Source: an uncultured Oscillochloris sp. (GTDB lineage: Bacteria; Chloroflexota; Chloroflexia; Chloroflexales; Chloroflexaceae). From it: a DNA stretch of 35,102 nt. The notes under the pieces were generated by a model. The model made no database searches. It saw only the letters and a list, made by a program, of their open reading frames with translations, and was not told the origin of the DNA. This document shows positions 1-35,102 of the stretch, piece after piece. The first letter of the stretch is position 1. Every line of letters starts with the position of its first letter. Made by a program: the position numbers and the translations under genes. The stretch lies in assembly GCA_903916565.1 (NCBI GenBank), contig CAIWXH010000648.1, forward strand, positions 1 to 35,102, read 5' to 3'.

Positions 1-950
1 CCCTGACCTTGCCCCGGCTGCTGGCCCTGGGCCAATTGCGCCACGGCATCAGCTAGGCGCTCAAGTGCCTGGGTCGGCTCCGCGCTTGGTGGGGCGATGC
101 CCTCAGCGCTGGCGCGCACTTGGTCGGCGAGGGTCGGGTTCGCCTGGGCAAGCTGATCCGCCGCACTTTGCAGCGCCTGCGCCAGCTCGGCCCGCGCCTG
201 ATCCGAGAGGCCACCAGCCTGACTGGCGAGGTCGCGGAGGCTCTGGGCAGCGCCCGCCGTGTCGCCCCGGTCGAGCGCCTCGGCAGCGGGGCGGGTGACG
301 CTCTGGTCGCGCAGGGCGTTCGCCAGCGCCGCCGCCGCCGCCGCATCACCCGGCCCTGGCACGCCAACTTGGCTTTGCTCAGGGCTAGGCGGCTTGTTGG
401 GCGGAGGCGGGGGCGGCTCCTGTGGATCGCGCTTCACCGTGGCGGGGGCCGCAACCAAGGGCGGCAGCGGCTCCGCCGTTGTGGGTGGCCGGGCTGGCTC
501 GATCTCCCGTAAGATCAACAGGCCGACGAGCAGCGGCACCAGCGTCAGCACCAGGCTCAAATCAAGCCACGGAAAGCGCTGGTGGCTCATGATCTGGCGC
601 CGGATCTGGGCTAGGGTTCGCCGCGACTGTTCGTGGAGGTACGCGCCCACCCCTGCGGCCTGCGGGCTAACCTCAAGCGCCGTGGTCAGTTGCTCATGCA
701 GCCCGAAGCGCCGATCAAGGCGGCGTGCCACCTCGGTCGCAGCCATGCGTGGGCGCAGCACCAGCAACGACCCCAGGGCGATACAGCCCAGGGCCAGCGA
801 CATGATCCAGTTTGTGACGAGCGGCCAGCCCAACAGCAGGTGAAGTCCCACGACCACCGACAGGAGTGCGAGGGCAAGGCTGCTCGTCCTGAGCAAGAGG
901 CGCACCCCACGACGCGCCCAGCGGTCGCGTGCAAGTTGGTCAAGTTGCAT
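1..950 (-). CDS. Membrane protein with Pro-rich linker and Ala/Gln-rich coil (partial, C-terminus beyond window)
   Basis: Reading the minus strand from ATG at 950 gives an open frame to the window edge with no stop, so the C-terminus is missing. The visible 316 residues start with a basic stretch, then two hydrophobic segments (about residues 20-42 and 46-66), a cytoplasmic-looking region, and a third membrane segment (about 131-152). A proline-rich linker (PEPLPPL, PPPPPPNKPP) and a long Ala/Gln/Leu-rich helical region follow. This plan resembles large membrane proteins found near MoxR/vWA-type gene sets, but I cannot name a family. No good Shine-Dalgarno is seen before the ATG; a sigma70-like promoter 24 nt upstream implies a short leader. 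Plus-strand frames across this stretch are antisense shadows. Confidence 0.6.
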   Translation of the reverse strand, partial: MQLDQLARDRWARRGVRLLLRTSSLALALLSVVVGLHLLLGWPLVTNWIMSLALGCIALGSLLVLRPRMAATEVARRLDRRFGLHEQLTTALEVSPQAAGVGAYLHEQSRRTLAQIRRQIMSHQRFPWLDLSLVLTLVPLLVGLLILREIEPARPPTTAEPLPPLVAAPATVKRDPQEPPPPPPNKPPSPEQSQVGVPGPGDAAAAAALANALRDQSVTRPAAEALDRGDTAGAAQSLRDLASQAGGLSDQARAELAQALQSAADQLAQANPTLADQVRASAEGIAPPSAEPTQALERLADAVAQLAQGQQPGQGQ

Positions 951-974
951 CTGGAGGGAGGTTGGCACACCTTC

Positions 975-1004
975 AGTATACCTGTGCGCGGAAAGCCGCG
1001 TCAA
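975..1004 (-). promoter_or_regulatory. Sigma70-type promoter for the partial membrane-protein gene
   Basis: On the minus strand TTGACG (999-1004), an 18-nt spacer and TATACT (975-980) lie just upstream of the ATG at 950. Both hexamers match consensus at 5 of 6 positions. Predicted transcription would start around 968. Confidence 0.5.
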
Positions 1005-1025
1005 AGCCAAAAGCGTAGGCTCCCC

Positions 1026-1135
1026 GCCCGGTGGCTGAAGCCACGGGCTACGGGTACGAAGGCCGCCTGCGCGGCCTTGCTGAGCCTGCGAAGGCAGGCT
1101 TCGCAAATAAAGAGCCGGGGGCTTCAGCCCCCCGG
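1026..1135. repeat. Cluster of four GC-rich hairpins (REP/BIME-like intergenic repeats)
   Basis: Four consecutive inverted repeats occupy the gap between two minus-strand genes: 1026-1048 (CCCG..GTGGCTGAAGCCAC..GGGC type), 1061-1076 (GGCCGC-CTGC-GCGGCC), 1084-1099 (GCCTGC-GAAG-GCAGGC) and 1115-1135 (CCGGGGGC-TTCA-GCCCCCCGG). The shared GGCTTCAGCC-like core suggests a family of palindromic repeats. They could also end transcription of the methyltransferase gene that finishes at 1175. Confidence 0.6.
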
Positions 1136-1174
1136 ATTCCACAACCTGTGTAGGACTGCTATAGCACCCTCGGC

Positions 1175-2005
1175 TCAGCGCGTCAGCAGGCTCAGCACCA
1201 CGACCCGGTAGCGCCACTGCGCCCGCAGGCGTAGCCCCGCCATCCTCGCACGGCGGTTCAGCTCTTCCAGCGGCGGAAACGCGATTCCGCCAACACTCAG
1301 CACGCCCTGAAGTGCGCGTCCTGGGCCAGTCGTGCCTCGCGTCAGACACATCATCGCGCAGCGCCCGGTGGGGGCAAGCGTGCGCCGCAGTTCGCGCAGG
1401 GCCAAGTCAATCGCGCCAAGCTCATTCAGCGAGCCACCCATCGTCAGCACCGCCACCGTCCCTGCTGCAAAGGGCAGCGCCTGCGCCTTCGCCCGCACAA
1501 AGCTCACCCGCAGCCCCTCGGCCAGGGCGTAGGCGCGGGCCTGCCGGAGCATCGGCAGCGCGTGGTCAAGCCCAATCACGTGGCCCGCCGCCCCGCCTTG
1601 CGCCCGCGCCAAGGCCCGTGCGTACAGCCCGTTTGAGCAGGCCACATCAACGCAGAGGCCGCCCCGCTCGGGCGCGGCGAGCCCAACCAGGAGTGGCAGC
1701 TCGCGCTCATAGCCAAACGGCTCACCGGCGAGCAGCGTCAGAGCGTGTGGGCGCCACGCACGCTCGTAGCCCCACGCCGTCGGCGGCAGATAGTTCGTTA
1801 GTTGCACCAAGGTGGTGGGCATGTCCAGGGGGCCAAGCAGGTCGGCCACGCCCCGATCAATGCGATAGCGCACCCCGCACACGGGACAGCGCAGCCGCCC
1901 CGTGACGATCTCCCCATCGGTTGAGCGCCGCACCCGCCCCGCAAGCTCAAGCGGTGCATCAGGGTGCTGCGGGCACGTCAGATGTGCCAGCGCCTCAGCA
2001 TACAT
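1175..2005 (-). CDS. SAM-dependent methyltransferase with N-terminal zinc-binding segment
   Basis: The 276-residue product opens with a likely zinc-knuckle (C11, H14, C40-x2-C43), as in RlmA-type rRNA methyltransferases and Trm112-like segments. A class I Rossmann methyltransferase domain follows: motif I is VDVACSNG (about 119-126), the acidic motif II is GLDHA (145-149), and a GSLNEL segment sits where motif IV is expected. The substrate is unknown; small-molecule, quinone or RNA targets are all possible. The ATG at 2005 is the only reasonable start. A dispersed repeat separates it from the response-regulator gene upstream, so it may be transcribed alone. Confidence 0.75.
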   Translation of the reverse strand: MYAEALAHLTCPQHPDAPLELAGRVRRSTDGEIVTGRLRCPVCGVRYRIDRGVADLLGPLDMPTTLVQLTNYLPPTAWGYERAWRPHALTLLAGEPFGYERELPLLVGLAAPERGGLCVDVACSNGLYARALARAQGGAAGHVIGLDHALPMLRQARAYALAEGLRVSFVRAKAQALPFAAGTVAVLTMGGSLNELGAIDLALRELRRTLAPTGRCAMMCLTRGTTGPGRALQGVLSVGGIAFPPLEELNRRARMAGLRLRAQWRYRVVVLSLLTR

Positions 2006-2024
2006 GGAGGCGGGCCAACGTAAC

Positions 2025-2155
2025 GCCTTGCGGCTTTGCGGCTTTGCGACTTTGGGGCTTTGACAAGGTTCGTAGCTACTTTACAGTTTGGGTACGCGCA
2101 GGGCTTTCTGCTGCGTTCGGCCTGAAACCTGAAACCCGACACCTGAAACCTTGTC
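2025..2155. repeat. Composite intergenic repeat: 24-nt GCCTTGCGGCTTTGCGG.. unit plus a GACAAGG-bounded 94-nt repeat
   Basis: Two repeats lie side by side. Positions 2025-2048 carry a 24-nt sequence found again at 6116-6139 and, inverted, at 27648-27671. Positions 2062-2155 are bounded by the 7-bp inverted repeat GACAAGG/CCTTGTC and resemble 7088-7174: both share GGTTCGTAGC, CTTTACAGTT, GCTGCG.TCGGCCTGAAACC and an ACACCTGA..CCTTGTC end. This segment is the whole gap between the methyltransferase and HD-GYP genes. Confidence 0.7.
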
Positions 2156-2169
2156 TTTGCGGCTACGCT

Positions 2170-3201
2170 TCACGCTTCGCAGCTCTCGCCGTGCTCTCTG
2201 GCGATGGGTTCCTCCATCGTCAGACCCTCCTCGATGACCGGCTCCTCAAGGCGGTGCTGCTCGACCAGTTCGAGAAAGAGATCGAGCAACGTCGGGTCCC
2301 AATCGTGGCCCCGGCCCTCGCGCAAGCGCCGCAGCGTCTCCTCAAGCCCCAGCGAGCGCCGATAGGGGCGGTCGGTCATCATCGCATCATAGGCATCGAC
2401 CACGGCGACAATGCGCGCCCCAAGCGGAATATGCTCACCACACAGGCCATGCGGGTAGCCCGAGCCGTCCCAGCGCTCGTGGTGGTGGCGGATAATCGGC
2501 GCAACCTCGGACGCAAAGCGCATCGGCTGGACGATCCGCGCCCCATATTCCGGGTGCCGCTTGATCTGCGCGTACTCCTCCGGGGTCAGCGCACCCGGTT
2601 TCCGCAGGATCGCGTCATCCACCGAAATTTTGCCAATATCGTGGAGCAGGCCACCGAACCGAATGGCCTTGATCTGTTCCTGGGGAACGCGTGCGGCCAG
2701 CGCCAGTTGCTCGCTGTAGCTCGCGAGTCGGCGGAGGTGGCCTTCGGTGTAGGCGTCCTTTGCCTCGACGGCCAGCGCCAGCATAAAGATCACGCGCTCG
2801 GTTCGCTCTAGCTGGTCGGTCAGGCGCTTGATCCGCAGTTGCGAACGGATACGCGCCCGCAGCAGGCTCTGATCAAAGGGCTTGGTAAGAAAATCGTCGG
2901 CCCCAACCTCAAGCCCCCGCTGCCGATGCTCCCGGTCATCCAGACCCGTCAGCATCGTCACGGGGATCAAGGCGGTCGCCTCGTTATCCTTCAGCCGCTG
3001 GCAGACGGCAAAGCCGTCGAGCTTCGGCATCGTCACATCGAGCAAGATGAGATCGGGAGCCTCGCGATCAACCGCTTCCAGCGCCTCAACGCCGTTGGTT
3101 GCCGTGATCGGAATGTAGTCGTCGCGCCGGAGGATGCGGACGAGCAGATCGAGGATCGCAGGATCATCATCCACAACCAAGATCTTGGCCGACACTTCCA
3201 T
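2170..3201 (-). CDS. Response regulator with HD-GYP output domain (RpfG-type)
   Basis: The 343-residue protein has an N-terminal receiver domain with acidic pocket D11-D13, phospho-acceptor D55 in LLDVTMP and the conserved K in FLTKPFD. An HD-GYP domain follows, with H187-D188 in GLLHDIGK and the motif around HHHERWDGSGYP (239-250). Intact HD-GYP proteins hydrolyse cyclic di-GMP to pGpG or GMP, so this is probably a phosphorylation-controlled c-di-GMP phosphodiesterase affecting motility or surface behaviour. No sensor kinase is adjacent. The 210-nt upstream region is AT-rich at 3320-3400, where its promoter probably lies, but I could not pick convincing hexamers. Confidence 0.92.
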   Translation of the reverse strand: MEVSAKILVVDDDPAILDLLVRILRRDDYIPITATNGVEALEAVDREAPDLILLDVTMPKLDGFAVCQRLKDNEATALIPVTMLTGLDDREHRQRGLEVGADDFLTKPFDQSLLRARIRSQLRIKRLTDQLERTERVIFMLALAVEAKDAYTEGHLRRLASYSEQLALAARVPQEQIKAIRFGGLLHDIGKISVDDAILRKPGALTPEEYAQIKRHPEYGARIVQPMRFASEVAPIIRHHHERWDGSGYPHGLCGEHIPLGARIVAVVDAYDAMMTDRPYRRSLGLEETLRRLREGRGHDWDPTLLDLFLELVEQHRLEEPVIEEGLTMEEPIAREHGESCEA

Positions 3202-3411
3202 CCCTTTCCCTGAGACGACCCGCCAGCGCGCTCGCGTCTGCTGGCCGATGAGCCTCGCCTTCAGTGCGCTATCGGAGTTCAGTGACAGAGCGCACGCGCC
3301 CCGTCGTATGGTTATGATAGCACTGCGATGGGATAGAAGTATAACACCGACTTAACCATTTTTGAATCAATGGTCAATTAAGATCTAAATAATTCAAGGC
3401 GCGGTTCGGGA

Positions 3412-3450
3412 GAATCAACAAGGGAGGGCATGGCCCTCCCTTGTTGATTC
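3412..3450. terminator. Perfect 18-bp hairpin, probable terminator of the Fe-S carrier gene
   Basis: GAATCAACAAGGGAGGGC (3412-3429) is exactly complementary to 3433-3450, with a 3-nt ATG loop. It begins 14 nt after the stop of the minus-strand gene ending at 3465. No clean U-tract follows on either strand, so termination or mRNA 3'-end protection is inferred from position and stem strength. Confidence 0.6.
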
Positions 3451-3464
3451 GCACCCGTACGAAG

Positions 3465-3902
3465 CTACGAGGCGCAGCCACCGCCACCGCCGCAGCCGCC
3501 ACCGGCCTCATCATCGGCCTCGGCATCGCCGCTAGTACGGAACGACTTACCGCAGCCGCAGCTTGACACGGCGTTGGGGTTGTCGATCTTAAAGCCGTTG
3601 TTGTTCAGTTCGTTAATATAGTCAATCGACGCGCCCGTGAGGTAGCCAGCGCTGATCGAGTCGACCACTACGCGCAGACCAGCCGCCGTGAACGTGCTGT
3701 CACCCTCGCGGGTTTCGTCGTCGAACGTCATCCCATACTCAAGACCCGAGCAGCCGCCGCCCGAGACGTAGACGCGCAGCGCATACCCATCAAGCTGCTT
3801 CTCACTCATCATCGCCTGCAAGTGGCTCGAAGCGGACTCGCTCACGCTCAGGATCGGCACTACCGGGGTCAGCTCGATCAGGGTGTGCTCCATGGTCGTC
3901 AT
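3465..3902 (-). CDS. A-type iron-sulfur carrier protein (IscA/SufA/ErpA family) with Cys/Gly-rich tail
   Basis: The product (145 residues) has the HesB/IscA fold signature: C51 in VSGGGCSGLEYG and the CxC pair C115/C117 in SSCGCGKSF, the three cysteines that bind iron or a [2Fe-2S]/[4Fe-4S] cluster during delivery to apo-proteins. Usual length is about 105-125; the excess is a tail with an acidic patch (AEADDEA) followed by glycine runs with two further cysteines, C137 and C143. That tail may be an extra metal site. AGGGAGGA lies 9 nt before the ATG at 3902. It is separated from the heme-synthesis genes by about 100 nt. Confidence 0.92.
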   Translation of the reverse strand: MTTMEHTLIELTPVVPILSVSESASSHLQAMMSEKQLDGYALRVYVSGGGCSGLEYGMTFDDETREGDSTFTAAGLRVVVDSISAGYLTGASIDYINELNNNGFKIDNPNAVSSCGCGKSFRTSGDAEADDEAGGGCGGGGGCAS

Positions 3903-3998
3903 AAGGCCAGTCCTCCCTAAGTCTTATCGTTTCGCCACAGCCCCGCCAGAGTCACGAACATTCTTCGTGCTTACTATAACAGACATCTTCCGAAAATA

Positions 3999-5789
3999 CT
4001 AGGTCAATCTATCCAAAAGACCCCCTGGGGGTATGACAACCACCCGGTCAATAACCATCACGGCGAACAGCAGCGCTAGGTAGAGCAGACTGTACGTGTA
4101 CAGCCCCCAGATGCTCGCTTGGTCGCCTTTGCGCCAGACAGCCCAGGCGTAGCGCATGAAGATCGCGCCCAGAACGCTCGCGCTGGCGAAATAAACCCAG
4201 CCCATCGCGCCAATCAGGGGCAGCACCAGGCTCAGGGCCACCAGCAGCGCCGAGTAAACCAGAATTTGCCAGCGGGTCTCGGTGGCACCAGCGACCACCG
4301 GCAGCATCGGCACGCCTGCCCGTGCGTAGTCCTGCTGCTTCACCAAGGCCAGCGCCCAGAAGTGCGGCGGCGTCCAGTAAAAGACGATGGCGAAGAGCAG
4401 CACCGCCGCGAGGCTCAGGTGCCCCGTCACCGCCGTCCAGCCCACCAGGGGCGGGATGGCCCCGGCTCCGCCGCCGATCACGACGTTCTGCCATGTGCTT
4501 CGCTTCAGCCATTGGGTGTAGATCCAGGCGTAATAGCCGATGCCGAGGGTGGAGCAGAACGCCGCCAGCGGCGTCGTAAAGACCAGCAGCACCACCACCG
4601 ACAGGGCGCTCAAGGTCAGGCCAAAGCGCAGCGCAGCGCGTTGCGAGATGCGTCCACTTGGCACTGGGCGGCGACTCGTGCGGCCCATGTTCAGATCAAT
4701 CTCACGGTCAAAGGCGCAGTTAATCGCGCCCGCGCCGCCCGCCGCGAGGTATCCGCCTACCATTGTCCAGCAGACCAACCCCAGCGACGGTGGGCCAGCC
4801 TCAGTGAGATACATCGCCGCCGCCGTTGTCACGAGCAGCAGCGCAATCACCTTGGGCTTCGTCAGGCTGAGATAGTCGCGCACCAGTGAAGGTGGTCGTG
4901 CTGCCTGCGCCATCGCTGGTGCGGGCACGCCCTGAATGTGTTCCGCTGCCAGCACCATGGCCGGTCGGCGCATTGTCACCACAGCCAGCGCCAGCGCAAC
5001 GCCCCAAAGCGTGGCGCTCAACCCCACGCTAAAGCCCGCCGCAGCGGGCGTCAGGAGCAAGAGCGGCACCTCGGCAATGGTTAGCAGCAGCACCCCCAGC
5101 GCCCCCATCAGCAGCACCCGGTCGTCGCGACGCACACGCCACATCTGCCCCAGCGTGCCCGCTGCCAGAAGTCCAACCATCGCCAGGGCACCGCCCGTAT
5201 TGGCTGGCAACAGCGTGGCGGCCAACACCGTGGGCGTCAGCGTCGCCTGTGCGCTCAGGGCCACGGCCAGCACGCCGGTTGCCCCCGCTGTCCACCAGGC
5301 CAACCCAGTCAGCCGTCCAGCCTCACGCGCTGCCCGCCCGCCCAGGCGCTCGATGGTGGCGGGCTGCGCCAAGGCGGCCCATGGCACCACCTGGCATGCC
5401 AGCACCAGCAGCGCCCCGCCTAAATGTGTCACATTGGCCGCAGCATAGAGTTGTAGCGCGACCATCATGGCGCCCACCGCCATCTGAATCAGCCCGAGCA
5501 GCGGAGCCGCCAGCAGCGGCAGACGCACCCAGCGGTCGGCCTCAGCGCTGCGCCATACCGTCACGGCCCCCAGCGTTACCAGCACCAGCGCCAGTAGCAC
5601 CAGCACCCGATGGGCCAACGCCACCCAGACCAGCGGCGTCATCGGTGCCATTAGGCTCTCGGTGCAGAGCGGCCACGTTGGGCAGCTTGATGCGCTGTTG
5701 GTGGCGCTGACCAGCCCGCCTGAGCTGATGACGGCTAGGGTCGCAAGCGATCCGGCGCGAACGAGGGTACGTAACCTAGTGCTGGACAT
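3999..5789 (-). CDS. ctaA-ctaB: Fused heme A synthase (CtaA/COX15) - protoheme IX farnesyltransferase (CtaB/COX10)
   Basis: Two heme-modifying enzymes for cytochrome oxidase are fused in one 596-residue membrane protein. Residues 1-275 resemble CtaA: SSGGLVSATN, the cysteine pair C36/C42 in SCPTWPLC, H60 (AHRV) and H122 (NVTHLGG). Residues 300-596 are CtaB (heme O synthase): the prenyl-diphosphate motif N357-x3-D361-x3-D365, TSRRPVPSGR, WTPPHFWAL and DYARAGVPMLPVV. ATG 5789 (MSSTRLRTLV) is preferred because AAAGG precedes it and it aligns with the CtaA start; an upstream extension has no homology. The second half of the CtaA part has no membrane histidine, although canonical CtaA has a second His pair there. 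Such fusions are known in other deep-branching bacteria. Confidence 0.9.
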   Translation of the reverse strand: MSSTRLRTLVRAGSLATLAVISSGGLVSATNSASSCPTWPLCTESLMAPMTPLVWVALAHRVLVLLALVLVTLGAVTVWRSAEADRWVRLPLLAAPLLGLIQMAVGAMMVALQLYAAANVTHLGGALLVLACQVVPWAALAQPATIERLGGRAAREAGRLTGLAWWTAGATGVLAVALSAQATLTPTVLAATLLPANTGGALAMVGLLAAGTLGQMWRVRRDDRVLLMGALGVLLLTIAEVPLLLLTPAAAGFSVGLSATLWGVALALAVVTMRRPAMVLAAEHIQGVPAPAMAQAARPPSLVRDYLSLTKPKVIALLLVTTAAAMYLTEAGPPSLGLVCWTMVGGYLAAGGAGAINCAFDREIDLNMGRTSRRPVPSGRISQRAALRFGLTLSALSVVVLLVFTTPLAAFCSTLGIGYYAWIYTQWLKRSTWQNVVIGGGAGAIPPLVGWTAVTGHLSLAAVLLFAIVFYWTPPHFWALALVKQQDYARAGVPMLPVVAGATETRWQILVYSALLVALSLVLPLIGAMGWVYFASASVLGAIFMRYAWAVWRKGDQASIWGLYTYSLLYLALLFAVMVIDRVVVIPPGGLLDRLT

Positions 5790-5833
5790 CCAGGAAACCT
5801 TTTGGCACGGGCAGGGGATCACGTTCCGCCGCG

Positions 5834-6046
5834 TTAGATCAGCGCGAGGTAGACACAATAGAGCAGCACGCCAGTCAGCACCGCCGTCGCCAGAGTCCAC
5901 GCCACTTCGGCGTCACCATGACCTCGTGGCGCATCGGTCGGCAGGCTCAGTTCACTCTTACGTAGGCGCCAGGCCGAGCGCACCAGCAGCGCCTGTCCAC
6001 CCACGAACACCGCGACAATCAGCCAGAATAGACCGTAGCTTACCAT
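5834..6046 (-). CDS. Small two-helix membrane protein upstream of ctaA-ctaB
   Basis: From ATG 6046 (MVSYGLFWLIV) the product has 70 residues: a hydrophobic helix (about 3-21), a basic/polar loop (RLRKSELSLPTDAPRGHGD) and a second helix starting EVAWTLATAVLTG. The EVAWT..P/A pattern recalls the second transmembrane helix of cytochrome c oxidase subunit II, but no copper-binding domain follows. It lies 44 nt before the ctaA-ctaB start and is probably co-transcribed, so a role in oxidase assembly or as a small oxidase subunit is plausible. Longer starts at 6079 (ATG) and 6109 (GTG) exist; none has a clear ribosome-binding site. Confidence 0.6.
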   Translation of the reverse strand: MVSYGLFWLIVAVFVGGQALLVRSAWRLRKSELSLPTDAPRGHGDAEVAWTLATAVLTGVLLYCVYLALI

Positions 6047-6112
6047 ACACAGCTTTGCACACCTTCCAAAATTGAGCATTTCAGCCTGACCGTTTGGCGT
6101 ATCCCCCACCGC

Positions 6113-6159
6113 GATGCCTTGCGGCTTTGCGGCTTTGCGCGAGATCTCCTCGGCGTTGC
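6113..6159. repeat. 47-bp dispersed repeat, copy 1 (inverted copy at 27628-27674)
   Basis: The 47 bp beginning GATGCCTTGCGGCTTTGC and ending CTCCTCGGCGTTGC match the reverse complement of 27628-27674 with one visible mismatch (CTCC.T versus CTCC.C). The first part (6116-6139) also matches 2025-2048. It sits in the gap between two minus-strand genes. A CCCTGATCCCTGAACCCTGACCCC stretch follows at 6166-6190. Confidence 0.75.
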
Positions 6160-6200
6160 AGTCTGCCCCTGATCCCTGAACCCTGACCCCTTGCTAGAAC

Positions 6201-7070
6201 TCAGCGCCCCACGAACTCTAGCTCGGCACCCCCAATCGTGATGCGGTCGCCGCTTTGTAAAGGCTGTGCCGTCCCAGGGCCAAGACTGCGCTCACCGATG
6301 CGGGCCGTCCCGTCAATCTCGGGCAATACCGCCAGCTCGAAGCCATCGCCTGCCCGGCGCACGACGGCGTGACGCCAGGCCACGCCTGCGTCAGGCAGGT
6401 AGAGATCATTGCCATCGTAGCGCCCAATACTCGTCGTGTCCGTTACCTCGCGCACCAATCCGGCTTGTTCGCCCCGTAGCACTCGCAGCTCACCTCGGGC
6501 AAACACCTGGCGGGCCAGCGGAATCAGGGCACCGATGCAGGCACCCACGATCACAAGGCCCAGGCCACCAATCCAGATCTGCGCCGAGCCACTGGTGGCG
6601 AGGAACAGCCGTGTGAGACCTTCGTAGAGCAGTCCGCCCACCAACCCGCCGGTTAGGCCGCCGACGACGGCGTATAGCGCACGCTGGGGCCGTCGGCTCA
6701 CCAACAGGTCGCCCGCGCCGATCAGCCCACCAAGCAGCATCCAGCTCAAGGTTCGCCCTTCCCAGTCCCCCTGAAGGGCCAGAAACGTCGCCTGAGCGGC
6801 CAGCATGCCAATGGCCCCCGCAAGCAACCCGGCCAACCCGCCCAGAATCCCGTCGCGTAGCGCACGGGCTGGCTTCCCCTTGACCATTGCCCCATCGGCT
6901 GCCGCCACCAGGGCACCCAGCGCCGTTCCGAGGCCACCGCCCACGAACAGCGCCGCGCCCCACATATCCCACGTCTGGGTCGCCACGCTCCCTACCACCC
7001 ACCAGCCCACCAGCCCGCCCAGCGCCCCAAAGATCGCCGAGTAGTAAATCTGTAGCGCCTTACTCATCAT
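6201..7070 (-). CDS. Polytopic membrane protein with C-terminal FHA-like domain
   Basis: The 289-residue product has a glycine-rich hydrophobic N-terminal region (about residues 10-185) with five or six membrane segments and glycine-zipper patterns (GALGGLVGWW, GGLTGGLVGGLLYEG). It ends in an FHA-like fold (about 193-289): GR at 216-217, NDLYLP, WRHAVV with H234, GERSL and GDRITIGGAELEFVG. FHA domains bind phosphothreonine peptides; here the usual Ser before the His is replaced (VAWRH), so binding may be altered. ATG 7070 (or 7067) is chosen because GAGGACG directly precedes it; an upstream TTG is less likely. The vWA protein gene lies upstream on the same strand, a pairing common in signalling or secretion loci. 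Confidence 0.75.
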   Translation of the reverse strand: MMSKALQIYYSAIFGALGGLVGWWVVGSVATQTWDMWGAALFVGGGLGTALGALVAAADGAMVKGKPARALRDGILGGLAGLLAGAIGMLAAQATFLALQGDWEGRTLSWMLLGGLIGAGDLLVSRRPQRALYAVVGGLTGGLVGGLLYEGLTRLFLATSGSAQIWIGGLGLVIVGACIGALIPLARQVFARGELRVLRGEQAGLVREVTDTTSIGRYDGNDLYLPDAGVAWRHAVVRRAGDGFELAVLPEIDGTARIGERSLGPGTAQPLQSGDRITIGGAELEFVGR

Positions 7071-7087
7071 CGTCCTCAATCGTCTAA

Positions 7088-7174
7088 GACAAGGTTCGTA
7101 GCAGCTTTACAGTTCTGGCTCATGCGTCGCTTGCTGCTGCGCTCGGCCTGAAACCCGACACCTGACACCTTGTC
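7088..7174. repeat. GACAAGG-bounded intergenic repeat, second copy
   Basis: This 87-bp segment begins GACAAGGTTCGTAGC and ends ACACCTTGTC, giving a 7-bp terminal inverted repeat. It resembles 2062-2155 along its whole length, with small indels. It fills the gap between the vWA and FHA-like genes and its last base overlaps the vWA stop codon. Confidence 0.65.
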
Positions 7175-8601
7175 TAACGCTGCTGACGCCGCTCAACGAC
7201 CGGCTCGCCACAATGCATGCAGAAGGGTGTCCCTGCCTCAACGGGTCGTCCGCACATATCGCAGAAGGTGCGCCGCTCGGATGTCGGGGCCGGCGCAATC
7301 GTCTGGGTTGTCCCACACGTCGAGCAGAAACGGGCCGTCGCCCGCAGGGGCGCGGCGCAGTTCATGCACCGTCGTTCCTCGGCGACAGCGGCAGTTGCTG
7401 ACACGGGCAGCAAAGCTGGCTCAGCGGTGCCCACGGGTAGCGTGAGCGTCGGCTCGGTGCCCAATCGTGGCTCAGGCGGCGCGATGGCGTGCGCGGGTGT
7501 AGCATTGACCTCGCCTGTCGGCGCAGCGCCCACATTCCTTCTGCGCCTCAGCCTGCCCGGCAGCACCAGCAGCACTGCCAGCGGCACCAGCAGGGCCACG
7601 CCCACCAGGGGATTCGCCGCTACATTAATGAGGTGTAGCTCGGTGTAGCTGCCAGTCGCCGTACTCGCCCCTACGCGCACCTGAATATTGCGCCGCGTCC
7701 CGTCGTAGAAAGGCCGTGGACTCACATAGGTCAGCCGATACTCGCGCTGCACGTCGCCCGCCAGACCCGTGTACAGCTCGGCCAGCGCATCGCTCTGCGG
7801 CGCGTAGAAGTAGCGCCCGCCAGTCGAGTCGGCGATCTGTCGGAGTACCGTCTCGTCAATCTCGTCGGTGGCGGAACTCGCCCGATTGCCCAAGCCCACC
7901 ACCGCCACCGGCTGTCCGGCGGTCTCAGCGTAGGCGATGGCTTCCGCAAGGGTGTGCTTGCTGCCAGACTCATCTGGGCACGTATCGAGCGGCAATGGCA
8001 CACGACAATCTTGTCCGTCGCTCAACACCAGTAGCAAGCGCCGCCCCGGCTCGTTCCGCAGCAGCTCGACCCCCGCCACGACCGCGTCGTAAAGGGCGGT
8101 GCCATTCTCCGGCTGCAACTTGCTGATTGCGTCGTTCAAGGCGGTGACATCTCCGCTGAACGGTTGTGCCACCTGTATATCTTCATTAAAGGCGACGACG
8201 GCAGCCCGGTCGCCTGGACGCAGCAGCTTAACAAAGGCGGTCGCGGCCTCACGCGCACCGTCAATCTTATGATTCTCGGCCATGCTGCCCGAGTGATCCA
8301 GCACCAGCACACTCGTCACGGCACCCGCGCCCGCGCCGCCAAAGGCGGTGATCGCCACCGGCGCACCGTCCTCGGTCACCGCGAACGCGCCGCTGTCCAG
8401 CCCCAGGCGCGGCTTTCCGCCCGCATCGGCCACCGAGACGTACAGGCTAAGCTTGGGGTACGCGCTTGCGTCAACTTGCTCAACACGGGTTACGCCGCCC
8501 GCCAGCGGGGGCGTCAACGGGCGCGCAAGGGCTGATGCAAGGATTAGGCTTATGACAACCAGGAGCATCAGCATGGCTGTCGGCAACAATACACGTCGCA
8601 T
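7174..8601 (-). CDS. Secreted/membrane von Willebrand factor A protein with two C-terminal zinc ribbons
   Basis: The 475-residue protein has a signal-anchor (basic MRR then about residues 4-25 hydrophobic), a short beta-rich region, and a vWA domain with an intact MIDAS (D102-x-S104-x-S106 in VLDHSGSM). A membrane helix (VGVALLVPLAVLLVL) is followed by RRRRN. Two double-CxxC zinc ribbons end the protein: CMNC...CSTC and CDMC...CMHC. The expected topology is vWA outside, ribbons in the cytoplasm. vWA domains bind partners through a metal ion, so a scaffold role with the FHA-like neighbour is plausible. ATG 8601 is supported by GGAGG at 7 nt; the longer upstream frame lacks features. Confidence 0.85.
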   Translation of the reverse strand: MRRVLLPTAMLMLLVVISLILASALARPLTPPLAGGVTRVEQVDASAYPKLSLYVSVADAGGKPRLGLDSGAFAVTEDGAPVAITAFGGAGAGAVTSVLVLDHSGSMAENHKIDGAREAATAFVKLLRPGDRAAVVAFNEDIQVAQPFSGDVTALNDAISKLQPENGTALYDAVVAGVELLRNEPGRRLLLVLSDGQDCRVPLPLDTCPDESGSKHTLAEAIAYAETAGQPVAVVGLGNRASSATDEIDETVLRQIADSTGGRYFYAPQSDALAELYTGLAGDVQREYRLTYVSPRPFYDGTRRNIQVRVGASTATGSYTELHLINVAANPLVGVALLVPLAVLLVLPGRLRRRRNVGAAPTGEVNATPAHAIAPPEPRLGTEPTLTLPVGTAEPALLPVSATAAVAEERRCMNCAAPLRATARFCSTCGTTQTIAPAPTSERRTFCDMCGRPVEAGTPFCMHCGEPVVERRQQR

Positions 8602-9146
8602 ACCAGACCTCCAGGGTTGTCTGCAATGCTCACTAGCCTTACAGACGCTGCGCGTATCCCAAAGGTTGCGATTCGGTTGTGGCCGTACCACCGAGCATGT
8701 GGTAAGGGTATTGCCGCACCAGCCGATAGCAATCCTACGCCAGTCACGTTGCAGCGCGGATCGTCGGGGCGCAGCATGCTGCGCCCCGACGCCACGTCTC
8801 CGTACCATCGGCTTTACGACCCGGATCGGATTGTTCTCGCTCTCGCTTGTGTTGTTACCGGCGGCAGGTTGTCCATAAATGGTGTATTATGGGTCTATGT
8901 AGGCGCGTAGTGTTGCAAGCATAATGTGCCGCTTGTTACAAATCATACAAGACAGGGGCGGGATGTGATCGGCTACAGGTGCCAAAGTGCGGTTCCGGGC
9001 AACGGACAAATCCCGTCAAGAGCTTGTGCATTATACGTGCATGTAACAGAGTAACGCATTGCATCACGGGCTTGTGGTTGCCCTTTTTGCGTATTGTAGC
9101 GGCGTGACAACTGATTAGAGTGCTTCGTACACCCAGGTCGCTTTTA
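8602..9146. other. Long intergenic region with a 30-bp perfect palindrome at 8762-8791
   Basis: About 545 bases separate the minus-strand vWA gene from the chlorosome-island promoter. No convincing gene is seen; open frames here lack ribosome-binding sites and family signals. The notable element is 8762-8791, a perfect palindrome with half-site CGTCGGGGCGCAGCA and no spacer. It could form a strong stem-loop or bind a dimeric regulator. The stretch 8860-8960 is relatively AT-rich. Confidence 0.6.
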
Positions 9147-9175
9147 TTGACACCCCCCGATATTCGTGGTACTAT
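9147..9175 (+). promoter_or_regulatory. Sigma70-type promoter of the chlorosome island
   Basis: TTGACA (9147-9152), a 17-nt spacer and TACTAT (9170-9175) precede the first ATPase gene. The -35 is perfect; the -10 matches at 4 of 6. Transcription starting near 9182 would give a leader of about 144 nt. It is the best rightward promoter seen ahead of the arsA-csmA block. Confidence 0.6.
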
Positions 9176-9325
9176 TCCGGCACAGCCATGAATAGTCTCG
9201 TTAGCACCCATCACTGTACATTTTTGCCATTTAAGCAAAAAACGCTGACCCGGCATGGGCCGGTTCTCTGGCTCTAGTACCCGCCTATATGTGTCGCTGA
9301 GCGCTCCGCTCCTGGAAAGGCTACG

Positions 9326-10525
9326 ATGCGAACCCTCATCTTTACGGGCAAAGGCGGCGTCGGCAAAACGAGCGTGGCTGCGTCCACTGCTCTGCGTGCG
9401 GCCGATATGGGTCTGCGTACCCTGGTGATGAGTACCGACCCGGCCCACAGTCTTGCTGACTCGCTCGATCTCGAAGGCCCGCTTGGTCCTGAGCCTGTGC
9501 GTGTAGCGCCTAACCTTGACGCCCTTGAGGTTAGTATTTACCACGATATCGAAAACAACTGGGGTATTGTGCGCGAGCACTTTTCGCAGTTGATGGCCGA
9601 GCAGGGCGTCGAAGGTATTCTCGCTGACGAGATGAGCGTTCTTCCTGGTATGGAGGAGGCGTTTCCGCTCCTTCGGATCAAGAAGCACAAAGATCAGGGC
9701 GATTATGATCTGCTCGTGATCGACTGTGCCCCTACTGGTGAGACGTTGCGCCTGCTCTCGGCGCCCGAGACCTTCAAGTGGGCGATGGGGATGCTGCGCG
9801 GGGCTGAGAAGTTTGTGATCAAGCCGCTCCTGCGGCCGATGAGCAAGATTAACCCCACGCTGAGCAAGATGATTGCCCCGACCGAAGTCTACGACGCGGT
9901 CGATGACATGTTCTCGCAGATGGTCGGCGTCACCGAGACACTCTCCAACCCGCTTGAGACTTCGGTGCGCTTGGTCATGAACCCCGAGAAGATGGTGATT
10001 AAGGAGAGCCAGCGTGCGCTCACCTATCTCTCCATGTATGGTATGACCGTTGACACGGTAGTGGTTAATAAAATCCTGCCGGTGGATCAGGACAGTGGGT
10101 ACCTCAATCACTGGAAGGACGTGCAGCAGCGCTATCTTCTGGATGTGCAGCACTCGTTCTCGCCGGTGCCGATTCGCCATGTGCCCTACTACGCCGAAGA
10201 GGTGGTGGGCCTGGTGAAGTTGCGGGCGATGGGGCTTGATATCTATGGCGATAGCGATCCTACGGCGATTGTTTACAAAGAGTCGCCGATGGACATCGCC
10301 AAGTTGCCTGATGGGACGTATCGCGTTAAGCTTAAGCTTCCCTTCGCTGACGTCAGTCAGCTTGATCTGTTTCAGAATGGCGATGAGTTGGTCATCCAGA
10401 TCGGCGACTTCCGCCGCATCATGACCCTGCCTACGAGCCTGGCGGGCCAGGAGGCAGGGCAGGCCGAGATGGAAGGTGACTGGCTTATTGTTCCGTTCTT
10501 TGCGGCGAGCGGCGTTCGCCGTTAG
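9326..10525 (+). CDS. ArsA/GET3-family ATPase, first of three in the chlorosome island
   Basis: The 399-residue protein is a P-loop ATPase of the ArsA/GET3 class: deviant Walker A GKGGVGKTS (8-16), switch I STDPAHSLADS (36-46), and a nucleotide-site motif VIDCAPTGET (131-140). The last about 70 residues (LPDGTYRVKLKLPF..., IMTLPTSL) form a small HSP20-like beta domain, as in bacterial ArsA relatives. Arsenic pumps normally come with arsB/arsC, and none is here. GET3 homologues instead deliver tail-anchored or hydrophobic proteins to membranes. Its position 117 nt before csmA suggests an ATP-driven role in chlorosome protein targeting or assembly; that role is inferred. GGAAAGG precedes the ATG by 5 nt. 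Confidence 0.9.
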   Translation: MRTLIFTGKGGVGKTSVAASTALRAADMGLRTLVMSTDPAHSLADSLDLEGPLGPEPVRVAPNLDALEVSIYHDIENNWGIVREHFSQLMAEQGVEGILADEMSVLPGMEEAFPLLRIKKHKDQGDYDLLVIDCAPTGETLRLLSAPETFKWAMGMLRGAEKFVIKPLLRPMSKINPTLSKMIAPTEVYDAVDDMFSQMVGVTETLSNPLETSVRLVMNPEKMVIKESQRALTYLSMYGMTVDTVVVNKILPVDQDSGYLNHWKDVQQRYLLDVQHSFSPVPIRHVPYYAEEVVGLVKLRAMGLDIYGDSDPTAIVYKESPMDIAKLPDGTYRVKLKLPFADVSQLDLFQNGDELVIQIGDFRRIMTLPTSLAGQEAGQAEMEGDWLIVPFFAASGVRR

Positions 10526-10585
10526 CTCGCGCAGCTCGAGGGTGGCTTCCCCATTGCGCCCTCGGGGTCTTCCACTGGGGTCTAC

Positions 10586-10600
10586 CGGGGCTAAACCCCG
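10586..10600 (+). promoter_or_regulatory. Small stem-loop upstream of csmA
   Basis: CGGGG-CTAAA-CCCCG forms a 5-bp stem 42 nt before the csmA start. It lacks a U-tract, so it may mark an mRNA processing or stabilising site that lets csmA accumulate separately from the ATPase message. The role is speculative. Confidence 0.35.
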
Positions 10601-10642
10601 TAAGCCTATTAGGGTGTACGCTTAGGTTAAGGAGGTGTACGG

Positions 10643-10885
10643 ATGGCCGTTACACGAGGCTGGTTCTCGGAGTCTGCGGGCACGGTCGCGCAGATCGGCG
10701 ACATCATGTTCCAGGGCCACTGGCAGTGGATCTCCAATCTGCTCCAGGGCACGTCGGCTGCGGTCGAGACCATCAACCGCAACGCTTACCCGGGCATTGC
10801 CCGCAGCGGCAGCGGTGAGGGTGTTTTCACCACTTCGGATGTGGGCTTCCGCCCGAAGCGCATTCGGTCGCGTTTCACTCGCTAG
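10643..10885 (+). CDS. csmA: Chlorosome baseplate protein CsmA precursor
   Basis: The 80-residue product matches Chloroflexus CsmA as I know it: MAVTRGWFSE start, the IGDIMFQGHWQW core with H26 (H25 after Met removal) as the BChl a ligand, the INRNAYPG segment, and a basic tail FRPKRIRSRF. CsmA forms the paracrystalline baseplate that takes energy from the chlorosome interior to the membrane-bound reaction centres. In Chloroflexus the mature protein is about 51 residues, so the last 27 or so form a propeptide that is removed; the same boundary would fall just after YPGI here. A very strong AAGGAGGTG at 10629-10637 and an immediate downstream terminator fit high expression. Confidence 0.95.
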   Translation: MAVTRGWFSESAGTVAQIGDIMFQGHWQWISNLLQGTSAAVETINRNAYPGIARSGSGEGVFTTSDVGFRPKRIRSRFTR

Positions 10886-10898
10886 TAGTGAGCGGGGG

Positions 10899-10950
10899 AC
10901 TGGATACAGGGTACAGTCGCAACGCTCTGTATCTTGTATCCAGTTTTCTC
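10899..10950 (+). terminator. Rho-independent terminator after csmA
   Basis: An 18-bp stem is formed by 10899-10916 (ACTGGATACAGGGTACAG) and 10927-10944, with two G-U pairs and a 10-nt loop, followed directly by TTTTCTC. It begins 14 nt after the csmA stop. Partial read-through would feed the downstream island genes at a lower level. Confidence 0.8.
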
Positions 10951-10961
10951 TATCTTCGACC

Positions 10962-12191
10962 ATGATTAGTTTGCTTTACCACAGTCATACCGTCGTCCCC
11001 AATCATCTCACCGAACTCGAGGCGATGAGCCTGATCGAGTCCGATGAGCAGATTTTGATTGCCCTCGACGGTGTGTTGCTCGACGGCAATGGGCGTCGCC
11101 TGAGCGGTCCTACGCTCCACGACTATTGTCTGGTGACGAGTCTGCGTGTAATCCTTTGGGCACGCGACTATGGTCGCCACCTCTGCTGCGCCTTCCCGCT
11201 GGCTGAATTGACGACCGTTGAAGGGGCGGGGGTTGACCCGATCCATGCCCAGATCCAGCTGTCTTTTGCTGCCCCTGATGAGGACGATCAGCACTTCACC
11301 CTGACCCTGCTTCCACTCGCTAATCTCCAGGCCGCGCTGACCCTGTTACGTACGGCTAGTGAGACGGCACGCGAGTTGGCCGCCGAGGGTGTCGATTCAC
11401 GCGAGGCTGGTGTCGAGATTATGGCTGTTCTTGGCGAGCAGATCTATGGTCATGTCGATGGTCTGCGCCCCGGTGAGACCCCCTATCGCTGGCCCGGTGC
11501 CGCCGCTAGTCATAGTCAGCCCGTTAGCCCCGCCCCGGCCTTCGCCCATGACCCCGCCAGTTTGCCGCCTGGTCAGTTCTACACCGCTAGTCGCCTTGCG
11601 CGCTCAGCATGGGATACGCTCCGTCGCTCGATCCGTGAGGCCGATTTGCCGATTGAGCTGAATAGCGGTAGCCTGCGCGAGTTGACTGAGGCCGTCCGTG
11701 CCATCAATGAACTTGTGCATACGGTCGCTACGAATCCGAGCGCCCAGCAGATGGCTATGGCCTTTATCAATCGTAATCAGGGTGGCCCCGCTGCTCCCGC
11801 CGCTACCCCGCCTGAGACTGCCCAGCGCGGTACAACGCAGCGCCCGGTCACGCCAAGTTCGGCTCCCGCTGCGGCGGCTGGCGCTGCCGATGCGACGGCA
11901 AGCGCCTTCTATCACGAGATTCCCCTGCGCCGTCGTGGTGCCCCGCATCCCGGACAAGGTACGACCGAGCCTTCAGTTGAGCGACCCGTCGAGCCGACGC
12001 AGCATGGCTCTGGCGCGTACCAAGCCGACGCCCCCGTCCCTGACCGTCGCGAGATTCCGCTCCGTCGCCGTGGCCCGGATACGGTAGCCCCTCGACCGTT
12101 GGCTCATGGACACTTGCCCGCCGCAGTCAGCGGCTCGGGCGATGCTGGCCTAGACGACGGCTCGCCGACGCTCGATAACCGCCACCAGTAA
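10962..12191 (+). CDS. PH-like-domain protein, chlorosome island paralogue 1
   Basis: The product (409 residues) has an N-terminal globular domain (about 20-150) shared with the next gene: SDEQILIALDGVLLDGNGRR, LVTSLRVILWARDYG and FPLAELTTVEG, a pattern resembling bacterial PH-like domains. A helical middle part includes WDTLRRSIREADLP and TEAVRAINELVHTVA. The tail is low-complexity Pro/Ala with two copies of the motif EIPLRRRG. Similar pairs can be expected in Chloroflexus chlorosome clusters; it may be an envelope or assembly factor, but I cannot assign a Csm letter. ATG 10962 lacks a good ribosome-binding site; ATG 11025 (MSLIESDEQ) is an alternative. It directly follows the csmA terminator. 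Confidence 0.75.
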   Translation: MISLLYHSHTVVPNHLTELEAMSLIESDEQILIALDGVLLDGNGRRLSGPTLHDYCLVTSLRVILWARDYGRHLCCAFPLAELTTVEGAGVDPIHAQIQLSFAAPDEDDQHFTLTLLPLANLQAALTLLRTASETARELAAEGVDSREAGVEIMAVLGEQIYGHVDGLRPGETPYRWPGAAASHSQPVSPAPAFAHDPASLPPGQFYTASRLARSAWDTLRRSIREADLPIELNSGSLRELTEAVRAINELVHTVATNPSAQQMAMAFINRNQGGPAAPAATPPETAQRGTTQRPVTPSSAPAAAAGAADATASAFYHEIPLRRRGAPHPGQGTTEPSVERPVEPTQHGSGAYQADAPVPDRREIPLRRRGPDTVAPRPLAHGHLPAAVSGSGDAGLDDGSPTLDNRHQ

Positions 12192-12261
12192 CGACGCGCG
12201 TGCGTCATGGCACCTTGCCGCCACCAGTGGCAGTCAAACAGGCACTAGACAGGGAATGACT

Positions 12262-13749
12262 ATGAGCACTCGCCCGTATCTCGGCGTTAATGTTAACGCG
12301 GCCAGCGCCGATGAAGTGCGCGTTCGCGGACTGCTTGAGGATGGCGAAACGCTGCTTGCGCTCTTCGATGGCGTGCTGCTTGACCAAAATCGCCGCCGTG
12401 TCGGTGGCATTGCCCTCTCTGACTTTGTTATCCTCACTGATCGCCGCGTGATCACATGGGCGCGTGGCCTCTTTAACGATGCGGTCGATAGCTTCCCTTG
12501 GAAGGATGTCGATGTCGTGCAGGCCGAGACCTGGGATCCTTGGCACGGTCGAGTGCATCTGGCCTTCCGTCTACCTAGCATTGCGCCCCGCAAGCGCCGG
12601 ATCGCAGTTCAAGGTATGACTGAGGAGCCTGGTAGCGGCGAACGCTTGGTCATGAATACCCTTGACTATATGCCGGTCGATGATGTCGCCGTTTTTGCCC
12701 GCATGGTCGAGTTGGTAGGTGATCAGATCGTTAATGCGGTCGATAGCGCAGAGTTGATTGCCAATTTCTTCGCTGAGTTCCACCCCAGCGAGCGTGTGTC
12801 GCTTCAGTCGGTTTTCGATACGTCGCCTGAACCCACTGCCCCGGTGCCGGTGCCCGAACTGGTTGCCCAGAAGAGTGCGCGCAAGCGCTGGTGGCAGATT
12901 GGTCGCGCTGGCGAAGAGCAGCAGGAGTTGACGCCGCCCAGCGACTCGAGTAATTTGGTTTCCGCCTACGAGAGCCAGCGTCCTGGCGGTTCTAGCATCG
13001 TTTCCGGCACGCTCGTCGGCAACAATGCTCCGCCTGGGATGTCGGCTAGTGCTACGAACTCGATGCTGATCCAGATGTCTGACCAACTGGGCGTCTACGA
13101 GGTTAGTCGCACGCTGCGCCTTTTCCTTGAGGCACCTCGGCGCATGGCCCGCAGTATTCGCCGCGCTGGCGAGGCCGTGGGCGGAGCCACCGAGATGATG
13201 AGCGGCCTCCAGGACTCGCGGGTGCGGCGTAATGCGATGCGTGGCCTCTATATGTCTGTAGCGCACCAAGAGGCCCAGGGTGGCCCCATGGCGAGCATTG
13301 GCCCAGTCGTGCGGGCGGCGGTGCGTTTTGCCGAGCCGCTTGAGGAAGAGCAGGATCAGCAGCAGGCCTCGCGCCGCGTTCAGGTGCGCTCTAGTGTTAG
13401 GGGGCGCCGGCCCCCAACACCGGTCGAGACTGAGATTGATGAGGCGGCACAGCGGAATGACGAGCCGCGTCAGGCTCCTTCTTTGGTAGATCCGACCGCT
13501 ACCCCAACAGTGACTAGGCCCGACCCGCTGAAGCGCAGTATTAGTGTCCGTAAGGTTGCCCCCCCAACGAGCGAGGCACCCGAGGTGCCCGAAGTGCCCG
13601 AGGATCAGCCACAGCGGGTTGCCCCAGTGCGCCGTATCGCGGTCGGTCGGACGGGTAGTCAGGCCGCCGAACCTGTTCTTAACGGTAATGGCAGGGCAGT
13701 GGGCCAGCATAGCAACGGTGTCCATCGACCAGACGACGAGAATGCCTGA
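12262..13749 (+). CDS. PH-like-domain protein, chlorosome island paralogue 2
   Basis: The 495-residue product repeats the N-terminal domain of its neighbour: DGETLLALFDGVLLDQNRRR, FVILTDRRVITWARG, FPWKDVDVV. The middle part contains amphipathic helices (SRTLRLFLEAPRRMARSIRRAGEAVGGATEMM, split by short turns) that could lie on a lipid surface. The C-terminal third is disordered-looking, with KRSISVRKVAPP and RRIAVGRTG, similar in spacing to the EIPLRRRG motifs of paralogue 1. The second of two close ATGs (12262) is chosen because AGGGA lies 6 nt before it and touches the first. Probably a product of local duplication; function unknown, likely chlorosome envelope or assembly. Confidence 0.75.
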   Translation: MSTRPYLGVNVNAASADEVRVRGLLEDGETLLALFDGVLLDQNRRRVGGIALSDFVILTDRRVITWARGLFNDAVDSFPWKDVDVVQAETWDPWHGRVHLAFRLPSIAPRKRRIAVQGMTEEPGSGERLVMNTLDYMPVDDVAVFARMVELVGDQIVNAVDSAELIANFFAEFHPSERVSLQSVFDTSPEPTAPVPVPELVAQKSARKRWWQIGRAGEEQQELTPPSDSSNLVSAYESQRPGGSSIVSGTLVGNNAPPGMSASATNSMLIQMSDQLGVYEVSRTLRLFLEAPRRMARSIRRAGEAVGGATEMMSGLQDSRVRRNAMRGLYMSVAHQEAQGGPMASIGPVVRAAVRFAEPLEEEQDQQQASRRVQVRSSVRGRRPPTPVETEIDEAAQRNDEPRQAPSLVDPTATPTVTRPDPLKRSISVRKVAPPTSEAPEVPEVPEDQPQRVAPVRRIAVGRTGSQAAEPVLNGNGRAVGQHSNGVHRPDDENA

Positions 13750-13818
13750 GCTACGCTGTGTGATTGGTGTCGGGTCAGGTATCCTGGCATCAATCGTACA
13801 TCCTGATCGTATATCTAC

Positions 13819-15051
13819 ATGACGCGTGTCATTATCTACTCGGGTAAGGGCGGCACTGGCAAGACCACGATTTCGGCGTCTACGGCGACCCTGCTGGCGC
13901 GTTCTGGTCGCCGGACGCTGGTGCTTTCAAGCGACCCGGCCCACTCGCTCGCCGACGCAATCGGTGTGCCGATCAGCCGTGACCGGCCAACTGCCATCAT
14001 TCCAGGACTCTATGGCCTTGAAGTGGACACGACCTACGAGTGGCGCCATAACTTGGGCGGTTTCCAGCAATTTGTTGCCTCGACCTATTCGAACCGTGGG
14101 GTTGACCGCTCGACCGCAGCCGAGTTGGCTAATCAGCCCGGCCTCGATGAGATTCTTGCGCTCCAGCGGGTGATGGATGAGGCCCAGAGCGGGCGGTGGG
14201 ACGCAATTGTCCTTGATACGGCACCAACCGGTAATACCCTGCGCCTGCTCGCGTACCCTGAGATGATTATCGGCGGTGACGCGGGCAAGAAGTTCTTCCG
14301 GGTCTATCGCGGTCTAGCCAATATTGCTAGACCCTTTAAGCGCGACCTGCCGAACGACCGCTTCTTCGACGAGGTTGGTACGCTCCTTGAGCGTATGGAT
14401 CAGTTGGCGAATTTCTTGCTCAGCCCCGAGATCTCGTTGCGCCTCGTGCTCAATCCTGAGAAGTTACCGCTACTTGAGACCCGCCGCGCCTATACCTTCC
14501 TCAACCTCTACGGGATGATGGTTGATGCGGTCATGGTGAATAAGATTCTGCCCCGCCGCTCTGACCTTGGCCCCTACTTCGACTACTGGGTTAGTCTCCA
14601 GCGCGGCTATCTCCAAGAGATTGATGACAGCTTCGCACCCACGCCGATCTTCCGCACGGTGCTGCAGGAAGGCGAGCCAATTGGCATCCCGGCGCTTGAG
14701 GCGATTGGGCGGGCCACGTTTGGCGAGACCGATGCAGGCGCGTTGCTCTTCGACGAGCGGCCGATCTGGCTTGAGCAGTGGAATGAAGAGGGCGAACTAG
14801 GCAAGTACGAGCTGTGTATGAAGTTGCCCTTTGTCGAAGCGGGTGAGCCGTTTCAGCTCTCGCGCAGTGGCCCGGATCTTGGGGTGAGTGTCGGTCGCTT
14901 GCAGCGTACGATTGCCCTGCCCCGGATCCTCTATGACTGTGGGATGGGGCAACATCGTTACGAGAGCGGCGTGCTGCGCCTGGAGTTCCGAGAGGGTGAG
15001 GGCCTTACTCCCGCCGATGAGTCCGATGAACTGCGGGTTGAGGCCGCCTGA
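13819..15051 (+). CDS. ArsA/GET3-family ATPase, second of three
   Basis: This 410-residue ATPase keeps every nucleotide-site motif: GKGGTGKTT (9-17), SSDPAHSLADA, LDTAPTGNTLRLL, and a C-terminal HSP20-like beta domain (ELCMKLPFVEAGEPFQLSRS...). It is clearly paralogous to the protein at 9326-10525, sharing LVLNPEKL...RRAYTFLNLYGMMVDAVMVNKILP-type blocks in the same order. It begins 69 nt after the PH-like gene, without an obvious Shine-Dalgarno. GET3/ArsA proteins work as dimers or pseudo-dimers, so it may pair with the first or the third copy. No arsenic genes are nearby, so metalloid transport is unlikely. Confidence 0.9.
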   Translation: MTRVIIYSGKGGTGKTTISASTATLLARSGRRTLVLSSDPAHSLADAIGVPISRDRPTAIIPGLYGLEVDTTYEWRHNLGGFQQFVASTYSNRGVDRSTAAELANQPGLDEILALQRVMDEAQSGRWDAIVLDTAPTGNTLRLLAYPEMIIGGDAGKKFFRVYRGLANIARPFKRDLPNDRFFDEVGTLLERMDQLANFLLSPEISLRLVLNPEKLPLLETRRAYTFLNLYGMMVDAVMVNKILPRRSDLGPYFDYWVSLQRGYLQEIDDSFAPTPIFRTVLQEGEPIGIPALEAIGRATFGETDAGALLFDERPIWLEQWNEEGELGKYELCMKLPFVEAGEPFQLSRSGPDLGVSVGRLQRTIALPRILYDCGMGQHRYESGVLRLEFREGEGLTPADESDELRVEAA

Positions 15052-15108
15052 GGTGTTTCTCGTTTGTACCTTGCCAGGACTTGACGGGCTACGGCGTACG
15101 GACGGATC

Positions 15109-16218
15109 ATGCAAATCCTGATCTTCTCGGGTTACAACCAGATTCTTCAGAGCGCGGCAGCCGTGGCGACCGCCTGTCACGCCGCCCGGCGCGGCAAGCG
15201 CGTGTTGCTTGCCTCGGCTGGGCCAGCCCATCTCACTGGCGCAATGCTTGGGCAGAGCCTGGGTCCGCGCCCACTTGAGCTTGAGTCACATCTGGCTGCG
15301 TTGGAGATCAATTCGATTGAAGAGCTCGGGACGCTCTGGGATGCCACACGGGGCGGTATCCGTGGCGTGATGACCTCGCGCCTGCGTGAAATTGGCCCGG
15401 AAGAGTTGCCCGCCTTCCCTGGGATCGATGCGATTGGGGCGATTATTGTCGCCGACCGTGCCCGCAAGATGAATCGCTTTGACCTAATGGTTGTCGATGG
15501 GCCGATGCCCAATAGTCTGACCGGGGCGCTCTCGCTGCCCGATGCCTTGCGCTGGCTCACACGGCAGATCTTTGGCCTTGATCGTGGGCCTGGTCAGTCA
15601 CGTAGCTCGCAAGAGGCCGCGATTTTTCCTGCGGCGCTGATCGCACCATCGGCCCAGGCTCCGCTACAGAGTCTTCGTATCTACCTAGAGGATCAGCGTG
15701 CGAGCATTAGCACCGATACCGGTGCCCGCGTGCGGCTAGTCGCTACACCTGAAGAGCTAGCCTTGCCATCGGTGCGCGCTTCGCTTACGGCACTTGGCCT
15801 GTATGGCATGGCTTGTGATGAGTTACTTGTCATCGGTCAACCGGCTCAAGTTGATGATGTCTATCGTCACGAATTTTCACCCCAGACGAGTAAAGCCCGT
15901 CCCGTTCTACGGGTCAGTGAGTTGCCTAGTGCCCCAGCCATTCGTGATACCTGGGCGCTGCGCGGCGCAGCGCTCTATCGTGACGGTGACGTCTTCGACC
16001 ACACAAGCGCTGTGCGCTCCAGCGCACATGAGCGCGAGGTCAAGCTTTACATTCCCTTCCTTGATCCGAAGATGCTCGATATCGCACTCGCCAATGAGGA
16101 GGTGCTGGTGCGTCTCGGCACCCTCCGCCGCCATGTGCTGCTTCCCGGTATCGCGGCTGGAGGGCGCCTGCGGGCTAAGGTTGACCCCGACGAGGTGCTG
16201 CGACTCTGGATTGAGTAG
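15109..16218 (+). CDS. ArsA-like protein lacking Walker A (predicted pseudo-ATPase)
   Basis: The 369-residue protein aligns by eye with the two ATPases before it, but its nucleotide site is gone. GKGGxGKTS is replaced by GYNQILQSA (8-16), SxDPAHSLAD by ASAGPAHLTGA, and the APTG motif by VVDGPMPNS. Other landmarks remain: RLVATPEELALPSVRASLTALGLYGM matches the NPEK...LxxYGM block in register, and the C-terminal beta domain (REVKLYIPFLDPKM..., RLGTLRRHVLLPG) is intact. The frame is open with normal codon use, so it is a maintained protein rather than a decayed gene. A regulatory or scaffold subunit of an ArsA heteromer is the best guess. It starts 57 nt after the second ATPase. Confidence 0.85.
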   Translation: MQILIFSGYNQILQSAAAVATACHAARRGKRVLLASAGPAHLTGAMLGQSLGPRPLELESHLAALEINSIEELGTLWDATRGGIRGVMTSRLREIGPEELPAFPGIDAIGAIIVADRARKMNRFDLMVVDGPMPNSLTGALSLPDALRWLTRQIFGLDRGPGQSRSSQEAAIFPAALIAPSAQAPLQSLRIYLEDQRASISTDTGARVRLVATPEELALPSVRASLTALGLYGMACDELLVIGQPAQVDDVYRHEFSPQTSKARPVLRVSELPSAPAIRDTWALRGAALYRDGDVFDHTSAVRSSAHEREVKLYIPFLDPKMLDIALANEEVLVRLGTLRRHVLLPGIAAGGRLRAKVDPDEVLRLWIE

Positions 16219-16284
16219 CGGTCGAGTATAGGTTATGGCGCTTGTGCAGTCGGCCAGGGTTACGACTTGCTACAGAGGCTAACG

Positions 16285-17289
16285 ATGGGCAGTTCAGTGC
16301 CGAACACAGCAGAGGTTGAGCGCCCGGCCCTCAACCTTCAGGCTGCTACCGAGAAATACCGAACGTACCGCGCTGAGGTCGATGCTCATCTGGCTGGACA
16401 CCTGAGCAGCACAGAGCGGGAGCGACTTGAGGCTGCGCTACGCCTGATGGACGAGGCGCGCTTTGTCGAGATCAACGGGGTTGTCCATCACTACATGGAT
16501 TATGGGCCACGCGATGGTGAACCCCTCGTGCTGATCCATGGTTGGGACTGCTCGTCGTATTGGTGGCATCATATTATTGATCCCCTGGTGGCCGTAGGGT
16601 ATCGCATTATCCTGTACGATCTGAAGGGCCATGGGTTCTCAGATAGCGACCCGCAGATGGGCTACCGAGTGGCCGACTTCAGCGATGATCTGAAGGCGCT
16701 AGGTGATGCCCTAAAACTGCCGGCGCACCACGTAGCAGCTTTCTCGCTGGGTGCCTTCGTAGCCCTGCACTATGCGGCGAACAACGCGGCGCGGGTGCGT
16801 TCACTGGTTTTCTTTAACTTCAGCCTGCTCACCTATAATGCAGTGGCCGCCGCCATGACCCCGGCGACGCTGGATTTCGTCTTCAACAAGATGCTCCGCC
16901 CCATCGAGAAGCGTGGGCTGTGGTGGATTCCGTATATCTACGCCCGGCTGGTGCTGTCCAAGAATGCCGCTTCGGTGAGCGATGTCAAGCTGGCGACCTT
17001 GAGCCTGCGCTGCTGCGATCCCCAGGCGATCCGCATCTCGGCGGAAGAGTTGGCCCGCCGCGATGTGCTTGACCCGTTGCCCGATCAGATGCGGCGCGTG
17101 CAACAGCCAACCCTGCTGGTGGCGGGGTCAGGTGACCCGATTATGCGCCCTCAAGATGGACGCAAGCTGATGCAGTTGGCGCCCCATGGTCAATACATTG
17201 AGGTGCCGCGCTGCGGTCACCTTATTCTGTTTGAGTTGCCCGATCAGGTGGTACAGATCTTGCGACTCTTTCTGCGTGAGGTTCGTTAG
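16285..17289 (+). CDS. Alpha/beta hydrolase (chlorosome island)
   Basis: The 334-residue product has an N-terminal helical extension of about 55 residues, then an alpha/beta hydrolase fold. HGWD (85-88) gives the oxyanion region, YDLKGHGFSD the strand-4 loop, AFSLGAF the nucleophile elbow with S154 (Ala replaces the usual first Gly), GSGDPIM the acid D284, and RCGHLIL the base H312. The substrate could be an ester or thioester, for instance a lipid or pigment ester; BchO-like hydrolases also occur in photosynthesis clusters but I cannot assign that name. ATG 16285 is preferred over an upstream TTG because AGAGG lies 6 nt before it. Confidence 0.85.
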   Translation: MGSSVPNTAEVERPALNLQAATEKYRTYRAEVDAHLAGHLSSTERERLEAALRLMDEARFVEINGVVHHYMDYGPRDGEPLVLIHGWDCSSYWWHHIIDPLVAVGYRIILYDLKGHGFSDSDPQMGYRVADFSDDLKALGDALKLPAHHVAAFSLGAFVALHYAANNAARVRSLVFFNFSLLTYNAVAAAMTPATLDFVFNKMLRPIEKRGLWWIPYIYARLVLSKNAASVSDVKLATLSLRCCDPQAIRISAEELARRDVLDPLPDQMRRVQQPTLLVAGSGDPIMRPQDGRKLMQLAPHGQYIEVPRCGHLILFELPDQVVQILRLFLREVR

Positions 17290-17385
17290 CGGTAACGGGT
17301 GGGCAGGGGGTGGCCTGCGATAGTGGCAAGCGTGCATTATGGCTTCAAATCGGCCTAGCACGGGTTCAGGTGAGGGAAGAAGGTT

Positions 17386-18270
17386 ATGCAGTTGCTCCTA
17401 CGCGCTAACGGCCAGCAAGCGGCAATTACGATGGAAAGCGCCGGTGATCAGGTGCTTGTGGTTGGTGAGCATCGTTACAAGCCAGTGCAGATAGCTCGTA
17501 AAGTGCGGCGTTACGCTACGCAGATGTGGGGTAGCGAGATCGGTTCCGAGATTCTGAGCGAGCGCCTCACCTTCGAGGCGCTTGATGGTGGACGCCCTAG
17601 CGGGCCTTGGACTGACAGCGGCAGTTTCTCGCCGCGTAGCGGTTCGTTTGTGAGCCTTGGCCGGTGGGACGAGGACAGCACGGTGGGCATCGCACTCCAC
17701 GAATTGGCGCACGAGATGCACCTGCGGCGGGGCGGCTACGACTTCTCCGACGGCGTGCTGCGCGAGGCCGTCTCGCTGCTTGCCGAGCGCGAGGCGGGCT
17801 TGATGCGGAGCTTCGAGCGCGAACCGTATCATACCGCGAGCCACTTGATCGCCCAACTCAGCGAGTTGCCCGCCTTTGGTAATCAGTCCTTTGTGAAGCG
17901 CTGGAACGAGCTCATGGATCTTACCAATGACGCGGCGCTGGCCGACTTGGTCAACTTCTACCTTGATAAGAGCGAGCGCCTCGGCTTTGATCGCTGGCTC
18001 AAGCGATTTACCGATAACCTTGAGCTGCGCGATGCCTTGTTGAGTAAGCTTGCGGTAACGAGCTTGCGCTACAGCCTTGAGTTGCGCCGTCAACTGATTG
18101 GGAATGTTGTGCGTTGCGGCGCAGAGATCACGCCCGACCAGATCGTCCGTGTGCTTGACTCGGTTGTCACGCTCGACCGGCGTTATCCGAACGATGACTT
18201 GGGCCGGATTATCGACTTTTGCTTTGCGCCACACGCTCGTCGGAAACGGCGGCTTTTTGCCTTCGGGTAA
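17386..18270 (+). CDS. Putative zinc metallopeptidase (HExxH) in the chlorosome island
   Basis: I do not recognise the family, but the 294-residue protein carries HELAHEMH with H105-E106-x2-H109 in a predicted helix. E127 or E134 in LREAVSLLAERE lies 18 or 25 residues further and could be the third ligand, as in gluzincin peptidases. The N-terminal 100 residues are beta-rich and polar; the C-terminal half is helical and basic (ARRKRRLF near the end). There is no signal peptide or membrane segment, so it should act in the cytoplasm, where chlorosomes are. Within an island that encodes a CsmA propeptide, it is a natural candidate for the maturation protease; this is inference. GAAGAAGG precedes the ATG. 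Confidence 0.7.
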   Translation: MQLLLRANGQQAAITMESAGDQVLVVGEHRYKPVQIARKVRRYATQMWGSEIGSEILSERLTFEALDGGRPSGPWTDSGSFSPRSGSFVSLGRWDEDSTVGIALHELAHEMHLRRGGYDFSDGVLREAVSLLAEREAGLMRSFEREPYHTASHLIAQLSELPAFGNQSFVKRWNELMDLTNDAALADLVNFYLDKSERLGFDRWLKRFTDNLELRDALLSKLAVTSLRYSLELRRQLIGNVVRCGAEITPDQIVRVLDSVVTLDRRYPNDDLGRIIDFCFAPHARRKRRLFAFG

Positions 18271-18327
18271 GGGTTTGCGTCTGGGCTTACGCGGTAACCC
18301 CCGCCTATGGAATGAGAGGACACCCCT

Positions 18328-19560
18328 ATGTCCAATTCAAGTTCGTACAGCTGGTTACCGAACTGGCTGCTCAAGTTCCTGAACCTTGATGACGAGCTAC
18401 CCAACTACGGCCCTAGCAGTAGTTACAGTAAAGCGTCGCCCGCGCCGCCGTCGTTGAGCTTCGCCGCATCGGTGCGCCCGGCGTCAACCTACACGCCCTC
18501 CGCGCAGTCGCCCTCTGCCTACGCTCAGGCCACCCCGTCTGAAGGGGGCGGTAGCTCACGCTTCGCCAGTTACCTCGGCACGCCGACCCCCGAGGAGGCG
18601 GTCAAGCGCTTCAGTTCGTTTCCGAGCGCCCCCCCCTCGGTGGCCTCGCCGCCGCATGAGAGCGGGCAGCGTCCCGCAGGGCCGCCCCCGCTTGCGCCTC
18701 GCCCGGTCACCTCGAATGGCGACATGTCCCTCCCCGGCGCGATTAGCGAGACGGTCGCGAATGGCTTTGTGCAGCCGATTGGTTTTGCGGTGCGCTCATT
18801 CGCCCGTGGTGCCTTGCCCCCGCAGGGTCTTGATCAGTTCAACCGTGAACTGGGCGCGACGATGACCGATGTCTGGAACTTTTACACCTACTGGATCCGC
18901 TTCGAGACTGATGACCTGTTCCAGATTGGTCGCGAGGCGTTTGACGCCGTGACCGGCCTGTTGCCATCGTTTGGCGAGAGTGTGGCTATCACGCAGCCGC
19001 GACGGATTAAGGTGACCCAGGCTGGCGATGCCGAGGCTGGGGTAAAGCGAACGACCCCGACTCCGCCGCCTACTCCGACAGCGGTCTTTAGTCGCACCGT
19101 GGCGGCTGATGCGGCGGTGGTGCCGCCTGCGAAGGATATTTCGGCTGAACGCACGGCGCGTGTGGCGAAAGAGACTGCGCCGATTGTTACGGATGTCGCC
19201 GAGACGACAACCAAGGTGACGGAAAGTGTGAAAGCGGAGATTGCCGCAAGTGCGCCGACGATCACGCCTGCGGCCGCAGCTTCGCCCGTAGCCCCGACGG
19301 TCACGCCTGCTGCTTCAGCTTCGCCCGTGGCCCCGACGGTCACGCCTGCTTCGCCCGTGGCCCCGCCGAAAGCGCCAATCCCCCCCCCGGCGGCGGCTCC
19401 AACCAGTGCCCCAAGCGCCTCGGCAGCAACCCCGCCCGCGACGCCTAGCAGTGGCGCGCGTCCTACGACACCTGGCAGCGGCTCGCGTCCTACGACACCC
19501 GGCAGCGGCTCGCGCCCCGGTGAGCAGTCGAAGGATCGGCGGGACAAAGGCCGGAAATAG
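18328..19560 (+). CDS. Pro/Ala/Ser-rich protein with amphipathic core, possible chlorosome envelope protein
   Basis: The 410-residue product starts with a short amphipathic aromatic segment (SWLPNWLLKFLNL, 8-20), then a Pro/Ser-rich linker. A conserved-looking helical core (about 135-220) includes NGFVQPIGFAVRSFARG and FYTYWIRFETDDLFQIGREAFD, and is reminiscent of phasin-type surface-binding helices. The rest is low complexity with internal repeats: ASPVAPTVTPA twice and RPTTPGSGS twice, ending in a very basic SKDRRDKGRK. No signal peptide or transmembrane helix. Position and composition suggest a lipid-monolayer or pigment-body coat protein. GAGAGGA lies 7 nt before the ATG. Confidence 0.7.
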   Translation: MSNSSSYSWLPNWLLKFLNLDDELPNYGPSSSYSKASPAPPSLSFAASVRPASTYTPSAQSPSAYAQATPSEGGGSSRFASYLGTPTPEEAVKRFSSFPSAPPSVASPPHESGQRPAGPPPLAPRPVTSNGDMSLPGAISETVANGFVQPIGFAVRSFARGALPPQGLDQFNRELGATMTDVWNFYTYWIRFETDDLFQIGREAFDAVTGLLPSFGESVAITQPRRIKVTQAGDAEAGVKRTTPTPPPTPTAVFSRTVAADAAVVPPAKDISAERTARVAKETAPIVTDVAETTTKVTESVKAEIAASAPTITPAAAASPVAPTVTPAASASPVAPTVTPASPVAPPKAPIPPPAAAPTSAPSASAATPPATPSSGARPTTPGSGSRPTTPGSGSRPGEQSKDRRDKGRK

Positions 19561-19633
19561 CCTTCAATTGTGCACCCTAGCGGTTGTGGTGCGCGGAGAG
19601 AACCTCCCTCCGCGCTTGGCAGGAGAGGCTCCA

Positions 19634-20383
19634 ATGCGCCGACCGATTGTGATTATTGGCGGCTGGCTTTCATCGCCGAGCGACTATGTACGCATGGCGC
19701 ATACCTTGGCCGCACCGCCCTACAACAACATCGTCTATATCACCGACATCGGGCGCACGATGTGGGCTTCGTTGCGCGATCCGGACTTCAATCCAGTGCT
19801 TGATGTACTCAGCCGCACCGTCGAACTAGCACTGAACGAGACGCAATCTGATCGCGTCCATCTGATTGGACATAGCGCCGGGGGGCGCGTTGCTCGGGCC
19901 TTTCTGGGCCATATCCCGTATAACGGCGTTCTCTATGACGGTCAGAGGGTGGTCGCGTCGCTGACCACCCTGGGCACGGCGCACACCTCCTACGAGATCT
20001 GGGTCAAGGGTTTCGCGAGCGTGGTCAATCAGCGCTATCCAGGTGCTTATTACCGCCATATCAGCTATCGTTCGGTGGCAGGGCACGGGGTTGAGGGGCG
20101 TCGTATCGCCAACCCAGAGCAGATGATCGCCTTTAAGTCGTATGAGGCCGGGTACGGCGATGGACATCAGAATGGCGATGGGGTTGTGCCGACGACAGGC
20201 TGCTATCTGGATGGCGCGGATAATCTTGTGCTGGAGGGTGCCCGCCACGCGCCCTACAATGCGCCGTTCACTTGGTACGGTGCCCACAAGGTCATTCCGC
20301 TGTGGTTCGGTTTTGATGAAGCGCAGGGGGCCAATGCTCCCGCCGAACGCCTTACGCAGCCCGAGATCAGCCGTCAGGTGTAG
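19634..20383 (+). CDS. Lipase-like alpha/beta hydrolase
   Basis: The 249-residue product has the lipase elbow GHSAGG with nucleophile S81, an N-terminal VIIGGWLSSPSDY oxyanion loop, candidate acid D182 (NGDGVVP) and base H205 (GARHAPY). It resembles the compact single-domain lipases or acylhydrolases known in plants and cyanobacteria more than secreted bacterial lipases; no signal peptide is present. The start at 19634 has AGGAGAGG 5 nt upstream. As the second hydrolase in the island, it could remodel galactolipids or wax esters of the chlorosome envelope, though the substrate is unproven. Confidence 0.85.
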   Translation: MRRPIVIIGGWLSSPSDYVRMAHTLAAPPYNNIVYITDIGRTMWASLRDPDFNPVLDVLSRTVELALNETQSDRVHLIGHSAGGRVARAFLGHIPYNGVLYDGQRVVASLTTLGTAHTSYEIWVKGFASVVNQRYPGAYYRHISYRSVAGHGVEGRRIANPEQMIAFKSYEAGYGDGHQNGDGVVPTTGCYLDGADNLVLEGARHAPYNAPFTWYGAHKVIPLWFGFDEAQGANAPAERLTQPEISRQV

Positions 20384-20437
20384 TTGCTCAATGCCCGTTC
20401 AGCGCGGGTGTCTGATCGTCGCTGACGGCACGGTTGT

Positions 20438-20465
20438 TTGAGCGAACAAGTTTTTGTACTATAAT
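20438..20465 (+). promoter_or_regulatory. Sigma70-like promoter before the structured-RNA segment
   Basis: TTGAGC (20438-20443), a 16-nt spacer and a perfect TATAAT (20460-20465) lie 55-80 nt after the lipase gene. TTGTA/TACAA also forms a small dyad over the -10. It would transcribe the hairpin-rich segment that follows. Confidence 0.5.
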
Positions 20466-20471
20466 ACAAGC

Positions 20472-20890
20472 ATAAAGTATCCGACCGGGTCAGTAACCCA
20501 CGGCGAACGCTCGTGGGCTTGAATTTCGGTTCAAGCTGGTGCTGACCAGTCTCAGCCACCAATCTTCGGGTTGACGGGGCTACGCGAGCGGCAAGCGTTC
20601 ACGACCTACCGGCGGGTGCGTTGCCAGCCTGCCGCGCTAGAACCTGGGCATCAACCAACGGTGGGGTACGCCGTGCATGTACTCTTGGGATAGTACCGAC
20701 CGCTCGCTTTAACGAGGCGAACGTACCCCGCAAGGGGAGTCCTTACGGGCAAACAGGTCTGACGGTCTTCCTGGGCTTTGCGGTCAAAAAGACCGTCACC
20801 AATCCGCCAAGCCCGTGTCACTAGGCGTTGAAGCGGGCTGAGGCTTGGCGGTTCTCCCAGTGCTGAAGCGGCTGGGTTTCCGCGCCTAAA
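20472..20890 (+). ncRNA. Hairpin-rich non-coding segment, possible HEARO/omega-RNA-like mobile-element RNA
   Basis: About 420 nt with no credible protein frame but many local stems: CCCACG/CGTGGG (20497-20517), CTTGAA-TTTCGG-TTCAAG (20518-20535), CTGGT-GCTG-ACCAG (20536-20549), CTCG/CGAG (20703-20716), CCCC-GCAA-GGGG with a GNRA-type loop (20726-20737), GACGGTCTT/AAGACCGTC (20761-20797), CCGCCAAG/CTTGGCGG (20804-20851) and GCC-TAAA-GGC at its right end. A promoter precedes it. Dense folding and abrupt junction with a broken gene suggest an RNA-bearing mobile element such as the IscB/HNH-associated HEARO RNA, or an IS605-type remnant without its ORF. The class is a guess; the structure is not. 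Confidence 0.45.
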
Positions 20891-20902
20891 GGCAAGCATT
20901 CT

Positions 20903-21099
20903 ATGCATATCAGCGATCCGAACAAGCCCAACTACGACTACCTGACTCGCTACGTGTGCGGGATCGAGCTTGATTTCGGTGTGCTGGAGTTCAAGGATCA
21001 CGGGATCTACCCGGATGTGCTTCGCGAGATCGGCTTCACCGATGTGGCGTTCGCCGAGCAGTACGACCACGTACTCTACCACAGGCGGTTAAGGTCTAG
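20903..21099 (+). pseudogene. bchU: bchU remnant: C-terminal fragment of bacteriochlorophyllide d C-20 methyltransferase
   Basis: BchU methylates C-20 of the BChl d macrocycle to give BChl c. Only its last about 64 residues are present. MHISDPNKPNYDYL, then GVLEFKDHGIYPDVLREIG and YDHVLY, align with the end of Chlorobium BchU (MVIDDPENPNFDYL..., FSVLGFKEQARY..., YDHLLVQAVKP). The SAM-binding domain is missing, and 5' of the fragment comes the structured-RNA segment; the frame is closed by TGA at 20864. Near the 3' end a 2-nt excess (CA, about 21080-21083) shifts the frame: skipping it restores QAVKV and TAG at 21097-21099, whereas the actual frame runs on to 21184. Two independent lesions argue strongly for a dead gene. 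Confidence 0.85.
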
Positions 21100-21264
21100 C
21101 GGCGGACGAGGCGGCAGGTACGAGTGGTTCGTGGCCGTGAACCTTACGTGCCGTGTTAGCATGGTCGGTGGCTATTTTGGGTAAGGTGTCTCCGGGAGGA
21201 TCGGCAGGAGCGTGTCGTCAGCCCTGCTCCCGCCCTGCACACTTCTCATATAAGGAGGTCAAGC

Positions 21265-21576
21265 ATGTCGGAAACCACAGGTGAGGTGCGGGTGCGTAAC
21301 GTTCGCACGAAACGCAGTGAGAACTTGGTGGAGTCCGCGCTGGAATTCGGCGGTGGTGCGCTGCGGATGGGCTTTTCGGTTCTAACCCTCCCCCTGTCGC
21401 TGCTGCCCCCGATCAGCCGCCAGCACATCCAGAATGCGACGAAGGAGTTCGCCTACGCTTTCGCGGGTCTGCCGGGCGAGCTTGTTGGGGTGGCGAGCAA
21501 GATTGTTGATGACTGGGCCGCCGATAGCGCAGCGGCCGATAAGAAGGCCCCGAAGGACGAACTGACTGCTGGCTAG
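21265..21576 (+). CDS. csmM: Chlorosome envelope protein, CsmM-like (about 11 kDa)
   Basis: The 103-residue product fits the 11-kDa chlorosome protein of Chloroflexus in size and position beside a second related protein. Its core reads LVESALEFGGGALRM, LPLSLLPPISRQHI and FAGLPGELVGVASKIVDDW, and the same order of motifs recurs in the next gene. The core helices are amphipathic, suited to the lipid monolayer that surrounds chlorosomes; there is no signal peptide. A near-ideal AAGGAGGT (21252-21259) implies strong translation. The M/N naming is based on size and order, so the two symbols could be reversed. Confidence 0.75.
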   Translation: MSETTGEVRVRNVRTKRSENLVESALEFGGGALRMGFSVLTLPLSLLPPISRQHIQNATKEFAYAFAGLPGELVGVASKIVDDWAADSAAADKKAPKDELTAG

Positions 21577-21646
21577 GTGCGCTGCGCTGTCGCTGGTAGC
21601 CCTGTAGGGGCACGGACAGGGACGCCCCCAATGAGGAGTGTATTGT

Positions 21647-22078
21647 ATGAGCGAGAATGCGAACACCACCCGCGCCGATGACGATGGCCTGTTCGAGATG
21701 GGCGTCAGGCTCGTGACCAGGGTGGTCCACACGGGCCTGAACGTCGTCTCATCTCCGCTGAGCATTTTGCCCCCCAATACGCGGGTGCGCGTGCGCCGTG
21801 GTATCGCTGAGTTGGCCCGTGGGGTCATTGCCCTGCCCAAGGAGTTGGCCGATATCTCTGAGCGTGTCGTTGATGACATCTTCAGCGGCACCCCCCCGAC
21901 CCTGCCCAGCACCGAGACGATCAGTAACCGCGCCCGCGCTTTCACTGAGCGGTTAGCTCGCGCCGCTAATGAGTTGGGCACTAGTGTCGGTCAGGTCGCT
22001 GGGCGTGCGGTCGATGGGGGCGAGCGCAGCGCCGCTAAGGTAGACGAGTGGGTCGAGAAGGCGCCTAAAACCCCCTAA
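21647..22078 (+). CDS. csmN: Chlorosome envelope protein, CsmN-like
   Basis: The 143-residue product is a paralogue of the preceding one: LFEMGVRLVTRVV, SPLSILPPNTRVRV, IALPKELADISERVVDDI. It then adds a C-terminal amphipathic helical extension (SNRARAFTERLARAANELG...) absent from the shorter protein. The size agrees with the 18-kDa chlorosome protein of Chloroflexus if gel migration is slightly anomalous. ATG 21647 is preferred over GTG 21638 because GAGGAG ends 8 nt upstream of it. The 70-nt gap after csmM suggests co-transcription. Acts at the chlorosome surface by analogy. Confidence 0.75.
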   Translation: MSENANTTRADDDGLFEMGVRLVTRVVHTGLNVVSSPLSILPPNTRVRVRRGIAELARGVIALPKELADISERVVDDIFSGTPPTLPSTETISNRARAFTERLARAANELGTSVGQVAGRAVDGGERSAAKVDEWVEKAPKTP

Positions 22079-22230
22079 CGCAGCGACTTGAGTGTGTCGG
22101 TGCATGCCGGGGAGCGTGGGCGAGTGAGCGAATGGGAGCATCCCTCCCGCCTATGCTCGCTCCTCTACGCTCTCTGGCGTGTGTAGTGGTCTTTTGCTTC
22201 TCCCCGCCTTGAACAAAACGGTTCATCTCT

Positions 22231-23403
22231 ATGCAGATCGTAATCCTGGGCGCGGGTTATGCCGGGCTTCGCGCCGCTATCGACCTTGATCACCTGTTAC
22301 GTGAGCGCAAGCGCACCGATACAGTCATTCTGGTTGATCAATTCCCTTACCACCAACTCGTCCAGGTGCTTCACCACACCGTCGCCTCGAATGCGCCTGT
22401 CCAGGATGCAATCTACGATCTGGCTGCGCTGCTACGCACAAGCGGGGTACGCTTTGTGCAGGGCCGTGCATCCAGGCTTGCGCTGCACGAGCGCCAAGTC
22501 GAGCTGGAGGACGGGCAGCGCTTGGCCTATGACCGTCTGGTGATCACCCTTGGCGCTGAGACAGCCTACCAGGTTCCTGGCGCACAAGCGCATACCCTTG
22601 ACCTGCGTACCTACGAGCATGCGTTGCGGCTGCGCGCCCACCTGATCGCCCAGTTTACCGCTGCGGCGAAGACGACTGACCCCAACGAGCAGCGTATTCT
22701 TTTGACCACTGCAATCGTCGGGGGGAGCTACACTGGCTGCCAGCTTGCAGGCGAGCTTGCCGCGTGGGTTGATGATCTCTGCCGTGAGACGGGCGCGCCC
22801 CGTACCCAGGTGCGGATCGCCCTGATCGAGCGCGGCCACCTGTTGCTACAGGAGTTTGGTTCGTGGGCGACCCGCGAGGCTGAACGCGCCCTTGATGCGC
22901 TGGGTGTGAGTGTCTATCTTGATACCGCCGTTGAGTCGGTCGAGCCGCAAACGCTGCGGGTTGAGGGTAAGCGGGTCTTGCGTGCCGCCACATTGGTCTG
23001 GGCCGCCGGTGTGAAGGGGCCCGACCTGCTGCGTGAGTCTGGTCTGCCGGTTGACGCCACTGGACATGTGCGTACCGACCGCTATCTGCGCGTCTTGGAG
23101 AACCCCCTGATCTTCGCCGCAGGTGACTGTGCGGCCATCCCTGACCTTGTCGAGGGTCAGGTGCCCGCAACCGCTTCGTATGCGATGCGCCAGGGCAGTC
23201 ACTTAGCCGAAACGCTGTTGGCAGAGATCGAGGGACGTTCGATTCGTACCTACGAACCCGTTAGGCTCGGTGGGCTCGTCTCGCTTGGCCCCGAGTATGC
23301 CGTTGGTAATCCGCTCGGTGTGCCCGTCAGCGGCTACCCGGCGGTGCTGATGAAGAAGGGTATCGAGAGTTGGTATCGCTCGACCCTGACCGTTAAGGCA
23401 TGA
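22231..23403 (+). CDS. NDH-2-like FAD-dependent pyridine nucleotide oxidoreductase
   Basis: This 390-residue flavoprotein has the FAD-binding GAGYAG (7-12), the NAD(P)H-binding GGSYTG (164-169) and the second FAD motif FAAGDCA (294-300). This order fits type II NADH dehydrogenases and sulfide:quinone-reductase relatives; the paired cysteines of an SQR are absent, so NADH:quinone oxidoreductase is preferred. The C-terminus (MKKGIESWYRSTLTVKA) is short and could lie on a membrane. Green-bacterial chlorosomes contain quinones that quench excitation under oxic conditions; a quinone reductase in this island could set that redox switch, which is inference. No clear Shine-Dalgarno; 152 nt separate it from csmN. 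Confidence 0.85.
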   Translation: MQIVILGAGYAGLRAAIDLDHLLRERKRTDTVILVDQFPYHQLVQVLHHTVASNAPVQDAIYDLAALLRTSGVRFVQGRASRLALHERQVELEDGQRLAYDRLVITLGAETAYQVPGAQAHTLDLRTYEHALRLRAHLIAQFTAAAKTTDPNEQRILLTTAIVGGSYTGCQLAGELAAWVDDLCRETGAPRTQVRIALIERGHLLLQEFGSWATREAERALDALGVSVYLDTAVESVEPQTLRVEGKRVLRAATLVWAAGVKGPDLLRESGLPVDATGHVRTDRYLRVLENPLIFAAGDCAAIPDLVEGQVPATASYAMRQGSHLAETLLAEIEGRSIRTYEPVRLGGLVSLGPEYAVGNPLGVPVSGYPAVLMKKGIESWYRSTLTVKA

Positions 23404-23444
23404 GGGGCTATGATAGTTTCTCTATTTACAACTTTCTAAACTAC

Positions 23445-23473
23445 TGGACATATATGGTAAGGTGCGTTATAAT
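23445..23473 (+). promoter_or_regulatory. Sigma70-type promoter for the two radical SAM genes
   Basis: TGGACA (23445-23450), a 17-nt spacer and a perfect TATAAT (23468-23473) lie after the flavoprotein stop. With transcription starting near 23480 the leader is about 78 nt, and GAGGAG precedes the ATG at 23558. The radical SAM pair therefore appears to be separately transcribed. Confidence 0.7.
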
Positions 23474-23557
23474 TTCGGCAATCTTGCCCCAATCCGGCGT
23501 GTTCTGCGACCGGAGCAAGGCTCCAAACGTTCCCGTGCTGAGGATGAGGAGTAGTGT

Positions 23558-25108
23558 ATGAGTGGAACGCCGCAAGCTCGCCCGACCGGCGCTTTGCCGG
23601 TACCGCTCGGAACGTCAGACGAGCCTTCAGATCTCGCCCCGCTGCCCCCGCGCGTTCCGCTCCGTGACCCTGCCTCCATCCGTCCGCTGCGGATCCTCCT
23701 GATCACCCCTAAGGGGAAGAAAGAGGAGGACACGAGCCAGAAGGCGCTCTTCTCGATGGCGGTTGGCGTGTTGGTGAGCATCACCCCCGCCCAGCACGAG
23801 ATTGAGCTGGCCGACGAGATCTTCGGCGACGTGATCAACTATGGTGGTGGTTACGATCTGGTCGGCATCACCACGCGCACGCTGAACGCGACCAGAGCCT
23901 ACGAGATCGCCGACGTTTTCCGCACTCGCGGCACGCCAGTGATCCTCGGCGGCGTCCACGTCTCATTCAACTACGATGAGGCATTGGCCCACGCTGACTG
24001 TGTGGTCAGCGGCGAGGCCGAACACCTTTGGGCACCGCTGCTGCAAGATCTGGCCGACGGCAAGCTGCAGCGCCGCTACGAGTCAACGCATTATGCGCCG
24101 GTCAATGAAGTGCCGGTGATCGACTATGAGCGCATCTTCCGCTGTAGCAAGCGCGGCAAGGTCGATGGGCGCAAGTCAATCCCGATCTACATGACCCGTG
24201 GCTGCCCCTTCACCTGCTCGTTCTGCGTCACGCCCAACTTCACGGGGCGGCTCTACCGCACCCAGGAGCCGGAGGCCATTCGCCAGCAGATCGCCACGGC
24301 CAGGCGCGTCTGGTTCCGCGAGTCGCGTTACGGCAACAAGCCCTGGTTCATGTTCACTGACGAAAACCTGGGCGTGAATAAGCCGCGTATGTGGGAGATT
24401 ATGGAGGTGCTGGCCGAGTGCAATATTCGCTTCAGCAGCTTCATTAGTTTGAAGTTTCTCGACGATGCGAAGACCGTCGAGTTGCTGGTCAAGGCGGGTT
24501 GCGCGATGGCGATGGTCGGCTTTGAGTCGATCAACCAAGAGACGCTGAAGGCGTATAACAAAGGGCGCATCAACACCGCCGCCGACTACTCGCGGATTAT
24601 CAGCGATTGTCGGAAGGTCGGGCTGCCCATCCAGTGCAACTTCCTCGTCAATCCTGCGATTGACACCTACGAGGACATGGCCGCCACCATGAAGTTTGTG
24701 GTGGAGAATGCGCTGGTGATGCCGATCTACTCGATCCTCACGCCGTATCCAGGCACGCAGCTCTATATAGACTATAAGACGCAGGGTCTTGTCGTTGATG
24801 AGGACTGGGATAAGTACACGGCACATAATCTGGTGGTGCGCTGTGACCGCTATGACCCGTTCGAATACCAGATTAAGTATATGGAACACTTCCTGGGTAT
24901 GTTCACATGGCGGGCGAACATTCGCCGCGTGCGGATGAATAACAATAAGCTGATCACCACCGTGACCAGCCTGGCCTTTCGGCGCAACTTGCAAGACCAA
25001 CTGGAGAACTGCAAGACTGGGTCACGGCGGCCAGTCTCTCAGGAACACCTGCGCCGTCTTACCCCGGTTGTGGATGCGCCCGTCGAGTCTGTGGTTGGGA
25101 CACGTTAG
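23558..25108 (+). CDS. B12-binding-type radical SAM protein, BchE/BchQ/BchR-like superfamily (1)
   Basis: The 516-residue protein has a disordered N-terminus (about 40 residues), a Rossmann-type cobalamin-binding-like domain (RILLITPKGKK, DLVGITTRTLNATRAYEIAD, PVILGGVHVSF, CVVSGEAEHLW) and a radical SAM barrel with C216-x3-C220-x2-C223 in RGCPFTCSFC. VGFESINQETLKAYNKGR and LTPYPGTQLY are typical of this superfamily. Members include the anaerobic cyclase BchE and the C-8/C-12 methyltransferases BchQ and BchR of BChl c/d synthesis, but also hopanoid and other methylases. The context favours a pigment-related role; the exact reaction cannot be read. Oxygen-sensitive chemistry fits an anaerobic phototroph. 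Confidence 0.8.
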   Translation: MSGTPQARPTGALPVPLGTSDEPSDLAPLPPRVPLRDPASIRPLRILLITPKGKKEEDTSQKALFSMAVGVLVSITPAQHEIELADEIFGDVINYGGGYDLVGITTRTLNATRAYEIADVFRTRGTPVILGGVHVSFNYDEALAHADCVVSGEAEHLWAPLLQDLADGKLQRRYESTHYAPVNEVPVIDYERIFRCSKRGKVDGRKSIPIYMTRGCPFTCSFCVTPNFTGRLYRTQEPEAIRQQIATARRVWFRESRYGNKPWFMFTDENLGVNKPRMWEIMEVLAECNIRFSSFISLKFLDDAKTVELLVKAGCAMAMVGFESINQETLKAYNKGRINTAADYSRIISDCRKVGLPIQCNFLVNPAIDTYEDMAATMKFVVENALVMPIYSILTPYPGTQLYIDYKTQGLVVDEDWDKYTAHNLVVRCDRYDPFEYQIKYMEHFLGMFTWRANIRRVRMNNNKLITTVTSLAFRRNLQDQLENCKTGSRRPVSQEHLRRLTPVVDAPVESVVGTR

Positions 25109-25129
25109 GCCAGCGAAGAGAGGACGCGG

Positions 25130-26515
25130 ATGAGCTCCCTGATTGAGTCGGAGACGATTGAGCAGACGCGCACGCCTTTCGTTGCCCCAACGAAGCGCAA
25201 GAAGTGGCTGGTCGTCCAGCCCAAGTCCGACACCCCCCTGATGGTCGATTCCGGCAAGGTGAGCATGCCGCTCAACTTGATGATGGTCGCCACCCAGGCC
25301 AAGAACCACTTCGCGATTGATTTTCTTGATGAGCGCATCGGTGATACCGTACCCGTGGATCTCTCGGAGTACGATGTGATCGCCATGACCTCGCGCACGC
25401 TCAACGCGAGGCGGGTCTACGCGCTTGGCGACCGGGCGCTGGCCCAGGGCAAGCAAGTCATCCTCGGCGGCGTTCACCCGACGATGATGGTCACTGAGGC
25501 GCTGCGGCACGCGACCTCGGTGGTCTTTGGAGAAATCGAGTCGATTTACGACGAGCTTACGCAGGACATCTACGAGCAGACGCTCAAGCCACTGTATAAG
25601 CCGGAGCCGACGGCGGGCTGGAAGCCGCTGACCGAGATGGCCCGCCCCGATTTCGCCTTTGCCCGTCGCTCGAAGCATACGAAGAACTACTCGGAGCGCT
25701 TGCCCCTGCTGGCCACGAAGGGTTGCCCGGTTGGCTGCAACTTCTGTTGTACGCCCCGTATCTACGGCAAGACCTTCCGCACCCGCGAGTCGGATCAGAT
25801 GATCGCCGAGATCAAAGCGCACCAAGATTTTGCCGGTCGCGAGAATCTGCGCTTCTCGTTTATGGATGACAATATCTGCTTCAAGCCCGCCTACGCCGAA
25901 GAGCTCTTCAATGCGCTGGTTGGTCTGGGCACGAAGTGGAATGCCAATATCTCGATGAACTTCCTGGAGAAGTCCGGGTTTGTCGATCTGGCGGCGCAGG
26001 CTGGCTGCGAGATGTTCAACGTTGGCTTCGAGTCGGTCTCGCCCGAGACGATCAAGTATGTCCATAAGGGCTCGAACCGCGTGGCGAACTATGAAGAGAT
26101 TGTCGCCAACGTGCATAAGCGCGGCATCGCCATCCAGGGCTACTTCATCTTTGGCTTCGACACCGACACTCCGAGCAGCTTTCAGCACACCTTCGACTTT
26201 ATTATGAAGAACCGGATCGAGTTCCCGGTCTTCACTATCGCCACGCCCTTCCCTGGTACCCCGTGGTACGAGGAGATGCTGCCACGGATCGTTCAGCACG
26301 ACTGGAACAAGTACGATACGTTCCACTATATGTACGAGCCGGAGAAGTTGCCTAAGGAGCAGTTTCTCAAGAATTTTATTAAGATCCAGCGTGCGATCTA
26401 TTCCTGGCCCGCGATTCTCCAGCGCCTCGGCCCTCGTAAGCCCGACTGGGTCTGGTTGGTCAATATCGCGATGCACCACTTTTCGCAGCGCCTCACGGTG
26501 GAGACATTCCTCTAG
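25130..26515 (+). CDS. B12-binding-type radical SAM protein, BchE/BchQ/BchR-like superfamily (2)
   Basis: The 461-residue product is a paralogue of the preceding gene, starting 21 nt after its stop: KWLVVQPKSDTPLM, DVIAMTSRTLNARRVYALGD, VILGGVHPTMM, the cluster motif C199-x3-C203-x2-C206 in KGCPVGCNFC, then VGFESVSPETIKYVHKG and IATPFPGTPWYEEML. The pair probably act on related substrates or in successive steps, such as C-8 and C-12 alkyl methylation, though Chloroflexus BChl c itself is not extra-methylated there. GAGGACGCGG lies close to the ATG. A hairpin 44 nt after the stop likely ends the transcript. Confidence 0.8.
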   Translation: MSSLIESETIEQTRTPFVAPTKRKKWLVVQPKSDTPLMVDSGKVSMPLNLMMVATQAKNHFAIDFLDERIGDTVPVDLSEYDVIAMTSRTLNARRVYALGDRALAQGKQVILGGVHPTMMVTEALRHATSVVFGEIESIYDELTQDIYEQTLKPLYKPEPTAGWKPLTEMARPDFAFARRSKHTKNYSERLPLLATKGCPVGCNFCCTPRIYGKTFRTRESDQMIAEIKAHQDFAGRENLRFSFMDDNICFKPAYAEELFNALVGLGTKWNANISMNFLEKSGFVDLAAQAGCEMFNVGFESVSPETIKYVHKGSNRVANYEEIVANVHKRGIAIQGYFIFGFDTDTPSSFQHTFDFIMKNRIEFPVFTIATPFPGTPWYEEMLPRIVQHDWNKYDTFHYMYEPEKLPKEQFLKNFIKIQRAIYSWPAILQRLGPRKPDWVWLVNIAMHHFSQRLTVETFL

Positions 26516-26558
26516 GCGTGCAGACTCTTGGTTCAGTGGTAGCGACCCGCGTAGTTTG

Positions 26559-26582
26559 CCCCCTCCCGATTCTGGGAGGGGG
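26559..26582 (+). terminator. Terminator-like hairpin after the radical SAM pair
   Basis: CCCCCTCCC (26559-26567), loop GATTCT and GGGAGGGGG (26574-26582) form a perfect 9-bp GC stem followed by TCGTTGC, a poor U-tract. Position 44 nt after the stop supports termination. Confidence 0.6.
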
Positions 26583-26702
26583 TCGTTGCATACAACATGC
26601 TACTTCAGCGTCTGATCAAAGCTGTGGTAAAATCGGGCGACGATCAACGGAAGAAGCGCTAAGCTAAGGGGGAGGGCTTGCCCCTTCCCACAACCAATCC
26701 CC

Positions 26703-27587
26703 ATGACAACGTATTCGATTACCGAGTGCTTCCTCGAAGGGCAGCACGGACCAATGCGCTACTGGGAGTCGGCCCCACGCCAGGGTGTTCCGGTGGTACT
26801 CATTCACGGCTACGGTGGGATGATCGAACACTGGCGTGCGGTGTCCAGGCCAATTGCCGCACGGCATAGTCTCTTCGCGCTTGACCTCTACTTTTTCGGC
26901 CAGTCAGAGATTCCTGCCCGTCCCCCTGACCGTCGGATGTGGGTTGAGCAGGTGGCGGAGTTGATCGCAACGGTTTGCCCCGCGCCTGTCGTAGTGGTTG
27001 GTCACTCGATGGGCGGCATGGTTGCGGCACAGTTGGCCCACGATTACCCCCATCTGGTGCGCGGTCTGGTCTTGGTGGCCTCCACTGGCCTCCGCGACCC
27101 GAACACGCAGCCCTCGCCGATTGACCAAGCGCTCTTCAGCGTGCTGCGAACTGGTGGCGTGGGCGAGCTTTTGGCCGACGCGCTGCCCGGCACTTGGGGC
27201 GCTCGCCAGTCGCTGACCGCAGCTTATTACCGCAAGGATCGGGTGACACCAGAGATGGTTGAGCAGTTCGCGGCCCCCTTGTTGCGCCCCGGTGGTGCCC
27301 GGGCCTACTTGGCCGTCAGCCGCAACTTTTCCCATCTCTCCCTTGAGATCGAACGGGGCGCGATCACGGCACCCGCCTTGCTGATTTGGGGGCAACACGA
27401 CCGCTCGGTGCCGCCCGCGCATGCGGAGCGCTTCAAACAGACATTGTTGCCCCAGGCCGAAATCGCCGTACTCGATGGGAGTGGACACTGCCCCTTTGAC
27501 GAGACGCCAGATGCCTTTCTGAATGTCTTGTTGCCCTGGATTGAGCGGATCACGACACAGCCCGCGATCACTCGTTCTACACCTTAG
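26703..27587 (+). CDS. Alpha/beta hydrolase
   Basis: The 294-residue protein is a complete alpha/beta hydrolase: oxyanion HGYGG (35-39), elbow GHSMGG with S102, acid D233 in WGQHDRSVPP and base H262 in GSGHCPF. No signal peptide is seen. Substrate unknown; the family includes esterases, C-C hydrolases and haloperoxidase-like enzymes. No ribosome-binding site is seen right before the ATG, so translation may be leaderless or weak; a possible -10 (TAAAAT, about 26629) lies upstream. The stop codon TAG (27585-27587) sits inside the left arm of a MITE-like element, so the last residues may have been altered by its insertion. Confidence 0.85.
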   Translation: MTTYSITECFLEGQHGPMRYWESAPRQGVPVVLIHGYGGMIEHWRAVSRPIAARHSLFALDLYFFGQSEIPARPPDRRMWVEQVAELIATVCPAPVVVVGHSMGGMVAAQLAHDYPHLVRGLVLVASTGLRDPNTQPSPIDQALFSVLRTGGVGELLADALPGTWGARQSLTAAYYRKDRVTPEMVEQFAAPLLRPGGARAYLAVSRNFSHLSLEIERGAITAPALLIWGQHDRSVPPAHAERFKQTLLPQAEIAVLDGSGHCPFDETPDAFLNVLLPWIERITTQPAITRSTP

Positions 27588-27735
27588 GCATGGTTCAAAC
27601 GCACTTGACCGCCTGTGGTGGTTCCACGCAACGCCGGGGAGATCTCGCGCAAAGCCGCAAAGCCGCAAGGCATCTTTGTGATGGGGTGCTTCGAACTATC
27701 AAGCTGGATCACCCGATTCTGAACCATGCCTAAGG
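27582..27735. mobile_element. 154-bp MITE-like element with 16-bp perfect terminal inverted repeats
   Basis: CCTTAGGCATGGTTCA (27582-27597) and its exact reverse complement (27720-27735) bound a 154-bp segment without coding capacity. Inside, 27628-27674 is the inverted copy of the 47-bp repeat at 6113-6159. I could not identify a target-site duplication. The left arm supplies the stop codon of the upstream hydrolase. Confidence 0.65.
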
Positions 27736-27814
27736 CATGATGGGTCAAGCATACGACGATGGCGCGTAAACGAAGCGGCGGCTAGTGCCGCCTGCACAGA
27801 AAGGGGCAGACCCG

Positions 27815-28096
27815 ATGGCAGAGCGGCAGCGAACCCTCAGCGTGCGCGATGAGATTTACCTTCAGAGCACCAGCTTAGAGGTTTATATGGGGGCCGGGGC
27901 GGCCTTTCTCCTCGTCTTTACCGCTATCTTTATCTTTAGTATCAAGGCCCACGGCCTTGAGTGGCTCGTCTGGCCTGGGTTTCCCGCCGGTGCTGTGGCT
28001 GGCTACATCACCATGAGGTGGCTGGAGCGGCGCGAATTGGTACGCAAGCGCGCTGAGGTTGAGGCTGATCCGCGCACCGATGAAACGTATACGTAA
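27815..28096 (+). CDS. Small membrane protein
   Basis: From ATG 27815 (MAERQRTLSV), preceded by AAGGGG at 8 nt, the product has 93 residues. Two hydrophobic segments (about 24-44 and 50-68) are separated by a short loop containing HGLEW. The tail is charged (RRELVRKRAEVEADPRTDE). No family recognised. It lies alone between the MITE-like element and the M23-like gene; a longer start at 27785 is possible but has no ribosome-binding site. Confidence 0.65.
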   Translation: MAERQRTLSVRDEIYLQSTSLEVYMGAGAAFLLVFTAIFIFSIKAHGLEWLVWPGFPAGAVAGYITMRWLERRELVRKRAEVEADPRTDETYT

Positions 28097-28191
28097 TCCC
28101 CTTGTAGTCCTCCTGTCATCCTGAGAAGGTCGCCGTGGCCTGTGTGGCCGTTATTGTACACACAGCCACGCACCGCTCAGGAGACAGTCAG

Positions 28192-29262
28192 ATGCAGAAC
28201 CTCCGCGCCCTACGTCGCCACCGCTCGCTGACCTTCCTGGATCTCGCTACCCTCACTGGTATCCCCGCCCGTCAGATCGCCGAGGTTGAGTACGGCCTGC
28301 GCCAACTCGGCGTCGCCGAGTACGAGTCGTTGGCCTTCGTCCTTGGGCTGGAGCCGCACGATTTTACTGGTGCCCACAGACAGTTAAGCGCTGCGAGCGC
28401 CCCCGCGTGGACCACGCTGCCTCCCGTTGTTCGCCGCACGAGCCAGACCATAATCGTTGCCGCCCTAGCTACGGCGGTGGCAACAGGCTCGCTTGGCACC
28501 ATGGCCGAACAGTTGCCCCGTAGCGTGGCCCCCGTCTGGGCATTGGTCAGCATGGCGCTTACGACCGAGGGCGCTTGGAGTCGGCCTCTGGCACCCGATG
28601 CCCTAGCCCCGACGGGCGGGGCCGTTGCTTCAAGCGAGGTCGGCTCCGCCCGTGACGAGGCGACGCTTGTTTGGCAGCGGGCCTTGGTGAACCTGACCGA
28701 GCAGGCTGCGCTTCTGCGCGAGGCGGTGGCCCCGCCGATGCTTGTTGCGCCGATGCCCGCCGATGAGGTGGCCCCGGCACCCGCGCCAGTAATTGCGTCA
28801 CTGCCAGCCTTTATGCTTACGGAGCAAGGCCCGTTCGGCTGTCCGGTGAAGCCTGTTGAGGGCCGTGTGGTGCTAACGCAGGGCTATGGTGTGGGCAGCC
28901 ACGCGCCTGCTGAGTTTTGGGGTGCCGTTGATCTCGCGGTTGACGGCGATGGTGACGGCGATGCCGATGTCGCGTCGAGTTGGTACGTGCCCATTGTGGC
29001 AACCCACGACGGACAGGTTACGGTGAATCTCGACACCGACCCGGCGGGTAACCATGTCTGGGTCAACGCGCCAGACGACATTTGGCGCACCGGCTACTCA
29101 CATTTAGCGTTGGTGACGGTAATTAGCGGACAGTTCGTGCGGGCTGGCGAGCAGATTGGCCTGATGGGCAGCACCGGCAGGGCGACTGGCCCGCACCTTG
29201 ATTATCAGGTCTGGCGCGACGGGGCCAACATCGATCCGACGGCGCTGGTCGGGTGCCGCTAG
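28192..29262 (+). CDS. HTH - membrane anchor - degenerate M23 (LytM-like) peptidase protein
   Basis: The 356-residue product combines an N-terminal XRE-like helix-turn-helix (about 1-60; LTFLDLATLTGIPARQIAEVE), a hydrophobic segment (about 85-102), an Ala/Pro-rich stalk, and a C-terminal LytM/M23 fold (about 215-356). Key M23 positions differ from the family: the first metal His of HxxxD is W243 (D247 kept), H304 (YSHL) is kept, and HxH reads H335-x-D337. An acidic DGDGDGDAD insert (252-259 region) could bind calcium. It may therefore regulate or scaffold cell-wall hydrolysis rather than cut peptidoglycan. ATG 28192 has AGGAG upstream; the longer reading frame lacks one. It ends 2 nt from the convergent ABC permease gene. 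Confidence 0.8.
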   Translation: MQNLRALRRHRSLTFLDLATLTGIPARQIAEVEYGLRQLGVAEYESLAFVLGLEPHDFTGAHRQLSAASAPAWTTLPPVVRRTSQTIIVAALATAVATGSLGTMAEQLPRSVAPVWALVSMALTTEGAWSRPLAPDALAPTGGAVASSEVGSARDEATLVWQRALVNLTEQAALLREAVAPPMLVAPMPADEVAPAPAPVIASLPAFMLTEQGPFGCPVKPVEGRVVLTQGYGVGSHAPAEFWGAVDLAVDGDGDGDADVASSWYVPIVATHDGQVTVNLDTDPAGNHVWVNAPDDIWRTGYSHLALVTVISGQFVRAGEQIGLMGSTGRATGPHLDYQVWRDGANIDPTALVGCR

Positions 29263-29264
29263 GT

Positions 29265-30020
29265 TCACCCACGCACGGTGCGCTGGAACATGTTCAGGGC
29301 CAGCCAAGTGCAGAGGGTGCCGAAGAGGCAGATCACGGCGACGCTGAGCGCCATGGGCAGGGTCGGCTCAGCCCCGAAGGCCAGCGTGCGTACGGCATCA
29401 ATGAGGTAGGTGGTCGGATTGAGCAGCACGACGACTTTCATCCAGCCCGGCAGCACCGTCAGCGGATAGAGGGCGTTCGAGGCGAAGAGCAGCGGCAGAT
29501 TCAAAAGAAAGATCATGCCGTGGTAGCCGGCAATCGAGCGCGAGACGGCGGCGACCGCCAGGGCCAACCCGCTGAAGCCAATTGCGAAGACGGCCAGCAG
29601 CAGCAGCGCAAAGAGCCAACCCAGGGGATTTAGCGCTAGGCGTGCGCCCATGAGGACGCCCACCACCAGCATGATGGCCGCTTGCACCATAGCCTTGGTG
29701 GCGGTGCTGGTGGCGCTGCCGAGCAGAATGCTGAGGCGCGGGATCGGTGCCGCCAGGTACTCTTTGAGGATGCCGCGCAGGCGCTCGTCAAGCATGACCA
29801 TGCCGCCGCCCACGGCCCCGCCCAGGGCGCTTAGGGCGACGATCCCCGGCAGGATATACGACATATAGTCGCGGCCCCCGACATCGCTGATCATCCCGCG
29901 CATGCCGACCCCGAAAAGTACCACCCAGAGTACCGACTGTAGCGCCAGGCCAATCAGTTCCTCGCGGTTGCGGAGGAACTTGAGCATGTGCTTGTTCCAG
30001 ATAACGTAGGTCGCGTGCAT
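29265..30020 (-). CDS. ABC-2 type transporter permease
   Basis: The 251-residue protein has about six transmembrane helices in the ABC-2/DrrB pattern, including the conserved EYLAAPIPRLSILLG after DERLRGILK, and NPTTYLIDAVRTL near the end. It forms the membrane channel for the ATPase encoded 12 nt upstream. Such pairs export drugs, lipids or polysaccharides; the substrate cannot be read from sequence. Confidence 0.88.
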   Translation of the reverse strand: MHATYVIWNKHMLKFLRNREELIGLALQSVLWVVLFGVGMRGMISDVGGRDYMSYILPGIVALSALGGAVGGGMVMLDERLRGILKEYLAAPIPRLSILLGSATSTATKAMVQAAIMLVVGVLMGARLALNPLGWLFALLLLAVFAIGFSGLALAVAAVSRSIAGYHGMIFLLNLPLLFASNALYPLTVLPGWMKVVVLLNPTTYLIDAVRTLAFGAEPTLPMALSVAVICLFGTLCTWLALNMFQRTVRG

Positions 30021-30032
30021 AGAGCGTGCTTT

Positions 30033-30980
30033 CTAGTCGCGTAGCGCGTGGCCGGTATGGTGCAGGAAAACGTCGCCTAAGCTGGGGCGCGCGACGGTGA
30101 CATCATCAATACGAAAGGCATTTCCGCTGGCAGCGCCAAGCACCTCGACGAGGCGGCGGCTGCCGCTGTCAACGTAGACCAGCACGACGCCACCCTCGGC
30201 GTCAGTCTCAACGCGATCAACAAAGGGCAGGCCGGCCATCACTGTGGCGAAATGCGCCCGGTCGCCCTGACCACGGACGCGGATGACATCGGCGCCAAGG
30301 GCGGCGACGAGCGCGTTCGGCTGGCCTTCGGCGACGATGCGCCCGTGATCGACGATACCGACCCGCCCAGCCAGCGCCTCCGCTTCATCCATGTAATGGG
30401 TGGTCAGCAGCAGCGACAGGCCGCGTGTGCGGTTCAGGTCGCGGATGTAGCCCCAGATGCCGACGCGATTCTGCGGGTCAAGACCCTGCGTTGGCTCGTC
30501 GAGAAAGAGCACCGCCGGCTCGGTCATCAGGCCACGCGCCAGTTCGAGGCGCCGTTTCATCCCGCCCGAGTAGGTGCGAACGCGCCGGTCAATGGCCTCG
30601 TTGAGCTGGACGAGGTCAACCAGTTCGCCGATGCGACGACGGCGCTCGGCGCTGGACTGGCGGTAGAGTTGGCCGTGGATGTCGAGTACCTCACGACCAG
30701 TGAGATCCTGGTCCACCGCGATGTCCTGAAAGGTGACGCCGATACATTGGCGCACCCGCTCAGCGGCGCGCACAACATCGTGTCCAGCCACGCGGGCCTC
30801 GCCAGCGGTGGGCTGAATGAGCGTGGTCAAGATATTAATCGTCGTGGTCTTACCGGCACCATTCGGCCCGAGCAGCGCAAAAATCGTGCCCGTCGGGACG
30901 GCCAGGTCAACCCCGTTGATCGCGGTCAGATCGCCATAGCGCTTGATGAGGCCACGGGCCTCAATCGCAAGCTCAGTCAT
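30033..30980 (-). CDS. ABC transporter ATP-binding protein (DrrA-like)
   Basis: All motifs of an export ATPase are present in 315 residues: Walker A GPNGAGKTT (38-46), Q-loop TFQD, signature YSGGMKRRLELARGL, Walker B VLFLDEPTQGLDP and the switch His in TTHYMDEAE. A C-terminal domain of about 80 residues follows, as in DrrA-type daunorubicin exporters. It works with the permease downstream. The PadR regulator 108 nt upstream on the same strand probably controls the operon. Confidence 0.92.
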   Translation of the reverse strand: MTELAIEARGLIKRYGDLTAINGVDLAVPTGTIFALLGPNGAGKTTTINILTTLIQPTAGEARVAGHDVVRAAERVRQCIGVTFQDIAVDQDLTGREVLDIHGQLYRQSSAERRRRIGELVDLVQLNEAIDRRVRTYSGGMKRRLELARGLMTEPAVLFLDEPTQGLDPQNRVGIWGYIRDLNRTRGLSLLLTTHYMDEAEALAGRVGIVDHGRIVAEGQPNALVAALGADVIRVRGQGDRAHFATVMAGLPFVDRVETDAEGGVVLVYVDSGSRRLVEVLGAASGNAFRIDDVTVARPSLGDVFLHHTGHALRD

Positions 30981-31088
30981 TGCAGCCTCGGGGGAATTTT
31001 AGATTGCAGATTTTGGAGTGCAGCTTTGCCACAACCGGACGCAGCGCGATCATTCAAACGGTCAAGCACCGTTGGCTCATGCGTCAGG

Positions 31089-31616
31089 CTAGGCCGGGTG
31101 CTTTGCGTCGGTAGGCTGGTCGGCAGCGATGAGCCGGTCGAGCCAGGCGAGTTCGGCGTCAACGTGAACGATGTGGTGTTCGATCACGGCGCGGTGGTCG
31201 GCGGGAAGTGCGGTCTGAAGTAGCTCAAGGCGGGCACGGTGGGTGATGATCGCCTCGTGGCGCACGCGCAACAGGCGGGTGACCTCGGCGGGCGGGAGGT
31301 GGTGCTGGAAGATAATGCCGATGTCTTCAGCGTAGATCGGGGGGGCGTAGGCGGTGAGGTTGTGGCGCAGGAGGTGCTGGAAGTAGGTCTCACCGGCAGG
31401 GGTGATGCGGTAGACATGGCGCTCGGGCCGATTACCAGCCCGCTCGACCTCCTCGCTGACATAGCCCTCGCGGCAGAGCTTGTCGAGCAGGTAATAGGCG
31501 GTCGAGCGCTTCAGATCGACACAGAAGGCCATTTGCTGGTCAATAAACTCGTTGATCTGATAGCCGTGCATCTCCTGATTACGCAGGAGGCCAAGTAGCA
31601 GCAGTTGCCGATCCAT
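31089..31616 (-). CDS. PadR-family transcriptional regulator
   Basis: From ATG 31616 (MDRQLLLLGLLRNQEMHGYQI) the 175-residue product shows the PadR winged helix: LLLGLL..QEMHGYQI, STAYYLLDKLCREGYVS and RHVYRITPAGE. A C-terminal helical dimerisation region follows. PadR proteins repress neighbouring transporter or detoxification genes until a ligand binds, which fits the ABC operon directly downstream. Upstream in-frame starts at 31637 and 31676 exist, but they fall in or before the predicted transcription start and are less likely. Confidence 0.9.
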   Translation of the reverse strand: MDRQLLLLGLLRNQEMHGYQINEFIDQQMAFCVDLKRSTAYYLLDKLCREGYVSEEVERAGNRPERHVYRITPAGETYFQHLLRHNLTAYAPPIYAEDIGIIFQHHLPPAEVTRLLRVRHEAIITHRARLELLQTALPADHRAVIEHHIVHVDAELAWLDRLIAADQPTDAKHPA

Positions 31617-31637
31617 GTGCGCCGTTGTACCACCCAT

Positions 31638-31686
31638 AGGCTGATTAGTCAAGCCTGAGTATAGCTGGCACGCCAAGTGCTGTCAA
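31638..31686 (-). promoter_or_regulatory. Promoter of the padR-ABC operon with possible operator
   Basis: On the minus strand TTGACA (31681-31686), a 17-nt spacer and TATACT (31658-31663) form a near-consensus sigma70 promoter. Just downstream, AGGCTTGACTAATCAGCCT (31638-31656) is an imperfect dyad over the expected transcription start, a plausible autoregulatory PadR site. The operator call is tentative. Confidence 0.65.
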
Positions 31687-31721
31687 CCGATTGGTGCCGA
31701 CTGGAGCTAGGCGCATGGTTG

Positions 31722-32414
31722 CTACGGCTTGGCCGGGAAGATGACAATCTTGCGGTTCTCGCCATCGCCGGAGCTTTCCGTATAGATCGTCTTATCCTCG
31801 CGCAAGGCCAAGTGGACAATGCGGCGCTCGTAGGCGGCCATCGGTTCAAGCATCATCGGGCGCCCGGTCTGCCGGACGCGCTCGGCCATCCGGCGGGCAA
31901 GCCCCTCAAGCGACTCTTGGCGGCGCTGGCGATAGTTGCCGACATCGACGACGATCTGGGGCCATTTCTGGACGCGGCGGCTGACCAGCAGATTGAGCAG
32001 GAACTGGAGCGAGCGGAGGGTTTCACCGCGACGACCAATCAGCAAGCCCATCGCCTCTTCATCAGCGCCCTCGACGTGCAGGGTGACGGTCTCCTCAATA
32101 TCGCCCTTTTGGCCGGGTACGCGGGTCACCACGGGGGTCACGTAGGCGTGGATGTCCATACGCTCAAGCAGGTCGTCGAGGATGCTTTGGGCAACGCTCT
32201 GAACCTCTTCGACGCCAGCCTTGTGTGGCGGGGTGGGTGCTGGTGCGGAATCCTCGTCATCATCGACGACGGTAACGCGAACAAGCGCCTCATCGCCCGA
32301 CTCGCCCGCATCCAGCACCGCGATCACCACCTCATCGCGGTCTTTGCCGAGTTGTGCGAGGGCAAGCTCGACGGCTTCCGCAACCGTGCGCGCGCTGATC
32401 TCGATGCTTTTCAT
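31722..32414 (-). CDS. jag: Jag/SpoIIIJ-associated RNA-binding protein
   Basis: The 230-residue product has the Jag_N domain (MKSIEISARTVAEAVELAL), a linker (PAPTPPHK), a KH domain with the GxxG loop as LIGRRGETLRSLQFL, and an R3H domain (MAAYERRIVHLALRED). Jag (KhpB/EloR) binds RNA and, in Gram-positives, links to cell elongation; its gene usually follows yidC as here, 47 nt downstream. Last gene of the rpmH cluster in this window. Confidence 0.93.
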   Translation of the reverse strand: MKSIEISARTVAEAVELALAQLGKDRDEVVIAVLDAGESGDEALVRVTVVDDDEDSAPAPTPPHKAGVEEVQSVAQSILDDLLERMDIHAYVTPVVTRVPGQKGDIEETVTLHVEGADEEAMGLLIGRRGETLRSLQFLLNLLVSRRVQKWPQIVVDVGNYRQRRQESLEGLARRMAERVRQTGRPMMLEPMAAYERRIVHLALREDKTIYTESSGDGENRKIVIFPAKP

Positions 32415-32461
32415 GACAGTTCCTCTTAGGGCGTTAGTGTGAACAATAATGCTAAGGGCTG

Positions 32462-33499
32462 CTACTTCCGCTTGCGCGGGCGGCGCGGATTAACCGACCC
32501 TCGATCCTGACCACGCACCGCGTCAATGGCATCCTCAACGGGGTCATTGGCCATTGGCGCAGGCCCGTCAGCGATGGCAGCGGCGACAACCGGCTCTTTC
32601 GTCTCGGTCAGCGGGCGCATGACGCCCCAGAAATCGCTGCGGGTGACTGCCGGTGCTGCGGTGTCGCTCTCGGCACTTGCCCCAGCGGAAGCGGTGAGGC
32701 TGTTTGGCGTCCCCGAGGGCTTACCGTCGGGCGGCAGAAACTTGAGGTAGTTCGCCAGAGAACCCCAGCCACTGGTGAAGTACTGCTGGATGATGCCGAC
32801 CAAGCTGCTGACGACCCAATAGAGTACCGCGCCCTGCGGGAAGGTGAAGGCGATGTAGCCGAAGACGAGGGGCATAAACATCATCGTCTGGGTCATCGCC
32901 TTTTGCTGCGGGTCTTGGACGCGGGGCGTCGCCATCACGGTCTGAAGAAACTGAAAGAGGATCGAGCAGGTTGGCAGGATGAGGTAGATGAAACTGCCAG
33001 CGGATGTCCAGACCACATGGCCGGTCGCACCAAAGGAGGTGCCGCCAACCTCAATCAGCCCGAACAACTTTTGCGCGAAGATTGTCTTGATCGCATCGTT
33101 CTCAAGCCAAGCCAAAGCCCCAGGACTCAGGTTGACACGGCCCGCCTCGCCGCCGAAGAGGTGGTAGACCGCCTGATAGACCCCAAAGAAGATCGGCAAC
33201 TGGAGGAGAACCGGCAGACAGCCACCAACCGGGTTGATCTTTTGCTCCCGGTAGAGCTTCATCGTCTCTTCCTGGAGCTTCTGGGGATCTTTGCCGTGCT
33301 TACGCTGCAGCTCCTTGATCAGCGGCTGCAGTTCCTGCATCTTGCGGCTGGAGCGGATCGAGGTGAGCGTGAGCGGCAGAATGACCAGGCGGGCGGTGAC
33401 CGTGAACAGGATGATCCCGAGCGCGACATTGCCCGTAATTGATGAAAACCAGATCAGGGCCTGCTCAAGCAGACCGACAAACCAGGACCACAGCGGCAT
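32462..33499 (-). CDS. yidC: Membrane protein insertase YidC/OxaI
   Basis: The 345-residue product starts with a TM helix then GNVALGIILFTVTARLVILPLT, where the conserved Arg of the hydrophilic groove sits. LQRKHGKDPQKLQEETMKLYREQKINPVGGCLPVLLQLPIF is the typical coiled hairpin and second helix region (described in parts). Later helices include FMPLVFGYIAFTFPQGAVLYWV. The tail is basic (RRPRKRK), common in YidC forms that help ribosomes dock without a large periplasmic domain. Inserts proteins into the membrane alone or with SecYEG. No yidD lies between it and rnpA. Confidence 0.95.
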   Translation of the reverse strand: MPLWSWFVGLLEQALIWFSSITGNVALGIILFTVTARLVILPLTLTSIRSSRKMQELQPLIKELQRKHGKDPQKLQEETMKLYREQKINPVGGCLPVLLQLPIFFGVYQAVYHLFGGEAGRVNLSPGALAWLENDAIKTIFAQKLFGLIEVGGTSFGATGHVVWTSAGSFIYLILPTCSILFQFLQTVMATPRVQDPQQKAMTQTMMFMPLVFGYIAFTFPQGAVLYWVVSSLVGIIQQYFTSGWGSLANYLKFLPPDGKPSGTPNSLTASAGASAESDTAAPAVTRSDFWGVMRPLTETKEPVVAAAIADGPAPMANDPVEDAIDAVRGQDRGSVNPRRPRKRK

Positions 33500-33558
33500 A
33501 CGGTCTCCTCACGTTACGGGTCAGGTCAATAGGCGGGGGCATTGGGCGTGTCGTGGGT

Positions 33559-33936
33559 TTAGGGCGTCTCCTGCGCGCTTTCTGGGCTGGGCTGGGCCTG
33601 TCGCCAGAGCTGTGCCCGGCGCAGCAGTTGCTCGACTGCCTGTTGGATGGCCGTGAAGGGTGCGGCGAGTACGTCAGGGCCACGAACCACGAAGACGAGA
33701 TCATAGCCTGGGGTGATCGTTGGGAGGACAAGCCGAACGGCCTCGCGCACCCGCCGTTTCGCTCGATTCCGCCGTACCGCCGTGCCAAGGCGCTTGCCGA
33801 CGACAAAGCCGCAGCGGGTGCGACGGCGGCGCCCAGCGACGACGTTTAAGGTCAGGAGCGGCGTGGTGAGCGTACGCCCATCACGGCGCGCGCGCCGGAA
33901 CTGGTCGGGTCGGCGCAGCCTGTAGGCGCGTTTCAT
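33559..33936 (-). CDS. rnpA: Ribonuclease P protein component
   Basis: The 125-residue protein carries the RnpA signature: start RRPDQFRRARRDG, central GFVVGKRLGTAVRRNRAKRRVREAVR (the RNR motif, given in part) and DLVFVVRGP. It assists the RNase P RNA in removing 5' leaders from pre-tRNAs. Standard position between rpmH and yidC. Length is normal for the family. Confidence 0.95.
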   Translation of the reverse strand: MKRAYRLRRPDQFRRARRDGRTLTTPLLTLNVVAGRRRRTRCGFVVGKRLGTAVRRNRAKRRVREAVRLVLPTITPGYDLVFVVRGPDVLAAPFTAIQQAVEQLLRRAQLWRQAQPSPESAQETP

Positions 33937-33957
33937 GCAGCCTGCCCTATGCGCTGA

Positions 33958-34012
33958 ACAGGGTACAAGAGACAGTGCCGCTGACGTTCGCGCCGCTGTC
34001 CCCGTACCCTGT
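33958..34012. other. Stem-loop between rpmH and rnpA
   Basis: ACAGGGTAC..GACAG (33958-33975) pairs with CTGTC..GTACCCTGT (33996-34012), with small internal loops. The GGGTACAG motif also occurs in the csmA terminator stem. It could act as a processing or attenuation site that sets the rpmH:rnpA ratio. Confidence 0.5.
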
Positions 34013-34031
34013 CGCTGCGTGTCGAGAATGA

Positions 34032-34208
34032 CTAGCGGTCGCCACGACGACCGGCGTCGCGGCGCTCATCGCTGACGGTGAGCTTGTAGCGACCCTTCAT
34101 CCGGCGGCGGCGCAGCACCTCGCGGCCATCCTTGGTCTCCATCCGAGACAGGAAGCCGTGCTTACGGCGGCGCGGGATGCGCTTCGGTTGCCAAGTACGC
34201 TTGGGCAT
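34032..34208 (-). CDS. rpmH: 50S ribosomal protein L34
   Basis: The 58-residue frame reads [20 protein letters not shown] at its start, then [20 protein letters not shown], the full L34 signature. The C-terminal extension [18 protein letters not shown] is longer than the usual 44-47 residue bacterial form. GAGGAG precedes the ATG. First gene of the rpmH-rnpA-yidC-jag operon. Confidence 0.95.
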
Positions 34209-34232
34209 CGGGAGTATCTCCTCGTGGCATCC

Positions 34233-34258
34233 TGCGCCCGGCCTACTGACCGGGCGCA
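34233..34258 (-). promoter_or_regulatory. Leader hairpin of the rpmH operon
   Basis: TGCGCCCGG (34233-34241) and CCGGGCGCA (34250-34258) form a perfect 9-bp stem with an 8-nt loop, between the predicted transcription start and the rpmH ribosome-binding site. No U-tract. May stabilise the leader or serve regulation by a ribosomal protein. Confidence 0.5.
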
Positions 34259-34293
34259 GAGCTTAGATCGTAGTTTTCAGGCAAACGTGGCCC

Positions 34294-34323
34294 ATTATAG
34301 CGGTCGCGTTGCGCCGGTGTCAA
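34294..34323 (-). promoter_or_regulatory. Consensus sigma70 promoter of rpmH-rnpA-yidC-jag
   Basis: On the minus strand a perfect TTGACA (34318-34323), an 18-nt spacer and a perfect TATAAT (34294-34299) lie 86-115 nt before the rpmH ATG. It is the strongest promoter in the window by sequence. Confidence 0.85.
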
Positions 34324-34330
34324 ATTGTGG

Positions 34331-34360
34331 CGGAGGGAGGCTGCACGCAGCACCCCTCCG
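34331..34360 (-). terminator. Terminator-like hairpin after the S1-domain gene
   Basis: CGGAGGG/CCCTCCG with inner CTGC/GCAG forms a strong stem 11 nt after the S1 gene stop, followed on the minus strand by CCACAATTTG. It separates that gene from the rpmH promoter. Confidence 0.5.
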
Positions 34361-34370
34361 CGCTTGGCGT

Positions 34371-35102
34371 CTACTCGTCGCGGCCAACCTGCTGAAGGGT
34401 GCGCTTGATCGCGTCGCGCTGGCCCCGATCCTGGGCCACCTCGCCCTCCCCCTCGATCTCCGGCTCATCCAGCTTGCCGCCCTTGCGGTCGCGCTTGGGT
34501 GCGGCGCTGCCGAACTTGGTGAGCAGATCCTCAAGGGTGGCATCGCCGACAAACTCCTCCTCGACATCCTCGGTCGAGTAGGTCTCGGCGGTCTGGGGGG
34601 CACCGCGACCACGGTCACGCTCGCGGCGCTCGCGGCGCTCGCGGTCGCGGTCACGGCCAGCCCGCGCCTCGGCGGCTGAGGCGAAGCGAGCGGCGGCGTT
34701 CTGGGCGGGCCGCTGCGCGGATGCGCCACCCGGCCCGGCTGAGGTGTAATCCTCGTCTTCGCTGGCGCTGCCGGGCTCTGGCTCTTCAAGGCGCATCGTC
34801 AGGCTGATGCGCTTGCTCTGCTGGTCAACCTCGATCACCCGCACCTGGATGTGGTCACCGACCTTAACCACGTCTTCGACCTTATTGACCCGGCTGGTCG
34901 AGAGGGCCGAGATGTGGACGAGGCCGTCGCGACCGACGCCGATGTCAACGAAGGCACCGAAGGGCGCGATACCGCTGACTGTGCCATCAAGGATCTGGCC
35001 CGGCTCAAGGCCCTGCATCTTCTGCGAACGCTGGGCGCGGCGCAGACTCAGGCTGATGCGGGTGCCCTCGGGGTCAACCTCTAGCACCTTGAACAGGAAG
35101 CG
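34371..35102 (-). CDS. S1 RNA-binding-domain protein (partial, N-terminus beyond window)
   Basis: The frame is open to the window edge; 243 residues are visible. It begins in the end of one S1 domain (FKVLEVDPEGTRISLSLRRA), then has a complete S1 domain (GQILDGTVSGIAPFGAFVDI, GRDGLVHISAL, VGDHIQVRVIEVDQQSKRIS, split here). A long charged, low-complexity tail with an Arg/Glu/Asp stretch (RDRDRERRERRERDRGRG) follows. Multi-S1 proteins such as ribosomal protein S1 bind mRNA on the ribosome; the charged tail resembles those of high-GC bacteria and could bind RNA or partners. The gene could be rpsA, but missing upstream domains prevent a firm name. Confidence 0.85.
   Translation of the reverse strand, partial: RFLFKVLEVDPEGTRISLSLRRAQRSQKMQGLEPGQILDGTVSGIAPFGAFVDIGVGRDGLVHISALSTSRVNKVEDVVKVGDHIQVRVIEVDQQSKRISLTMRLEEPEPGSASEDEDYTSAGPGGASAQRPAQNAAARFASAAEARAGRDRDRERRERRERDRGRGAPQTAETYSTEDVEEEFVGDATLEDLLTKFGSAAPKRDRKGGKLDEPEIEGEGEVAQDRGQRDAIKRTLQQVGRDE

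Follow-up and report, generated by a model that had tools for sequence, protein, structure and literature searches.

Get3-like ATPase genes located near csmA, the gene for the chlorosome base-plate protein, probably help to build the chlorosome antenna. A clade-A ATPase gene (the ArsA-1 type), csmA and a gene for a PH-fold protein form a cassette that is present in every chlorosome lineage. The chlorosome is the largest known light-harvesting antenna, and the recurrence of these three genes provides candidate assembly factors for it and for protein delivery to its lipid monolayer.

Gene organization of the csmA locus

The window, i.e. the whole stretch of DNA analysed (35,102 nucleotides from an uncultured Oscillochloris sp.), contains the following features, all on the + strand:

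9326–10525, +, ArsA-1: Get3/ArsA-family ATPase with C-terminal HSP20-like (alpha-crystallin) domain, 399 aa (Pfam, motifs, clade A in the tree)
10643–10885, +, csmA: chlorosome base-plate protein precursor, 80 aa (PF02043, E 3.7e-25; 65–90% identity to csmA of relatives)
10894–10951, +, long hairpin directly 3' of csmA (dG −35 kcal/mol, z −5.2)
10962–12191, +, PH-like protein 1 (start from homology; family HMM and alignment)
12256–13749, +, PH-like protein 2, 497 aa (AlphaFold2 model of the N-terminal domain, PDB fold matches)
13819–15051, +, ArsA-2: intact ATPase of the second clade (clade B) with HSP20-like domain
15109–16218, +, ArsA-3: conserved pseudo-ATPase that retains the HSP20-like domain
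16267–17289, +, alpha/beta hydrolase, invariably the next gene in the cluster
17386–18270, +, unknown family with an invariant HELAH...E (zinc-metallopeptidase-like) motif
21265–21576, +, csmM (length and synteny with Chloroflexus; C. aurantiacus gene order from PMC3150298)
21638–22078, +, csmN (synteny with Chloroflexus; PMC3150298)

The earlier note described a trio of ArsA/GET3-family genes around csmA and two PH-like proteins, on one strand and with short gaps. Pfam and the coordinates confirm this description: the three ATPase genes bracket csmA and the two PH-fold genes on the same strand, with intergenic gaps of 57–117 bases. The order of eight genes is identical in 22 of the 27 related Chloroflexales loci, while the remaining five are interrupted by contig ends; this arrangement is far beyond chance. 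Strong stems occur at the position of the hairpin in most relatives, but differ in sequence. The hairpin is probably an mRNA end or partial stop, which would let csmA outexpress the downstream genes. The HELAH protein had no counterpart in a fold search.

Distribution in Chloroflexota

We surveyed 301 Chloroflexota genomes for co-occurrence of the ATPases with csmA, a survey of the kind proposed in the earlier note. csmA, ArsA-1 (at least 61% identity) and ArsA-2 (at least 55%) coincided in one set of 20 genomes, whereas in the other 281 genomes the best identity was at most 48% for ArsA-1 and 41% for ArsA-2 (co-occurrence 20/20 vs 0/281). Both ATPases were absent from nine phototrophic Chloroflexales that have type-II reaction-centre genes without csmA. 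Hence, the genes track chlorosomes rather than photosynthesis, and a general role in photosynthesis was dropped. Non-phototrophic Chloroflexota also have similar proteins, which align via the HSP20-like domain.

The cassette in other phyla

The gene order ArsA-csmA-PH was found in Chloroflexales, Chloroheliales, Chlorobi and Chloracidobacterium, spanning three phyla, and the csmA-adjacent ATPase is conserved at 50–60% sequence identity in these four lineages. In Chlorobi the arrangement is ArsA-csmC-csmA-PH-ArsA. Because the top-scoring Chlorobi copies are paralogues, an initial scan missed the ATPase linked to csmA, and the adjacency came to light afterwards. Green sulfur bacteria have additional clade-A and clade-B ATPases away from the csm genes. 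The downstream Chlorobi ATPase was considered as an ArsA-2, and rejected because it groups in a general clade of the tree.

Clade B is restricted to chlorosome bacteria (100/100 support), and in Chloracidobacterium its gene adjoins fmoA and pscA. Clade A likewise seemed confined to chlorosome bacteria at first, but this was weakened by four csmA-less Blastocatellia in which a clade-A gene lies beside other genes, such as OsmC; clade A can thus serve another job. The earlier note had regarded an arsenic context, or the same trio conserved away from csm genes, as evidence against its reading. Both objections largely fail: the context is not an arsenic one, and the full trio was not found in any csmA-less Chloroflexota genome of the survey, although one such genome retains ArsA-3 together with csmM/csmN and the Blastocatellia retain the clade-A gene.

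The Blastocatellia also bear on the idea that the ATPases are general Get3d-like chaperones that lack a chlorosome-specific task and were carried along passively when a chlorosome island spread by horizontal transfer. Transfer of the cassette between phyla is itself probable, and horizontal transfer of one chlorosome cassette could be partly behind the linkage. Yet adjacency to csmA held at 50–60% identity, and the absence of the genes from close relatives with reaction centres but no csmA, make mere passengers very unlikely. At the level of sequence, ATPases dedicated to the chlorosome find strong support in the phylogenetic profile, in the synteny shared between phyla and in the structure of the clades.

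Domains and motifs of the three ATPases

All three proteins contain the ArsA_ATPase and ArsA_HSP20 domains, with E-values of 6.8e-91, 1.5e-67 and 1.5e-18 for ArsA-1, ArsA-2 and ArsA-3, respectively (Pfam), and of 1.2e-22, 1.6e-14 and 9.2e-06 for the HSP20-like domain PF17886. Walker A, switch I and switch II are all intact in ArsA-1, and the ATPase motifs of ArsA-2 are intact as well; both proteins have the deviant Walker A motif. In contrast, ArsA-3 has SGYNQILQS in place of GKGGVGKT and lacks the Walker A Lys/Thr and the switch-I Asp. Since the Walker A Lys and switch-I Asp are lost in every chlorosome-lineage orthologue examined, ArsA-3 is a conserved pseudo-ATPase. Family membership as proposed in the earlier note therefore stands for all three, but the label ATPase does not fit ArsA-3. 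The closest solved structure to ArsA-3 is NosGet3d (3igf). The tree joins NosGet3d to the pseudo group of ArsA-3 type by a branch of 3.2, but this placement is unsure.

The GET3/TRC40 model TIGR00345 scored 249 bits for ArsA-1 and 206 bits for ArsA-2, above its cut-off of 135, while ArsA-3 remained below it (59 bits). Scores for the NosAFP equivalog (NCBIfam) were 140, 72 and 85 bits for ArsA-1, -2 and -3, below the cut-off of 325.

The Pfam family name is all that favours arsenite pump ATPases. The three proteins are single-domain with one or two cysteines each (one in ArsA-1), a scan of their sequences revealed no CXXC, and TIGR04291 gave 98, 77 and 18 bits, far under its cut-off of 650. Moreover, the same genome has a genuine arsR-arsD-arsA locus with a two-domain arsA on a separate contig (C350). 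The earlier note's statement that no arsenic genes are present holds among the larger annotated genes of the window. An arsenic function is excluded by the gene context, the number of cysteines and the presence of an ars locus elsewhere, and we consider it next to impossible.

PH-like proteins and candidate clients

Neither PH-like protein matched a Pfam family. The N-terminal domain of PH-like protein 2 was predicted to adopt a PH-like fold, a seven-stranded barrel with a C-terminal helix cap (AlphaFold2, pLDDT 90.8). PH/GLUE domains make up most of its top PDB matches, but the E-values are 1.2e-3 or higher. Its tail is Pro/Arg-rich and looks disordered. PH-like protein 1 has an N-terminal domain of the PH-fold family and a variable tail (family HMM, alignment). 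Transmembrane segments are absent from the Csm and PH proteins of the cluster, in which hydropathy over 19 residues stays below 1.5.

A PH fold is compatible with membrane anchoring, and the ATPases share the SIMIBI-type deviant Walker A class with ParA/MinD-like proteins. They might be McdA-type positioning ATPases with PH anchors, which keep chlorosomes apart along the membrane and distribute them when the cell divides. This is quite unlikely, however, as the ATPases fall in the ArsA/Get3 branch, their retained HSP20-like domain indicates client binding, and no McdB- or MinE-like partner was identified.

Proposed function

The trio of ATPase, base-plate and membrane-binding-type genes common to four chlorosome groups makes a role in antenna building probable. 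Judging from the sequences, we give slightly better than even chances to a chlorosome-dedicated chaperone/loader system made of Get3d-type ATPases. Dimers of ArsA-1, and also of ArsA-2 or of ArsA-2 with the dead ArsA-3, would grip the amphipathic helices of new CsmA and of further apoproteins of the envelope or antenna (CsmC/M/N; FMO in Chloracidobacterium). Bound clients would stay soluble until ATP hydrolysis delivers them to the lipid monolayer or base plate as it grows, with the PH-fold protein as docking adaptor at that site; ArsA-3 would have a structural or regulatory role. We know of no targeting pathway that serves such a membrane in these bacteria.

Of the antenna targeting machine suggested in the earlier note, the dedication to chlorosomes is upheld by profile, synteny and clades. 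A literal tail-anchored-protein route is unlikely, because the cluster's Csm and PH proteins lack transmembrane segments and one of the three ArsA/GET3-family proteins is a pseudo-ATPase; loading of amphipathic proteins or pigment fits better. In the pigment variant, the ATPases would carry bacteriochlorophyll a (or quinone/lipid) into apo-CsmA and apo-FMO. ArsA-1 adjoins csmA everywhere and clade B adjoins fmoA/pscA in Chloracidobacterium, CsmA and FMO are both BChl a proteins, the candidate clients lack transmembrane segments, and client sites of the Get3 family are hydrophobic (PMC10248533). Nevertheless, Chloroflexales retain clade B without FMO, which makes pigment loading unlikely. Tetrapyrrole binding by a Get3/ArsA protein is, to our knowledge, without precedent, which also counts against it.

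Protein loading may extend further, to a universal chlorosome-assembly machine. Its parts, a Get3d-type ATPase and a monolayer adaptor of PH fold whose genes accompany csmA throughout the chlorosome lineages, would load base-plate and antenna apoproteins onto the lipid monolayer, and Chloroflexales would have gained a catalytically dead third subunit. We rate this generalization just short of even. The candidates are also present in a genetically tractable species, Chlorobaculum tepidum.

Comparison with known systems

Published discussion of chlorosome assembly centres on models of budding and aggregation and includes no assembly factors (PMC9316378). CsmA, C, M and N share gene clusters with the present ATPases and PH proteins, which are not included in chlorosome protein lists (PMC3150298, PMC9316378). 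A search of open papers for chlorosome with Get3 or anion-transporting ATPase found no report of such a cassette.

With the ArsA arsenite pump the present proteins share PF02374, but they are single-domain with few cysteines and no arsB, arsD or arsR nearby. With GET3/TRC40, ArsA-1 and ArsA-2 share the catalytic motifs and a TIGR00345 score above cut-off; the present proteins differ from this tail-anchored targeting system in lacking the CXXC zinc site, in their extra HSP20-like domain and in the absence of transmembrane clients from the cluster.

Get3d (Arabidopsis Get3d, 8elf; Nostoc All4481/NosGet3d, 3igf/8egk) shares the ArsA/Get3 fold, the C-terminal alpha-crystallin domain, the lack of a zinc CXXC and the occurrence in photosynthetic lineages. 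ATP hydrolysis and binding of a hydrophobic client are documented for Arabidopsis and Nostoc Get3d, and Get3d of green sulfur and non-sulfur bacteria was already listed in 2023, in a paper that mentions neither chlorosomes nor csm genes (PMC10248533). The present ATPases differ from Get3d in their chlorosome-specific clades, csmA linkage, PH-fold partners, pseudo-ATPase and NosAFP scores below cut-off. The cassette also suggests a specific task for Get3d proteins in photosynthetic organisms.

Chlorosome gene cluster in the window

The source genome belongs to a chlorosome-bearing member of the Chloroflexales, with csmA, the gene of the chlorosome base-plate protein, in the window and two type-II reaction-centre genes elsewhere. 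The three ArsA/GET3-family genes and two PH-fold-type genes (PH-like) surround csmA as follows:

9326-10525, + strand, ArsA-1
10643-10885, + strand, csmA
10962-12191, + strand, PH-like 1
12256-13749, + strand, PH-like 2
13819-15051, + strand, ArsA-2
15109-16218, + strand, ArsA-3
downstream of ArsA-3, + strand, alpha/beta hydrolase, then HELAH-motif protein (17386-18270)

This order was the same in 22 of the 27 related Chloroflexales loci; the remaining five were cut off by a contig end. A very stable hairpin lies directly 3' of csmA (dG -35.2 kcal/mol, z -5.2); at the same position, a strong stem of different sequence occurs in most relatives. CsmA is a very abundant protein. The hairpin may terminate the csmA mRNA or protect it, and thereby uncouple the CsmA level from the downstream genes.

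The HELAH protein, always a cluster member, carries an invariant HELAHEMH...E motif in at least 22 genomes. Its AF2 model was confident and had no match in the PDB; the protein is a candidate protease trimming the CsmA precursor. Further along the window, bchU is reduced to its last ~60 residues (20903-21082; 70% identical to bchU of Chloroflexus islandicus) and bchK is absent from its usual place, which suggests that C-20 methylation was lost (BChl d rather than c) or that the genes were relocated. The contig also carries yidC (PF02096) with jag at 31722-33499, ~16 kb from the ATPase genes. The yidC product is the Oxa1/Get1-superfamily insertase, and the pair is likely housekeeping.

ATPase motifs

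The earlier note described three ATPases. This holds for ArsA-1 and ArsA-2, where Walker A (GKGGVGKT/GKGGTGKT), switch I (DPAHS) and switch II were intact in all orthologues examined, but not for ArsA-3. Its Walker A lysine and switch-I aspartate were gone in every aligned chlorosome-lineage orthologue, in otherwise widely divergent sequences. Because both residues are lost throughout the alignment, ArsA-3 is a conserved pseudo-ATPase. All three proteins have an HSP20-like domain at the C-terminus.

Distribution and phylogeny

Searching genomes with ArsA-1 gave 80 loci, almost all of them labelled as chlorosome lineages, including Chloroflexales. Identity to ArsA-1 was 61% in Chloroheliaceae, 52-57% in Chlorobi and 54-55% in Chloracidobacterium. 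ArsA-1, csmA and a PH-like gene adjoin in Chloroheliaceae, Chloracidobacterium (csmA confirmed by PF02043 in both), an early Chlorobiales genome and a second Chloroheliales-like genome. The order in Chlorobiaceae and Thermochlorobacter was ArsA, csmC (PF11098), csmA, PH-like, ArsA. Across all lineages the PH-like proteins form a single family, and five residues are invariant in their alignment. Their N-terminal domain has a PH fold in the structure model (pLDDT 90.8), whose best PDB matches were mostly PH/GLUE (probability near 1, E-values 1e-3 or worse).

In a bootstrapped tree of 80 sequences, clade A (99/97) contained the csmA-linked ArsA-1 of each of the four lineages, Chlorobi paralogues and four sequences from csmA-less Blastocatellia. 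ArsA-2 and related sequences from Chloroheliales, Chloracidobacterium and Chlorobi made up clade B (100/100), which held chlorosome bacteria only; in Chloracidobacterium, fmoA (PF02327, 2.3e-85) together with a pscA-like gene precedes the clade-B gene. Chlorobi have a second ATPase gene beside csmA; it fell in a general clade that non-chlorosome Chloroflexales share, and was therefore recruited separately.

Two further loci were observed. At locus L174 of a green sulfur bacterium (5595-6950, 10043-10830), a second PF02043 (CsmE-like) gene and a CsmD-like gene are found 3-4 kb away from a further ArsA paralogue. In Thermochlorobacter (locus L178, 1256-7045), an open frame of 1,930 residues begins with a clade-A ATPase domain.

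Phylogenetic profile

Among 301 Chloroflexota genomes, 20 contained csmA, and exactly those 20 contained ArsA-1 (61-100% identity; next best 48%) and ArsA-2 (55-100%; next best 41%). These genomes represent one family and one separate class-mate lineage, and hence not 20 independent events. The contrast within the order is sharper: nine genomes (G012, G015, G016, G019, G027, G028, G030, G036, G039) had reaction-centre genes (PF00124) without csmA, no ArsA-1 match in them exceeded 40%, and in the tree their ArsA homologues all fell outside clades A and B. These relatives led us to reject a general role in photosynthesis. In one of them, G019, a phototroph of the same family without csmA, ArsA-1 and ArsA-2, the genes for ArsA-3, csmM, csmN and an NDH2-like protein lie side by side (locus L207, 7875-11369); the proteins served by ArsA-3 may be CsmM/CsmN instead of CsmA, or the locus may be a chlorosome remnant.

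In Chlorobi, csmA was present in 96 of 98 genomes and a strong ArsA-1-type gene in all but one, leaving no usable contrast. All eight csmA-containing genomes among 162 Blastocatellia had ArsA-1 (49-56%). Four csmA-less Blastocatellia also scored for ArsA-1 (48-50% in three, 46% in one), and their clade-A ATPases may reflect an ancestral, non-chlorosome role of the clade. An OsmC-type gene adjoins the clade-A ATPase in three of these four (loci L220, L221, L222, L223).

Function and relation to Get3d

An arsenic role was rejected: ArsA-1, -2 and -3 are single-domain proteins with one or two cysteines. As the earlier note had stated, the trio has no ars neighbours; the genuine ars locus, with ArsR and ArsD (named by sequence motifs) and a two-domain ArsA, lies on contig C350 of the source genome. 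The remaining reading for the cassette ATPases is a chlorosome task, in which we infer every mechanistic step. Clients would be amphipathic proteins, CsmA for example, or else pigment. Pigment loading is a live rival to protein handling, as clade A is placed with csmA and clade B with fmoA, whose products are both BChl a proteins. No transmembrane segment was found in the Csm or PH proteins of the cluster, in keeping with a lipid monolayer.

Open papers yielded none joining chlorosomes with Get3 or anion-transporting ATPases, and those examined that contain both chlorosome and ArsA did not make the connection; the gene neighbourhood may have been noticed earlier, for instance in genome chapters on green bacteria. 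Get3d, the type with a C-terminal HSP20-like domain, is listed for green bacteria in the Get3d paper, which mentions neither chlorosomes nor csm genes (PMC10248533). ArsA proteins aligning via the HSP20-like domain were frequent in non-phototrophic Chloroflexota, at odds with an origin of Get3d together with photosynthesis. Since Get3d of Arabidopsis and Nostoc hydrolyses ATP and binds a hydrophobic client (PMC10248533), a client-binding ATPase would, by analogy, be the natural model for the cassette ATPases.
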